In this document: positions 1 to 64,000 of the stretch, one piece after another
Position numbering within the stretch: position 1 is the stretch's first letter
Layout: each line of letters opens with the position of its first letter
Assembly: GCA_902608115.1 (NCBI GenBank)
Contig: CACLMT010000004.1
Coordinates: forward strand, 1-64,000
Source of the DNA: an uncultured SAR86 cluster bacterium
GTDB lineage: Bacteria; Pseudomonadota; Gammaproteobacteria; Magnimaribacterales; D2472
Direction of reading: 5' to 3'
DNA length: 64,000 bases
Notes under the pieces: generated by a model
The model's database searches: none
Seen by the model: the letters and a program-made list of their open reading frames with translations, nothing else
Told to the model about the DNA's origin: nothing
Translations under genes and position numbers: made by a program

Positions 1-1
1 A

Positions 2-676
2 CCAAATGCATTAAATCTAAAAAATTTATTTAATGTATTGCCCAATTTAGTGTGGACGAGTAATGGGCCCGTTGAACTTAATGAAATAGATATAACCTTA
101 CTATCTTCAAAAGTAAATAATATTAATTTTAGAATTAAATCTATAGATAAACTTCCAAGATTAACAGATTACATCATTCCAAAAGGCGTTCGAATTGCCG
201 ATACAAGCAGAGTTAGACTGGGAGCATATCTCAGCGAAGGTACAACTGTTATGCATGAAGGATTCGTAAATTTCAATTCTGGTACTCTAGGACCAGCAAT
301 GGTTGAGGGGAGGATTTCAGCAGGTGTTATTGTTGGAAAAAATTCAGATTTAGGGGGTGGGTCAAGTACCATGGGCACTCTTTCAGGCGGTAATAATAGA
401 AAGATATCTATTGGTGAAAATTGTCTTTTAGGTGCTAACTCTGGTCTAGGAATCCCTATAGGGGACAATTGCATTATTGAAGCTGGACTTTATCTTACAG
501 GAGGCTCCAAAGTCGAATTATTTAATAAGAAAAAAGAATCTCAAGGCATTGTTAAAGCATCTGAATTAGCAGGCAAAAATAACTTATTATTTCTTCGCAA
601 CTCTATTTCTGGTGCTATTGAAGCTAGGACTAATCTTAAGTCAGTTAAGTTAAATACTGAGTTACACAAAAACTAA
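2..676 (+). CDS. dapD: 2,3,4,5-tetrahydropyridine-2,6-dicarboxylate N-succinyltransferase, 5' end truncated by window edge
   Basis: Frame stays open to the left edge (PNALNLKNLFNVLPNLVWTSNGPVE...); left-handed beta-helix hexapeptide region RLGAYLSEGTTVMHEGFVNFNSGTLG typical of DapD; followed by dapE. Confidence 0.93.
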   Translation, partial: PNALNLKNLFNVLPNLVWTSNGPVELNEIDITLLSSKVNNINFRIKSIDKLPRLTDYIIPKGVRIADTSRVRLGAYLSEGTTVMHEGFVNFNSGTLGPAMVEGRISAGVIVGKNSDLGGGSSTMGTLSGGNNRKISIGENCLLGANSGLGIPIGDNCIIEAGLYLTGGSKVELFNKKKESQGIVKASELAGKNNLLFLRNSISGAIEARTNLKSVKLNTELHKN

Positions 677-679
677 TCG

Positions 680-1813
680 ATGTCTGCATTAGAAATAGCT
701 CAATCACTTATAAAAATTCAATCAATATCTCCTAATGATGCTGGATGTTTTGAAATAATCAAATCTGAGCTTTCTCCATTAGAATTTAATATAGAAAAAA
801 TTAAGATCCTAAATTCTGAAACCCTGATTGCAAAATTTGGAGATCAGGGAAAAGTATTTTGCTATCTTGGTCATACAGATGTTGTGCCAGCCGGACCCAT
901 AGAAAATTGGTCATCGCATCCATTTAAAGCAAAGATTGTTAATGATCAACTCATTGGGAGAGGTGCTGCTGATATGAAAGGAAGCGTTGCTGCATTCATT
1001 GAAGCTACAAAAAATTTTTTATCATCTAATCCAAATCCAGATTTTCAGATTTGGGTCATACTAACAAGCAATGAAGAAGGGGAACCCGGCGATGGAAAAA
1101 TAGACTCCTTTATGCAAAACCTATCTAAAGAAGGTCAAATCATTGATTATTGTCTGGTTGGAGAAGCAAGCTCCTCAATAAATGTTGGGGATGTGTTAAG
1201 AATTGGACGCAGAGGGTCTCTTAGTGGAAATTTAAAATTTATTGGAAAACAAGGTCATATTGCTTATCCAAATAAAGTGCTAAATCCAATTCTAGAAATT
1301 GGTCCAATAATCTCAGAATTGAAAGAAATGATTTGGGATAATGGAAATGAGCATTTTGATCCAACTTCATTTCAAATTTCTAACATAGATTCAGGTACTG
1401 GAGCCTCAAACGTAGTACCGGGTCACTTGAACATGCAATTTAATTTTAGATTTTCTCCAGAATCCTCATATGAATCTTTAAAAGAAAAATTCATTGATAT
1501 GCTTAAAAATTCTGCTTGTAAGTATGAAATTGAATGGACTCTTAATGCAAAGCCATATTTAACTAAAAAAACTAACTTATTAAATATTATTCAAAAAGCT
1601 CTTCTGGAGGTAAATGGCAAAGAAGCAATCATTGACAATGGTGGCGGCACATCAGATGGAAGGTGGGTTTCGCCTTCTGGCGCTGAAGTCATTGAGCTTG
1701 GGCCTAAAAATGCAACCATTCATCAAGTTGATGAAAAAATATCTTTAGAAGATTTAGAAAAACTTCAAGAAATTTATCAACAAATTCTAGTAAATCTCAA
1801 TCAAAATTTTTAG
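680..1813 (+). CDS. dapE: Succinyl-diaminopimelate desuccinylase
   Basis: M20 peptidase motifs GHTDVVPAGP, GRGAADMKGS, TSNEEGEPGDG; adjacent to dapD. Confidence 0.95.
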   Translation: MSALEIAQSLIKIQSISPNDAGCFEIIKSELSPLEFNIEKIKILNSETLIAKFGDQGKVFCYLGHTDVVPAGPIENWSSHPFKAKIVNDQLIGRGAADMKGSVAAFIEATKNFLSSNPNPDFQIWVILTSNEEGEPGDGKIDSFMQNLSKEGQIIDYCLVGEASSSINVGDVLRIGRRGSLSGNLKFIGKQGHIAYPNKVLNPILEIGPIISELKEMIWDNGNEHFDPTSFQISNIDSGTGASNVVPGHLNMQFNFRFSPESSYESLKEKFIDMLKNSACKYEIEWTLNAKPYLTKKTNLLNIIQKALLEVNGKEAIIDNGGGTSDGRWVSPSGAEVIELGPKNATIHQVDEKISLEDLEKLQEIYQQILVNLNQNF

Positions 1814-1867
1814 TTATTTCTTTCTGATTTAATTAGTCTAATCTTTATGAGTTTTTAGTTTATGAAA

Positions 1868-1898
1868 CCTGTCCATATTTTTTTAACAGGATTTTTTT
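1868..1898 (+). terminator. Candidate intrinsic terminator after dapE
   Basis: CCTGT...ACAGG 5-bp stem followed by ATTTTTTT, in the convergent dapE/POT gap; the stem is short. Confidence 0.4.
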
Positions 1899-1902
1899 CC
1901 TT

Positions 1903-3378
1903 TTAGTTGGCGCCATGCATTAATTTTTTTAGAAGAGGAGTAATAACTGCTAAGAATATCCCACAGCCTATCGCAATTAGCCCTACATCAGTATAAACAT
2001 CCATAAATGATTGCTTTTGGGCAAGAGTGAAAACATCTCCTGACTTTCCTGATGACTCTGATGCTGTAGCTCTGGCAATTAATCCAGCTACATAATTTCC
2101 AGCTGCAGATGCAAAAAACCACATCCCCATCATAAATCCAACAATTCTTTGTGGTGATAATTTAGTTACTGATGATAGCCCAACAGGAGATAAACATAAT
2201 TCTCCTAAAGTATGTAATAAATAAATTAATACAATCCAGAAGATTCCGGTTTGAAGACCTTCAGAAGATTTCATACCATAGACCAGTGCCAAAAATCCTA
2301 ATCCAACAAAAACAATACCAATTGAAAACTTAATTGGAGTAGAGGGCTCCATATTTCTTTTTGCAAGGGCTATCCATAACATAGCAAATAGAGGCGCAAT
2401 AGTAAAAATAAAGCCTGCATTCAAAGATTGAAACATGGATGCCGGGACTTCCCAACCAAACATGACTCTATCAACTCCTCTGTCAGTGAGGATATTTAAA
2501 GATGAGCCAGCTTGTTCAAAAAGTGCCCAAAAAATTAATGAGAATAAAATTAATATGCCTACAACTATTAATCGATCTCTCTCTTCAGGACCGCATCTAA
2601 ATAATGCATATAATAACCATGCTCCAATAAATACTGTACCAAACCCTCCTAAAAGTTGTCCTACAAGTTGTGAGTTTTGAACAAGAAACCATGTTGCCAA
2701 AACCATAAAAATGCCTGAGATATAAGCCCAATATTCATAACTTATTCCATTCATCTTTTCTAAATATTTGTTAGATGGTGGTTCTGCAAGACCTTCAAGA
2801 TATTTTTGACCCCATAGAAAAATTATTAAGCCAAATAACATTCCAATTCCAGCAGCACCAAATCCATAAGACCACCCGACTTGTTCTCCTAAGTAACCAC
2901 ATAAAAGAGTTGCTGTGAATGCACCTATATTTATACCCATATAAAAAATAGTAAAACCAGAGTCTCGTCTTGGATCACCCTCCTTATACAAGGCTCCAAC
3001 CATGGTAGAAATATTAGGCTTTAAGAATCCAACTCCAGATACAATTAAAGCAAGTGATAAATAAAATATTTGCTCGCTACTTTCGACAGTCATTCCTAAA
3101 TGACCAAAAACCAAGAGTATTGCTCCATAGGTGACTGCTTTTTTTGAACCTAAAATCTGATCAGCTATCATGCCACCAAAAACTGGCATGATATAAACCA
3201 AAGAGGTATATGCTCCATAAATTAAATAACTTGTTGCATCTGTAAATTCCCAATGTTTAGTCAAATAGAGAATTAGAAGAGCCCTCATTCCATAATATGA
3301 GAATCTCTCCCACATTTCTGTTGCAAAGCAAACAAATAAACCTTTAGGATGACCAAGAAAAGTGTTACTAGTATTCAT
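1903..3378 (-). CDS. POT/PTR family proton-dependent oligopeptide transporter (MFS)
   Basis: MWERFSYYGMRALLILYL, GGMIADQILGSKKAV and FYMGINIGAF are PTR2 signatures; multiple TM segments. Confidence 0.93.
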   Translation of the reverse strand: MNTSNTFLGHPKGLFVCFATEMWERFSYYGMRALLILYLTKHWEFTDATSYLIYGAYTSLVYIMPVFGGMIADQILGSKKAVTYGAILLVFGHLGMTVESSEQIFYLSLALIVSGVGFLKPNISTMVGALYKEGDPRRDSGFTIFYMGINIGAFTATLLCGYLGEQVGWSYGFGAAGIGMLFGLIIFLWGQKYLEGLAEPPSNKYLEKMNGISYEYWAYISGIFMVLATWFLVQNSQLVGQLLGGFGTVFIGAWLLYALFRCGPEERDRLIVVGILILFSLIFWALFEQAGSSLNILTDRGVDRVMFGWEVPASMFQSLNAGFIFTIAPLFAMLWIALAKRNMEPSTPIKFSIGIVFVGLGFLALVYGMKSSEGLQTGIFWIVLIYLLHTLGELCLSPVGLSSVTKLSPQRIVGFMMGMWFFASAAGNYVAGLIARATASESSGKSGDVFTLAQKQSFMDVYTDVGLIAIGCGIFLAVITPLLKKLMHGAN

Positions 3379-3419
3379 GTTATTTGAGTTATGATTTAGG
3401 AGAATACTATATCAAACTA

Positions 3420-3833
3420 ATGGAAAAAACACCTGATGTTGGACCCTTCTTGAGAATCATTGCCTCAATCTATGATTGTTTTTTACTCCTAGGTGTTTGG
3501 TTTGTTATCGGTTCAGTAGCTCTTTGGTTAAATGGAGGAAATATTCTTCACCCTGCCCTTGGTAGCTTACTGGTATTTGTAAGCGCTTGGGCCTTTTTTG
3601 CAATCTTTTGGATAAAATATGGCCAAACTCTAGGCATGCAAGTGTGGAAAATTAAAATTATTAACGATGAACCAGGTCACTCAAATATCACCTTAAAACA
3701 AACTTTTTTAAGATATTTAGTAAATTGTGGAATGCTAGCCTTGTTAGGTATGCCGCTATTTCTAATCTATGTCGACCCAAAAAAACTAGCAGTTAACGAT
3801 ATCTTATCAAAGACAAAATTAATTAAAGTTTAA
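3420..3833 (+). CDS. RDD family membrane protein
   Basis: RDD-like hydrophobic domain (FLRIIASIYDCFLLLGVWFV...GQTLGMQVWKIKI). The ORF track starts at TTG 3384; ATG 3420 (MEKTPDVGPF) looks more likely. Confidence 0.75.
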   Translation: MEKTPDVGPFLRIIASIYDCFLLLGVWFVIGSVALWLNGGNILHPALGSLLVFVSAWAFFAIFWIKYGQTLGMQVWKIKIINDEPGHSNITLKQTFLRYLVNCGMLALLGMPLFLIYVDPKKLAVNDILSKTKLIKV

Positions 3834-4861
3834 ATTCTTTTATACAGAATTGCGCCACTACCAAACAATACAATTATTGGTAATAAATAAGCAAACAAGA
3901 TTGGCCACTGGTAAGTAATGAAAGAGGTGATGCTAAGATCTTTGAATAGATCATAGATTAATCCAATAAAAATACCGATAACAATTTGCCTACCAACACC
4001 ACCGGAGCGAACGAATCCAAACATTAGACTTCCTGCTAAAAAGATAATGGCAATAACTGAAAAAGGTAATAAAATTTTTGAATAGATTGCTGACATGATC
4101 AGTTGAGAATCTTTATCATACCCTGTGCTTAGATAATCTCCTTTCAACTGATACAAAGAACTAATAGTTAGCCGATCTAACTTTTGAGAAGAAATATTTG
4201 AAGCAGGATTAAATGAAAGAACAATTTGATCATTATTTTGATTAAGGTTATCAATAATAATATTACCGTCTTGATAGCGTCCTTTAATAAATTGATTGGC
4301 ACTAACAACCCTTCCTTGTTCATCAAACTGTATCACCTGAATATTCTCTAAATTTTTTTCATCTTTAAAATTTGCTCCAATCAATGATAAATCTTCCAGT
4401 TGCCATGTGAGACTATCAGACGATGTAATTAATTCCTCTTGGGCATGTGCCTCGTTTAAGCTTGCAGACTTTGACATATTAATAAATAACAATTCATCCA
4501 TGGCAATTATTGTAAAAGCCAAAATTAAAGGACCCATTCCAGCCATTAATACAATTTTTGCAGGTGAAAATCCTGATGACCTTAAAAAAATTAAATTTCC
4601 TTGTTGGTTAAAAATTGATAAAGAAATTAAAGTTCCAATAAGCACTGAACTTTCTAAATAATCTAAGCCTTTATGTGGTTGCTCCATTAAGACTGCAGAA
4701 AATAAAGAAAAAATATTTCTATAATCAACTAAATTCTCTAATTCCATTACAAAGGTAATCAAAAAATCTAGGAAAATAATAGTGAGCCAAACAAAAATGG
4801 AAATATATAAACTTTTTAAAATTAAGTGCTTGCCATAAGTGGTAAAAATACCCTCTCTCAT
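3830..4861 (-). CDS. lptG: LPS export ABC transporter permease LptG
   Basis: YjgP/YjgQ-like protein directly after lptF. Start reassigned to ATG 4861 (MREGIFTTYGKHLI), giving a 4-nt ATGA overlap with the lptF stop. Confidence 0.87.
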   Translation of the reverse strand: MREGIFTTYGKHLILKSLYISIFVWLTIIFLDFLITFVMELENLVDYRNIFSLFSAVLMEQPHKGLDYLESSVLIGTLISLSIFNQQGNLIFLRSSGFSPAKIVLMAGMGPLILAFTIIAMDELLFINMSKSASLNEAHAQEELITSSDSLTWQLEDLSLIGANFKDEKNLENIQVIQFDEQGRVVSANQFIKGRYQDGNIIIDNLNQNNDQIVLSFNPASNISSQKLDRLTISSLYQLKGDYLSTGYDKDSQLIMSAIYSKILLPFSVIAIIFLAGSLMFGFVRSGGVGRQIVIGIFIGLIYDLFKDLSITSFITYQWPILFAYLLPIIVLFGSGAILYKRI

Positions 4862-5976
4862 GAACTTAACCATATAAGTAATGCAAAAATGATAAAAATA
4901 ATTGCCGAGATTTGCAGCCTCGATGATTGAGCTAAAATTTGAATATTTGCTCTTCCATCTGATAAATACATAAAAGTTCCAAACAAGAGAAAAATAACAT
5001 GTACTGGCCACAATCCTATATAAAGAAAATTAAGGGAATTTGAATAACTCTCTCTAAATACAACCAATAGACTAAGATATATAATATAAATTAAAACACC
5101 TGTAACTAAACTCCCTTCTCTTCCAACCCTAGGTTTTGATTTACCAAAAATAAAGCTTAAAAGCATCAGAGCAAATAACATCAAGGGGATACTTGCATTC
5201 CATTGGGACTCAATAAAACTGGACGATTGTTTGAAATCTAATAATTTTGAAAGACTTAAGCTATTTGAATCAGAATTTATTGAATGCGTTAGATCGTTAA
5301 AAGATGCATTAATATTAGTTGAACTATTAAGATTTGGATAAATCGATCCATTTTGAAAATTTAAAATCATCTCATTGTTGAAATTTAATATCTCAAGATG
5401 TTCTGCCTTTATCAAAGACAATAAAGAATCCTTATTAACAAAAAACGTAACATTATTCATTAAGTTATTATCTTGTGAATCAAAGTAAAGGTAACTGTGC
5501 TTATTATCTAAATTAATCAAGGTTTTAGATTTCAACAATTTCAATCTATCTTCATATGACTGTTCTGCAATTAAATTTTTTGATAATGATTTTGAATAAG
5601 GTCCTACAAAAATACTTAGCAAAGAACACAAAATAAAAATTACCAATAAAAATGGTGTTAGATATTTCATTAGTTTGATCCTTGAAACACCTGCAGAAAA
5701 ATATGCATATATTCCATTTGAGTTATAGAGCTCTGATACCACCATCAGTAAACTCAAGAAAAACGCAAAAGGAATAAGCAATGATAAAAAATCTGGAAGG
5801 CGAAGAGCAATAACAGAAAAAATAATATTTGGGTTTAAACTGCCTGCTGCAGCTTGTTCAAAATACCCTACCAAACGAGAAGAAAAAATTAATCCTGTTA
5901 AAATTAACAAAATCGCAAGAAAGCCTTTAATAACCTGAGTATTTAAATGAATTGCAAGAATATTCTTTTTATACAT
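4858..5976 (-). CDS. lptF: LPS export ABC transporter permease LptF
   Basis: YjgP/YjgQ-type permease topology; divergent from pepA as in many gammaproteobacteria. Confidence 0.87.
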   Translation of the reverse strand: MYKKNILAIHLNTQVIKGFLAILLILTGLIFSSRLVGYFEQAAAGSLNPNIIFSVIALRLPDFLSLLIPFAFFLSLLMVVSELYNSNGIYAYFSAGVSRIKLMKYLTPFLLVIFILCSLLSIFVGPYSKSLSKNLIAEQSYEDRLKLLKSKTLINLDNKHSYLYFDSQDNNLMNNVTFFVNKDSLLSLIKAEHLEILNFNNEMILNFQNGSIYPNLNSSTNINASFNDLTHSINSDSNSLSLSKLLDFKQSSSFIESQWNASIPLMLFALMLLSFIFGKSKPRVGREGSLVTGVLIYIIYLSLLVVFRESYSNSLNFLYIGLWPVHVIFLLFGTFMYLSDGRANIQILAQSSRLQISAIIFIIFALLIWLSS

Positions 5977-6042
5977 GCCTTTAGCGATCTTGATGCATTA
6001 CAATAAATATCTTATCAGTAATTTTTACTAGGAGATGGATTT

Positions 6043-7557
6043 ATGACTTACAAAGTCTTATCGAGCATAGCAACCAAGAGCGTTAATTCGGCTGAGCTTT
6101 TAAAGATTAGAACAGATTTGTTAATCATTGGTGTTAATAAAAAAACAACATCTGCAATTGAGCTAAAAAGTCTTAAGAACTCGGCAAAATCATTAATTAC
6201 TCAATCTATAAGAGAAATCAATAATGGTTCAAGAAAATCTATTTTTTTACCAACACCAGAAAGATTAAAAGCAAAGAATTTATTGCTTATAAAAGAACCA
6301 AAACCTAAAGCCGCAAGCTTTCTATGGATTAAATATTTTTCTGAAATTATGAATCTAGCTAAATCTTCAAAAGCAAAGGATTTTGCATTTCTTGTAACTT
6401 CAGCAACTCCTAAAACAATTGATCTAAATTGGCTTTCAGAAATTAGTGCAAGAACATTTGAGGCCTCAGCGTATACATTTAACGCAACAAAAAATAAAAC
6501 AGTTGTTCCTGTTTCTGTAAAAAAAGGTTCTTTATTATTTGGTGGGCTTACCTCTGCAAAATTAAAATCTGTTAAAGCATCAGTAATTACTGGTCATGCA
6601 GTTGGCGAAGGTATGAATGCCGCTAAACACTTAGGAGATCTACCAGCAAATCACTGCACACCAAGAATTATTGAACGTAAAACAAAAGCTCTTAAAAAAC
6701 ATTTTCCTGCATTAAAGATCTCAAGTCTAAATGAAAAAGACCTTGCTAAACTAAAGATGGGTTCTTATCTTTCTGTTGCCAAAGGTAGTGATGAACCCCC
6801 GAGAATGATGGTAATTGAATATAAAGGAGGACCTAAACATAAACAACCACTTGCCCTAGTGGGAAAAGGAATTACTTTTGATACTGGAGGAATCTCATTA
6901 AAACCTGGGTCTGCAATGGATGAAATGAAATGGGATATGTGTGGCGCTGCATCTGTATTTGGTGTTATGCAAACTCTTGCAAGATTAAAAGCAAAAGTTA
7001 ACATTGTTGGGCTAATGGTCTGCGCAGAAAATATGCCCTCTGCCAGAGCTACAAAACCTGGAGATGTAGTGACTTCAATGTCAGGTCAAACCATAGAAAT
7101 TTTGAATACGGATGCTGAAGGAAGATTAATACTTTGTGATGCTTTAACCTATGCTAAAAAATTCAAACCTAGTCATGTGATAGATATGGCGACTTTAACT
7201 GGTGCTGTTGTAATAGCACTTGGAAGCCCGGCTTCTGGTGTTATGGCAAATAATCAACCTTTGGCAGATAAAATTCTTGCAGCCGGCGAAGCTTCTGGTG
7301 ATAGAGCCTGGCAACTACCACTTTGGGAAGAGTATGAACATTGCACAAAAACAAATTTTGCAGACCTTGCTAATATAGGAGGAGGAAGAGAAGCTGGAAC
7401 AATTAAGGCAGCATCCTTCCTATCAAATTTCACCAAAGATTATAAATGGGCTCACATTGATATAGCTGCTAGCGCTTGGAATAGTGGAACAAAAAAAGGT
7501 GGTACAGGAAGACCAGTTCCACTATTAGCTGAATTAATTTTAAAAGGAAATCTATAA
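6043..7557 (+). CDS. pepA: Leucyl aminopeptidase (M17)
   Basis: M17 signature NTDAEGRLILCDAL; metal site VGKGITFDTGGISLKPG. Confidence 0.96.
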   Translation: MTYKVLSSIATKSVNSAELLKIRTDLLIIGVNKKTTSAIELKSLKNSAKSLITQSIREINNGSRKSIFLPTPERLKAKNLLLIKEPKPKAASFLWIKYFSEIMNLAKSSKAKDFAFLVTSATPKTIDLNWLSEISARTFEASAYTFNATKNKTVVPVSVKKGSLLFGGLTSAKLKSVKASVITGHAVGEGMNAAKHLGDLPANHCTPRIIERKTKALKKHFPALKISSLNEKDLAKLKMGSYLSVAKGSDEPPRMMVIEYKGGPKHKQPLALVGKGITFDTGGISLKPGSAMDEMKWDMCGAASVFGVMQTLARLKAKVNIVGLMVCAENMPSARATKPGDVVTSMSGQTIEILNTDAEGRLILCDALTYAKKFKPSHVIDMATLTGAVVIALGSPASGVMANNQPLADKILAAGEASGDRAWQLPLWEEYEHCTKTNFADLANIGGGREAGTIKAASFLSNFTKDYKWAHIDIAASAWNSGTKKGGTGRPVPLLAELILKGNL

Positions 7558-7589
7558 TCCTTGGATAAATACAATTAACTGGATGTTTG

Positions 7590-10382
7590 ATGGATAAGAA
7601 GCCATATGATCCTTCAGAGATAGAAAAAAAACTCTATCAAGAATGGGAATCCTCTGGTCTTTTTAAACCAGGAACAGACCAAAATACCTATTCATTAGCA
7701 ATTCCTCCACCGAATGTTACTGGTACGCTACATATGGGGCATGGATTTCAAAGTGCCATCATGGATTGTCTAATTCGATATCACCGAATGTCTGGTAAAA
7801 ATACTTTTTGGCAAGTAGGCACAGATCATGCGGGAATTGCAACTGAAATGGTTGTTGAACATCTTTTAAATACTAAAGGTAAATCAAAAGCAGGCATAGG
7901 TAGGGAAGCATTTGAAAAAGAAGTTTGGAACTGGAAGAAATACTCTGGTAACAAAATCACTTCTCAGCTCAGTCGGTTAGGATCTAGCCTAGATTGGAGC
8001 TCTGAAAGATTTACATTGGATGATGAGTATCAACACGCTGTACTAAGCGCATTTATACAATTGTTTGATGAAGGTCTTATTTATCAAGGCAAACGGCTAG
8101 TAAACTGGGACCCTGTTCTTGAAACCTCTCTGTCAGACTTAGAGGTTATCAATAAAGATTTAAACATTAAAATTTGGGAAATTAAGTATCAGCTTGAGGA
8201 AACTGATGAGTTCGTCACTGTCGCTACCACCAGACCCGAGACTCTTTTCGGAGATATGGCTCTGGCCGTAAACCCACAAGATGAAAGGTTTGCACATCTA
8301 GTCGGTAAGAATGCTGCCATACCCTTATGCGATAGGGTTATCCCTATTGTTGTAGATGACTATGTAGATCCAGAATTTGGTACAGGTATTGTCAAGATAA
8401 CTCCTGGCCATGATTTCAATGATTATGAAATAGGTAAAAGACATGGTCTCCACATGGGTGACAACGCACAGTGTCACACTGGTGATGAAGCTGCATTTGA
8501 TCCTATTTCAATCCTAAATAAAAGTGTTGAAATAATTGGCGTTGCTCCAAAAAAATTCCATGGTATGGATAGGTTTGAAGCTCGTAAGGTGTTATTAGAG
8601 GATCTGAAAAAAGAAAAACTTTTGGTATCTGAAAACGAAAATGAGAGCACTCTGCCCTATGGAGATAGATCAGATCAAATTCTTGAGCCGCTGTTAACCG
8701 ATCAATGGTATGTCGATGCTAAAACTTTGGCCAAGCCAGCCATTGAAGCAGTCAAATCAAAAGAAATACAGTTTGTACCTGCCAATTGGGAAAAAACCTA
8801 TTTCCAATGGATGAATAATATTCAGGATTGGTGCATCAGCCGACAGTTATGGTGGGGTCATAGAATTCCAATTTGGTACGATGAATCTAATAAGCCTTTT
8901 GCAGGATTTTCTGAGGAAGATGTTAGGGAAAAGCATAGTTTGAAAGGAAAACTGCGCCAAGAGGAAGATGTTTTAGATACCTGGTTCTCATCAAGCCTTT
9001 GGACATTTGCAACCATGGGATGGCCTGAAAAAAATGAAAAATTAAGACTCTTTCATCCAACAACCACTTTGGTTACCGGTTTTGACATTATCTTTTTTTG
9101 GGTTGCTCGAATGATCATGATGACAAAGCACTTCATGAAAGAAGTACCATTTAAAGAGGTCTATATTACAGGACTTATTAAAGATGAAAATGGGCAGAAA
9201 ATGTCCAAATCAAAAGGAAATATTCTTGATCCAATCGATCTAATTGATGGCGTATCACTTGAAGAATTAATTGCAAAAAGAACTGAAGGCATGATGCAGC
9301 CCAAACTTAAAGAAATAATTATTAAACAAACAAATAAACAGTTCCCTAATGGCATTGAAGGCTATGGAACGGATGCTTTGCGATATACCTATTACTCACT
9401 AGCTTCTCCAGGCAGAAATATTAATTTTGATATCGGCAGAATCAAAGGCTACAGAAATTTCTGTAATAAAATCTGGAATGCTTTTCGATTTATTGAAATG
9501 CAGGCAACCAACCACGATTATCAATCTAGAAATGGTTCATCAGATATCTTATCCGATTGGATGGGGTCCAAAATCCAATATACTTCTGAGAATTGCAAAG
9601 CACATATTAAAAATTATCGATTTGATCTAGCCTCAGAAGAAATATATGAATTGGTCTGGTCAAATTTTTGTGATTGGTACATAGAATTTAACAAAGTAGC
9701 TATCCAGAAATCTGAGAGCAGCAATCAAACCAACAATTTAATAAGTAATTTGATAGGAAACTTTTACAGCATTCTAGAATTGTTACATCCTTTCATGCCG
9801 TTCATTACAGAGGAACTCTCTTCCAAGTTAGCTTCACTAGCTAAAAAAGAAAAATCAGGCTTTTTAGTTCAGAGTGGTTTTGCTCATGCTAGACCATCAA
9901 ATAAAAAGACTGAAAAACAAGTAGATGAAATCATTAATATTATTTCTGCTCTAAGGGTGATAAGGGCAGAAAATTTGAACATTAAAAATGAGACCTTACA
10001 TCTTATTATTTCAACTGATATGAGCCCTGATATGCAATCTGTGGTTGTAAAACAAGAAGTTATTATTGCGGGTATTGCAAAAATAGATGGAATTGAATTT
10101 ACCGATGAAATCCCAGAAGAATCAATTGAAAAAACAATGAGTGGATACAAAATTATTATCCCATTGGGAGGATTAATTGATCCTGAAGAAGAATTGACGC
10201 GACTTCAAAAAGAACTCTCAGATACTGAGAATGACATTAAGATTATTAGCTCAAAGCTAGCCAATGAACAATTTGTTGCTAAAGCTCCAGAAGCTGTAAT
10301 TAACAAAGAGAAAGAAAAACTTGTTAATGCAAACAAAAAAAAATCAATGATTGAAAGCAGCTTATTGAAAATTAATTCTTAA
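7590..10382 (+). CDS. valS: Valyl-tRNA synthetase
   Basis: PPPNVTGTLHMGH (HIGH) and KMSKSKGN (KMSKS) motifs; C-terminal coiled-coil; ATG at 7590 just inside the track start (TTG 7587). Confidence 0.97.
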   Translation: MDKKPYDPSEIEKKLYQEWESSGLFKPGTDQNTYSLAIPPPNVTGTLHMGHGFQSAIMDCLIRYHRMSGKNTFWQVGTDHAGIATEMVVEHLLNTKGKSKAGIGREAFEKEVWNWKKYSGNKITSQLSRLGSSLDWSSERFTLDDEYQHAVLSAFIQLFDEGLIYQGKRLVNWDPVLETSLSDLEVINKDLNIKIWEIKYQLEETDEFVTVATTRPETLFGDMALAVNPQDERFAHLVGKNAAIPLCDRVIPIVVDDYVDPEFGTGIVKITPGHDFNDYEIGKRHGLHMGDNAQCHTGDEAAFDPISILNKSVEIIGVAPKKFHGMDRFEARKVLLEDLKKEKLLVSENENESTLPYGDRSDQILEPLLTDQWYVDAKTLAKPAIEAVKSKEIQFVPANWEKTYFQWMNNIQDWCISRQLWWGHRIPIWYDESNKPFAGFSEEDVREKHSLKGKLRQEEDVLDTWFSSSLWTFATMGWPEKNEKLRLFHPTTTLVTGFDIIFFWVARMIMMTKHFMKEVPFKEVYITGLIKDENGQKMSKSKGNILDPIDLIDGVSLEELIAKRTEGMMQPKLKEIIIKQTNKQFPNGIEGYGTDALRYTYYSLASPGRNINFDIGRIKGYRNFCNKIWNAFRFIEMQATNHDYQSRNGSSDILSDWMGSKIQYTSENCKAHIKNYRFDLASEEIYELVWSNFCDWYIEFNKVAIQKSESSNQTNNLISNLIGNFYSILELLHPFMPFITEELSSKLASLAKKEKSGFLVQSGFAHARPSNKKTEKQVDEIINIISALRVIRAENLNIKNETLHLIISTDMSPDMQSVVVKQEVIIAGIAKIDGIEFTDEIPEESIEKTMSGYKIIIPLGGLIDPEEELTRLQKELSDTENDIKIISSKLANEQFVAKAPEAVINKEKEKLVNANKKKSMIESSLLKINS

Positions 10383-11908
10383 AGGCTATCTGTAGATTTA
10401 AATGCTTTTAAAACAACGCTTCGTGTTTGTGCAGGATCTATCACAGCGTCAATTTCTAGAAAAGACGCGGCTTCAATTGCTTGGCCAGCCTCATACATCT
10501 TGGCGACCAATTTATCAAAAAGTTCTTTACGCTCATCAAGATTCTCTATGCTTTCAAGCTCTTTTCTGTAACCCAGTTTTACAGCGCCTTCAATTCCCAT
10601 GCCGCCAAACTCTCCCGTTGGCCATGCTGCAGTATAAACAGGATTATGAAGACTACCGCCGACCAATGCCTGTGCACCCAACCCGTAACCCTTTCTGAGG
10701 AAAATTGCCACAAGGGGAACACTGATGTTTGCACCCTGCTTAAACAAAGATGCCATTCTTCTAACGGCCCCACCCTCTTCACTCGCAGGCCCAACCATGA
10801 ACCCAGGCGTATCAGCCAGCACCAGAATAGGTAATGCATGATCGTTACAGATAGCAATAAAGTCTGCAGCTTTTTCAGCTGACTCTGAATCTATTGCGCC
10901 GCCCAATTTCTGACAGTCGCTTGCAAGAAGGGCAAAAGGTTTACCTTCAATTCTGATAAACCCTGTGATAATACTTTCGCCATATTTTTTTCTGAGTTCT
11001 AAAAAACTATCCTCATCAGCCACTGTGTTAATAATGTCTCGAACCTTATAGGTGTAACGCCTATCCTCTGGCATGATGTTTTTGAGTATCTCTTGATCGC
11101 AAACAGAAAAATCTTCAATTGAACCTTGAAAATAAGACAGCAGTTTTTTTGCAGTCAAAGTTGCTTCCTCTTCATTTTCAGCAACATAGTCAACCACTCC
11201 ATTCTTCTCATGCACAGACACTGGACCAATATCAGTTGGCTCGAACACACCCAGCCCGCCGCCTTCAATCATTGCAGGGCCTGCCATGCCAATCCATGAG
11301 GTCTTTGTTGCAATCCTAAAATCGGAACAACCAAACAATGCAGCATTACCAGCAAAACAATAACCATTATTAACCGCAATTTTTAAGGAGCTGCCAGTTA
11401 ATTGAGCCCAGGATGAAAAAGAGGGAATGTGCAACCCAGCAATTTGAGTTAACACATCGGTATCGCCAGGCCTGCCACCTCCACCCTCAGTAAAAATTAT
11501 AATAGGAAGTCCGAACTTCTTAGCCTGATCACATATACGATCAAGTTTTAGATGATGGAAGGCACCTTGAGTTCCGGCCAACACAGAATAGTCATAAATA
11601 ATCGCTACAGCTTGAGAGCGCTCTGACCCTACCAAATCAGAATTCACAGAACAAAAACCAGTGATGATACCGTCAGCATTTGTTTTGTCTTGTAACTCTT
11701 CGTAGTCTCGACGAGTGCGTTGGGCAGCTACAGCAAATTGCCCAAACTCTAGAAAACTTTTCTCATCAACCAAATGAGTTAAATTTTCTCTGGCAGTTCT
11801 GTATTGCTTTGAATGTCTTTTTTCAGCAGATGAAACTCTAAATTCATCAGAGCTTTTTTCAACTCTGCGAATAAATTTTTCAAACTCTGGTCGATTTTTA
11901 ATGGCCAT
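10379..11908 (-). CDS. Acyl-CoA carboxylase, carboxyltransferase subunit (propionyl/methylcrotonyl-type)
   Basis: Two crotonase-like halves; motifs GGGGRPGDTD, DTPGFMVGPASEEGGAVRRMASLF, GGMGIEGAVKLGYRKELE. Confidence 0.9.
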   Translation of the reverse strand: MAIKNRPEFEKFIRRVEKSSDEFRVSSAEKRHSKQYRTARENLTHLVDEKSFLEFGQFAVAAQRTRRDYEELQDKTNADGIITGFCSVNSDLVGSERSQAVAIIYDYSVLAGTQGAFHHLKLDRICDQAKKFGLPIIIFTEGGGGRPGDTDVLTQIAGLHIPSFSSWAQLTGSSLKIAVNNGYCFAGNAALFGCSDFRIATKTSWIGMAGPAMIEGGGLGVFEPTDIGPVSVHEKNGVVDYVAENEEEATLTAKKLLSYFQGSIEDFSVCDQEILKNIMPEDRRYTYKVRDIINTVADEDSFLELRKKYGESIITGFIRIEGKPFALLASDCQKLGGAIDSESAEKAADFIAICNDHALPILVLADTPGFMVGPASEEGGAVRRMASLFKQGANISVPLVAIFLRKGYGLGAQALVGGSLHNPVYTAAWPTGEFGGMGIEGAVKLGYRKELESIENLDERKELFDKLVAKMYEAGQAIEAASFLEIDAVIDPAQTRSVVLKAFKSTDSL

Positions 11909-11948
11909 GATCTCCTATGCTACTAAAAAAATATCCATTCGAGTAAAA

Positions 11949-12020
11949 CTAACTGGCAGTATGTTTTTTAAATGTATCTCCAGTCAATTTCAATACCATT
12001 TTATTGTTGTATGTATCCAT
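11949..12020 (-). CDS. Candidate small ORF (23 aa, MDTYNNKMVLKLTGDTFKKHTAS), function unknown
   Basis: ATG preceded by AGGGAGC Shine-Dalgarno-like sequence, 19 nt after the aldo/keto reductase stop; not in ORF track. Confidence 0.25.
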   Translation of the reverse strand: MDTYNNKMVLKLTGDTFKKHTAS

Positions 12021-12039
12021 CTGTAGCTCCCTTTAAAAA

Positions 12040-13023
12040 TTAATTTTCTAAACAACCATCGATCTGTTGAATTTCAGTTTTAGACAAGATCCCTTTTACT
12101 TCTGCTTCCACACACTCATTTAACTCTTTTCTATTTTTTACACCTAAAATTACAGATGCAACACCTGCAGCGCTCAAAGCATACCTATGTGCCAAGCTGG
12201 CAGGAGATTCATCCCAATCATGTGCTAAATCTCTGAAAGATTTTGCTTTCTCAAAATCTTGAAAATCACTTTGATCAAAACCAGAACTGTGCGGCAATCT
12301 ATCCATTGAAGATGTCAAAGCTCCAGCTTGAACTGCTCTGATTGCCAAGATAGGAATATCACGTTGCTGACACTCCAATAATATTGCTTTTGGATTGAAG
12401 GCCTCTGATACATAACCAATGGCTCCTGCAGAATTTAAAGGATTAACAACGCATTGAACTGCGCTTGGTGGATGGTTATGAGCAAGCGCTTTGATGATTG
12501 CTTCTTCTTGTCCAAGCCCACCAATTCCCCAATGATCAATCTTCCCTTCCTTTATTAAACGCTCAAATGCAGGAATTACTGAATTAAAAAAACAACTGAG
12601 CGTTGTCGCACTTTTTCCTCTCAATTCATCAAACTTAAAAAGTTTATAGTTATCTTCAATCAATTGAGAGTGAAGTAAGAATAAATTGACCTTGTTTAAT
12701 TTCATATTATCCAGACTCTTGGTCAACGAACTATTTAACTTATCGTAGACCTCATCCTCTGGCTGTGTTCCTAATTGACATTTAGTGGTAAAAAAAAGAT
12801 TGTCTTTTTTCTTTCCATTTAAAGACTCCCCAAGCACTCTTTCAGCCTCACCTTTTCCATACATGGGAGCCACATCAAAATGATTGATGCCATGATCCAA
12901 AGCAGAATGTACCGTTTGAATAGCTTCTTCTTTGGTTGTTTCTCCCCAAACTTGACCGATTCCACCACCACCAAGTGTTAATGCGCTAACTTTAGAAAAA
13001 GGTTTAAAATTCCTAAAATGCAT
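12040..13023 (-). CDS. Aldo/keto reductase
   Basis: AKR motifs GINHFDVAPMYGKGEAERVLGESL and WGIGGLGQEE; start reassigned to ATG 13023 (MHFRNFKPFSKVSALTLGGGGIG). Confidence 0.88.
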   Translation of the reverse strand: MHFRNFKPFSKVSALTLGGGGIGQVWGETTKEEAIQTVHSALDHGINHFDVAPMYGKGEAERVLGESLNGKKKDNLFFTTKCQLGTQPEDEVYDKLNSSLTKSLDNMKLNKVNLFLLHSQLIEDNYKLFKFDELRGKSATTLSCFFNSVIPAFERLIKEGKIDHWGIGGLGQEEAIIKALAHNHPPSAVQCVVNPLNSAGAIGYVSEAFNPKAILLECQQRDIPILAIRAVQAGALTSSMDRLPHSSGFDQSDFQDFEKAKSFRDLAHDWDESPASLAHRYALSAAGVASVILGVKNRKELNECVEAEVKGILSKTEIQQIDGCLEN

Positions 13024-14995
13024 TGTTATACCAAATAGGCGAAGACCATGCTCTCTCTTGGATTGTTGCTGGCAAATCAGATCTAGGCTCCTCACCTACA
13101 CGAACTGCGTCCCACGTTGACCACCTACAAACTGGATTCTCAAGCACTCTGGAATAATAAAAAGCTTCCTGATTATTTTTAAAATCAGGGTCTTGCCAAA
13201 AAACTTTTAATTCCCTTGCTCCTGAATCGGCGCTAATTGAGCAATCATCTAAATCAACACGAGCTCCATTATCAGGGCAACGATAAGTTTGTGGATCAAC
13301 ACTTAGCCCATCAGAACATGCAACATCATAAACTTGTTCTTTATGCTCTCCATCCTCTAACCATCCCTTTATAATTTGAGTTCTTTGCAATGGTGCACCG
13401 AGAGGATCAGCAATTGCCCATATGAGAAAGGTTGGGGTTTTGTTTCCTTTTACATTGAGCGTTCCACCCATTGGAATACTTTTTGCATATGCATCTTGAA
13501 TGAGAGAAAGATCGTCTAATTTTGAATTCGCTAAATCATAACCTGCAAAAAATCTAACCTTTATTCTTGGGCCACTTGTTGCAAATGTTTCCTTACGTCT
13601 AAAAGCATCATAAATAGCTTCTCGAGTATTCTCTTCTGCCCAAACTCCCGCAAGACCTGAAGCAGAAAATTGAATCAATCGTTCGCTGGCAGAAAAATAG
13701 TCTTTTCCATCCACTTCCTTGAAAACATTTGGTCTCATTACTTTTAAAAAAGTTCCATACCACCGATTAAATGGAATAGAACCTCTAAGTTCTGCTGTGC
13801 CATCTAATAGACCTATCTTTGAGAAATATATTTCCTCATTATCAGAGCCGCCTCCAACATGAGTATCACTTGATCCTATTAAGCTAAATTTATATGGATT
13901 GGTTAGACCTTTCTCCGAAAGACTTAAACCCCTTAGATACGCGTCTCTGACATAGCTCCCTTTTAAATTACTTATAAGCTTTTCTTCTATCATTCCAGTT
14001 TTTGCTTCAAAGGCTGCCCATTCATCATTTTTAGAAAGCAATGGATGAGTCTCTGAGGTTCCTTTTACCTGAGTAATTTCAACCAATGGCTCATTTAGAG
14101 AACGGTTATTAGCATACTCTTCATCAATCGGGCCTCCATTATAATCATTTAGAGAAAATGCAGCCCCTCCAGAAATATTAGAGTTATGAGGAATAGCCAA
14201 ACTCTCAACTCCATTTCTTCTAAGCTCATTCATCCAATCCCATAATCTTTCAGGATCTTGGCTGTCCCCTCTTGTAAAAATATTACTAGGTAAATTATTG
14301 GTATCTCGAAAAATGACATTTCTATGTAAATATCTATCGTAAAGCTCAATGCTAGATGTATATTCATATCCAGCAAAAGTAGTAAAAGATCCAGGAACAT
14401 AAGCATCATCAGCCGCCTTAATGGTTTCTTGCCAAACGGTTCTGCCAACTTCTTCTATCAAGGATCTATCAATGGTTCCATCCTCAACCCCATCTCTAAT
14501 TGATTTAGCTAAAGGTCGAAAAAGGCCACCTCTTTTAATGATTGAATAAAGTCCATTGCTAACCGATACATTTAAATTATGTATTGGCTTTGTTATCTCA
14601 TATTTAGAAAACTCAGAGTTAGTATCAGCAGCCTCAGGCAGTAATCCCAAAAAGATTCCATGGTCAGTGACTGCATAAAAATCTAAAGGTCTGTTCAGTT
14701 GAATTTGATAACCACTTGGGTGTGGTATTGCATGCCCTTGTGCATACTTATAAGCATCAGCTGGAGAGTTCATTGTACCAAAAGTATATGCGTCAAATGA
14801 ATTAGCTGTATGAACATGCAAATCACCAAAATACGCATTTTTATCAGGATTTGGTGCGGGTCTGGGTTGAGTTTGAGTTTGTGTTAATGGTTTTTCCTCC
14901 AAAGATAGTGAAACCTCTTTTAAACTATTTTCATCTGAGCATGCGGCAAGAATCACTAGCATAGAAATAAAAAAAATATTTTGGATTTTCATCAT
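13013..14995 (-). CDS. DUF3604 family lipoprotein (PHP-like metallohydrolase)
   Basis: Lipobox-like MLVILAAC; GDLHVHTANSFDAYTFG, DFYAVTDHGIFLG, HNSNISGG, GSSDTHVGG. Confidence 0.88.
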   Translation of the reverse strand: MMKIQNIFFISMLVILAACSDENSLKEVSLSLEEKPLTQTQTQPRPAPNPDKNAYFGDLHVHTANSFDAYTFGTMNSPADAYKYAQGHAIPHPSGYQIQLNRPLDFYAVTDHGIFLGLLPEAADTNSEFSKYEITKPIHNLNVSVSNGLYSIIKRGGLFRPLAKSIRDGVEDGTIDRSLIEEVGRTVWQETIKAADDAYVPGSFTTFAGYEYTSSIELYDRYLHRNVIFRDTNNLPSNIFTRGDSQDPERLWDWMNELRRNGVESLAIPHNSNISGGAAFSLNDYNGGPIDEEYANNRSLNEPLVEITQVKGTSETHPLLSKNDEWAAFEAKTGMIEEKLISNLKGSYVRDAYLRGLSLSEKGLTNPYKFSLIGSSDTHVGGGSDNEEIYFSKIGLLDGTAELRGSIPFNRWYGTFLKVMRPNVFKEVDGKDYFSASERLIQFSASGLAGVWAEENTREAIYDAFRRKETFATSGPRIKVRFFAGYDLANSKLDDLSLIQDAYAKSIPMGGTLNVKGNKTPTFLIWAIADPLGAPLQRTQIIKGWLEDGEHKEQVYDVACSDGLSVDPQTYRCPDNGARVDLDDCSISADSGARELKVFWQDPDFKNNQEAFYYSRVLENPVCRWSTWDAVRVGEEPRSDLPATIQERAWSSPIWYNNAF

Positions 14996-16344
14996 TGCTC
15001 CTTAGATAGACGTTTTGTGATTTCTTCTTTTAGTAGCCACATTCTATCCTGACCCCAAACATAAAATGGATTACTGTCATCAGTATCAGTAATTTTAAAA
15101 CTTGGTACTCCCCAGCAATTTCCTGAATACATATCTTCAACATTATCATTTAGGACTTTTTTCCAGTGTTTGGTGTTTAAATCTTTTTTAATTGTTAACC
15201 AATCAAGCTCAAGCTCTGTAACCAAGTTCTCTAAAAAAGCATCATCGCCAATATTGATTCCATCTTGAAAAGAAGCTTTTAATAAAGCTTCAATATACTC
15301 AAAACCCTTCCCAGCTCCATCAATTATTGGGAACAATGAATAAGATTTTCTAGCTGGTTTTCCAATTGGTGAGTAAATAGATTTCATTTCATGTCCATGC
15401 TTTCTACCCTCTCTTGCCGCATCTGAAATAATGTACTTAACCTTAAAATTTGGAATGGTCATCATTCGCATGAGCATAGGTAGCACGGGTTTTGTGATAA
15501 GGTTTACAGGATACTCTTCCCTAATTTGACGAACTCTTTTAGTGCTTACAAAAGTATATGGGCTGTTCAAAGATGGATAGTAATATAAATTTACTTTTTT
15601 ATCTGATTCTAGGTGTCTCGGAGCTTTTAATTCTATTGGGCAAATGTTATCGAGGGCTTGAGGATTCTTTGCTCCCAATTGAGCAAGCCTTTCCTCTAAA
15701 TGAGGTAAGCGATCTACACCCCAATACAATTCTTTTTCATAATAAAATGCAGATCCAAAATAATAACCTTTTGCATTTCTAGTTTCGTTACCCTGCATTA
15801 ATTTGTTCTTAACCTCGCTCTTAGTTGCATAATAAGTAGAAGACAACTCATCTAGGGCAATAGCATCTCCCTCCCACAAAGCAAAACTAACTTGAGTTGC
15901 TATCTCCCCAAAATCTTCTGCTCTCACTGAAGTTAAAATTGAGTTAGCTTTTTCTACTAGATCTTTTGTAGGATACTCATCAGCCTTAAAATTAATGTTG
16001 TAAAAAGGTGCAATTCGTTTTACATCCCGCAAACAATAAATGTTGTACAAGGAAGGTTCATGCACTGCATCAAGATTTTCTTCTCCAACCAATATCGGTT
16101 TGAGAACAATATCAAAAGAGGATTTTAATTCTTCAATACATTGTATGGTTAGATGAGAATAAGGGTCATCTACCTTGTGGAAGTACAATATTTCATGAGG
16201 TCTTTTTTCTTCTTGCCTTGCCGCCTCAGTTTTCTTGCGAATATTTTGAAAAATTTCATAGCTAGAAAAAGTATTCATAGCTTGATTTCTTATTTTGGCA
16301 CTCATCGTGCGCCTAGTCATGAAATTTCTAAAAGCTTTAAGCAT
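14992..16344 (-). CDS. Tandem DsbA-fold / 2-hydroxychromene-2-carboxylate isomerase-like protein
   Basis: Two related halves: EILYFHKVDDPYSHLTIQCI... and VNLYYYPSLNSPYTFVSTKRV...; C-terminal NCWGVPSFKI typical of HCCA isomerase/DsbA-like proteins. Confidence 0.75.
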   Translation of the reverse strand: MLKAFRNFMTRRTMSAKIRNQAMNTFSSYEIFQNIRKKTEAARQEEKRPHEILYFHKVDDPYSHLTIQCIEELKSSFDIVLKPILVGEENLDAVHEPSLYNIYCLRDVKRIAPFYNINFKADEYPTKDLVEKANSILTSVRAEDFGEIATQVSFALWEGDAIALDELSSTYYATKSEVKNKLMQGNETRNAKGYYFGSAFYYEKELYWGVDRLPHLEERLAQLGAKNPQALDNICPIELKAPRHLESDKKVNLYYYPSLNSPYTFVSTKRVRQIREEYPVNLITKPVLPMLMRMMTIPNFKVKYIISDAAREGRKHGHEMKSIYSPIGKPARKSYSLFPIIDGAGKGFEYIEALLKASFQDGINIGDDAFLENLVTELELDWLTIKKDLNTKHWKKVLNDNVEDMYSGNCWGVPSFKITDTDDSNPFYVWGQDRMWLLKEEITKRLSKEQ

Positions 16345-16367
16345 AATTGCGAGCTAAAGGTTAAAAA

Positions 16368-16472
16368 TTACTTAATCTTTTTCCAATGATTGAATCTACT
16401 TAGGCTATGATGCATACACTCTTGAATGAAAGGATGCTCAATACCAAATAATTCTGTAATTTTAGTTTTCAT
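16368..16472 (-). pseudogene. Truncated nitronate monooxygenase-like N-terminus (34 codons)
   Basis: MKTKITELFGIEHPFIQECMHHSLSRFNHWKKIK; first ~17 residues resemble the NMO/2-nitropropane dioxygenase N-terminus (ITELFGIEHPIIQGGM); AGGAGG ribosome-binding site; stops after 34 codons. Confidence 0.55.
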
Positions 16473-16484
16473 AATACCTCCTGT

Positions 16485-17297
16485 TTATTTCTTATCACCG
16501 CGTGGAAATGTTATATCTGTTGGTGTCAAAAAATCTTCATATTGTTTTTGGAGTCTTTGCATGCCTTTGATCCATCTATCTCTATCATTACCTTTACGCA
16601 TGACATATTCTGCAACTTCTGTATGAGGAAGAACTAAGAACCTTTCTTCAGCTATAGCGCTTAATACTTCTTGGGCTACAACTTCTGGCTCCATCATCCC
16701 ATCAACACCAGCCACTCCAGGACCTTGTGCTGTCATAGCGGTTCTTACAGCTTGAGGGCACAAACAGGAAACCCCAATACCTTTTTCTCCATATGTAATT
16801 TTTATCCATTCAGCAAAGCTAACTGCTGCAGCTTTAGTCACTGAGTAACCCGCTGCTCCAAGTTGTGTGAGTAAACCAGCTGCAGAAGAAGTGTTAACCA
16901 AATAACCCTCTTCTCTTTCTAGCATCTGAGGTAAAACATGTTTTGCTGCAAAAATATGCGCCTGTACATTTACTTCCCATATATTTTGCCAATCAGATGT
17001 CTTAGCCTCAAAAAATCCAGGTACACCACTAATCCCAGCATTAGAACAAAAAATATCAACACCGCCTGCATGTTTGTTTGACTTCTCAATGACATCGATA
17101 ATTGCATCTTCTTTTCCGACATTAGCCTCTACCGCAATTCCTTCAACTGAGTCTGCTGTTTGCTTTGCCCCATCTAAGTTCACATCAACAGCTACTAAAG
17201 ATTTAACTCCAGCCTGATAAAATGCTTTACATAAAGCTTTTCCAATACCGCTTGCAGCACCAGTAACAACAACTCTTTTATTTTTTACTTCCATCAA
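16485..17297 (-). CDS. SDR family oxidoreductase
   Basis: VTGAASGIGKAL, CSNAGISG, YSVTKAA. Confidence 0.95.
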   Translation of the reverse strand: MMEVKNKRVVVTGAASGIGKALCKAFYQAGVKSLVAVDVNLDGAKQTADSVEGIAVEANVGKEDAIIDVIEKSNKHAGGVDIFCSNAGISGVPGFFEAKTSDWQNIWEVNVQAHIFAAKHVLPQMLEREEGYLVNTSSAAGLLTQLGAAGYSVTKAAAVSFAEWIKITYGEKGIGVSCLCPQAVRTAMTAQGPGVAGVDGMMEPEVVAQEVLSAIAEERFLVLPHTEVAEYVMRKGNDRDRWIKGMQRLQKQYEDFLTPTDITFPRGDKK

Positions 17298-18352
17298 TTC
17301 ACCTTGCTAATCTTAATCTCATCAGAGTCTAAAGGTAGAACCACCATAGTTCCATCATCAGCTACACTCCAATCTTTTCTTATTTTATTTACTCCCCGAA
17401 AAAACATTCTTTCCATCATGCTATTTCTTGGAGATGGAGTTAAATGATAAAAAACTAAATGATCAACATTTGCAAGATTTGCTACTTTAGCTGCATCCTT
17501 AGGAGTAGTGTGATAAGTCGTAATATCATCCAAAACCTTTGCTGTTAATGAATTACCAGCCTTATTAGCAACACCTTTCATAATTTCTAAAATATGATTG
17601 GCTTGAGCCTCATGAAATAATACATCTGCATCTTTTGCATAAGTAATTAAGTTTTCGCTATATGAAGTATCTCCACTAATGACAATAGATCTACCTTTGA
17701 AATCAAAACGATACCCTAATGCTGGTTTTACTGGGTCATGGGGTACTTTAAATGCAGTAACTTTTAACCCATTCTCATTAATAACAACAGGGTTTAATAA
17801 ATCAACTGGGTGAGGATCAAACCCTACGATATTAATCGGCGCAACCTCATCACCATGATGTTCATTCCGATATTTAAAATCGAGTTTATATGCATCTTCA
17901 AAACCTTTGGTCACAAACTCAACACCCGATGGACCATAAACATCTAATCTCTTAGTCCGAGACTGAGCGACCCAGGTTCCCATGTGAATATCTGCTAAAT
18001 CAGAGATATGGTCTGAATGAAGATGAGTAAGCAATACTGCTTTAATCTTACCTAGATTAACCCCATAGCTCCTGAGATTGCTTGCACTTCCATCTCCAAC
18101 ATCTATGACATAATAACTACCACCAGCATTAATTAAAATACATGTCTCGGCCCTTCTTGGATGAGGAAGCGGAGAACGAGAGCCACAAACTAGAGCTGTT
18201 AAAGAGTTGTCATAAAGATCAATTTCTTGATTTTGTAAATTATTTAAAGCTGATGTCATCACCCTGTCTTGAACAGCTGGAATTCTAGTTAATATAGCTA
18301 TCAATAAAAATGCAGCTACCACTATAAAAATTAAGTACTTTAGTATTTTCAT
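17294..18352 (-). CDS. MBL-fold metallo-hydrolase (RNase Z/arylsulfatase-like) with N-terminal membrane anchor
   Basis: LLTHLHSDHISDL; SGDTSYSENLI; hydrophobic N-terminus. Confidence 0.9.
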   Translation of the reverse strand: MKILKYLIFIVVAAFLLIAILTRIPAVQDRVMTSALNNLQNQEIDLYDNSLTALVCGSRSPLPHPRRAETCILINAGGSYYVIDVGDGSASNLRSYGVNLGKIKAVLLTHLHSDHISDLADIHMGTWVAQSRTKRLDVYGPSGVEFVTKGFEDAYKLDFKYRNEHHGDEVAPINIVGFDPHPVDLLNPVVINENGLKVTAFKVPHDPVKPALGYRFDFKGRSIVISGDTSYSENLITYAKDADVLFHEAQANHILEIMKGVANKAGNSLTAKVLDDITTYHTTPKDAAKVANLANVDHLVFYHLTPSPRNSMMERMFFRGVNKIRKDWSVADDGTMVVLPLDSDEIKISKVN

Positions 18353-18730
18353 TTAGTCCTCTCCAGATATTTTTGTTCTAACAAATAGAAAAAATAAACC
18401 CACAACAACCTCTACAAGAATTTGTGGTGTAGCAAAAGTTGCATCATAAAAGACTGTGGACATTGATCTATAAAACGCTGCAACAAGTAAAAGCATGGCA
18501 GGGGCTAAAAACCAATATTGTTTCTTTGTATAAACTCCAATCAATGTCATAGATCCTAAAGTAATAAAAAAACTGCCCAGATCACCAATTTGTGTACTTA
18601 ATCCCACATCTTGTAAAAGAGGCATCCCTAGTGATTCGGCAGCAGTTGATGGATCAAGTATCCATTGCAATCCAACACCAAAAAATAAAACTCCTATGAG
18701 ACCTGTAATTCCTCGCAATATATTATTCAT
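18353..18730 (-). CDS. Small integral membrane protein (DUF4345-like), function unknown
   Basis: About four hydrophobic segments; abuts the MBL gene. Confidence 0.6.
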   Translation of the reverse strand: MNNILRGITGLIGVLFFGVGLQWILDPSTAAESLGMPLLQDVGLSTQIGDLGSFFITLGSMTLIGVYTKKQYWFLAPAMLLLVAAFYRSMSTVFYDATFATPQILVEVVVGLFFLFVRTKISGED

Positions 18731-18786
18731 TCTTCCTCCTATTTAACTCATTCAAGCAAAAATATTTATTAATTAACTTAAAATAT

Positions 18787-18820
18787 GTACCTTTTTTTAA
18801 AAATTAATAATAAAAGGTAC
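18787..18820. repeat. Intergenic inverted repeat GTACCTTTT...AAAAGGTAC
   Basis: 9-bp arms with 16-nt spacer in the largest gap of the accessory block. Confidence 0.6.
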
Positions 18821-18868
18821 AATACCCACCTCTTTCAAATATTTTTAGCAATTACTTTTTTCTTATAA

Positions 18869-19972
18869 TTAAATAAGTACTATTATTCCTTCATTAGGGT
18901 TAATATTTCCAGCAACAACCTCTTCGTAAGTTTTTATAAACTCTTCTAGACCAGAAATTTCTTTTAGCTGCATCCAGTCTCTGCTTTGCAAAGCTCTTGC
19001 AGCCATAAATATATTTGTTTTCTCACTGTAGCCTTCGTGACCCCAGTCTCCAATACGTTTTTGAATGTGAGCTGGCGCAAAAAAGAATTCTGTGCGATCT
19101 CTTAACATCGCTTGCCCTAAAACATCTTCTGCAGTCGTTTTATTATCCCAATGGGTCATCCCCACGGTTAGACACTTAAGCATATTATCTCCCAGAGCAC
19201 CATGCAGAGTTCCCAAGATATCTCTGTTTCCTGCCATATCTACCATGACTGATCCTTGGCTGCAATCTACTTGATCAAGCTCATCGTATGTGATCACTTC
19301 ATCGTAACAACCCAAGCTTGTAACAAAATCAGAGTTGCTTGCTGAAGTAAGTCCAATAATTTTTGGTGCGTCATTTTTATCTGCTAAACCTTGTGCTAAA
19401 CCAATCGCAGTTTTGCTTGAAGCGCTAATAATAATAATTTGAGAAGCTCCAAGATAGGATTCATCCTGTAGCGCATCACATAAACAAAATGCAGTGACAT
19501 GAAGAGGGAATAAAAGCGCCCTGATGTTATCCATAGAGCTATCATAATTTTCTTCCCCAGATAATCTCACATAGTTGTTGTAAACCGGAGGGAGTTCTTT
19601 GCGATGATCTTTTCCATCGCTAAAACTTCGATCAATTATTTTTGCTGGATTTAAAATCAAATAATTTGCAGCTGGAAAATACCCAAAAATTCTTTCCCCA
19701 ACTTCTAAACCTTCAACTCTTGAATGGCTTATTTCAGCAAAACCCCACATTGGAATACAGCCCCACTTATTATTAGGATCTTCTGATGCTGGAAAAAACT
19801 GCCAATAACCAATCGTTTCGCCAGCAACCCCATAAGTTACATTGTTTGCAGTAAAAGCAAAGCGTTCAATTTTGACTGAAATTTCTCCATCATTTAAATT
19901 GAATGGATCTTTGTCATTCTTTGCAAAACGCGTCTTAGTTAAGTCACTTTTAAAAGTTTGTAATTCAATCAT
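18869..19972 (-). CDS. DUF2855 family protein (MDR/quinone-reductase-like)
   Basis: NNVTYGVAGETIGYWQFFP, WGCIPMWGFAEI, IIIISASSKTAIGLAQGL as in DUF2855. Confidence 0.85.
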   Translation of the reverse strand: MIELQTFKSDLTKTRFAKNDKDPFNLNDGEISVKIERFAFTANNVTYGVAGETIGYWQFFPASEDPNNKWGCIPMWGFAEISHSRVEGLEVGERIFGYFPAANYLILNPAKIIDRSFSDGKDHRKELPPVYNNYVRLSGEENYDSSMDNIRALLFPLHVTAFCLCDALQDESYLGASQIIIISASSKTAIGLAQGLADKNDAPKIIGLTSASNSDFVTSLGCYDEVITYDELDQVDCSQGSVMVDMAGNRDILGTLHGALGDNMLKCLTVGMTHWDNKTTAEDVLGQAMLRDRTEFFFAPAHIQKRIGDWGHEGYSEKTNIFMAARALQSRDWMQLKEISGLEEFIKTYEEVVAGNINPNEGIIVLI

Positions 19973-19985
19973 AAATCCCTAAAAA

Positions 19986-20456
19986 TTATTTTCTTTCTAG
20001 CATTGAAAGAATAAAAAAAGCCACGAGCATGCCTGTAATATATGGAGCTAAGAAGACACCTGGAGTTGGTGCGGTAGTATATAAGCCTTGAATGGCAATC
20101 TCTTCTCTAATTAAAGGATAGATAAAAATTCGAACGCTCCATTCTAAAATCCAAAACAAATACATCAGAGGTATCAGTACTCTGTAACGAAATATCACAA
20201 TCCAACAAACAAAACAAAATATTAACTGAGCAAAACCCCACACAGAGAAAAACCGATAAATTAAAAGCATAGGATCAGGCTCACCTGTCAAAAGTTTAAA
20301 ATTAGCAATTTCATGAAATCCATATTGCTCAAAAAACATATGAATGATAGATCTCCATGTCATAAAAGCAGTAAATAAAATAAATCCCCATAAAGCAATT
20401 GCATGGCCGTTAAAATTATTATTTGCAACTGATGGTAAAATTTTATTTAACATCAC
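19986..20456 (-). CDS. Hypothetical integral membrane protein
   Basis: About four TM segments; 4-nt overlap with the upstream DUF1330 gene. Confidence 0.6.
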   Translation of the reverse strand: MMLNKILPSVANNNFNGHAIALWGFILFTAFMTWRSIIHMFFEQYGFHEIANFKLLTGEPDPMLLIYRFFSVWGFAQLIFCFVCWIVIFRYRVLIPLMYLFWILEWSVRIFIYPLIREEIAIQGLYTTAPTPGVFLAPYITGMLVAFFILSMLERK

Positions 20457-20866
20457 AAGTTGCCCTCCTTAATCTCAATATTTAACTGGCCTAGCAAGCC
20501 AGCTGACCTATGTTTTTCACTCTCTTGATATTCTGAATCCATTATCATCTCAAGCATAGCTTTTCTGCTTGGATATCTGGCTATAACAGCTGTATCCCAA
20601 AGATCTTCTACCTCACCAAGCATTAATCGATTGACTGCTCCAGCAAATATAGTTTCTGCACCAACTTTTGCAAGATGCTCCTGAACTTCATTTCCATAAA
20701 TGCTGTAGGCTTCTTTACCAGTTAGGTTTGTTTCTCTGCCATCCTCGTATTCAGCTTTTTCTTTAAATTTAAGCAGATTCAACATTGCTATGGGGGTTTC
20801 TATATCTCCTTCCAGGAAACCTTCCATCTGATCTTGATTGGGTTTTAAATCATTTTTTACTTCCAT
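20453..20866 (-). CDS. DUF1330-like protein
   Basis: PIAMLNLLKFKEKAEYEDG...EAYSIYGNEVQEHLAKVGAETIFAG...AVIARYPSRKAMLEMIMDSEYQESEKHRSAGL. Confidence 0.8.
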   Translation of the reverse strand: MEVKNDLKPNQDQMEGFLEGDIETPIAMLNLLKFKEKAEYEDGRETNLTGKEAYSIYGNEVQEHLAKVGAETIFAGAVNRLMLGEVEDLWDTAVIARYPSRKAMLEMIMDSEYQESEKHRSAGLLGQLNIEIKEGNL

Positions 20867-20882
20867 CTAAATTCTCATTTTT

Positions 20883-21494
20883 TTATTGCATTTCAATTGC
20901 AGTTTTAAATGCCGTTCTTTCTTCAATCCTCGCTACATAATCTTTGATATTTTGCATCTCATCTGTAACGCAACCCATTCTATTAGCCATAAAACATGAA
21001 TGCCCAAGCATTAAATCTGCTGCAGAAAAATCTCCAATCAAATAATCTTTACCCTCAAGATTTTTATTTACAGGAGCTAAAGATTTAGAAAGTAAGCTTT
21101 GGGCTTGCTTTAAAACAGTTTCATCTCTGCGCTCAGGCGGCAAAAGTATTGTTTGAACAACAATTTGATTCATCGGAGGCATTACCATTCCTTCGCAGTA
21201 GTGATACCACTGTAAATAATATGGAAAAACTTCTGAGTCAACGCTTGGTTTCAAGCCTCCGTTTTTGTGTCTTTCAAGAATATAGTCAATAATTGCACCA
21301 GATTCAAAAATTGAAATATCTCCATCCTCTAGAACTGGAACTCTACCTAAAGCATGCCTTGATCTATGCTCCTCAGATTTCAATCCCTCTTTTGTAAAAG
21401 GCATAATATTTACTTCATATTCTAGATCTAGTTCTTCTAACAACCAGATAACTCTACCGGCACGTGTATTAGCTACAAAATGAACTTTTAACAT
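20883..21494 (-). CDS. Glutathione S-transferase family protein
   Basis: GST N-domain with VPVLEDGDISIFESGAIIDYILE. Confidence 0.9.
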   Translation of the reverse strand: MLKVHFVANTRAGRVIWLLEELDLEYEVNIMPFTKEGLKSEEHRSRHALGRVPVLEDGDISIFESGAIIDYILERHKNGGLKPSVDSEVFPYYLQWYHYCEGMVMPPMNQIVVQTILLPPERRDETVLKQAQSLLSKSLAPVNKNLEGKDYLIGDFSAADLMLGHSCFMANRMGCVTDEMQNIKDYVARIEERTAFKTAIEMQ

Positions 21495-21508
21495 ACATAT
21501 CTCCTAAT

Positions 21509-22192
21509 TTATTTTTTCACCATTTTTTCAGCATTTTTTGCAAACTCTTTAGCTTTTTCATCATCATCTAATAAGCTTTCCATTTTAATTGGAACATCCA
21601 AACCAGCACTCATTCCAGGCTGCTCATACATAGACTTAACCCACCTTTCTAGATGATTTAAGCCCTCAATAGAAATTCCTGACCATTTATGGGTCCTCAC
21701 CCAACACCAATTAGCTATATCAGCTATTGAATAATCTTTTGCCAACCATTCTTGTGTTGCAAGATGAGTATCTAACACTTCAAATAATCGCCTGCCCTCA
21801 TTCTGATATCGATCAATGGCTGGTTGGATTTTTTCAGGGAAATATCTAAAAAATACATTAGCCTGACCCATCATTGGCCCAACTCCACCCATTTGAAACA
21901 TTAACCATTCAAGCACTTTAGCTTTTTCAACCAAATCATTAGGAATAAGTTTGCCAGTCTTTTCTGCTAAATAAATCATTATTGCTCCTGATTCAAAAAT
22001 AGGTAAATTATCTGCATCTCTATCTACAATTGCTGGAATTCTTCCATTAGGGCTGATTGCAAGAAACTTAGGTTTCTTTTGTTCATTTTCCATTAAATTA
22101 ACTACATGTATTTCATACTCCAATTCCATAGCTTCCAAAGTACATGAAACTTTATGGCCATTAGGTGTAGGTGCTGTATATAGGTCAATCAT
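21509..22192 (-). CDS. Glutathione S-transferase family protein (YfcG/Ure2-like)
   Basis: [27 protein letters not shown]...[11 protein letters not shown]...[19 protein letters not shown]. Confidence 0.92.
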
Positions 22193-23280
22193 GCTTTCTC
22201 CATAATAAAAGATACTAGAATATCAGATAATTTTTTTGGTTTAGTCCATTGGTAGAAATGTCCCCCTCCAATCTGGGGAGCACTCTTAGCATTTGGAGCC
22301 ATTTCAAGGACATCACTCTCAATGCCATTGGTCACTGGATCATCACCAGCGAATACTGATAAAAATGGTTTTGTAGAGTTTTTAAAAAAATCTCTTGCTT
22401 CTTTTTGGGCCTCTAATGATGCATCAGGGATTATTGGAACTTGGTTAGGCATAGCTCTTGGTCCCATTTTATAAGATGGATCGGGAAAAGGTGCTTCATA
22501 GGCTTTTACTATATCCGAAGTGCATGGTGAGAGATGTTCTAAGCCAATTCTTTGAAAAAAGTACTGCGTAAGGAAAGATAAATTAGATCTATTTTCCATG
22601 CTATTTGAAGCTATAAAGCCAATAGGTAAGTTTTCTGTATCCCAACAAAATTTTTGCCAATACATAAATTTCAATGCAGGGTGGAACTTTTCAGATTTAT
22701 CTTTGGCTAAACTTTTACCATCCATCTGGCGAACTTCTTTAGCCATACTTCTAGGCGTTAACCTCAAATCACTATCTCTAAAAGATTTTACCTGATCAAT
22801 GATCTCTTGAGGTACATCTGGATTATAAGGTAAGCCAGTATTACCCATTGATACTTTAATGAATCTGTCTGGATCTTGTGCAACCATCCTAAGACCTATG
22901 AGTCCTCCCCAGTCTTGCCCAAAAAAGGTCAAATTAGAAAAATCATTCTCTGTCAACCACTGACCCATCCAATCAACTTGTCTTTGATAGCTGTAATCCT
23001 CTCTAGTCGCAGGCTTATCTGATTTTCCATAACCTGGTAAGTCAGGTGCAATCACCCTAATACCAGCTTTAGTTAAGAATGGAATCATTCTTGAGTACAA
23101 ATAACTCCATACGGGCTGGCCATGCATTGCCAATAAAATGGGTCCATCTTTGGGACCCTCATCAAGGTGGTGTATACGTAAATCTGATCCATCATGAGTT
23201 TTTATGGTTGTGTAATGAGGGTCAAAAGGGTATTCCTTTAAATTATTGAATCTTTCATCAGGGGTTCTTAATATTTTCAT
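22189..23280 (-). CDS. Haloalkane dehalogenase-like alpha/beta hydrolase
   Basis: [17 protein letters not shown], nucleophile elbow GQDWGGLIG, catalytic acid region FAGDDPVT, base GGGHFYQ. Confidence 0.85.
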
Positions 23281-23284
23281 TTTT

Positions 23285-24325
23285 TTATTCTTTGATAATT
23301 AACCCTTCACATCCTGTTTTGTTAAAAAAGTTCATGATCTGTTGTTGTGCGTTTTTATTTAAATTATGAAACTCTTCATTAATCCAATTTAAACATTTGG
23401 CTTGATAAGGAAAACTTCTTTGTTCCCATTTCGCACCATCAATTTGAGTTGTCCAAGTTTGTTCTTTATTTGCAACTGCTTGGGCATTTGCTAGCAGAGC
23501 AGGCAAATAAACCCTTCCTATCTCTTTAAAAATATCAGATAAAGTATTTTGCACTTCAACAAATGAAATCCAGTCACTGTCTTTAGGCTCTAACCCACTC
23601 ATATCTTCCATAAGATCGAGCCATGAGATAACACGAGGAGATATATCATGCGCAATTGCTCTAGATGTTGGATCAAAACCAATTAACTGGGTTAACTGAC
23701 CGTATATTGCATAATCTGCTGACGATGGACGGCTCCCAAGCAAAAATGGTTTCAATCTCAGACACTGCTCAAATTGTTTAAGAAATCTTTTATAACTAGC
23801 CTCAATTATAGGTGCTGTTTTTTCATTTGAACCAATGACCCACAAGCGACTAATTTGCCAGTCTGAAACATTATTTTTAAAAACTCGATGCTCTTTATCA
23901 TCTAAACTCACGTTATGAAGAAATGGTAAAATAGTTCCAGCTTTATCTACATCTTTTTCAAAGTGCCACCGATAATGAAACATATATTTTGTTACCCACT
24001 CATCTCCAAAATCTTCAAGCACATAGTTTAAAAAAGCTAACTTTGGATCAGGGGGAATAACGCCTCTTGCAGGGAATTCATTTTCTAGATGATGAATAAT
24101 TGGGGTTGAATCTGTAATAGCTTTCTTTTCACCATCCACGTCAAAAATCATTACCGGAAGCAAAACTGGCTTAGGCTCTTCGACATCAAACTTTTTAATA
24201 AACTCCCTAGGATCACCCCATTCAATTGCATAAGGAATCCTGCGATAACGCATTAAAGAAACCATTTTTCTAGTATATGGAGACCCAGGAACCCCACCTA
24301 TTGGTATTGGATTGAGACTCTTCAT
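23285..24325 (-). CDS. Glutathione S-transferase-like protein
   Basis: N-terminal thioredoxin-like part (GVPGSPYTRKMVSLMRYRRIPYAIEW...ITDSTPIIHHLENEFP) and C-domain SSADYAIYGQL; ATG 24325 preferred over the track start TTG 24331. Confidence 0.8.
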   Translation of the reverse strand: MKSLNPIPIGGVPGSPYTRKMVSLMRYRRIPYAIEWGDPREFIKKFDVEEPKPVLLPVMIFDVDGEKKAITDSTPIIHHLENEFPARGVIPPDPKLAFLNYVLEDFGDEWVTKYMFHYRWHFEKDVDKAGTILPFLHNVSLDDKEHRVFKNNVSDWQISRLWVIGSNEKTAPIIEASYKRFLKQFEQCLRLKPFLLGSRPSSADYAIYGQLTQLIGFDPTSRAIAHDISPRVISWLDLMEDMSGLEPKDSDWISFVEVQNTLSDIFKEIGRVYLPALLANAQAVANKEQTWTTQIDGAKWEQRSFPYQAKCLNWINEEFHNLNKNAQQQIMNFFNKTGCEGLIIKE

Positions 24326-24327
24326 TA

Positions 24328-24399
24328 TCAAAGTTCTTGAGAAGACATTTTTTTACACGTCTCGTTGAACTCATTTAATATTTCAGTAACTCTATTCAT
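24328..24399 (-). CDS. Candidate small ORF (23 aa, MNRVTEILNEFNETCKKMSSQEL)
   Basis: Fills the acyl-CoA synthetase/GST gap and ends at the GST start region; not in ORF track. Confidence 0.2.
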   Translation of the reverse strand: MNRVTEILNEFNETCKKMSSQEL

Positions 24400-24403
24400 A
24401 AAA

Positions 24404-26212
24404 TTAATATCCTGCTTGTTGAGTATTAATTTTTTGCAACCAATCTTGGTCAAGTACTTCATATATACTTGAGGATGGTTTTAAGAAATAGACTTTATCG
24501 TTGATTGTGTTCAAATCAAATGCTTCTTCTCTCAATTCATTCTTCTTGAGCTTAAATGTTCCTGTCGTATCCATTTCTTGAATAATTCTAATAAACACTG
24601 GGCGGGCATACTTAGGAAGATTGTTTTCTACATATTCAGAAAATTCTGGCCAATTAAAATTCTCAGCATCTTCTAGACTAAAAGCCACCATGCCCGCGCG
24701 ACCTTCACAACCAGGAACTTGAACACCATAGACATTAGACATGTTTACATCTTTATATCCATTTAATATTTCGCCTACTTCATTGGTTGAAACATTTTCT
24801 GATCTCCATCTAAAAGTATCTCCAACTCTATCAATAAACTGATAATGCTCTTTTCCTAAAGCAAATCCTACATCAACGGTTTTAATTAAATCACCGGTAT
24901 TAAACCAAGCATCGCCTTCTTCAAAAACATCTCGAAAAATTTTCTTTTCACTGGCCTGTGCATCGGTATAACCATTAAAAATTGCATTTGGTCCAATTTT
25001 TACAATCAATAAACCCGGTTTTTGATTAGCTACTTTTTTACAAAACCCATCTTTATTTTTTAATACTTCATCCTCCGCTACGTCGTATTGAAGTAAAGCA
25101 ACATCAGCGCTTGTCATACCTATTGTTTTATCTTTATTAAAAAGATTCATGAATAAAGCATTTCCCTCGCTGGCACCATAAATCTCTATAATTCTATCTA
25201 CATCAAACCTATCTTTGAAAGTGTCCCATACGTCAGGTCTCAGACCATTACCAACCATCCTAGTAATGGGGTTATTGAGCTCTGCTTCAGAAGGTTCTTG
25301 ATTAGCAAGGTATCTACACAACTCTCCAATGTAGACAAATGCAGTTGTATTAAATTTATGCGCTTCTTCCCAAAAAGAAGACGCAGAAAATTTTCTTTTA
25401 ATGAATGAAGCAGCACCAACATTTATAGCTGCACATAAGCCTAACATTAAGCCAGTTGAATGATACAAAGGTAAACAGTTATACATACAATCCTTATGAT
25501 TAATTCGATAGCCAGCCATAGTTATATTTAATGAAGCTGCAACAAGTTTTGTATTAGGCAAGATTGCAGCTTTTGGTACTCCAGTGGTTCCAGAAGTAAA
25601 TATATAACAAGCTGTATCTTTAGCTGTAACCTCATTAGTTTCTTCTAAATTTTTGTCATCACTTAAATCTAAGCTATCTTTTAAATCGATAGCCCATTCC
25701 GGTAGCGTATAGTCTTCAGTATCTTCTACCCATAAAAAATTATCTTTTTTGGTAATATTAATTTTATTTAACACGTCTTCTAAAGGCTTTGACCGCTCAG
25801 CGCCAACGATACATTTAGTGGAATCAGAAGAATTAATACAATGAATCAACTGATCTCCTGTCAGGCTTGTATTAATTAAAACGCCAATAGCTCCTAACTT
25901 ATTTAAAGCAAGGAGTGAAATTGCAAAATATGGACGATTTTCCATAAACAGCACAACCCTATCTCCATGCTTAATGCCCGTTTTGGAAAGATATCTGGCA
26001 AAACTATTGGCCAATTTATTTGCTTCAGAATACGTCCATGATTCATTTTCAAAATACACAAATGGACGATCTCCAAATTTTTCTGTTGAGCTTTGAAAGG
26101 TATGAGCTAAAGAAGCATTATCATCAGGTTCAGGCCATTTATAGCGCAATACTGGAATCATGTATTTCAATTCCCCCATTACCCTAAAAAACTCTTTTAT
26201 TTTTTTCAACAA
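24404..26212 (-). CDS. Long-chain/very-long-chain acyl-CoA synthetase (FATP-type AMP-binding)
   Basis: AMP-binding motif YIFTSGTTGVPKAAI; IEIYGASEGN; WFNTGDLI. Confidence 0.92.
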   Translation of the reverse strand: MLKKIKEFFRVMGELKYMIPVLRYKWPEPDDNASLAHTFQSSTEKFGDRPFVYFENESWTYSEANKLANSFARYLSKTGIKHGDRVVLFMENRPYFAISLLALNKLGAIGVLINTSLTGDQLIHCINSSDSTKCIVGAERSKPLEDVLNKINITKKDNFLWVEDTEDYTLPEWAIDLKDSLDLSDDKNLEETNEVTAKDTACYIFTSGTTGVPKAAILPNTKLVAASLNITMAGYRINHKDCMYNCLPLYHSTGLMLGLCAAINVGAASFIKRKFSASSFWEEAHKFNTTAFVYIGELCRYLANQEPSEAELNNPITRMVGNGLRPDVWDTFKDRFDVDRIIEIYGASEGNALFMNLFNKDKTIGMTSADVALLQYDVAEDEVLKNKDGFCKKVANQKPGLLIVKIGPNAIFNGYTDAQASEKKIFRDVFEEGDAWFNTGDLIKTVDVGFALGKEHYQFIDRVGDTFRWRSENVSTNEVGEILNGYKDVNMSNVYGVQVPGCEGRAGMVAFSLEDAENFNWPEFSEYVENNLPKYARPVFIRIIQEMDTTGTFKLKKNELREEAFDLNTINDKVYFLKPSSSIYEVLDQDWLQKINTQQAGY

Positions 26213-26248
26213 GATCTTCCTCTCTTCTAAAGATTATTTAGTATAACT

Positions 26249-27574
26249 TTAATTTTTTTGAAAACTATATATTGAACCCAAGTCTAATAATTGGGTTAAT
26301 TCATCTAAAAAAAGATAAGATTCATTCATTAATTCAATATCAAATAAATCTTTAGGATTTAACTTATCTCGGTAATATTTATTAATTAAAGCTCGTAAAT
26401 CCATCAATTTTTGAGAAGTTAGTAGAAACTTATCATTTAATTGAGAAAATTCTTCATCATTGACAACTGTTTTAAATCTTAAGCATGCAGGACCTCCTCC
26501 ATTCATCATGCTTTGGCGAATATCAACAAATTCAATATGCTTAATTGGAGAAGAAGATTTAATCTCATCAAGCCATATCATGCAATTAGAATGATCTTGA
26601 ACTTCTTCAGGGAGAAGCATTAACATTTCATTATTTTCTACTGTAATTAATTGAGAATTAAGTAAATAACTTGACACTAGATCTTCTAATGAAATATCTT
26701 CAGATTTAATTTCAAGAAATTGAAACCCTTTTACATGATCTTTTAAATGGTGCAATACCCTTTCAACTTCTAGGCGATCAGCAAAAGCTTCTTGATGAAA
26801 AATAAATATTTCTTCATTAGCAAGGCTCACAATATCATTATGAAAACTCCCTGAATCAATTGCTGCATTATTTTGTCTTAAGTAGAGTGTGCGATCTGGA
26901 TCAAGTTGATGTTGCGTGGCCACTGCTTTAGAAACCTCTTCTGCTTGCCGCGCAATAATATTTTCTTCATTAACAAAAGCTGAATTACCATATATAAAAA
27001 TTTGAAAGCCTGGTTTTAAATGTTGAGCAGTCACTCTTAAATGATTCGCTGCTCCCTCATCGCCACAACCTGCAATATGCCTTACAGGACCATGAACTTT
27101 AGCGATTAGACCAAAAATCATTTCAAGTTGTTTTTTAGTGAATTCAGGTTCAATTGATCGATGAAACATTGAATTTAAATTTGCTGGAGTGATATGAATA
27201 TTTTTATCATAACTATCAATACTTGGAGAGAAAGTTGCTGCATTAGCTGCCCACATTGATGATGCTGAATAAACATTCTTCAATAAAGATGGAGATCGTT
27301 TCCCTGCTTGGTTAAAAACTTCTTCATCAGTACCTGCAAAACCTAGCATCCTTAACATTTCAAGATTGGGTCTCTCATGTGGCAAGAAAAATCCCTGAGG
27401 CAAACCTTGCTCCATGATTAGTCTCATTTTTTCTAATCCCTGTAATGCAGCAGCTTTTGGGTTTGAGGTTTGGTTATGGTGTTTTTTAGAAGCAAAGTTA
27501 CCTTCAGATAAACCTCCATAATTATGAGTTGGGCCAATCAGACCATCAAAATTAATTTCACCTGAATAAGTCAT
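26249..27574 (-). CDS. astB: N-succinylarginine dihydrolase
   Basis: EINFDGLIGPTHNYGGLSEGNFAS; GCGDEGAANHLRV; MNGGGPACLRF. Confidence 0.96.
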   Translation of the reverse strand: MTYSGEINFDGLIGPTHNYGGLSEGNFASKKHHNQTSNPKAAALQGLEKMRLIMEQGLPQGFFLPHERPNLEMLRMLGFAGTDEEVFNQAGKRSPSLLKNVYSASSMWAANAATFSPSIDSYDKNIHITPANLNSMFHRSIEPEFTKKQLEMIFGLIAKVHGPVRHIAGCGDEGAANHLRVTAQHLKPGFQIFIYGNSAFVNEENIIARQAEEVSKAVATQHQLDPDRTLYLRQNNAAIDSGSFHNDIVSLANEEIFIFHQEAFADRLEVERVLHHLKDHVKGFQFLEIKSEDISLEDLVSSYLLNSQLITVENNEMLMLLPEEVQDHSNCMIWLDEIKSSSPIKHIEFVDIRQSMMNGGGPACLRFKTVVNDEEFSQLNDKFLLTSQKLMDLRALINKYYRDKLNPKDLFDIELMNESYLFLDELTQLLDLGSIYSFQKN

Positions 27575-28984
27575 TTATAGTTTCTTAATCATTGATGCTT
27601 TTGGCCAAGCACAATAATCAGCCGCATAAAAACCCGCTGGTCTTAGATTACCACTCCTACCAATACCACCAAAAGGAAAAGCTCCTGATGCTCCAGTCGT
27701 AGTAGAATTAAAATTTATTACTCCCGCATTTATACTTTGAACAAAAACTTTAAAGAGCGTTTGATCATCTGATATTAAGCTAGCAGCAAGTCCATATTTA
27801 GTATTATTAGCGCTATCAATAGCTTGTTCAAAAGAATCTACGAAAGATACTTGCAACATGGGACCAAAATTTTCTTCATCATGTAATTTTTCCATCTTAG
27901 TTATATTAAACAAGCTAGGAGTAACGAGATTAAAATGCCCCTTAACTTTTTTAGATTTAAGAATTGTTTCTGCGCCCATTCCAACCAATTTGTCTTGAAA
28001 GTCTAAAAACCCTTTAGTAGCTCCTTCAGAAATTAACGGTCCATAATATAAATCAGAATTTTTTCTAAATGACAAAGATTGAATTTTTTTCTTTAACTTA
28101 TTAAGAATTTTTTTACCATTTGTTGTATTGGGGAGAATTAATCGCCGAGCACAGGTGCATCGTTGACCCGAAGAGATAAATGCAGATTCAAATATAAGAT
28201 CTACAGCTGCATTAATCTTTCTAGTTGACCAAACAACTATAGGATTATTACCGCCCAACTCTAAAGCTAGAATTTTCTCAGGAAAATTAGCCATAATCTT
28301 ATTTAACTGTTTACCGACTTTATAGCTTCCTGTAAACAAGATGCCTTGATTTAATCGGTGCTTGCAAAGAGCTTGCACTATGTCTTTACCTCCATGAACT
28401 AAATTAATTACTCCTTCAGGAATTCCTGCTTCCACCCATAAAAGCATCATATACTCTGCAACCATTGGAGTTGATTCGCTTGGTTTAAATACAATTGTAT
28501 TACCAGCTAGCAATGCTGGAGTAATATGACCATTTGGTAAATGCAATGGAAAATTAAAGGGGCCTATTACCGATAAAACTCCATGTGATGCATGTTGTAA
28601 GCTTGCTTTTATAACGCCGGTATTATTTGCTTCTGATCCTGTACGTTTTTTATAAGCATGGATAGAATTATTTAACTTTGCTAAAGCAGCCTGCACTTCT
28701 GAGGCAGCATCAAAAAGGACTTTCCCAGTCTCGATAGATATCAATTGAGTAACAATATCTTTATTCTTTTTAAGCAAGCTATAAAATTTCTTAATAATTT
28801 TTAATCGATCATGAAAAGATTTTTTTGACCATTCAGGATGAGCCTGACTTGCTGAAACAACCGCTGCTTTAAGTTGAATATTATTAGCAAAATTACCTTC
28901 CCAGATTATTTCACCATCTGATGGGTTTAGAGATTTAAAGGCCTTTCCTTTTCCAGGAACCCAATGATTTCTATAAAAAAGCAT
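27575..28984 (-). CDS. astD: Succinylglutamate-semialdehyde dehydrogenase
   Basis: ALDH motifs LALELGGNNPIVV and SSGQRCTCARRL; between astA and astB. Confidence 0.94.
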   Translation of the reverse strand: MLFYRNHWVPGKGKAFKSLNPSDGEIIWEGNFANNIQLKAAVVSASQAHPEWSKKSFHDRLKIIKKFYSLLKKNKDIVTQLISIETGKVLFDAASEVQAALAKLNNSIHAYKKRTGSEANNTGVIKASLQHASHGVLSVIGPFNFPLHLPNGHITPALLAGNTIVFKPSESTPMVAEYMMLLWVEAGIPEGVINLVHGGKDIVQALCKHRLNQGILFTGSYKVGKQLNKIMANFPEKILALELGGNNPIVVWSTRKINAAVDLIFESAFISSGQRCTCARRLILPNTTNGKKILNKLKKKIQSLSFRKNSDLYYGPLISEGATKGFLDFQDKLVGMGAETILKSKKVKGHFNLVTPSLFNITKMEKLHDEENFGPMLQVSFVDSFEQAIDSANNTKYGLAASLISDDQTLFKVFVQSINAGVINFNSTTTGASGAFPFGGIGRSGNLRPAGFYAADYCAWPKASMIKKL

Positions 28985-29988
28985 TAATTTACCTGCGCCA
29001 AAGAATCAGGCTTTAATCCTAATGCTTTTGCTGTTTTGGCTGAAATAAATATAGTCCTCTTGGCTTTATCAAAAGCATAATTTTCTTTAACCACTGCAAA
29101 TGATTGAATAGAGGGATTAGCAATAAAACCAAAACGATCAAAATTAATGTTTCGTTTGATCTCAATGGGCAATAATTTTGCAGATTTGACTATAGGGATA
29201 GAATTAATTTTTGTTTCTAGGCAAGGACCTCCATCTAAAACATCAATTAAACCATTGGGACGAAAATTCTGTTTTCTTAATAACGAATAAGCTGGCATCG
29301 AATTGGGGTGAGGCTTACCAATAACTCTTTGAACTTTTTTGGGCATAAGTTTAATAATAAAAGGAAAGCTTGGTACTGATTCAAAAATGAAGTGATTATC
29401 AATGTAACTAATTTGGTCCGCCTTAAAAAAATCTAGATTAAAAAAGGTGCTGCTAAATGAATCCCAGAAATAAGATTCATTTTTTGTGTTTTTAAATCCT
29501 CTAATCTCAACAAAAGCCTTTGAATCAAAACGCTCTTGGTGAGTAGACATAAAGACAAATCTAGCAAATGAAAGTAAAGTTCCTCTCCCTTTACCCCTAA
29601 AGGCTGGCTTTAAAAATAAAGTACCTAATTCTGAGTATGGCTCCTTACATAAATGTAAAGTTAAAACATCTAAATCTTTAGTAAATTTAAGAGATTTTGA
29701 TTTAACTTTAAAAATTGATTTCTTAAAAAACACTGAAGGTTTTTTAAGTGAAATAGAAGTATAAATTGCAGATACACCAACAATCCTTCCATTGTCTTCT
29801 AAAACAAATAAATAGCTATCTTGGTTAGGCTTCCTAGATTTTTTAGATTGTGAAGACACAGACCAAGAAATTCTTTCTTTAATTTGGCTTCGAGATTTAG
29901 GCATTGTCGTCATCCCTTTACCTGCGTGACGAAGTAGATGCTCTATACTTTTAAAATCCGATTTTTTAACCAGCCTGACAACTTTCAT
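28984..29988 (-). CDS. astA: Arginine N-succinyltransferase
   Basis: MKVVRLVKKSDFKSIEHLLRHAGKGMTTMP; GTLFLKPAFRGKGRGTLLSFARFVFM. Confidence 0.94.
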   Translation of the reverse strand: MKVVRLVKKSDFKSIEHLLRHAGKGMTTMPKSRSQIKERISWSVSSQSKKSRKPNQDSYLFVLEDNGRIVGVSAIYTSISLKKPSVFFKKSIFKVKSKSLKFTKDLDVLTLHLCKEPYSELGTLFLKPAFRGKGRGTLLSFARFVFMSTHQERFDSKAFVEIRGFKNTKNESYFWDSFSSTFFNLDFFKADQISYIDNHFIFESVPSFPFIIKLMPKKVQRVIGKPHPNSMPAYSLLRKQNFRPNGLIDVLDGGPCLETKINSIPIVKSAKLLPIEIKRNINFDRFGFIANPSIQSFAVVKENYAFDKAKRTIFISAKTAKALGLKPDSLAQVN

Positions 29989-30044
29989 AGTCTAATTATA
30001 GCAATTCTATAGAGTGGAAAGTGATGAAGATATATGAAAAAGAT

Positions 30045-30914
30045 TTATTCTAATTCAACGACAATTTCATTATAAAATTTTTCCATTGCATCGATCTTTT
30101 CTTTTAATGGAGCCTCATTCATTACTCCATACAACATCCATGGATATGTTGTCATAGTTGTTACACCAAGATTTTTCATCTTAATAAAACCTTCTAAACT
30201 AAATGCATCCCAACAACTAAAACAGATATACTCAAAATTATTATTTTTAGTAAATTCCTGTCTTTTAATATTCACTCTTTCAATTAACTCTTTTAATTCA
30301 TCATAACTATGCATGTCAGAAATCCAACCATCATGTTTAGCTGCTCTGTTCAAAGCAGGTTCTGAAAATCCGCCCACATAAATAGGAATATCTTTAACGG
30401 GCGCAGGAAGCATCTCTAATTTATCAAATCTAAAGAATTCGCCTTGAAAATCAACCATCTTCCCAGTCCATAATAATTTCAAAACCTCTATCATCTCATC
30501 TGCTCTTACGCCTCTGCGTTTAAAATTTTGGCCTCCTGCTTCAAATTCTTCAGGCATCCAACCCATACCAATACCTAAATCAAACCTCCCATTAGAAAGA
30601 GCATCAAGCGTTGCAATCTCCTTTGCCACCCTCATAGGATTTCTAGCTGGTAAAACATAAACACTAGTATAAAAGCGAATGTTCTTAGTAACCCCAGCCA
30701 AAAAAGATAAGGCATTAATTGGATCAGGCCAATCAGTACCAGACTCCCATCTAACATTGCCATCTTCAGTATAGGGGTATCGAACAGAAAATCTCTCCGG
30801 ATGAATTAAATGATCTGATACAGCAAGAAAATTATATCCAATTTCATCTGCTGCTATTGCCAAAGATTCAATTTCATCTACTGGCAACATTGAGAGAGGT
30901 ATTGCAATTTTCAT
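30045..30914 (-). CDS. LLM-class flavin/F420-dependent oxidoreductase
   Basis: Luciferase-like TIM barrel: NFLAVSDHLIHP, ATLDALSNGRFDLGIGMGWMPEEF, IPIYVGGFSEPALNRAA. Confidence 0.9.
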   Translation of the reverse strand: MKIAIPLSMLPVDEIESLAIAADEIGYNFLAVSDHLIHPERFSVRYPYTEDGNVRWESGTDWPDPINALSFLAGVTKNIRFYTSVYVLPARNPMRVAKEIATLDALSNGRFDLGIGMGWMPEEFEAGGQNFKRRGVRADEMIEVLKLLWTGKMVDFQGEFFRFDKLEMLPAPVKDIPIYVGGFSEPALNRAAKHDGWISDMHSYDELKELIERVNIKRQEFTKNNNFEYICFSCWDAFSLEGFIKMKNLGVTTMTTYPWMLYGVMNEAPLKEKIDAMEKFYNEIVVELE

Positions 30915-32101
30915 ATACCTATAGCCCTACTTACAAACCAAAAAGTACCCATTGAAAAAACTACAACCCCCATAAGGTTATGTATTTTATAAAAAACTCT
31001 ATAATTAAAATTATTCTTAAAAATACCAAGAATACCTAGTAATAATAGGGCCACTGCCAATTGGCCTATTTCAACTCCGATATTAAAACTTAAAATAATT
31101 TGCCACAACTTATCCTGAGGAAGACCAACTTCTGCAATTGAAGAAGCAAATCCTAAGCCATGAATCAAACCAAAAAAAACAGTAATAAACAAGGGTAACC
31201 ATTTTGTTGGGTAATGGTTAGTTAAGCTTAAATATATAGTTAAAAATAATGCTAAGCCTAAAATTAATACTGGTTCAATAGTTCCAAAGACCGCCAAAGG
31301 AGATAGAGCTAAAATTGAAAAGAATAAATTTTTAAAAAGTTTATCAAATTCAAATACATGCTTAAAAAATTTTTCTATTGCCAGCAACAAAATTGAAAAA
31401 CCTATTAAGATTTCTACCATTTCTGTATGCACTCTCAAAACATTCATAGCACCTAATCCCAAAGTCAAACTATGTCCAATAGTAAAGCCTGTAATAGCAA
31501 TAATTAAGTAAGTACCTTTAAATAATAATAATAATCCCAGTAGAAAGGTTAAATGATCCCAACCGCTCAGAATATGCTCAATTCCAGAGCGTAAATATCC
31601 CCAGTAAGAATTTGACTCAGCGATTTGACCTTCAGGAGTATTAACAAACCAAACATCACGATTATTTGAAAACATAAATTCAGGAATTGTTTCACCGTTG
31701 ACTGATCCTCTTGCAATATGAGTATGTGTAATTCCAAAATCTTGAAACAAAGGAATCATGATTCTCTCTGGCATATAAGAGCATTCAAAGGACCAAAAAA
31801 ACTTCATCATACCCAAAGACAAATTCTCATTGATATCTACTGGATTTGTAAGCTTGCATGACTGACCAAGGTCTATAGAGTTATTTAAATAACTTACGAA
31901 ATCTTGAAGAGAGATAAAACGAGCTGTCGGATTTAATCTATTTAAAATATCCTGCTTTATAGTGCCAACCACCTGCACTGACATTCCATTGTCTTCTGAT
32001 AAAAAAGTAAACCTTGAATACGATTCACTGCGATTATGAGCTTCTAAAGAGAAAAAACAACTAGCCAATACGATGCAAGAAAAAAAAAATTTAAAGCTCA
32101 T
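30911..32101 (-). CDS. HupE/UreJ-like membrane protein with N-terminal periplasmic domain
   Basis: SGIEHILSGWDHLTFLLGLLLLF, FTIGHSLTLGL, FFGLIHGLGFAS, FNIGVEIGQLAV. Confidence 0.88.
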   Translation of the reverse strand: MSFKFFFSCIVLASCFFSLEAHNRSESYSRFTFLSEDNGMSVQVVGTIKQDILNRLNPTARFISLQDFVSYLNNSIDLGQSCKLTNPVDINENLSLGMMKFFWSFECSYMPERIMIPLFQDFGITHTHIARGSVNGETIPEFMFSNNRDVWFVNTPEGQIAESNSYWGYLRSGIEHILSGWDHLTFLLGLLLLFKGTYLIIAITGFTIGHSLTLGLGAMNVLRVHTEMVEILIGFSILLLAIEKFFKHVFEFDKLFKNLFFSILALSPLAVFGTIEPVLILGLALFLTIYLSLTNHYPTKWLPLFITVFFGLIHGLGFASSIAEVGLPQDKLWQIILSFNIGVEIGQLAVALLLLGILGIFKNNFNYRVFYKIHNLMGVVVFSMGTFWFVSRAIGI

Positions 32102-33395
32102 CTGCCTTAATCACGTCATACCAATTTCTAAGATCCATTAGATATTCATCTAGCATCTCCTCTCCCTTACTGCGGATAAACTCTGATTCAATTTCTTCAT
32201 AAAGCTCATCAAAAGTTGGGGTAGTTTGAATTAATTTCCTAACAACAATTAAAAGATGTATTTGATCATCTAGGTTAATTAAGTCGCTCACTTCACCCTC
32301 CTCTAACTTTAAAGCTTCTTGTGTGAGAAATGGGCCTATATATTCTCTTATCTTGATTGCTGGCAACAAAGTATTTGGTAATTTGATAACCTCAGGTTCT
32401 GCAAGTTCTTTTGCGCCTAAAGGATTGTCTGCAAGTAAAAAATCTCTTGCTAATTGTGCTTTGTCCTTGTTGGTACTAGAAAAACTTAATTTGAGAAGAT
32501 GGAGTTTGGGGCTAGGAGTGAAAAAACCTTTATTTTTATTAAAGAATTCCTCTAGATCCTGTTTTGAAAACCTTAAATCATTAGTTTCAGCAATGATTGA
32601 GCTAATCATTTTTTGAATGATAATACTTCTAATCTCAGAGTTATGTTCCAACATCCCTAAGTCAATTGCTCGTTGAATAAGCAATTCCTCATCTATCATT
32701 CTTTCAAGGATATTTTGAGGATCTGAATCGACAAGCCCCAGCTTTCGTGACTCTGCAATAGAGCTAAGGTATGACTCATATTTTGCTTTAGAGATTGCTC
32801 TTTCATCTATTTTAGCTATCCAATTTATCTGATCAAGATCAACTTCTTTAATAAAACTAAAGCCAACAATTCCAAGAGCTAAAGAAAAACCCAAAATCAA
32901 CAATGGATGAAAGGTAATAAATCTTTTTAAAGATTTAATTCCCTTTGCCTTTGGAGGGGTAAAAGTCATTTTTATATGATCAATGTCATCTTCAAGATAA
33001 ATCTCTCCTTGAGAAACAAACCCCAAATCTTCATAGAAACTTAATAAACGATATTGAGCTGAGAGAGTAATCTCTTGTTCAGGATATTTTCGAGCACTGA
33101 AATCCATAGCCTCTAAAGTAATAAGTTTTCCTATTCCCTGTCCTCTAATTTTTTCTATCGTAATCACCCTACCAATTGACGGACCTTGATACTGAATGCC
33201 CGGTTTAATTAAACGAAGGTATGCAACCAACTCATTATTTTGATAACCCAGCATATGATCACCATGCTCATCATTAAAATCTGCATCGATAAAGGGACAA
33301 TTTTGCTCTACAACAAAAACTTGTTGCCGCAAATGCATTATGGAATATAGTTCCTGCTTAGATAAAGCAGAAAATGATCTCCATTTTATTTTCAT
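32091..33395 (-). CDS. Fusion: ElaA-type GNAT acetyltransferase + TM anchor + PpiC/SurA-like peptidyl-prolyl isomerase
   Basis: Residues ~1-145 ElaA-like (LRQQVFVVEQNCPFIDADFNDEHGDHMLGYQNNELVAYLRLI...GRVITIEKIRGQGIGKLI); ~160-182 TM; ~210-434 SurA_N/rotamase-like (MIDEELLIQRAIDLGM...FFTPSPKLHLLKLSFSS...LPNTLLPAIKIREYIGPFLTQEALKLEEGEVSDLI). One uninterrupted frame. Confidence 0.85.
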   Translation of the reverse strand: MKIKWRSFSALSKQELYSIMHLRQQVFVVEQNCPFIDADFNDEHGDHMLGYQNNELVAYLRLIKPGIQYQGPSIGRVITIEKIRGQGIGKLITLEAMDFSARKYPEQEITLSAQYRLLSFYEDLGFVSQGEIYLEDDIDHIKMTFTPPKAKGIKSLKRFITFHPLLILGFSLALGIVGFSFIKEVDLDQINWIAKIDERAISKAKYESYLSSIAESRKLGLVDSDPQNILERMIDEELLIQRAIDLGMLEHNSEIRSIIIQKMISSIIAETNDLRFSKQDLEEFFNKNKGFFTPSPKLHLLKLSFSSTNKDKAQLARDFLLADNPLGAKELAEPEVIKLPNTLLPAIKIREYIGPFLTQEALKLEEGEVSDLINLDDQIHLLIVVRKLIQTTPTFDELYEEIESEFIRSKGEEMLDEYLMDLRNWYDVIKADEL

Positions 33396-33450
33396 ACCAT
33401 AACCCTATAAACGAATATAACTATTCAATGATTATATCTTCTTTATACCT

Positions 33451-33456
33451 TATAAT
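33451..33456 (+). promoter_or_regulatory. Candidate -10 element (TATAAT) upstream of gpx
   Basis: TATAAT about 25 nt before the ATG; no convincing -35. Confidence 0.3.
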
Positions 33457-33479
33457 TTGTTCAAATCTTAGGAGATCTT

Positions 33480-33959
33480 ATGGGCGAACTTTATGACATT
33501 AATGTTAAAGACAACAACTTAAATAATGTTGAAATGAGTGAATATAAGGGCAAAATATTACTTATAGTCAATGTTGCTAGCAAATGTGGTTTCACACCTC
33601 AATATAAAGATTTAGAAAGCCTCTATAAAAAATATAAAGATCAAGGCCTTGAAGTGCTTGGGTTTCCTTGCAACCAGTTTGGGGCACAAGAACCAGGCAG
33701 CAATGAAGAAATCCAATCTTTTTGTCACTTAAATTACAATGTTACTTTTAAGCTATTTGATAAAATTGATGTGAATGGTCCAAAAACTAGCCCTCTTTTT
33801 AAACACCTTAAGAATCAATCCCCTGGCATTTTAGGTACAGAAGGAATTAAATGGAATTTCACCAAGTTCCTAGTTAACAAGGATGGAGAAGTAGTAAAAA
33901 GATTCTCTCCTAAAGATACTGAAGCAGTAATTGAAGCCCAATTAGTCAAATCACTCTAA
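33480..33959 (+). CDS. Glutathione peroxidase (Cys type)
   Basis: NVASKCGFTPQYKDLESLY; LGFPCNQFGAQEPG; WNFTKFLV. Confidence 0.95.
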   Translation: MGELYDINVKDNNLNNVEMSEYKGKILLIVNVASKCGFTPQYKDLESLYKKYKDQGLEVLGFPCNQFGAQEPGSNEEIQSFCHLNYNVTFKLFDKIDVNGPKTSPLFKHLKNQSPGILGTEGIKWNFTKFLVNKDGEVVKRFSPKDTEAVIEAQLVKSL

Positions 33960-34394
33960 TTAGAGTTTCAGGCTCATCAATAAAGCATCTTCTTTTAATT
34001 TGCCACTATAATAATTTGCTCTTATAGCATCTTTAACAAATCCCATGCTTTCATAAAGCCTTATGGCTTTCTTGTTCGATACCCTAACCTCTAAAAATAG
34101 AATCTTTGCTCCAAGAGTCTTACTTTGAAAAGCAGTATGTTCTAACAAGTTCCTACCAAATCCCTTACCTTGATGCTCATGGAGTAATGCAATATTTAAT
34201 AAATGTGCTTCCGGGACAATGAGTGAAAATATTGAAAATCCAATAACAGACCTCTTTAATTCCATTACATTTGAATAATTTCCTACCTCCATCGAAGAAA
34301 TAAATTGTTCCTTAGTCCAAGGGGTTTCATTGGTTGCCTGCTCGATGGCAATAATTGCAGAAATATCATCTAGGCTTGAAAGTCTAATGTTCAT
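33960..34394 (-). CDS. rimI: Ribosomal-protein-S18-alanine N-acetyltransferase
   Basis: GNAT with LLNIALLHEHQGKGFGRNLLEH...LEVRVSNKKAIRLYESMGF; start moved to ATG 34394 (MNIRLSSLDDISA). Confidence 0.85.
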   Translation of the reverse strand: MNIRLSSLDDISAIIAIEQATNETPWTKEQFISSMEVGNYSNVMELKRSVIGFSIFSLIVPEAHLLNIALLHEHQGKGFGRNLLEHTAFQSKTLGAKILFLEVRVSNKKAIRLYESMGFVKDAIRANYYSGKLKEDALLMSLKL

Positions 34395-34399
34395 TGCGT

Positions 34400-34852
34400 C
34401 TAATCTTTTTGAAAAGATTTTAATTTTGACCAAAGATTCTTTTTAAGCCCAGTATCTTTAATCATATCTAGCAAAGATGGAGATTGAATATAATCCATAT
34501 CAAATGAAAATCTTTCAACATTAAGAAATGCTATTGTTATTTTAAGGTCATTAGAGTTATCAACTTTTTTGCTTAATAATGTCTGTTTTCCTTGATGACA
34601 AACCAACTGACCTGTAAAAGATTCTCTTGAATTGCTAGCAATCGAATTAATGATGGCTTCAAGTAAGTTTTGTTCTTTTTGGTTATATTCTTCTACAGGA
34701 TTAGCATGAAGTGTTAGAATGTTGTCCTTTTGAAAGAAATGAACTGGCATTTCATGATCAAGTGTTAAGCCTTTGGCTTCTTTGTATAGTGGAATACCAA
34801 TTTTTGACAAAATATATTGGGATTTATTTGATAACATCACAAGTTTAATCAT
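34400..34852 (-). CDS. Candidate divergent DNA polymerase III psi subunit (HolD-like)
   Basis: Immediately upstream of rimI as in E. coli holD-rimI; N-term YILSKIGIPLYK and C-term SPSLLDMIKDTGLKKNLWSKLKSF resemble HolD (LQQLGITQW / SPALTDLRANPTARAALWQQI). Start at 34852 or 34837. Confidence 0.5.
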   Translation of the reverse strand: MIKLVMLSNKSQYILSKIGIPLYKEAKGLTLDHEMPVHFFQKDNILTLHANPVEEYNQKEQNLLEAIINSIASNSRESFTGQLVCHQGKQTLLSKKVDNSNDLKITIAFLNVERFSFDMDYIQSPSLLDMIKDTGLKKNLWSKLKSFQKD

Positions 34853-36521
34853 GAAAGATTTAATCAAAAAATACAAACCTTTTAAGCCCATTGCTATCAA
34901 GGATAGAAAATGGCCAAACAAGGTAATTAAATCAGCCCCTAAATGGTGCTCAGTAGACTTACGCGACGGAAATCAGGCTTTAATTGAACCAATGGGTCAT
35001 GAAAGAAAAAAAAGGATGTTCAAGTTGTTATGCGATCTTGGTTTTAAAGAAATTGAGGTTGGTTTCCCTTCAGCATCAAAAACTGATTTTGAATTTGTAA
35101 GATGGTTAATTGAAGAGAAGAAAATTCCATCAGATGTCACTATTCAAGTATTATCTCAAGCAAGAGATCATATTATTGAAAGAACTTTTGAATCATTAAA
35201 AGGTGTCTCTAAAGCTATAGTCCATTTTTATAACTCAACCTCAACTTTACAAAGAAAAGTTGTATTTAATCAAAACAAGGAAGGGATAAAAAAAATAGCA
35301 ACCGATGGTGCTAATCTTGTAAGAAAATTGGCCCTTGAAAATAAAGGAACTGACTGGATGTTTGAATATTCTCCTGAAAGTTTCACAGGCACAGAAGTTG
35401 ACTTTGCCGCAGATGTCTGTGACTCAGTAGTAGAAATTCTAAATGATGCTACATCTGAAAAAATTATTATTAATTTGCCAGCAACTGTTGAGATGTCCAC
35501 GCCTAATATCTATGGAGATCAAATAGAATGGATGAATAGTAACTTAATACAAAGAGACAATATTTCACTTTCTTTGCATCCTCACAACGATCGTGGAACA
35601 GCGGTTGCAGCCACAGAATTTGGATTGATGGCAGGAGCTGATAGAGTTGAAGGCACCTTATTTGGAAATGGAGAAAGAACAGGTAATGTAGACATAGTTA
35701 CTCTTGCCTTAAATTTACTAACTCAGGGAGTTGATCCAAAATTAGAATTTTCTGATATCAATGCCGTTATAAGAGAAGTTGAATACTGTAACCAGCTTCC
35801 TGTTCACCCTAGACACCCTTATGCTGGAGATCTTGTCTTCACTGCTTTTTCTGGATCTCATCAAGACGCTATAAAAAAGGGGTTGCATGCTTTATCAAAA
35901 TCAAATGAGCCTTTTTGGGAAGTGCCATATTTACCAATAGACCCTTCAGATCTTGGTAGATCATATGAAGCTGTAGTTAGAATAAATTCTCAATCAGGCA
36001 AAGGGGGTGTAGCTTTTATTCTAGAAAAAGATCATGGGGTTTCACTGCCAAGACGTCTTCAAATTAACTTAAGTGAAAAAATTCAAAAAGTTGCTGATAA
36101 AACTGGCAAGGAGGTCGTGTCATCAGAAATTTGGAAAATTTTTGAAAAAAATTACTTAGAAGTGCCAGGAAAATTTAAATTAAATAATTATTCCTTATCT
36201 TCAGTAGAAGATGATTCAGGCAATGCCTCAGATAAGATCAAAGTTACTCTTAACGTCGAAGACAAATTAGTCGATATGAAAGGATCTGGTGGTGGTCCTA
36301 TTGAAGCTTTTGTCTCTGCTGTAAATCAACATTTTAATGTGCAAATTGCTGTGTCTGATTATTATCAACATTCTGTGACTTCTGGTGCTGATGCAAAAGC
36401 AGCTGCATTTATAGAATTAACATCTAAAGCTAAAAATGAATGGGGAGCAGGAATAGACGGTAATACTGTTAAAGCATCTTTCCAAGCTATTATTTCAGGA
36501 ATAAATAAATTAATTACTTGA
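34851..36521 (+). CDS. leuA: 2-isopropylmalate synthase (long form)
   Basis: CSVDLRDGNQALIEPM; LHPHNDRGTAVAATE; GNGERTGNVD; C-terminal regulatory domain. Start moved to ATG 34851 (MKDLIKKYKPF). Confidence 0.94.
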   Translation: MKDLIKKYKPFKPIAIKDRKWPNKVIKSAPKWCSVDLRDGNQALIEPMGHERKKRMFKLLCDLGFKEIEVGFPSASKTDFEFVRWLIEEKKIPSDVTIQVLSQARDHIIERTFESLKGVSKAIVHFYNSTSTLQRKVVFNQNKEGIKKIATDGANLVRKLALENKGTDWMFEYSPESFTGTEVDFAADVCDSVVEILNDATSEKIIINLPATVEMSTPNIYGDQIEWMNSNLIQRDNISLSLHPHNDRGTAVAATEFGLMAGADRVEGTLFGNGERTGNVDIVTLALNLLTQGVDPKLEFSDINAVIREVEYCNQLPVHPRHPYAGDLVFTAFSGSHQDAIKKGLHALSKSNEPFWEVPYLPIDPSDLGRSYEAVVRINSQSGKGGVAFILEKDHGVSLPRRLQINLSEKIQKVADKTGKEVVSSEIWKIFEKNYLEVPGKFKLNNYSLSSVEDDSGNASDKIKVTLNVEDKLVDMKGSGGGPIEAFVSAVNQHFNVQIAVSDYYQHSVTSGADAKAAAFIELTSKAKNEWGAGIDGNTVKASFQAIISGINKLIT

Positions 36522-37287
36522 AGTTGGGTTCCCTTTTATCAAAGAAAGCTTTAACTCCCTCTAGATTTTCTTCATTACCAAAAATAGATAGTTGTGCTTC
36601 AGCTTCATCATTATATATTTCATCATAAGATTGAGTAATTGAGTCCCTCATAAGTTTCTTTGTATAAGCAAGCGCTTGAGGTGATCTTTTGGCTAGATAT
36701 TCTGCCCAATCTACTGTTGCCTTTTGAAGTTGATCTAATTCAACAACTTTATTAGCAATACCTAAATTTAAACATTCATCAGCTGATATTTTTTTTGCTT
36801 CAATTGCATATTCAAGAGCACGACTGTAACCAATAGCTCGAGTTAAAAGGAAGCTTAATCCGCCGTCTGGAACCAAAGCAATGTTACTAAAAACTGACAT
36901 AATGTATGCATCCTTTGCCATTATTCTTAAATCACATGCCATAGCAACTGCTGCTCCAATGCCAGCTGCAGCACCATTAATACTTCCAATAACAGGTTTT
37001 GGCATATCAATAATATTTTTTAAAAAAGGAAGATAGCCTCTTAACAAAGCATCCTTTGTATCCGTCCATGAAGACTCTCTCTCGCTTAAATCTGCACCAG
37101 CAGTAAAACCTCTCCCTTCACCAGTAATGACAACAACTCTTACTTGAAGATCATTTTTAAGCTTGTCAGTAACTTCGCCCATGTCCCAAATTAATTGCTC
37201 ATTAAATGCATTCATCATTTTTGGTCTATTTAATGTGATTGTTGCAACCTTATTATTGATATCTAATTTTATAGTTTCATAACTCAT
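36514..37287 (-). CDS. Enoyl-CoA hydratase/isomerase family protein
   Basis: Crotonase fold: AGADLSERES, GSINGAAAGIGAAVAMACDLRI. Confidence 0.92.
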   Translation of the reverse strand: MSYETIKLDINNKVATITLNRPKMMNAFNEQLIWDMGEVTDKLKNDLQVRVVVITGEGRGFTAGADLSERESSWTDTKDALLRGYLPFLKNIIDMPKPVIGSINGAAAGIGAAVAMACDLRIMAKDAYIMSVFSNIALVPDGGLSFLLTRAIGYSRALEYAIEAKKISADECLNLGIANKVVELDQLQKATVDWAEYLAKRSPQALAYTKKLMRDSITQSYDEIYNDEAEAQLSIFGNEENLEGVKAFFDKREPNFK

Positions 37288-37308
37288 ATCTTTCCTCCAG
37301 TTTGTTAA

Positions 37309-38274
37309 TTATTTCTTATTTAAGACCAATTGACCATTAACATATATTAAAACACCTCCATTTTGAGCTTGATCTGCTCTAGACCAATCCACGCAAGTTT
37401 TCAAAGAGGGCTTTGATCTAATAAATGCTTTCATGATTTCATTTAAAATTCTTTGATTAGGTGCAGCGATGTTATTATTTTTAATCCAATAACGCAGAAC
37501 CTCTGCACAAACTGGCTCATCTAAAGAAGTTAAAATTTGTCTTTCTAGTTTATTTTTTAACAAACTCTCGCCGAACCGATCAAAAAGTAATGACTCTATT
37601 AAGTAAACATACTGCGATGCAAATACTGATGTTTTTTGAATTTGTTGAGCAGCTTTCGGCCATCGATTCTGAACCAATTCTAGAACTTCATTACGAATAA
37701 AATTTCTATCCTGATCAGAATTAAAATTACTTTCATCTGAAATAAAATTGATGTTTTTATCCTTTAAATAAGCATTTAAGGTAGCTTTTGTGTAAGGTAG
37801 CAAAGGTCTAATAATTACTCCATCACCTAGCTTTCTTTTTTTAAGAGGGCCCTGCAAGCCATCTAATCCTGTTCCTCGAAACAATCTATATAATATTGTT
37901 TCTGCTACATCATCTGCATGATGAGCTAATAACAATTGATCTCCAGATTGCAGTCTATTAGCAAAAATTTTATATCGCTCTTGACGGGCTGCACTCTCTA
38001 AGCCAGATTTTTTTGAATCAATAGAAATTTTTTTACAATAAAGCCGTATATCTCTTTCTTTGCAGAAGTTTTTACAATGTTTCTCCCAGACCTCAGCTTC
38101 ATTATTTAATGAATGATTGATATGAATAGCAGATAAATTCCCTAATAAAATATTCTTTTGTTTTAATTCATAACAAAAGTGAAGTAAAGCTGAAGAGTCT
38201 CCACCCCCGCTATAGGCAATCACAGTATTTTTATTAGGATCAACCAAATTAACGAAAGTATTCGTAGAAATCAA
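37309..38274 (-). CDS. tilS: tRNA(Ile)-lysidine synthetase
   Basis: PP-loop AYSGGGDSSALLHF; HHADDVAETILYRLFRGTGLDGL; follows accA. Confidence 0.93.
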   Translation of the reverse strand: MISTNTFVNLVDPNKNTVIAYSGGGDSSALLHFCYELKQKNILLGNLSAIHINHSLNNEAEVWEKHCKNFCKERDIRLYCKKISIDSKKSGLESAARQERYKIFANRLQSGDQLLLAHHADDVAETILYRLFRGTGLDGLQGPLKKRKLGDGVIIRPLLPYTKATLNAYLKDKNINFISDESNFNSDQDRNFIRNEVLELVQNRWPKAAQQIQKTSVFASQYVYLIESLLFDRFGESLLKNKLERQILTSLDEPVCAEVLRYWIKNNNIAAPNQRILNEIMKAFIRSKPSLKTCVDWSRADQAQNGGVLIYVNGQLVLNKK

Positions 38275-38275
38275 A

Positions 38276-39220
38276 CTAGGCCCCTATTTTAAGAAGGCGT
38301 TGATATCGTCTTTCTATTAGCTCCTCATGGTTGATTTTTGAAAGCTCAGTCATATTTTTTAACAAAGATGTTTTAATATTTGCAGATGTTTCATCAAAGT
38401 CTTGATGAGCTCCTCCAATTGGCTCTGGAATGATTTCATCAACTATTCCGATCTTTTTTAAATCCAATGCTCCAACCTTCATTGCTTCAGCAGCATCTTC
38501 TGCCTTATCAGCCTCTCGCCAAACAATAGAAGCGCAAGCCTCAGGAGAAGCAACAGAATATGTCCCGTATTCCAAAATAGCGACATGGTCTCCAACTCCT
38601 AATGCTAAAGCACCACCTGAACCGCCCTCACCAGTTACAACTACAATAATCTGAGTTTTTAAACTTGACATTATTGCAAGATTTCTTGCAATTGCTTCAC
38701 TTTGACCTCGCTCTTCACCCTCTACTCCTGGATAAGCACCTGCTGTATCTATAAATGTAATTAATGGGAGTTCGAATTGTTCAGCAAGCTGCATCAACCT
38801 TTTAGCTTTACGATATCCTTCAGGTTGAGGCATACCAAAATTTCTTCTTACTTTTTCATCTGTTCCTCTGCCTTTCTCATGACCAATAACAACAACTGGA
38901 ATACCTTCAAGATTTGCTAAACCTCCAACCAATGATCCATCATCAGCAAATTGACGATCTCCATGCAATTCCTCAAATTCATCAAAAATTCTTTCTATGA
39001 AATCTAAGGTATGTGGTCTATTTGGGTGACGAGCTACTTGTACTTTTTGCCATGTAGATAATTTAGAGTAAATCTTTTTTCTTAATGCACTCTCTTCAAT
39101 CTTAAGCTTATTAATTTGAGGGAGAAGATCTGGATTTTCAACTGCAGCAACCCTAAGCGCATCAATCTTATCAGCAATTTCTGCAATCGGTTTTTCAAAA
39201 TCTAAAACACTAATACTCAT
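38276..39220 (-). CDS. accA: Acetyl-CoA carboxylase carboxyltransferase subunit alpha
   Basis: DFEKPIAEIADKIDAL; ARHPNRPHTLDFIERIF; DTAGAYPGVEGEERGQSEAIARNL. Confidence 0.97.
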   Translation of the reverse strand: MSISVLDFEKPIAEIADKIDALRVAAVENPDLLPQINKLKIEESALRKKIYSKLSTWQKVQVARHPNRPHTLDFIERIFDEFEELHGDRQFADDGSLVGGLANLEGIPVVVIGHEKGRGTDEKVRRNFGMPQPEGYRKAKRLMQLAEQFELPLITFIDTAGAYPGVEGEERGQSEAIARNLAIMSSLKTQIIVVVTGEGGSGGALALGVGDHVAILEYGTYSVASPEACASIVWREADKAEDAAEAMKVGALDLKKIGIVDEIIPEPIGGAHQDFDETSANIKTSLLKNMTELSKINHEELIERRYQRLLKIGA

Positions 39221-39223
39221 TTT

Positions 39224-42200
39224 CTAATTTATTGTAATAGACCCATCACCAAATAATCCTTGCAATAATTTAATATTTTCATTTGATGGTATCAACATAA
39301 ACTCATCTCCTAGTTCTATTATAGCTTCAGATTCTTGATGTAAAATTTTTAAATGTACTTTACAATTTCCATGTTGCCAAAAATCTCCGTTTAAGTTCCT
39401 CAAATCTCTCATTGAAGCTTGAATAGATTCATTTGATAGGTTTCTAGCATCTATAATTATTGCTCTTGATTCTTGTGTCATTTGAGATTCAATTGAAGAG
39501 ATTGTGGCAACTTTCATTTTATACATCCTTCTATTTAACTCTTTAGATTTATAATTATCTAGCTCCACAGAACCAGAAAAAATTAAAATTGAGTTTGTCT
39601 TTAATAGTAAATGATGTCTTTCTAAAACCTCTGTGTTAACAATACCCTCCATAGACCCAGTTCCATCATCAAAACTAATAAATGCAACTTGTTTTCGTGA
39701 TTTATCTTTGCTCTGTCTATACGAATTAAGCAGGCCAACAATTCTTACTCGTTTAAGTTCATCATTTATTTCACCTATAGAATGAGATCGCATATTACTA
39801 ATAATTTTTTCAATTGCTATCACAGGATGGCCAGAAAAATAAAACCCTAATGCATCACGCTCTTCATTCAGTAACTCTTCATTTGAAAGCTCTTTGGTAT
39901 TCACATACTTTGCATACGGATCAAAGTTTAAGTTTTCTTCAATGGAAGCAAACAAATCAGTAGTTCCTTCCATTTGAGCACTATTCTTTTGGCCCTCTCT
40001 AAGCATATCGTCCACGCAAGCCAAAGCAATTGACCTGGAAGGAGTTAATTCATCAAAGGCTCCTGCTTTAGTCAAAGCCTCAATTGATCTCTTACCTCCC
40101 AAATGAACATTAACTTTTTTTGTAAAATCAAAGAGATCTTTAAAGGATTTGTTTTGTCTAACATCCAAAACATGCTCAATAAATGAATCTGCGAGCCCTT
40201 TAATAGCACCTAATCCATATTCAATGTCTAAATTTTTATTTACATTAAAGTATTTGTTGCTTGTTTTGATATTGGGCTGTAATACATTAATTTTTAGTTC
40301 TTTGCACTCACTAATAAGAGTATTAATTTTATCGGTATTACTCAGCTCTGTAGATAGTACTGCCGCCATGAAATGTTCAGGGTAATAAGTTTTTAAGTAA
40401 GCGGTTTGATATGAAAGCATGGCATATGCTGCTGAATGAGATTTATTAAAACCATAACCAGCAAATTTCTCAATCAGATCGAAAATCTTTTCTGCTGTTA
40501 CTTTTTTTATTTCTTTATTAGCACAACCATCAACAAAAATTTGTCGTTGTTGTTCCATTTCCTCAACTTTCTTTTTACCCATGGCACGTCTTAAGATATC
40601 AGCTTGGCCAAGTGAATAACCTGCCAATACCTGAGCTGCTTGCATAACTTGCTCTTGATATAAAATAACCCCATAAGTTTCTGATAGGACTGGAGCTAAG
40701 AGTTTATGAGGAAATGTAACCTTGCTTTTACCATGCTTTCTATTTACAAATTCTTCATGCATACCAGACTCAAGAGGACCCGGTCTAAAAAGAGCTAATA
40801 AAGCAACAATTTCTTCAAATTTAGTTGGTTTTAATCTCCTAATGAGCTCTCTCATTCCTGTGGATTCAAGTTGAAAAATTGCAGTCGTCCTTCCTGATGC
40901 AAGCAATTCAAATACTTTTGGATCATCTAAAGATAAAGATTCTAAGTTTAACTTTTCTTCATTTTTATTAAATAAATATTCATTGATAGTTTTTACTGCT
41001 CGATCAATTACAGTTAGTGTTCTGAGTCCGAGAAAATCAAATTTTACTAAGCCAATAGCCTCAACATCATCTTTATCAAACTGAGTCATAACAGATTCAG
41101 ATTGGGGGTCAAAATATGTCGGACAAAAATCATCTATTGAGCCAGGAGCTATAACAATACCTCCAGCATGTTTGCCAACATTTCTAGCTATGCCTTCTAG
41201 CTTAAATGCTAGATCAATAATTTCAGACACCTCCCCTTCATCCTGGATCATTTTCTTAAAAATAGGCTGATTATTTATAGCTTTCTCAAGAGTCATACCT
41301 GGTTCAAATGGAATCATTTTAGAAATCCTGTCACCTAATAAATATGGTTTTCCTAACGCTCTAGCAACATCTCTTACTACGGCTCTAGCAGCCATAGTCC
41401 CAAAAGTTGCTATTTGAGAAACGGCATCTTTTCCATATTTTTTACTAACATAATCAATAACCCTATCTCGTTTATCCATACAAAAATCAATATCAAAATC
41501 GGGCATTGAAATACGCTCTGGATTTATGAATCTCTCAAAAAGTAAATTATGCTCAATAGGATCCAAGGCAGTTATTCCAAGGGCAAAAGCAACAAGCGAA
41601 CCCGCGCCTGAGCCTCGACCTGGACCTACTGGTACATCATTACTTTTTGACCATTGAATAAAATCTGCAACTATCAAGAAATAACTTGAAAAACCTGTAG
41701 CATGGATTTGAGCCAATTCGTAATCTAAACGTTCCTGATAGGTATATTGTTTTTTTACATCAAAATCTTGAATAATTTTTTGTAGTTTAGAGTTAGATAG
41801 TTCTGAAAGAAAAGAATTAAAATCATGGTTATCAGGCACTGGATATTCAGGTAAAAAATACTCATCAGTGGTAAATGAAACATTACATTTTTGAGAGATA
41901 CGTAGAGTGTTATCAAATAAGATGTCAAGATCAAAATTACTAAAAAGATCTCTCATCTCTTTTGTAGATTTAAAAAATTGTTCAGTGGTGTAGTTTTTCT
42001 CTCTATTTGAATCATTAAGAGTTATACCAGTATTGATACACACTTTTGTCTCATGAATTTCAAAGTCTTCTCTTCGTGAAAACATCACATCATTTGTTGC
42101 AATAACTGGGATGCTAAGCTCATATGCTAATGGTAAAATATGCTTAATAAACTCATCTTCATGACCTCTGCCTATTTTTTGTACTTCTATACAAAAATCA

Positions 42201-42679
42201 TCTTTAAAAACATCCCTAAATTGAATTAATTCATCCTTTAATTCTTTAATTTTCTTTTGCTTAAAGAGGTTAAAAATATTAGAACGGTTTCCCCCTGAAA
42301 TAACTATAATACCTTCATGAGCAGAGCTAAATTGTTTAAGTGAAATGAGTACCTTTCCTTTTTTTTGTTGTAATTGAGCCAAAGACATAAGCTTCATCAA
42401 GGACTTTAAACCTTCATTATTCTTTGCTAAACAAAGAATTTCTCCCTCGTTGGCATCTGGAGATATAAGGTTCAAAATTGTTCCGCCAATAGGTTTAATT
42501 CCAGCAGCTTCAGCTTGCTTAAAAAATTTAACCATACCAAACATATTGCTCAAATCAGTTAAGGCGACAGCTGGCATGTTAAGTTTTTCTGCATTAGCAA
42601 CTATTTCATTAATCCTTAAAAGACCTCTGGAAATGCTATATTCTGATGAAACTCTTAAGTGGATAAATTGAGCAGTCAT
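39224..42679 (-). CDS. dnaE: DNA polymerase III subunit alpha
   Basis: PHP domain start; GPGRGSGAGSLVAFALGIT; PDFDIDFCMDKRDRVIDYV; OB-fold C-terminal region. Confidence 0.97.
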   Translation of the reverse strand: MTAQFIHLRVSSEYSISRGLLRINEIVANAEKLNMPAVALTDLSNMFGMVKFFKQAEAAGIKPIGGTILNLISPDANEGEILCLAKNNEGLKSLMKLMSLAQLQQKKGKVLISLKQFSSAHEGIIVISGGNRSNIFNLFKQKKIKELKDELIQFRDVFKDDFCIEVQKIGRGHEDEFIKHILPLAYELSIPVIATNDVMFSRREDFEIHETKVCINTGITLNDSNREKNYTTEQFFKSTKEMRDLFSNFDLDILFDNTLRISQKCNVSFTTDEYFLPEYPVPDNHDFNSFLSELSNSKLQKIIQDFDVKKQYTYQERLDYELAQIHATGFSSYFLIVADFIQWSKSNDVPVGPGRGSGAGSLVAFALGITALDPIEHNLLFERFINPERISMPDFDIDFCMDKRDRVIDYVSKKYGKDAVSQIATFGTMAARAVVRDVARALGKPYLLGDRISKMIPFEPGMTLEKAINNQPIFKKMIQDEGEVSEIIDLAFKLEGIARNVGKHAGGIVIAPGSIDDFCPTYFDPQSESVMTQFDKDDVEAIGLVKFDFLGLRTLTVIDRAVKTINEYLFNKNEEKLNLESLSLDDPKVFELLASGRTTAIFQLESTGMRELIRRLKPTKFEEIVALLALFRPGPLESGMHEEFVNRKHGKSKVTFPHKLLAPVLSETYGVILYQEQVMQAAQVLAGYSLGQADILRRAMGKKKVEEMEQQRQIFVDGCANKEIKKVTAEKIFDLIEKFAGYGFNKSHSAAYAMLSYQTAYLKTYYPEHFMAAVLSTELSNTDKINTLISECKELKINVLQPNIKTSNKYFNVNKNLDIEYGLGAIKGLADSFIEHVLDVRQNKSFKDLFDFTKKVNVHLGGKRSIEALTKAGAFDELTPSRSIALACVDDMLREGQKNSAQMEGTTDLFASIEENLNFDPYAKYVNTKELSNEELLNEERDALGFYFSGHPVIAIEKIISNMRSHSIGEINDELKRVRIVGLLNSYRQSKDKSRKQVAFISFDDGTGSMEGIVNTEVLERHHLLLKTNSILIFSGSVELDNYKSKELNRRMYKMKVATISSIESQMTQESRAIIIDARNLSNESIQASMRDLRNLNGDFWQHGNCKVHLKILHQESEAIIELGDEFMLIPSNENIKLLQGLFGDGSITIN

Positions 42680-42681
42680 GT

Positions 42682-43224
42682 TTATGTCAAAACCCCTTTA
42701 TATGAAAGTCTGTGAAAACTTGTATATCCATGATCTTTCAATGCATTTAGATGTTGCTTTGTCCCATAACCTTTATTGTTTGCAAAACCATAAACTGGAA
42801 ATTTTTTATCAAGTTTCTTCATGAACTCATCTCTATGTACCTTTGCAATAATTGAAGCAGCTGAGATCTCTTTTATTAGCTTATCGCCCCGAACAATTGC
42901 CTTACAATTTACACCTACATCTGGGATAAATTTCCCATCAACATAAACTATATCAGGTACGATGGGTAATTTTATTATAGCCTCTTGCATGGCTTTCAAT
43001 GATGCGTGATGTATATTAATTGTATCTATTTCATTATTATCCACACTAGCTAGAGTAAAAACTGAATCTCTTTTTATAATCTTAGAGAGAGTTTCTCTTT
43101 TTTTGATTGATAACAACTTAGAATCTTTTAAATCTTCTATTGGATGATTTAATATGACCGCTGCTGCCGTGACAGGACCTGCTAAACAACCACGTCCTAC
43201 TTCATCTACCCCTGCAATAATCAC
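42682..43224 (-). CDS. rnhB: Ribonuclease HII
   Basis: AGVDEVGRGCLAGPVTAAAVIL; ISAASIIAKVHRDEFM. Confidence 0.95.
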   Translation of the reverse strand: MIIAGVDEVGRGCLAGPVTAAAVILNHPIEDLKDSKLLSIKKRETLSKIIKRDSVFTLASVDNNEIDTINIHHASLKAMQEAIIKLPIVPDIVYVDGKFIPDVGVNCKAIVRGDKLIKEISAASIIAKVHRDEFMKKLDKKFPVYGFANNKGYGTKQHLNALKDHGYTSFHRLSYKGVLT

Positions 43225-44345
43225 ATCGAAGAGCTAATAAATTTTGCAGCCGCCATAAAACCCTCGCCTCTCATTGCATGCTTTATTTCTTGAAGAGAAG
43301 ATTTATATTTCTTCGTCTTAATATTTAACTCTTTGTAGCTTTCAACAACTTTTTGAACAGACAATCCTTTTTGAACTAACTCAGGAAATAAATGTTTTTG
43401 TAAAAGGAGATTAGGAAGACCTATAAAAGGAGTCTTAATCATTCTGCTTAAAATTGCATAATTAAGCTTGTTAGTCTTGTAACAAATTATTGGCAAAGAG
43501 CCCAAAACTACTGCTTCAAGCGAAGCAGTCCCTGACGTCACAATTGAAAAATCAGAAACTGAAAGAAAATCCTTAGAAGCATTAATTGAAACTTTATGTT
43601 TAATTTCGGAAAGCCCCTTAAATGAATAAATCATTGAAGCTAATACTTCATTTGGAGCTGGAATTAAAAAAAATACATTTGGATTATGAATAGATATCTC
43701 TTGTGCGGCTTGAATAAAAATAGGCATCATATGAGAAATCTCGCTTTTCCTACTACCTGGCAAAATGCTAATAAAATCCTTGGAATGACTTAATTGGTAA
43801 TGACTCATTACCTCTTTGAAATCACTTGGTTTAAAATCGCTAAAAGGATGGCCTAAAAAGAAACTTGAAATATTTTTTTTATTATAAAATTCATGTTCAA
43901 ATTTAAATAAACACATGGTGATATCAATATATGAATCAATGGCTGTTAATCTATTTTCTCTCCAACCCCAGACTGATGGACTCACTACTTGAACAGTTTT
44001 TACATGATCTGTCTTTAATTTCTTATGAAAGAACATATTAAAATCTGGAGAATCGACCCCAATGAATAAATCTATACCTTCATTGATAAAAAGCTTTAAA
44101 AGTTTTTTCCTTATAGAAAGAATTCTCGGTAAGTTAATTATAGGCTCAATAAGACCCATAACCTGCAAGTCTTGATAATTAACTGATGCTGGACTTGAGA
44201 TATTAAACGAGCTAACTTCAGGCCCACCAATACCATAAACCTTTAGCTTATAAAGCTGTTGAAGAGATTCTAAAAGCTTTGCGCCAAGACGATCACCTGA
44301 ATGTTCTGCAGCGATAATTCCTATCTTTAATGTTTCTTTGGTCAC
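43221..44345 (-). CDS. lpxB: Lipid-A-disaccharide synthase
   Basis: AAEHSGDRLGAKLLESL; SPSVWGWRENR; LPGSRKSEI; TSGTASLEAVVLGSLPIICYK. Confidence 0.95.
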   Translation of the reverse strand: MTKETLKIGIIAAEHSGDRLGAKLLESLQQLYKLKVYGIGGPEVSSFNISSPASVNYQDLQVMGLIEPIINLPRILSIRKKLLKLFINEGIDLFIGVDSPDFNMFFHKKLKTDHVKTVQVVSPSVWGWRENRLTAIDSYIDITMCLFKFEHEFYNKKNISSFFLGHPFSDFKPSDFKEVMSHYQLSHSKDFISILPGSRKSEISHMMPIFIQAAQEISIHNPNVFFLIPAPNEVLASMIYSFKGLSEIKHKVSINASKDFLSVSDFSIVTSGTASLEAVVLGSLPIICYKTNKLNYAILSRMIKTPFIGLPNLLLQKHLFPELVQKGLSVQKVVESYKELNIKTKKYKSSLQEIKHAMRGEGFMAAAKFISSSM

Positions 44346-45116
44346 CTATCTCAGTATGCCCCTTTCCGAATTCTCAAGGGAAGCAATAAAAGCCTCCAAG
44401 GCTGGGTGTGATTGAGAATTTAACTCATGAAGATGTTTAATTGCATCTTCTAATGAATAGCCTTTTCTATATACAACTCTATAAGCCTTTTTAATTAGAT
44501 TAATGCTTTCAGTATCAAAATTATTTCTCTGCATACCTATAGAATTTAATCCAATAGGTCTAGCAGGATTTGCAGCTACTTTTACAAAAGCAGGGACATC
44601 CATTGTAATGATAGTATTTAAACCAGTAAATGAATAATCGCCTAACTTACAAAACTGATGAACCAAAGTAAATGCACCAAGAGTTAGGTAATTTCCAAGA
44701 GTAACATGTCCTGCTAATCCAGCTGAATTAGCAAATACATTATAATTTCCAACCACACAATCATGAGCAACATGCGTATAAGCCATAAATAAATTTCCAT
44801 CCCCAATCACTGTCTTTGATTTATCTTGAATTGTGCCCCTATGTACGGTAATGCCTTCTCTAAAAATATTTGATTTACCGATTTCTAAAGATGTTTCTTC
44901 TCCTTGATATTTTTTATCTGGCGTATCCTCTCCAATCGTAGAAAATTGGTAAAATATGTTTCCTTCATCAATTCTTGTTGGTCCCTTAATAACCACATGA
45001 GAATGCAGAATGCAATTAGGGCCAATTTCTACATTAGGTCCTATTACACAAAAAGGTCCTACCGATACAGATTCATGTATTTTTGCTGAAGGATCAATTA
45101 CTGATTTCGAATTCAT
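44346..45116 (-). CDS. lpxA: UDP-N-acetylglucosamine acyltransferase
   Basis: Hexapeptide repeats; AYTHVAHDCVVGNYNVFANSAGLAGHVTLGNY; between fabZ and lpxB. Confidence 0.96.
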   Translation of the reverse strand: MNSKSVIDPSAKIHESVSVGPFCVIGPNVEIGPNCILHSHVVIKGPTRIDEGNIFYQFSTIGEDTPDKKYQGEETSLEIGKSNIFREGITVHRGTIQDKSKTVIGDGNLFMAYTHVAHDCVVGNYNVFANSAGLAGHVTLGNYLTLGAFTLVHQFCKLGDYSFTGLNTIITMDVPAFVKVAANPARPIGLNSIGMQRNNFDTESINLIKKAYRVVYRKGYSLEDAIKHLHELNSQSHPALEAFIASLENSERGILR

Positions 45117-45117
45117 A

Positions 45118-45558
45118 TTATTTTGGTCGATCTGCGCATAAGATTATTGCTTCGCAAACATTCTTACCTTCTACATCTGCCGAGCAATCAAATTTCCAGA
45201 TCCCTTTCTTCTCAGACATGATGCTTGCGTGTAAATTAACTACATCCCCAGGGATCACTGGATTCTTAAATCTCACTTTATCTACTCCAGCAAAATAATA
45301 AATACTCCCCTCTTCGGGTGTCTTATCCATGGTCATAAAACCTAAAATTCCAGCCGCTTGAGCTAGGGCTTCTATAATTAAAACCCCTGGCATTACTGGT
45401 TTATTTGGAAAATGTCCATTAAAAAAATCTTCATTAATAGCTACATTTTTTTGTGCATGGATCTTTTTACCAAGATCAACTGAAACAATCTTATCAACAA
45501 ATAAAAATGGATACCTATGAGGTAAATGCTTGATTACATCTGAAAAATCATAAGTCAT
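45118..45558 (-). CDS. fabZ: 3-hydroxyacyl-ACP dehydratase FabZ
   Basis: LPHRYPFLFVDKI; FFNGHFPNKPVMPGVLIIEALAQAAG. Confidence 0.97.
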   Translation of the reverse strand: MTYDFSDVIKHLPHRYPFLFVDKIVSVDLGKKIHAQKNVAINEDFFNGHFPNKPVMPGVLIIEALAQAAGILGFMTMDKTPEEGSIYYFAGVDKVRFKNPVIPGDVVNLHASIMSEKKGIWKFDCSADVEGKNVCEAIILCADRPK

Positions 45559-46487
45559 TTAGATTTCCTCCTTTTAATAAAGATCGAAGATTTAGCCCAA
45601 TCCTTTTGATTTTGGGCAGGCATTATACCTATATAGTTTCCAGGTTTATCAATATTTTTAGTAATTAAAGTATGAGCGCCTATCATTACATTATCGCAAA
45701 TTTTTAAATGGCCTAGAATCCCTGATAATCCTCCCATCTGAAGATTTGTTCCTATCACGGTAGATCCTGCTATTGCACATGACGCAGCGATAGCAGAATT
45801 CTCTCCTAAAATTACATTGTGGGCAATATGAACTTGGTTATCGAGCTTCACTCCATCATGAATCTCTGTATCTTCTATAGCACCTCTATCTATGGTACAG
45901 GAAGCACCTATCTCAACATTACTTCCAATTACCAATCTTCCAAGTTGCTCTATTTTAATGAAGCCATTTGAATCTGATGCATACCCAAAACCATCTGAAC
46001 CAAGCACGCTATTAAAATGCACTGTCGTATCATTTCCAATGTCTACATTCATTACTAAAGATGAATTAGCATGAATAACTGATCTTTCTCCAATGACGCA
46101 TCCCGGTCCAATATAAACATTTGACCCGATAATTGCAGTGTCATGAACTTTAGAAGATTTGTGAATATAGCATGAAGTTTTTATATCAGAATATGGATTC
46201 TTCTTAGAAATAAACATAGAAGATAAGACTGCATATGCTGTATAAGGATCTTTAACAATGATGCCTGCGCATTTTAAGTCTTTTGCATTTTCTTGATTTA
46301 CAATAACTGCAGAAGCTTTCGTGCTAGAAAGGAACCTTTTATATTTTGGATTTGCTAAAAAAGAAATACATCCCTTAGATGCATTTTGTATTGTACAAAT
46401 TGAATCTATCTTAATACTTGGATCGCCAAGAATTTCGCCATCAACCTCATCGGCTAAATCTTGCAGGCTATATAATGGCCCTGACAA
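45555..46487 (-). CDS. lpxD: UDP-3-O-acyl-glucosamine N-acyltransferase
   Basis: LpxD N-domain ISFLANPKYKRFL plus hexapeptide repeats. Confidence 0.96.
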   Translation of the reverse strand: MSGPLYSLQDLADEVDGEILGDPSIKIDSICTIQNASKGCISFLANPKYKRFLSSTKASAVIVNQENAKDLKCAGIIVKDPYTAYAVLSSMFISKKNPYSDIKTSCYIHKSSKVHDTAIIGSNVYIGPGCVIGERSVIHANSSLVMNVDIGNDTTVHFNSVLGSDGFGYASDSNGFIKIEQLGRLVIGSNVEIGASCTIDRGAIEDTEIHDGVKLDNQVHIAHNVILGENSAIAASCAIAGSTVIGTNLQMGGLSGILGHLKICDNVMIGAHTLITKNIDKPGNYIGIMPAQNQKDWAKSSIFIKRRKSK

Positions 46488-46492
46488 ATCTA

Positions 46493-47026
46493 TTATTTTT
46501 TATCTGTACCTTCTGCTGCTGCTACATCAAGCATTGAAGTTACATCATCTGTAAGATCAAGTGAAGTATCAGCAAAAAGTACATTTTCTCTTCCGAGAAG
46601 CAGTTTAATTTCTTTAGCAGCAATTAACTCGCTAAGTATCTTCTGCAAAGATGGGTTTAAATCTCTAAATACCTTTTCAGCTGTCTCATTTTGTTCAGCT
46701 TGAATTTTACCCATAATAAATTCTAAATCCTTTGATTTTTCCTGAATATCTCTCTGCATATCAGCAATTTCTTCTTGAGAAAGAGTTTCAGCATCTTTTT
46801 GAAGTTTTTCTGCTAAAGACTGGCGTTCTGATTGTAGTAATTTTGCCTTTTCAACATTTCCAGCATATTCACTCTCTTCCTCAAGAGCTTTAAATGCATC
46901 ATTTGCGATCTGTGTGGCTAAAACAGCTGTTCTCATATCAATGACTGCTGCCCGTTCTACAGAAAGCAATGGAACAGATACTAATAGACTTATCAATAAT
47001 GCCGGTATAAATAATAATTTTTTCAT
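46493..47026 (-). CDS. skp: Periplasmic chaperone Skp/OmpH
   Basis: Signal peptide, coiled-coil OmpH-like region, between bamA and lpxD. Confidence 0.85.
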   Translation of the reverse strand: MKKLLFIPALLISLLVSVPLLSVERAAVIDMRTAVLATQIANDAFKALEEESEYAGNVEKAKLLQSERQSLAEKLQKDAETLSQEEIADMQRDIQEKSKDLEFIMGKIQAEQNETAEKVFRDLNPSLQKILSELIAAKEIKLLLGRENVLFADTSLDLTDDVTSMLDVAAAEGTDKK

Positions 47027-47089
47027 CTTTAACCCCGTAAATGGTTGTTCTATTTTATATGAATTGAAATAAAAAACACTAACAAATGT

Positions 47090-49501
47090 CTAAAACACAG
47101 TGCCGATGGTAAATTGGAATTCTTCTGTTCGATCATAAATTCCATCATTAAATGGTTGTGAGAAACTAAAACTCATCGGTCCAAACCCAGTAATCCAAGT
47201 AACCCCAAGCCCAACTGAATATCTTAGCTCATCCAATGAAGCCTCAAAACAATTTAACTGATAAGACTGGCAATCTGTAGAAAACACATTTCCAAAATCA
47301 AGAAAAAAGGCTGATCTCATTGATCTTTGATCTTCCACCATTGGCAAATTAAATATAAGCTGCAAGCTTCCTTCTATAAGCAAATTACCTCCAATTGGAT
47401 CTCTGATTTGTTGAAATGCATATGGATTTTGAGCTATTGAATCTGGGATGCCATCAAAATCAGTGTCAATAATTAAAGGGCATTCTTCTGTCACAGGATC
47501 AAACTCATAGCACGGAGATGGTGTTACTCTTGGGCCAAGTGTATTAGATTCAAAACCTCTAAGTGAACGAGGCCCACCTGAATAAAAATTTTCAAAAAAT
47601 GGGGTCTTCTTTGTATCTCCATAAGTGCCTATATACCCAATCTCTCCATCAAAACCAAAAACTAAATTTGAAAAACCTAAAGGTCGATAAAATTTTTGTC
47701 TTATATTTGTTTTGTAATATGTTAAATCACTGCCTGGAATAGTGACTTGTAGCATAAGGTCAGTAGATGAACCGTAGGTTGGGAACATACCTCGATTCAA
47801 TGTTATTCTTGACCAAACTGCTTGAGCTTTAAGAACGTCAAAAACTGTACCTTCTGATGCAAGAAAATCTGCAATCTCTCTTGCGGGCAATGATCCTGAA
47901 TCAATATCAGTATTGTCAAAATTTACATTCAAACCTACTCTCTGAGTATCACTTATCGGATATCCAAACTGAACTCCTGCACCCATAGAGTTAGTAAGAT
48001 AATTTGCTATATTGTATTCACCATAATCGGTCTCTCTAAAGTAAATACTGTACCCTCTACTCACGCCATCCATAGTAAAGTAAGGATCAAAAAATGAAAT
48101 ATTGTATGCTTCCTGATAAATGCTTTTGCTCACCCCAAGGTTAAATCTATTGCCTGTGCCAAGAAAATTATTATCTGCTAAATTCAAACCTATATTCATT
48201 CCAAAATCACTATAACCAATAGAACCACCAATGCTAGACGTGCTCTCTTCCTCTACCGTATATTCAATGTCAACTTGATCTTCTGTTCCAGGCACGGGAA
48301 TCGTTTCAACCTCAACCTCTTTAAAAAATCCCAATCTCTCTAATCTAATTTTTGAATTTTCAATTAAATTATCTGAAGCCCACGCTCCCTCAAATTGACG
48401 CATTTCTCTTCTAAGTACTTCATCATTTGTAAGATAATTTCCAGAAAAAAGAATTTTTCTAGCATAAGTTCTGTTACCAGGTTGAACAAGGAAAATAAGA
48501 GAAACGTTATTTGCATCTTCACTAACTTCTGGATTGCCTGTGACTTCAGCAAAAGTGTAACCCTCATTTCCAAGCAAATTAACAAAATATTCTTCTATCG
48601 AAGTAATCTGCGCTTGTGAATAAATCTGATCTTTTAAGCTCTCAACAATCGGAGTGTAAATAGCTTCGTCTAATGGCATTTCTCCAATTACATTTATTTC
48701 ATTGATTGAATATTGCTCTCCTTCAGAAATGCTCAATGTTATAAATACGTCCTTCTTATCCTTTGAGACAGAAACTTGGGAAGATTCTATGGAAAATTTA
48801 AGATAGCCTCTATCAAGATAGTAAGATTCTAAATTTTCAATATCGCCCTCAAGTTTTTCCTTTGAATATTTATCTTTATTTGAAAGGAACGAGTACCATT
48901 TACCCTCTTTAAGCTCAAAATCAATCATTAAATCTTCATCTGAGAAGAGCTCATTTCCAATAATATTTATTTTCTTAATTTTAGCGCTCTGACCTTCGTC
49001 AATAATAATTTTTAGTTCAATAGTATTTCTAGGTTTATCAATTGTTTCTATTTCAACACTTGCTCCATATCTTCCTTGAGAAGCGTATTGTCTAACAAGC
49101 TCACTTTTCATTCCCTCTAAAGTAGAGCGTTTATATACTTGCCCCTCTGCAATGCCAGCCCCCTCTAAACCCTTTAATAAATCTTCTGACTTTAATGCTT
49201 TATTTCCTTCCAATTCAATTGAAGAGATTGATGGTCTCTCTACAACGCTTATTATCAAAGCATTGCCATCTTTACCAATCTGAATATCATTAAATTGTGC
49301 AGTTGAAAATAATGCTCTTGAAATTTCAGAAACTTTACTTTGATTCATTTTATCCCCAACACTAACCGGAATAGCTGTAAAAATACTTCCAATGGAAACT
49401 CTTTGAAGCCCAACTATTCTTATATCTGTAATAAGGAATTCATCAAATGCAGCTGCAGAAAATGAGAATAATACAAAAATATATATGAAAAACTTTCTCA
49501 T
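47090..49501 (-). CDS. bamA: Outer membrane assembly factor BamA
   Basis: Five POTRA-like repeats; GGPRSLRGFESNTLGPR; terminal aromatic beta-strand FQFTIGTVF. Confidence 0.96.
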   Translation of the reverse strand: MRKFFIYIFVLFSFSAAAFDEFLITDIRIVGLQRVSIGSIFTAIPVSVGDKMNQSKVSEISRALFSTAQFNDIQIGKDGNALIISVVERPSISSIELEGNKALKSEDLLKGLEGAGIAEGQVYKRSTLEGMKSELVRQYASQGRYGASVEIETIDKPRNTIELKIIIDEGQSAKIKKINIIGNELFSDEDLMIDFELKEGKWYSFLSNKDKYSKEKLEGDIENLESYYLDRGYLKFSIESSQVSVSKDKKDVFITLSISEGEQYSINEINVIGEMPLDEAIYTPIVESLKDQIYSQAQITSIEEYFVNLLGNEGYTFAEVTGNPEVSEDANNVSLIFLVQPGNRTYARKILFSGNYLTNDEVLRREMRQFEGAWASDNLIENSKIRLERLGFFKEVEVETIPVPGTEDQVDIEYTVEEESTSSIGGSIGYSDFGMNIGLNLADNNFLGTGNRFNLGVSKSIYQEAYNISFFDPYFTMDGVSRGYSIYFRETDYGEYNIANYLTNSMGAGVQFGYPISDTQRVGLNVNFDNTDIDSGSLPAREIADFLASEGTVFDVLKAQAVWSRITLNRGMFPTYGSSTDLMLQVTIPGSDLTYYKTNIRQKFYRPLGFSNLVFGFDGEIGYIGTYGDTKKTPFFENFYSGGPRSLRGFESNTLGPRVTPSPCYEFDPVTEECPLIIDTDFDGIPDSIAQNPYAFQQIRDPIGGNLLIEGSLQLIFNLPMVEDQRSMRSAFFLDFGNVFSTDCQSYQLNCFEASLDELRYSVGLGVTWITGFGPMSFSFSQPFNDGIYDRTEEFQFTIGTVF

Positions 49502-49510
49502 TTTTTAACT

Positions 49511-50854
49511 TTATAAAAATTTAGAAATATCGTTAAAAATTGCAAAAATCATCAAAGACCCGACTGCAATCCATCCAAACATATAAAAAAAATTTTCCAT
49601 TCTTTCTGGCATTGGAGAACCTCTAATTGCTTCAACCCCAAGCATTACTAACTGACCTCCATCAAGCACAGGAATGGGCAATAAATTTAAAACACCCAAA
49701 CTAATACTTAGTAATGCCATTAAATATAAGAAAGGTAAAAAACCTCCTTTAGCTGTATCTCCTGCCATTTGGACAATTCCGATTGGGCCACTAAGATTTT
49801 GTGTACCAAGATCCTGCGTGATCATTTTTCCTACAAAGGTTAGAGTTTTAACACTTAAATTATATGTCTCATAAATGCCTTTAAAAATTGAGCTGCCTAA
49901 TGATCGCTTCATGCCAGGCATGATACCGATAAACTTTTCTTCAAAACCCTCACTATTAATCCTAGTTCCCAAGGGAATACTGAGATATATAATCTGATCA
50001 GATCTTTGAACTTTTAGATCAATTTCTGAATCCTGATAACTATTTAAATATTCTGCTAAATCCTCAAATGATTTAATAATTATGCTATTCACTTCAAGGA
50101 TTCGGTCATTTACCTTGAGTCCATTTTGCCCTGCCATAGAATCATTAGAGATAACTCCAACAATTGGCTGCAATTTAATTGCAAGATTAAATCCTAAAAA
50201 TAACTCTGGATTTGCTTGGGACTCCACAGATGATAAAAAATTCTTAACTGGAATTGGCACCTCAAACTGTCTTGAACCATTTTTAGATTTGAATGTGAGA
50301 TCTAAATACCCAGATGCCCCGGCAAATGAAAGTAATTCAAGTCTAACCTCCTGCAAACTAGATACAGACTTATTGTTAATAGCAATTAACTCATCTCCTT
50401 GCCTAGGTTGAGTATTTTGAACAAGATATGAATCTGAAATTTCACCAACCTCAAGAATAAATTGTCGCTCAATAGAATTAGCAAAAATTAAAGCAAGGAT
50501 CCCAATGGCTAAAAGAAAATTTGCAGCTGGACCAGCCAGCATCACAAGTGCCCTTTGCCATCTAGGCTTACTTTCAAAAGTATTAGCTTTTTGCTCAGGT
50601 GTTAGACCTTGAGCTAACTCAGAATCATCCTTTACCACCTTATCAGAATGAAATGCAACATATCCACCCAATGGAAAAGCTGAAAGTGCAAATTCTGTCC
50701 CTTGTTTATCTATCCTTTTATAAATTATTGGTCCCATCCCAAGAGAAAATCGATAAATATGAATATTACACATTCTACCAACGATGAAATGTCCATACTC
50801 ATGAATGGTAATAAGAACACCCAATAAAATAATTGCAGAAATTAGATATATCAT
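49511..50854 (-). CDS. rseP: Site-2 protease RseP (tandem PDZ)
   Basis: HEYGHFIVGRMC; PVLDGGQLVML. Confidence 0.95.
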   Translation of the reverse strand: MIYLISAIILLGVLITIHEYGHFIVGRMCNIHIYRFSLGMGPIIYKRIDKQGTEFALSAFPLGGYVAFHSDKVVKDDSELAQGLTPEQKANTFESKPRWQRALVMLAGPAANFLLAIGILALIFANSIERQFILEVGEISDSYLVQNTQPRQGDELIAINNKSVSSLQEVRLELLSFAGASGYLDLTFKSKNGSRQFEVPIPVKNFLSSVESQANPELFLGFNLAIKLQPIVGVISNDSMAGQNGLKVNDRILEVNSIIIKSFEDLAEYLNSYQDSEIDLKVQRSDQIIYLSIPLGTRINSEGFEEKFIGIMPGMKRSLGSSIFKGIYETYNLSVKTLTFVGKMITQDLGTQNLSGPIGIVQMAGDTAKGGFLPFLYLMALLSISLGVLNLLPIPVLDGGQLVMLGVEAIRGSPMPERMENFFYMFGWIAVGSLMIFAIFNDISKFL

Positions 50855-50867
50855 GTCGATGAAAAAT

Positions 50868-52019
50868 TTAGTTTATGGATTTTATCACCTTCTCAGCTTG
50901 AATGCGTGCTTGTTTGTCATACTCAAATATTTCTTCTAATGATTCAATGTTAGAACAAGAAAAGTGACTAAAAGTTCGAATAACAACCTCGTAAATATCT
51001 ACGAAATTAATTCTTTGATCTATAAATGCCTGAACAGCTATCTCATTTGCAGCATTAAATATCGTACCTAAATTTCCTCTGTTTCTACAAACCTCTCGGG
51101 CAATTTGAAAAATAGATTCTCGTCCTTCTGGGATAGGTTCAAATGTAAGCTCCAATGATGAAAAATCTAGCTCATCAAATTGAATAGGCAATCTGCCTTC
51201 TAAACCTAATGCATTAGCAATTGGAACTTCCATTTTAGGATTACTCAAATGGGCAATAGTTGAGCCATCTATAAATGTAATCATTGAATGGACTATACTT
51301 TGAGGGTGGACTGCAATATCAATCTTTGACTCTGGAATATCAAATAAGTAATTTGCTTCAATTAATTCAAGACATTTATTTACCAGAGTAGCAGAATCAA
51401 TAGTAATCTTAGGACCCATTACCCATGTAGGATGTTTTAAAGCATCCTGAATAGAAACATGCTTTAATTCTTCCATAGATAGTTCTTTAAAAGGTCCGCC
51501 TGAAGCGGTAATAAGTAGCTTTAAAATCTTTGTTAAGTCATTATCTACCAGTAAACATTGATGTATTGCATTATGTTCACTATCAATGGGGACTATAGTT
51601 GTATTTTTCTTGTCTGCTAATGGGATGAGTAAGTCACCTGCGGAAACTATACTTTCCTTATTGGCAACTAGAATAATCTTACCAGCATCAATCGCAAAAT
51701 AACTAGCCTCTAACCCAGCAAAACCAGAAACAGCAGAAATAACAACATCAACTTTTGGATGTTGAATCATTTCTCTGAGGTTTGCTGATCTAGATAAAAT
51801 CTCAGCATCAAATGAAAATAAAGGATGATCTTTGTTAGTTACATTCGCTGAGTAAAAAATAAAATCTGGTTTAAATTCATTTGCGATATCTAACGCAATA
51901 TCAAAATTATTATTAAATGCAATCCCTAACAAATTAAAAGAGTCTGAATTTTGCCTCAAAACATTTAAAGTACTTTGACCAATGCTACCTGTTGCTCCAA
52001 GCAGAACAATATTTTTCAT
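50868..52019 (-). CDS. dxr: 1-deoxy-D-xylulose-5-phosphate reductoisomerase
   Basis: MKNIVLLGATGSIGQSTLNVLR; LVANKESIVSAG; PIDSEHNAIHQCL; start moved to ATG 52019, 4-nt ATGA overlap with cdsA. Confidence 0.96.
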   Translation of the reverse strand: MKNIVLLGATGSIGQSTLNVLRQNSDSFNLLGIAFNNNFDIALDIANEFKPDFIFYSANVTNKDHPLFSFDAEILSRSANLREMIQHPKVDVVISAVSGFAGLEASYFAIDAGKIILVANKESIVSAGDLLIPLADKKNTTIVPIDSEHNAIHQCLLVDNDLTKILKLLITASGGPFKELSMEELKHVSIQDALKHPTWVMGPKITIDSATLVNKCLELIEANYLFDIPESKIDIAVHPQSIVHSMITFIDGSTIAHLSNPKMEVPIANALGLEGRLPIQFDELDFSSLELTFEPIPEGRESIFQIAREVCRNRGNLGTIFNAANEIAVQAFIDQRINFVDIYEVVIRTFSHFSCSNIESLEEIFEYDKQARIQAEKVIKSIN

Positions 52020-52834
52020 ATTATGAAAATAGAGAATGCTGCAAAAACTGGTATTACAGCAATATGAGAATCTAGGCGGTCCCACACCCCGCCATGTCCA
52101 GGCAAAAGAGATCCACTATCTTTAAGATTTTGGTCTCGTTTTAACTGACTTTCAAAATAATCTCCAACAAATGCAAAAGGAATACTACACAAAGAAACAA
52201 TTAAAAATTCTAATGTTATAAAATCATACCAATTCATTAGCAACATAAATCCAATCACTACAAATAATCCACCGAAAAAACCTTCTAGGGTTTTATTGGG
52301 ACTGATTTCTGAAAATAAGGGTGTTCTACCCACCATGCTCCCAACTAAATAGGCTGTTATATCAATTAAGGCGGTATTAAGGATTATTAAAAATAAAACA
52401 AAGAAAATATTTACCCCGTAAAGATTATCAAACCAAAGAATTGCTATTAATCCAAAAATGAAACTTTGTATTAAAAAGATACCTAGATAGTTATTGTTAA
52501 AACTTAAGCCATTAAGCAATGAAGTTTTTTTAGCAACTAAAGAAACCGCATAAATAATCCAAAAAATTAGTGAGACTATCAAGAAAAAATTAATAAAGAT
52601 TTTTCCTAAAAAAACTGCTAAAAATATTACAGTAATAAAGAAAATGATCTGAGTTAAATTAACCTTCATATTAGACAACTCTATCCATTCTCTAGTTAGA
52701 AGCAATGCAACTAATAAGCCTAAAAAGATAGTTAAAAAGATATTTTCGAAATACAAAACTCCAACAATCGGAAATGCTATCAACAATGCTATTGGGAGTC
52801 TAGCTAATATATTTTTATATATTTCTTGCACCAA
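52016..52834 (-). CDS. cdsA: Phosphatidate cytidylyltransferase
   Basis: C-terminal signature KRDQNLKDSGSLLPGHGGVWDRLDS; start TTG 52834 or GTG 52831. Confidence 0.95.
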   Translation of the reverse strand: MVQEIYKNILARLPIALLIAFPIVGVLYFENIFLTIFLGLLVALLLTREWIELSNMKVNLTQIIFFITVIFLAVFLGKIFINFFLIVSLIFWIIYAVSLVAKKTSLLNGLSFNNNYLGIFLIQSFIFGLIAILWFDNLYGVNIFFVLFLIILNTALIDITAYLVGSMVGRTPLFSEISPNKTLEGFFGGLFVVIGFMLLMNWYDFITLEFLIVSLCSIPFAFVGDYFESQLKRDQNLKDSGSLLPGHGGVWDRLDSHIAVIPVFAAFSIFII

Positions 52835-53546
52835 AACGTCTCTCAGTTTTTAAAAATTTTTGGAGGCAACTCTTAAATTCCTCTTCATTAAAATCTGGCC
52901 AAAGCGTTTCTATAAATTGAATCTCAGTATATGCCAAATGATATAAAAGAAAATTACTAATTCGATGATCGCCCCCAGTTCGTATTAACAAATCTAACTC
53001 TTCTATTGGAGCTGATAAATAATCAAATATTGTAGAATCAGAAATTTTATCTGTTGATAAATTGCCATTCATAATATCTTCGGCAATCAACTTAGTTGCT
53101 TGGATAATATCTGCTCTTCCTCCATACCCAAGAGCGATATTTAACTGCAAGTTAGGTTCATTAAATTGAGTATCCTTCTGGGCTTTTTCTATTGCCTGAA
53201 TAACCTTTGGACCAAATGATAAAAAATCTCCAAAGAAATTTAAACTAATTTTTTGCTCAACTAAATCTGGGACCTGAGAATTAATTGCACTTATTATTAA
53301 TTTTTTTATACCTAAAATTTCATTCTTTGGGCGAGACCAATTTTCCGTACTGAAAGCATAAAGACTAAGAGATTCAAGTTGAGCTTTTGCTGCCCTTTCA
53401 ACAATTTGTCTAACCGTCTCCACGCCTTGTTCATGACCCTTTGAAACATTTAAATGATTCTTCTTGGCCCATCTTCCATTACCATCCATAATAATACCGA
53501 CATTAATTCCTGAAAGATCAATTGGTGTTTTATTATTAATTGCCAT
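52815..53546 (-). CDS. uppS: Isoprenyl (undecaprenyl diphosphate) transferase
   Basis: GIIMDGNGRWAKKNHL; YAFSTENWSRP; LDLLIRTGGDHRISNFLLY. Confidence 0.97.
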   Translation of the reverse strand: MAINNKTPIDLSGINVGIIMDGNGRWAKKNHLNVSKGHEQGVETVRQIVERAAKAQLESLSLYAFSTENWSRPKNEILGIKKLIISAINSQVPDLVEQKISLNFFGDFLSFGPKVIQAIEKAQKDTQFNEPNLQLNIALGYGGRADIIQATKLIAEDIMNGNLSTDKISDSTIFDYLSAPIEELDLLIRTGGDHRISNFLLYHLAYTEIQFIETLWPDFNEEEFKSCLQKFLKTERRFGARNI

Positions 53547-53564
53547 ATTGGCTGATAGGTTATT

Positions 53565-54119
53565 CTAGATTTCTATTAAATCTTCTTCTTTTTTCTTAAG
53601 TTCTGCATCCACTAGACCAATAAAATAATCGGTTTCTTTTTGGACTAGATCTTCAATTCTCTTTAGATCATCTTCAGAAAAGTTGCCTTCTTTATGCATT
53701 TCTTTTGCAGAATTATTAGCATCTCTACGAGTATTTCTAATTGAGATACGAGAATTCTCAGCTTCATTCTTTGCTTGCTTTATATATTCTTGCCTAGTTT
53801 CTTCAGTTAAAGCTGGCATAGTTACTCTTATCAAATCACCATTTGTATTAGGATTAAGGCCTAAATCTGCTTTCATAATTGCCTTTTCAATTTCCTCAAT
53901 CAAAGATTTATCCCACGGAGAAATAGCCAAAGTTCTACCTTCTTCAACCGAAATATTTGATGTTTGATTAATGGGTGTTTGATTGCCGTAATAGTCAATC
54001 TTTATATCATCTAAAATACTCGGATTTGCTCTCCCAGTTCGGATTTTATTAAATTCATGCAAAAGTGATTGAAAGGCTTTTTGCATCTTTGGTTTCATTT
54101 GGTCAATTATTTCATTCAT
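53565..54119 (-). CDS. frr: Ribosome recycling factor
   Basis: EFNKIRTGRANPSILDDIKIDYYG; VTMPALTEETRQEY. Confidence 0.97.
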   Translation of the reverse strand: MNEIIDQMKPKMQKAFQSLLHEFNKIRTGRANPSILDDIKIDYYGNQTPINQTSNISVEEGRTLAISPWDKSLIEEIEKAIMKADLGLNPNTNGDLIRVTMPALTEETRQEYIKQAKNEAENSRISIRNTRRDANNSAKEMHKEGNFSEDDLKRIEDLVQKETDYFIGLVDAELKKKEEDLIEI

Positions 54120-54120
54120 A

Positions 54121-54834
54121 TTAAGATATTAATGTTCCAATTTCTTCACCGCAAGCAATACTGCTCAATGCATCTTTATGATTTATATTAAATACCTTCA
54201 ATGGTAACCTATGATCTCTTGCAAGCGTTAAAGCTGTTGCGTCCATTACCTTCAAATTTTTCTGAATCGCTTCATCATATGAAACCTCTGAATAAAAAAT
54301 AGCATTTGATACTTTTTCAGGGTCATCAGAATAAACTCCATCAACCCTAGTTGCTTTTAACATTATGTCAGACTGAGTCTCTATAGCCCTAAGACATCCG
54401 GCAGTATCGGTTGTAAAAAATGGATTTCCAGTTCCAGCTGTAAAAATAACGACAAAACCATTAGAAAGAAGCTGAATAGCTAAACGTCTATCAAAATGCT
54501 CTACTAGACCTGACATTGAGATTGCTGACATAATTCTTGTCTTTACCCCTGCTCTTTCCAAAGCATCTCTCAACGCAATTCCATTCATTACGGTAGCTAA
54601 CATGCCCATATGGTCTCCTGCAACCCTATCCATTCCAGCTTTGCTTAGTTTTTCACCCCTAAATAAGTTTCCACCCCCAATCACAATACTGATTTCTGCA
54701 CCTAATCCCTTGCAATCTTTTACAGAAGTAGCCATTTGATCAAGAATTTTGGGGTCTATACCATGTTCGTCATCTCCTGCAACAGCCTCTCCGCTAAATT
54801 TCACGAGAAGACGTTTATATGAAAGATCACTCAT
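54121..54834 (-). CDS. pyrH: UMP kinase
   Basis: [36 protein letters not shown]. Confidence 0.97.
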
Positions 54835-55688
54835 TATTTCAGTTGTTCAGCTACCTCAGTTGCAAAATCTTTATTTTCTATCTCAATCCCTTCTCCAATC
54901 TTAAATCGAACATATTCTATAACTGAAGCATTGTTTTCATCTAACAGTTCTTGAATGGTCAACTCAGGATTCTTAACAAATCCTTGTGTTACTAGAGTAA
55001 CTTCAGATAAAAACCTCCTTACCTTCCCTTCAACCATTTTTTCCATAATAGCTTTATCTTTTCCAGACTCTTCTGCTTGTGCGCTATAGATGGCTCGTTC
55101 TCTGGCCAACATTTCTGAATCAATATCTTCAGATGTTAAACCGCTTGGATTGGTTGCAGAAACCTGCATAGCTAAATCTTTGGCTAATTCTTGATTGTCA
55201 GTATCGATTGAAACCAATGCTGCTAATTTACCGTCAGAATGTATATATGTACCTATAGAACCTCCTACAGCAACATCAAGAGTCTTTAATCTTCGCAATT
55301 GAATATTCTCTCCAATTGATTGAATTAAGGCATGTCTTTCCTTTAAGAATTGCTCATTCAAATCATCGACTGAATACACTTTTGTAGATTCAAGATATTT
55401 AGCAACATCTGAAGTAAAAGTTTTAAATTGTTCGTCCTTAGCTGCAAAGTCTGTTTCAGAATTAATTTCGATCAAACTAACATATTCAGAATTTATTGAA
55501 ATTTTTAGCTCGCCCTCAGCGGCAACTCTTGATGCTTTCTTTTCAGCCTTTAGAGAGCTGTTTGCCCTCAATAGATCTAAAGCTTTATTTATATCACCAC
55601 CTGTTTCAACTAAAGCTTTTTTACACTCCATCATACCAACACCTGACATGTCTCTTAGTTCTTTAACCTGATTGGCTGTAATACTCAT
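54834..55688 (-). CDS. tsf: Translation elongation factor Ts
   Basis: [48 protein letters not shown]. Confidence 0.97.
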
Positions 55689-56662
55689 TTTTCTTCTTCA
55701 GATTCTATTTTTTCTTCTTCTGAAACTTCATCTTTTTTTTCTTCTTCTGAAACTTCATCTTTTTTTTCTACATCTGACTTTTCATCTTCAGACTCCTCTA
55801 TATTATTTTCATCTTTATTTACTTCAATTTCAGATTCTTCAACTTCAATATCTTCTGGCTCACTCAAAGCAGCCTCCTCAACGAGGTTAAGAACCTTGCC
55901 AGAGGTTACAGAAACTTTTTTAACCTTTACCGCAGGAACTTGATCATCCTCAGATGGAATATTCAATACTCCTCCTGATGAACTTGCTAAACCACGAGCA
56001 CAAGCTTCAGATATCACTTTTGTAATTAATCTAATCGAACGAATTGCATCATCATTTCCTGGAATAATATGGTCTATACCATCAGGATCTGAATTAGTAT
56101 CAACAAGGGCAATAATAGGAATACCCATCTTCTTTGCTTCTGTAACAGCAATCTTCTCATATGCTATATCTACAACAAATAAAGCATCGGGAAGACCTTT
56201 CATTTCTTTGATTCCGCCAACACTTGCTTCTAACTTTGCATATTCTTTAGAAATATCTACATTTTCTTTTTTAGAGAGCTTATTTATTCTTCCTGAAGAT
56301 TGAAGCTCTTCAATATCCAATAAGCGCCTAATAGAACCACGAATAGTTTTCCAGTTAGTTAGAGTGCCTCCAAGCCATCTCTTATCAACATACGGAAGAC
56401 CAAGCTCAGATGCTGATTCTTTGATAGTCTTAGAAGCAGATCTTTTAGTACCAACAAAAAGAATTCTATTACCTTTTGAGCATATCTCTTCAGCTTTAGA
56501 TGCTGCCGCATTTAAGCATTCTTGAGTAATTTCAAGATCGATAATACTAATCTTCTTCCTTGTATCAAATATATAGGATTCCATTTTGGGATTCCAAAAT
56601 CTTTGCTGATGACCAAAATGAACTCCTGCATTTAACAGGTCTTTAATAGAAACAATACTCAC
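55685..56662 (-). CDS. rpsB: 30S ribosomal protein S2 with acidic repetitive C-terminal extension
   Basis: MSIVSIKDLLNAGVHFGHQQRFWNPKMESYIF; long Glu-rich tail; GTG start with GGAGG upstream. Confidence 0.97.
   Translation of the reverse strand: MSIVSIKDLLNAGVHFGHQQRFWNPKMESYIFDTRKKISIIDLEITQECLNAAASKAEEICSKGNRILFVGTKRSASKTIKESASELGLPYVDKRWLGGTLTNWKTIRGSIRRLLDIEELQSSGRINKLSKKENVDISKEYAKLEASVGGIKEMKGLPDALFVVDIAYEKIAVTEAKKMGIPIIALVDTNSDPDGIDHIIPGNDDAIRSIRLITKVISEACARGLASSSGGVLNIPSEDDQVPAVKVKKVSVTSGKVLNLVEEAALSEPEDIEVEESEIEVNKDENNIEESEDEKSDVEKKDEVSEEEKKDEVSEEEKIESEEEK
55711..55764. repeat. Two exact 27-bp tandem copies inside rpsB (KKDEVSEEE-type tail repeat)
   Basis: tttcttcttctgaaacttcatcttttt at 55711-55737 and 55738-55764, identical. 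Confidence 0.9.
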
Positions 56663-56760
56663 AATTTCCTCCGGGGTTAGTACTCCAGCGCATCATAAAA
56701 TTGACTCCATTAGAGCACCCCAATTCTAATCATCCTTGCGCCTTCGGGATTTTAAGTGAG
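56663..56760 (-). promoter_or_regulatory. Candidate structured rpsB 5' leader (S2 autoregulatory type)
   Basis: RNA-sense hairpin AUCC-CGAAGGCGCAA-GGAU and second stem GGGGUGCUC...GAGUACUAACCCC, with loop GGCGC able to pair with downstream GCGCU; 125-nt gap in an otherwise gapless gene run. Confidence 0.6.
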
Positions 56761-56787
56761 GGTATTTTATATAAAAGTGACTTAGTA

Positions 56788-57462
56788 TTAAAGTCTTTTA
56801 TTAAGGAAATCATCAAAAGAGAAAAGTCCTTCAGATTGAGTCAAAGTCCATTCTGCTGCTTGGATTGCTCCTGATGCAAAAATTTCTCTTGAGCTAGCAA
56901 TATGTTGAAAACAAACATCGCCTTCTTTACCAGTTAGCTTGATTCTATGGATCCCAAACACTGATCCAAATCTAAATGATCTTATAACGATTGGTCTTTT
57001 TATTTTAAGCTCAGAAAACTCCTCTAAATAATTAAATAACTCAAGAGCAGTCCCTGATGGCGAATCAATTTTTTTTGTATGGTGTATTTCAGTTATTTCA
57101 CATTCAAAAATATCATTAGATTTCTGAATAAATGTTGAAATTAATTTCTTTAATTTGGCAATTCCCATAGACATATTTGATGCCATTAATATAGGAATAT
57201 CCTTTGATAAGTCCAACAACATATCTTGCTGGTCTTTGCTCAAACCCGTAGTACCAATAACAAGGGGTAATAAATTTTTATTACAATAATCTAATATTTC
57301 CTCAGTTACATCTGGTGAAGAAAAATCTATAAAAACAGCTCCGTCTGTTGGATCATCTTTAATGTCTTTATAATTTTGTAAAATAATAGAGGAATTAGAT
57401 TTCACAGATTCTTGGATTGCATCACCCATGCTTCCATTAAATCCATTCAAAATAATTTTCAA
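56788..57462 (-). CDS. dapB: 4-hydroxy-tetrahydrodipicolinate reductase (short form)
   Basis: VIGTTGLSKDQ; EITEIHHTKKIDSPSGTA. Confidence 0.93.
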   Translation of the reverse strand: MKIILNGFNGSMGDAIQESVKSNSSIILQNYKDIKDDPTDGAVFIDFSSPDVTEEILDYCNKNLLPLVIGTTGLSKDQQDMLLDLSKDIPILMASNMSMGIAKLKKLISTFIQKSNDIFECEITEIHHTKKIDSPSGTALELFNYLEEFSELKIKRPIVIRSFRFGSVFGIHRIKLTGKEGDVCFQHIASSREIFASGAIQAAEWTLTQSEGLFSFDDFLNKRL

Positions 57463-57466
57463 TATT

Positions 57467-58576
57467 TTATTCTTTGGTAAATAAATCAGTAGCTTGGTTA
57501 AAAGACTTCTTTATTGGATGGTGTTTATCAGACTCTGTAGATTCTGCAAAATCCTTTAAAATTTTTAATTGGACTTTTGAAAGATTAACCGGAGTCTCGA
57601 CAACCACTCTACACATTAAATCTCCTCTTCTTGAGCTCCTAACAGAAGATGCTCCTTTACCTTTAATTCTAAAAATTTTGCCCGTCTGAGTATAAGGTGG
57701 AATCTTAAGAGAAATTTTAGATTCTAAGCTAGGTACATTGATCGTCCCACCTAAAACAGCTGTCTCAAAAGGAATTGGCGCTTCAAAGTAAAGATCTCTT
57801 CCATCTCTTTCAAAAAGATTATTTGGAATAACTTTAATCGCAACATAAAGATCACCCCTATGACCGCCTTTTGCTGCACTACCCTCCCCAGTTAAGCGAA
57901 CTTTATCACCATTATCAACTCCTGCTGGAATATTTACAGATAATGATTTTGTTTCTTCATTGACTCCAGTACCTCTGCATGCACTACAATGATCCTTAAT
58001 GATTTTCCCTTCTCCTCTACAAACATTACAAGGTTGTTGAATTGAGAAAAAACCTTGTTGCATCCTAACCTGTCCTAAACCATTACATTGACTGCAAGTT
58101 ACTGGAGAAGTGCCTGGTTGTGCACCAGAACCAGAACAATCAGCACATAATTTATTAACAGGAATTCTAATGGTTTTTTTAAGCCCAAGAACCGCTTCCT
58201 TTAATGACAATTCAAGATTATATTGAAGATCTTGCCCCCTAGCAGATCTAGAAGATGAACGTCTACCCCCAAACACATCACCAAAAATATCGCCAAAAAT
58301 ATCGCCAAAATTAAAATCTTGAAACCCTTGGCCTGCACCTCCACCCATGCCTTGAACTCCAGCATGACCAAATTGATCATATGCAGATTTCTTTTGAGAG
58401 TCTGAAAGGATCTCATATGCTTCGGCAGCTTCTTTAAATTTTTCATTAGCTTGAGGGTCATCCGGATTTCTATCTGGATGATATTTCATAGCTAATTTTT
58501 TAAAAGCTTTTTTGAGTTCTGCTTCTGAAGCGTTTCGAGAGACCCCTAAAACCTCATAATAGTCTCTCTTTGACAT
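57467..58576 (-). CDS. dnaJ: Chaperone DnaJ
   Basis: J-domain with HPD ([10 protein letters not shown]); four CxxCxGxG-type zinc motifs. Confidence 0.98.
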
Positions 58577-58579
58577 GAC

Positions 58580-60493
58580 TTACTTTTCTTCTTCTTTTAC
58601 TTCTTCATACTCTGCATCTACGGTGTTTTCATCATTGCTAACATCTTCACTTTCACTAGCAGGCTGAGCATCTCCAGATTGCGGATACAATTTTTGGGTT
58701 AAAGGAGTCAAAATATCATTTAAATCTTTAGTTGATGACTCTATTGCTTCAAGACTATCTTCTTTAATAGCGTCTTCGAGCTTTTTGGTTGCTGATTCTA
58801 CAGACTCTTTCTCATCATCTGTTAATTTATCCCCTGATTCTGTCATTGTTTTTCTCGTAGCATGGACCAACATATCAGCGTTATTCTTAGCCTGTACTAA
58901 GGCTTCAAATTTCTTATCATCTTCAGCATTTGCTTCAGCATCTTTCACCATATTTTCAATATCTTCATCAGATAAACCGCTTGAAGCTTTAATTACTATT
59001 GATTGTTCTTTTCCTGTGTTCTTATCTTTAGCGGCAACATTTAAAATACCATTTGCATCTAAATCAAAAGAAACCTCAATCTGTGGCGTACCTCTTGCGG
59101 CCGGAGGTATATCAGCAAGATTAAACTGTCCTAATGATTTATTCTGAGCTGCTTGTTTTCTCTCACCTTGAATAACATGAACAGTTACAGCTGATTGATT
59201 ATCCTCTGCTGTGGAGAAAACCTGAGATTTTTGGGTTGGAATAGTAGTATTCTTTTCAATTAAAGGTGTGGCTATTCCTCCCAGAGTCTCAATACCTAAA
59301 GTTAAAGGTGTAACATCAAGCAACAATACATCTTTAGTATCACCTGATAACACCGAACCCTGAATTGCGGCACCAACAGCTACTGCTTCATCAGGATTTA
59401 GATCTTTTCTTGGTTCTTTACCAAAAAATTCTTTTACCTTTTGTTGAACCATAGGCATTCTAGTTTGTCCGCCTACCAAAAGAATTTCATTTATATCATT
59501 AACAGATAATTTTGCATCATCAAGAGCTAATTTTAATGGGCCCAAACTACGTTCAATTAAATCTTCAACCAATGATTCTAACTTTGCTCTTGTGATCTTA
59601 TGTACGAAGTGCTTGGGTCCAGAGCTGTCAGCAGTAATATATGGAAGGTTAATCTCAGTTTGATCAGAAGATGAAAGCTCAATTTTGGCTTTCTCGGCTG
59701 CCTCTTTTAAGCGCTGAAGGGCCATTGAATCACTTTTTAGATCAAAGCCTGATTCTTTTTTAAACTCATCAACAAAATAATCAATTAATTTAAGATCAAA
59801 ATCTTCTCCACCTAAAAATGTATCTCCATTAGTAGAAAGAACTTCAAATTGATGTTCGCCATCTACTTCTGAAATTTCAATAATTGAAATATCAAATGTT
59901 CCACCGCCTAGATCATAAATAGCAACGACAGAATCACCTGTATGCTTATCTAAACCATATGCTAAAGCTGCAGCAGTAGGTTCATTGATAATTCTTTTGA
60001 CTTTTAGCCCGGCAATTTTTCCAGCATCTTTTGTGGCTTGCCTTTGAGAATCATTAAAATATGCAGGCACTGTAATGACCGCTTCACTAACCTCATGACC
60101 TAAATATTCTTCTGCAGTTTTCTTCAATTTTTTTAAAACTTCAGCTGAAACTTGTGGAGGAGCTAATTTTTTATCTTCAACTTGAACCCATGCATCTCCA
60201 TTATCAGCTTTAATGATCTGATAGGGAACCATATCCATATCCTTCTTCACTACATCATCATCAAACCTTCTACCGATCAATCTCTTGATTGCATATAGCG
60301 TTTTCTCGGGGTTTGTAACAGCTTGTCTTTTTGCTGGAGTTCCAACCAATATCTCATTATTATCCCCATATCCAATCACAGAGGGTGTAGTCCTTCCTCC
60401 TTCTAAATTCTCTATAACCTTGGGTTGTTGGCCTTCAACAATCGCCAAGCAACTATTTGTTGTTCCTAAATCTATTCCTATAATTTTAGACAT
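58580..60493 (-). CDS. dnaK: Chaperone DnaK
   Basis: [33 protein letters not shown]70 signatures. Confidence 0.98.
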
Positions 60494-60503
60494 AACTTTT
60501 TAC

Positions 60504-61082
60504 CTAATTTTTAATTACTGAAACTCTTGCTGGTCTTACAACTCTTTCATGTAATTCCCAGCCTCTTTGAAAAATATTTTCAATTTCATTATCTTGTTTT
60601 TTTAAATCCTTCGAAGTCATTACTGCCTCGTGCTTAATCGGATCAAATTGTTCATTAAGAGGATAGATGGGTCTTATACCAAATTTATCAAGAGCAGATT
60701 CAAAAGACTTTAAAGTTAATTCAACCCCTTCTTTGTCTTCTTTGGATGATTTGTTAGAGAAATTGGTGAGAGCATGCTCTAAATTATCAACTACTGGCAG
60801 CAATTCAATAAGCAATTTCTCAATGCCATATTTATGAGCTTTTTCAACATCAGAAATATTGCGTTTAAATGCATTATCAAGATCTGCTCGAGATCTTAAT
60901 AAAGCCTCTTCTAAACCTTTCACCTTTTCATATAAATCTTCAGATCCTAACTCTAAATCTAGGTCTTCAACATCCTGTTCAACTAAATTTCCGTTACATG
61001 AAGACTCTTCAAGAATAGCTCTTTTATCAGTATTCTTAGACTTCTGATTCTTTATTTTATTAGCTTTTTTTTGCTTAGCCAT
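60504..61082 (-). CDS. grpE: Nucleotide exchange factor GrpE
   Basis: RADLDNAFKRNISDVEKA...; directly upstream of dnaK. Confidence 0.94.
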   Translation of the reverse strand: MAKQKKANKIKNQKSKNTDKRAILEESSCNGNLVEQDVEDLDLELGSEDLYEKVKGLEEALLRSRADLDNAFKRNISDVEKAHKYGIEKLLIELLPVVDNLEHALTNFSNKSSKEDKEGVELTLKSFESALDKFGIRPIYPLNEQFDPIKHEAVMTSKDLKKQDNEIENIFQRGWELHERVVRPARVSVIKN

Positions 61083-61103
61083 CTCTTACCTCAATAAGAG
61101 ATT

Positions 61104-61132
61104 ATATTGGGATGACTTAGTATGACTTCAAG
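61104..61132 (-). promoter_or_regulatory. Sigma32-type heat-shock promoter upstream of grpE-dnaK-dnaJ
   Basis: Minus strand CTTGAAG - 14 nt - CCCAATAT, close to the CTTGAAA-N13-15-CCCCATnT consensus. Confidence 0.75.
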
Positions 61133-61146
61133 GGTTTTAGAAATAT

Positions 61147-61557
61147 TTATTTATTGGGCTTAACATACAACACCATGCTGTGATCAATAATCTGGTAGCC
61201 CTTCTCAGCTGCTATTTCGTCTTGACGTTTTTCAATTATTTCATCATGAAACTCTATAACATTACCAGTCTCAAGACAGACCATATGATCATGATGATCG
61301 TCGGGAGTAATCTCATATACTGCATGACCTTCTTCAAAATTGTGACGTATTACTATCCCGGCTGATTCAAATTGCGTCAAAACCCTATAGATAGTTGCAA
61401 GACCCACGTCCTCTCCAGAATTAATAAGTTGTTTATAAATTTCTTCAGCGCTTAGGTGACGATTATGGTCAGATGATTCTAGGGCTTCCAAAATTCGTAT
61501 TCTTGGAAGAGTGGCTTTTAAACCTGCTTTTTTTAATTCAGTATTTTCTTTACTCAT
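61147..61557 (-). CDS. fur: Ferric uptake regulator
   Basis: KKAGLKATLPRIRILEALE; VGLATIYRVLTQFESAGIV; HHDHMVC. Confidence 0.95.
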   Translation of the reverse strand: MSKENTELKKAGLKATLPRIRILEALESSDHNRHLSAEEIYKQLINSGEDVGLATIYRVLTQFESAGIVIRHNFEEGHAVYEITPDDHHDHMVCLETGNVIEFHDEIIEKRQDEIAAEKGYQIIDHSMVLYVKPNK

Positions 61558-61602
61558 GAACTTTTCGATGTATCCTCTTTCAAAGTATAATCAAATCATC
61601 TC

Positions 61603-61947
61603 ATGAAGCAATTAGCTAAACCATTTTTTATTATAATTATTTCCCTATATAGCTTTTACGGGTGCTCAACCTTTGCTCCATACAAAGTACCTGTTCTGCA
61701 AGGAAATATTCTTCAAGATAAGGATGTGGAACAATTGGTTAAAGGTCTAACAAAAGATCAAGTCCAATACCTTTTAGGGACTCCGCTTCTTAATAGCCCA
61801 GTTCATCAAACTAGATGGGATTATTTTTATTCGGTAAATATAGGGGACATTACTTTAGGTGAAAGAAAGCTTTCTTTACAATTTAATGATGAAGAGAAGC
61901 TTGAGAGCTGGATCCTAGAAGAAATAAATCTTTCACAAAATCAATAA
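61603..61947 (+). CDS. bamE: Outer membrane assembly lipoprotein BamE
   Basis: SmpA/OmlA fold; lipobox-like YSFYGC; GNILQDKDVEQLVKGLTKDQVQYLLGTPLL; divergent from fur. Confidence 0.92.
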   Translation: MKQLAKPFFIIIISLYSFYGCSTFAPYKVPVLQGNILQDKDVEQLVKGLTKDQVQYLLGTPLLNSPVHQTRWDYFYSVNIGDITLGERKLSLQFNDEEKLESWILEEINLSQNQ

Positions 61948-61949
61948 TT

Positions 61950-62237
61950 TTATATCTTTTTAGCTCTTTCTTTTCTTCTTTCTTTGGGGTCTTGGTTTAA
62001 TGGTTTATATATCTCCAATCTTTCACCATATGCCATTCTAAAATTACAGGGTAATGGTTTAAATTTTCCATCTAGCTCCTCACCATTAACTCCAATTCTT
62101 ATTGGGTACTCTAAAGATTCAAGTATTTTTTTGATCTCTTGAAATCCTAACACTTCTTCAGCTGTAATACTCTCAGAAACATCCAGTTCTTTCAAAATAG
62201 AATTATTCTTTCCTTGATATGCGAAATAAATCTTCAT
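61950..62237 (-). CDS. RnfH family ubiquitin-like protein
   Basis: VSESITAEEVLGFQEI...RIGVNGEELDGKFKPLPCNFRMAYGERLEIYKPLNQDPKERRKERA; convergent with bamE. Confidence 0.88.
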   Translation of the reverse strand: MKIYFAYQGKNNSILKELDVSESITAEEVLGFQEIKKILESLEYPIRIGVNGEELDGKFKPLPCNFRMAYGERLEIYKPLNQDPKERRKERAKKI

Positions 62238-62284
62238 TTTAAAAGCTGATCTGAAAATACTTGAACAAACCTTTGAAACATAAA

Positions 62285-63643
62285 TTAACTAGTTAATTGA
62301 TAAACAAAGACAGATGCAACTAATACTGGCGATATAAATTTAATAAAAAATCTCCAAGTTTTAAAAATATTCAAATGAGCTCCTGAGAGTTCTTCCATAG
62401 CTAGCTTGGGTTTAAAAAACCACCCAGCAAAAACTGCCACAAGCATACCACCAAGCGGCATCAAGAAATTGAAAGTTAAATAAACAATTGAATCCATAAA
62501 ATTTCTCTCTCCAAGAAAGAATGTAGACTCCCAATTGTTCAGACTAAGGACACTTCCTATGCCAATAAACCATATTAATAAGCCGAGAATTACAGCAGCA
62601 GCAAAACGAGAAACTATCTTATTTTCTTCAAAGTATGCAACGCTTGGTTCAAGTAAAGAGATTGCACTACTTAAAGCCGCAATGGACAACAACATAAAAA
62701 ATGCTGGACCTATCAAATTACCTAAAGGCATCTCAATAAAAATTGCTAATAAGCTTTTAAAGACAAGACCTGGTCCTTGTTGAGGCTCCATGCCATAGGC
62801 AAAAATCATCGGAAAAATAGCCAGTCCTGCCAATATAGCAATTAAGGTATCTAAACCAGCAACGGTAAGAGATGTTTTAAAAATATTTTCTGATTTTCGC
62901 ATGTATGACCCATAGCACATGATTGAACCCATGCCTAAACTAAGACTAAAAAATGCTTGTCCCATTGCGCTTAAAAAAGTTTCTGAACTCACTTTTGAGA
63001 AATCAGGAGCGAATAAATAATTCAAGCCTGCTTTGAAATCACCATTTATCATCGCATTGATAAGCATTACAACCATCAAAATAAATAGCATGGGCATCAA
63101 AAGACGCACCATTCTTTCAATGCCTCCAATAACTCCTGATGCAATAATGGCAATATTTAATCCTATAAAAATTGAGTGCCAAAAAAATAATCTTAAGGGA
63201 GAGCCTGTGACCTGAGCATATTGCTCAACAGAAGTAATCTCCGTACTCGGCATGGCTGCGATTCCTATGTAATTAATACAAATACCAGCGAGAACGCTAT
63301 AGAAAGAAAGAATGAGAACTCCAGATACTAACCCAGTCCATCCAACAGCTTGCCAATAACCAGTTTTTCCAGAATCAAGCGCAGCTTTTTTCATTGCACT
63401 GACTGGACTGTGTTGGGCGTACCTTCCAATCATTATCTCTGCCATCATTATTGGTAGACCTACAAGTAAGATGCATCCTAAATAAATTAAAACAAAAGCA
63501 CTTCCACCCTCCTCACCCACTTTATAAGGAAAACTCCAAATATTTCCTAAACCAACTGCAGAGCCTGCAGCTGCTAAAACAAAGGTCCATTTACCCACCC
63601 AGGTAACTGATTCTGAAATCTTATTTGAAGAGCTTATATTCAT
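62285..63643 (-). CDS. Sodium-dependent transporter, NSS/SNF family
   Basis: VLAAAGSAVGLGNIWSFPYKVGEEGGSAFVLIYL; about 11 TM. Confidence 0.94.
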   Translation of the reverse strand: MNISSSNKISESVTWVGKWTFVLAAAGSAVGLGNIWSFPYKVGEEGGSAFVLIYLGCILLVGLPIMMAEIMIGRYAQHSPVSAMKKAALDSGKTGYWQAVGWTGLVSGVLILSFYSVLAGICINYIGIAAMPSTEITSVEQYAQVTGSPLRLFFWHSIFIGLNIAIIASGVIGGIERMVRLLMPMLFILMVVMLINAMINGDFKAGLNYLFAPDFSKVSSETFLSAMGQAFFSLSLGMGSIMCYGSYMRKSENIFKTSLTVAGLDTLIAILAGLAIFPMIFAYGMEPQQGPGLVFKSLLAIFIEMPLGNLIGPAFFMLLSIAALSSAISLLEPSVAYFEENKIVSRFAAAVILGLLIWFIGIGSVLSLNNWESTFFLGERNFMDSIVYLTFNFLMPLGGMLVAVFAGWFFKPKLAMEELSGAHLNIFKTWRFFIKFISPVLVASVFVYQLTS

Positions 63644-63648
63644 ACGTT

Positions 63649-63999
63649 TTATATGTACGGGTTATAAATAAATGCAATTGATGTTATGCAACATATTGTA
63701 ACCAAGTTTGTAATTAATTTTCTTGCTTCTGCGTACTTATTATTATTTTTAAAATATTTACTTGTATTCTTTTCAAAAGACAGAAAACCTTGAAAAGATA
63801 CAATTAATAATATCAGGCTAATTTCTAAAGCATTTATCGAAAGCAGAATCACACAAAAACCCATTAATGAGAAACCTATTGCAAACCATAAATTAGAATT
63901 ATTTATCGATCCATCATCCCAACCCCAAACAAAACCACTCAAAAATGCAAGAATAACTGCCCCATAAACAGCTAAAACTTGAATTAATAATAAAGCTAA
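63649..63999 (-). CDS. DUF3429-like membrane protein, 5' end truncated by window edge
   Basis: Frame stays open to the right edge (LALLLIQVLAVYGAVILAFLSGFVWGWDDG...), resembling the DUF3429 YGAxILxFLxGxxWG motif. Confidence 0.6.
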   Translation of the reverse strand, partial: LALLLIQVLAVYGAVILAFLSGFVWGWDDGSINNSNLWFAIGFSLMGFCVILLSINALEISLILLIVSFQGFLSFEKNTSKYFKNNNKYAEARKLITNLVTICCITSIAFIYNPYI

Positions 64000-64000
64000 T

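Follow-up and report, generated by a model that had tools for sequence, protein, structure and literature searches.

The ElaA-type GNAT acetyltransferases with solved structures, ElaA from Escherichia coli (5z6n) and PA0115 from Pseudomonas aeruginosa (1xeb), are stand-alone proteins of about 150 amino acids; in an E. coli KAT screen, ElaA overexpression was found to inhibit growth, with no substrate given (PMC6199490). Proteins of the SurA/PrsA/PEB4 group (3rfw, 5ez1, 6vj4) are membrane-anchored or exported and combine a SurA_N-like helical part with a parvulin-like domain. The third relevant system is the copper/nickel-binding “anglerase” Ang-1-HupE/UreJ-2 (9GCE), which possesses a signal peptide, an N-terminal histidine, a ZrgA-like beta-sandwich and a HupE_UreJ_2 membrane domain; Ang-1 binds Cu2+ (Kd 74 nM) and Ni2+ (220 nM), copper via the N-terminal histidine, and its nearest structure is ZrgA, 8F1B (PMC12537917). 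The words isomerase, rotamase and PpiC are absent from the main text of that paper, so no partner of that kind is named there.

Likenesses to all three systems are found in two overlapping genes of the window (the whole stretch of 64,000 nucleotides analysed here). The respective genome, from SAR86, abundant bacteria of the ocean, comprises 1.25 Mb in 37 contigs and is 78% complete.

Architecture and conservation of the ElaA-chaperone fusion

An uninterrupted frame of 434 codons without internal stops (33395..32091, minus strand) overlaps the hupE gene by 11 nt (32091-32101). The parts of this frame and the neighbouring genes are as follows.

32961..33395, minus strand: ElaA-type GNAT domain, residues 1-145 (Pfam, structure-sequence matches, Foldseek), with the acetyl-CoA loop R84-G-Q-G87-I-G89, the catalytic-type Tyr121 (FYEDLGF) and the C-terminal end EDDIDHIKM
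32910..32960, minus strand: basic linker, the fusion junction, residues 146-162, FTPPKAKGIKSLKRFIT (charge, dN/dS)
32847..32909, minus strand: single TM anchor, residues 163-183 (hydropathy; AlphaFold helix 164-180; alignment)
32529..32846, minus strand: SurA_N-like helical part of the predicted periplasmic chaperone, residues 184-289 (SurA_N_3, PEB4/HP0175 profile, Foldseek)
32226..32528, minus strand: degenerate parvulin-like domain, residues 290-390 (Rotamase_2; motif K-[ILV]-R-[ED]-Y-[IVL]-G)
32091..32225, minus strand: C-terminal helix, residues 391-434, and stop codon
30911..32101, minus strand: hupE, HupE_UreJ_2 permease with a predicted periplasmic Ang-1/ZrgA-like domain
30045..30914, minus strand: LLM-class oxidoreductase (TIGR03619), the next gene, overlapping hupE by 4 nt
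28984..29988, minus strand: astA, arginine N-succinyltransferase, the start of the downstream ast genes
33480..33959, plus strand: glutathione peroxidase, the divergent upstream neighbour, part of a conserved leuA-rimI-gpx-elaA block

The sequence-only reading had recognized this gene as a fusion of ElaA, a TM segment and a SurA/rotamase-like region; the fusion is genuine, and the frame, coordinates, length and 11-nt overlap were given exactly. A phmmer search matches residues 3-144 to E. coli ElaA (5z6n, E=1.3e-29) and the same half to PA0115 (1xeb, E=7.6e-27), Pfam Acetyltransf_10 scores above its cut-off, and Foldseek aligns the modelled GNAT half with the two solved chains at E of about 1e-12 and TM-scores of 0.83-0.89, normalised to those chains. 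Because the cut-off of the NCBIfam equivalog PRK10314 is missed (116.6 vs 171 bits), the domain is called ElaA-like and not a proven equivalog. The whole fold, the acetyl-CoA loop, the catalytic-type tyrosine and the C-terminal ED-I-HI-M pattern are shared with ElaA and PA0115, and R84, G87, G89 and Y121 are invariant in the fused proteins, both in the alignment and sequence by sequence, so that the RxxGxG loop and the catalytic tyrosine are kept; unlike the solved proteins, however, the SAR86 protein runs on into a TM helix and a predicted periplasmic domain.

Residues 164-182 form the only segment of the fusion protein above a KD hydropathy of 1.6, flanked by a net charge of +5 over the 15 residues ahead of it and -2 over those behind it. 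Given this change from basic to acidic, the GNAT half is predicted to be cytoplasmic and the chaperone half periplasmic, the same topology that had been proposed earlier. An AlphaFold2 model built with 12 fused homologues (mean pLDDT 72) bears out the architecture, with a GNAT domain, the TM helix 164-180 and a SurA/parvulin-like fold; confidence is good in the GNAT and parvulin-like domains and low across the linker and in some of the helical domain. With this model, Foldseek retrieves 1xeb and 5z6n for the GNAT half, and PEB4 and HP0175 for the chaperone half. In-frame candidates for a separate chaperone start inside the fusion are M143 and a few TTG codons, with no obvious ribosome-binding site on inspection by eye.

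The fusion is real and conserved, and its recurrence lies well outside what chance could produce. In a family survey of 108 genomes, it is full-length in 33 SAR86 genomes including the present one, in four genera, at the same locus and with 37-68% identity. In its own genus (g1), 23 of the 27 genomes encode the full-length protein, two more carry truncated copies and two incomplete genomes have no match; the full-length form is further present in 7/7 genomes of g6, 2/2 of g10 and 1/10 of g3 (G008). A second, free ElaA was not found in the fused genera of this survey, and most of the other genera of the family keep elaA alone as a free-standing gene for about 150-180 amino acids. At all loci read, fused and free elaA occupy the same syntenic slot beside leuA, rimI and the divergent gpx. 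In close pairs, dN/dS values of 0.01-0.15 show purifying selection on both halves, and in most pairs dN/dS of the linker exceeds that of either half. Outside the order, the fusion was detected neither in a class sample of 370 genomes nor in a phylum sample of 299 genomes. Searches of the literature on GNAT-parvulin fusions returned nothing relevant; the architecture, although made of known parts, is apparently undescribed as a fusion in the literature searched.

It is barely conceivable that the fusion is an artefact of assembly or annotation, in which two real genes were joined through a missed stop or frameshift: no sign of one was found, and 33 full-length copies from many separately assembled genomes show one architecture, even though true split relatives do exist in other families. 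The sequence-only reading would have doubted the fusion if close relatives all encoded two genes with the chaperone starting at the TM anchor; such relatives are indeed what is found outside the family, but no split version was detected among the genomes of the same genus and its two sister genera. A match of residues 2-254 in G045, interrupted by ten stops, was considered as a decayed remnant of the chaperone gene (ppi) after elaA and dropped as a chance extension, because no more than about 50 nt separate the elaA stop from the start of the next gene.

The chaperone-like half and its HupE partner

In a Pfam search with the single sequence, Rotamase_2 (E=2e-5) and SurA_N_3 (E=6.5e-5) fall just under the cut-offs; in the genome search, Rotamase_2 scores 29.2 against a cut-off of 27, and a family profile of the chaperone half matches PEB4, HP0175 and PrsA. 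As in SurA, PrsA and PEB4, an N-terminal TM/signal anchor is followed by a SurA_N-like part and a parvulin-like domain. The SAR86 protein differs from these chaperones in the degenerate parvulin site, the HupE_UreJ_2 neighbour, the N-terminal GNAT and the KxREYxG motif (K-[ILV]-R-[ED]-Y-[IVL]-G), which is common to the SAR86 chaperone family, G008 excepted.

The site of catalytic parvulin PPIases such as PpiC consists of His, Cys/Asp, Met, Phe and His, and, as read from profile alignments, it is not preserved: in the profile alignment to PEB4, other residues stand in place of the first histidine, the GGxLG stretch and Met/Phe. The C-terminal histidine is kept as His380 in the fused proteins of g1, g6 and g10; free-standing relatives have Lys or Arg at this position in family f2 and Ser in f3. 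Because the active-site positions that can be read are lost except for this histidine, a role as chaperone or assembly factor for HupE is more likely for this half than one as isomerase. The earlier label “rotamase” fits insofar as a Rotamase_2-like region is present, and overstates what the readable active-site positions allow. Activity as a PPIase, which the name PpiC suggests, thus seems highly improbable despite membership in the Rotamase_2 family and the retention of His380.

The link between the chaperone and HupE is well supported by the gene neighbourhood. Outside SAR86, all 22 inspected matches to the PPI profile directly adjoin a HupE_UreJ_2 gene, in accord with the earlier remark that PpiC-like/HupE pairs occur in other bacteria, and this association makes service to the HupE permease the most likely role of the chaperone half. 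These observations bring to light a chaperone-like family that goes together with HupE_UreJ_2 metal permeases.

The HupE partner itself looks like the Ang-1-HupE type of copper/nickel-binding anglerase, judging from sequence features and a fold comparison: it combines a HupE_UreJ_2 domain, a predicted signal peptide followed by a histidine as the first mature residue, and a beta-sandwich periplasmic domain, all as in the described protein (9GCE). The predicted mature N-terminus is His22, with cleavage, judged by eye, between LEA and HNRSESYS, and a histidine follows the predicted signal peptide in 33 of the 34 HupE orthologues in SAR86, the exception being G008. The fold of the periplasmic domain resembles that of the zinc protein ZrgA (8F1B). 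A sequence search of PDB with HupE gave no meaningful match, so that only the fold comparison is informative; 9GCE was absent among the structure matches listed. Neither urease alpha nor NiFe hydrogenase was found in this 78%-complete genome; these nickel enzymes are therefore not evident clients, and the Hup/Ure name is not to be taken literally. Literature searches on HupE of SAR86 retrieved nothing relevant.

The HupE of G008 (L099 7303-8133) is a shorter protein of 276 amino acids that lacks the whole periplasmic metal-binding domain. The chaperone half of the G008 fusion is highly divergent.

Origin of the fusion from separate operon genes

The comparison set consists of 20 loci from two other SAR86 families. 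The ppi-hupE pair is present in 20/20 of these and elaA lies directly upstream in 18/20, once truncated; elaA and ppi are separate genes, mostly with overlaps of 4 or 8 nt (range 4-8), and the TM anchor is where the free chaperone starts. Accordingly, the TM anchor of the fusion protein aligns with the N-terminus of the free-standing chaperones from other families. At four loci (G144 and three of g16), elaA and ppi share a reading frame and are separated by a single stop codon, to which G144 adds one further codon. Two loci of family f2 (L133, L139) contain ppi-hupE without elaA, and a third has a truncated ElaA. Conversely, elaA occurs without adjacent ppi-hupE in seven genera.

The sequence-only reading took the GNAT for the new component of a PPIase/HupE pair; the position of elaA directly upstream of ppi-hupE in two other families contradicts this. 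Because the genes are split in the same order there, the fusion arose inside an old operon and the GNAT was not brought from elsewhere. The split operon, the state one stop away from fusion, the fused gene and reduced states can be seen side by side in one order, which makes this a clear case of an operon-born protein fusion.

In a tree of LeuA, Gpx and RimI, g1, g6 and g10 group as one clade with SH-aLRT support of 99, and G008 is placed as the sister of g3; the PPI halves of g1, g6 and g10 likewise form one clade (97). Resolution in the ElaA tree is too weak to tell one fusion from two: the fusion may have happened once, in the family ancestor, with ppi-hupE lost afterwards from other genera, or it may have happened twice. 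Horizontal gain of the fusion by G008 was considered and set aside; its ElaA branches with members of the family that lie outside the g1/g10 group, and long branches are seen for its PPI and HupE. Vertical descent with divergence is preferred for G008, although not proven.

In several split operons of family f2 (L120-L123, L134), ElaA lacks the RxxGxG glycine or is truncated, with ppi-hupE intact; ElaA may be decaying there.

Possible roles of a membrane-tethered ElaA

The explanation that appears reasonably probable as a whole starts from an ancestral SAR86 arrangement of three separate but coupled genes, elaA-ppi-hupE, in which the elaA stop would have been lost in frame with ppi in the ancestor of part of one SAR86 family. 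The product would be a single protein of the inner membrane: on the cytoplasmic side the ElaA acetyltransferase, then one TM helix, and in the periplasm a SurA/PrsA-like chaperone, probably a non-isomerase, which would fold, assemble or stand beside the Ang-1-like periplasmic domain of HupE. The GNAT half appears to be the ordinary ElaA of the cell, tethered to the membrane; given that it is the sole ElaA found in the fused genomes, it probably keeps the usual ElaA activity and would simply work at the membrane. Biochemical studies of any of these proteins in SAR86 were searched for, and none was found.

Membrane-bound ElaA is found elsewhere as well. In genus g296, from unrelated Gammaproteobacteria (L231-L242), ElaA proteins of 194-208 amino acids possess their own C-terminal TM helix; 24 of the 26 genomes match to the end of the TM in one piece, and the helix is present in all 12 loci read. 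As in the SAR86 fusion, the tether directly follows the GNAT domain, whereas the chaperone domain is missing and the proteins form a separate group in the ElaA tree. These proteins hint that the membrane placement of ElaA may matter, and the SAR86 locus gives an initial indication that this little-understood acetyltransferase may work at the membrane. One genome from another class encodes ppi-hupE-GNAT(191 aa)-elaA on one strand (L208 5179-8144), with an ElaA that groups outside SAR86.

The association of ElaA with ppi-hupE across SAR86, its independent anchoring in g296 and this cluster outside the class all count against an operon fusion that brought no direct coupling, and the first two leave room for a functional link. 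The targets of the tethered GNAT might be HupE, some other partner in the inner membrane or a cytosolic metallochaperone, whose acetylation would bring metal uptake in line with acetyl-CoA or metal status; selection would then have favoured the fusion for that. Although the same three observations (elaA next to ppi-hupE at 18/20 loci, the separate cluster, and the C-terminal TM in nearly all sampled g296 genomes) speak for such a link, as does an acetyl-CoA motif intact in all fused proteins and degraded in several split operons, we consider it unlikely: elaA persists without adjacent ppi-hupE in the seven genera mentioned above, ppi-hupE lacks elaA in L133, L139 and nearly all pairs outside SAR86, and the anchored ElaA of g296 may lack a HupE pair nearby. 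Because each persists without the other, elaA and ppi-hupE are separable, which leaves the previously suggested coupling to export or metal-protein maturation unsupported. Acetylation directly coupled to metal uptake is likewise possible but unsupported, and doubtful. More specifically, it is improbable that the protein is a TM module through which a cytoplasmic acetyltransferase is linked to how a periplasmic metal-capture permease is assembled or works; if true, acetyl-CoA-dependent modification inside would be tuned to metal-receptor folding outside by a module built from fused operon neighbours, to which TM-anchored ElaA elsewhere would be an independent approach. It is also rather unlikely that the fusion is a near-neutral accident, in which a stop loss became fixed by drift in a streamlined genome without gain to either half, and the chaperone-HupE link reflects an ancient operon only. 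Compatible with drift are a genome size of about 1.2-1.5 Mb, overlaps between genes, split operons one stop away from fusion and a linker less constrained than either half, but the fusion has been kept in three genera, among proteins diverged to 46-49% identity, without re-splitting, and the linkage of the chaperone with HupE holds in 22/22 cases outside SAR86.

Two further observations concern the gene neighbourhood. In g3 and g5, a protein of ~590 amino acids with a lipoprotein-like N-terminus and no Pfam match is encoded between elaA (or hupE) and astA (e.g., L046 6150-7922). The present genome also encodes a second, distant PPI-HupE pair without a GNAT on contig C11 (L108 5200-6953), and relatives of this pair are matched in most SAR86 genomes of the family.
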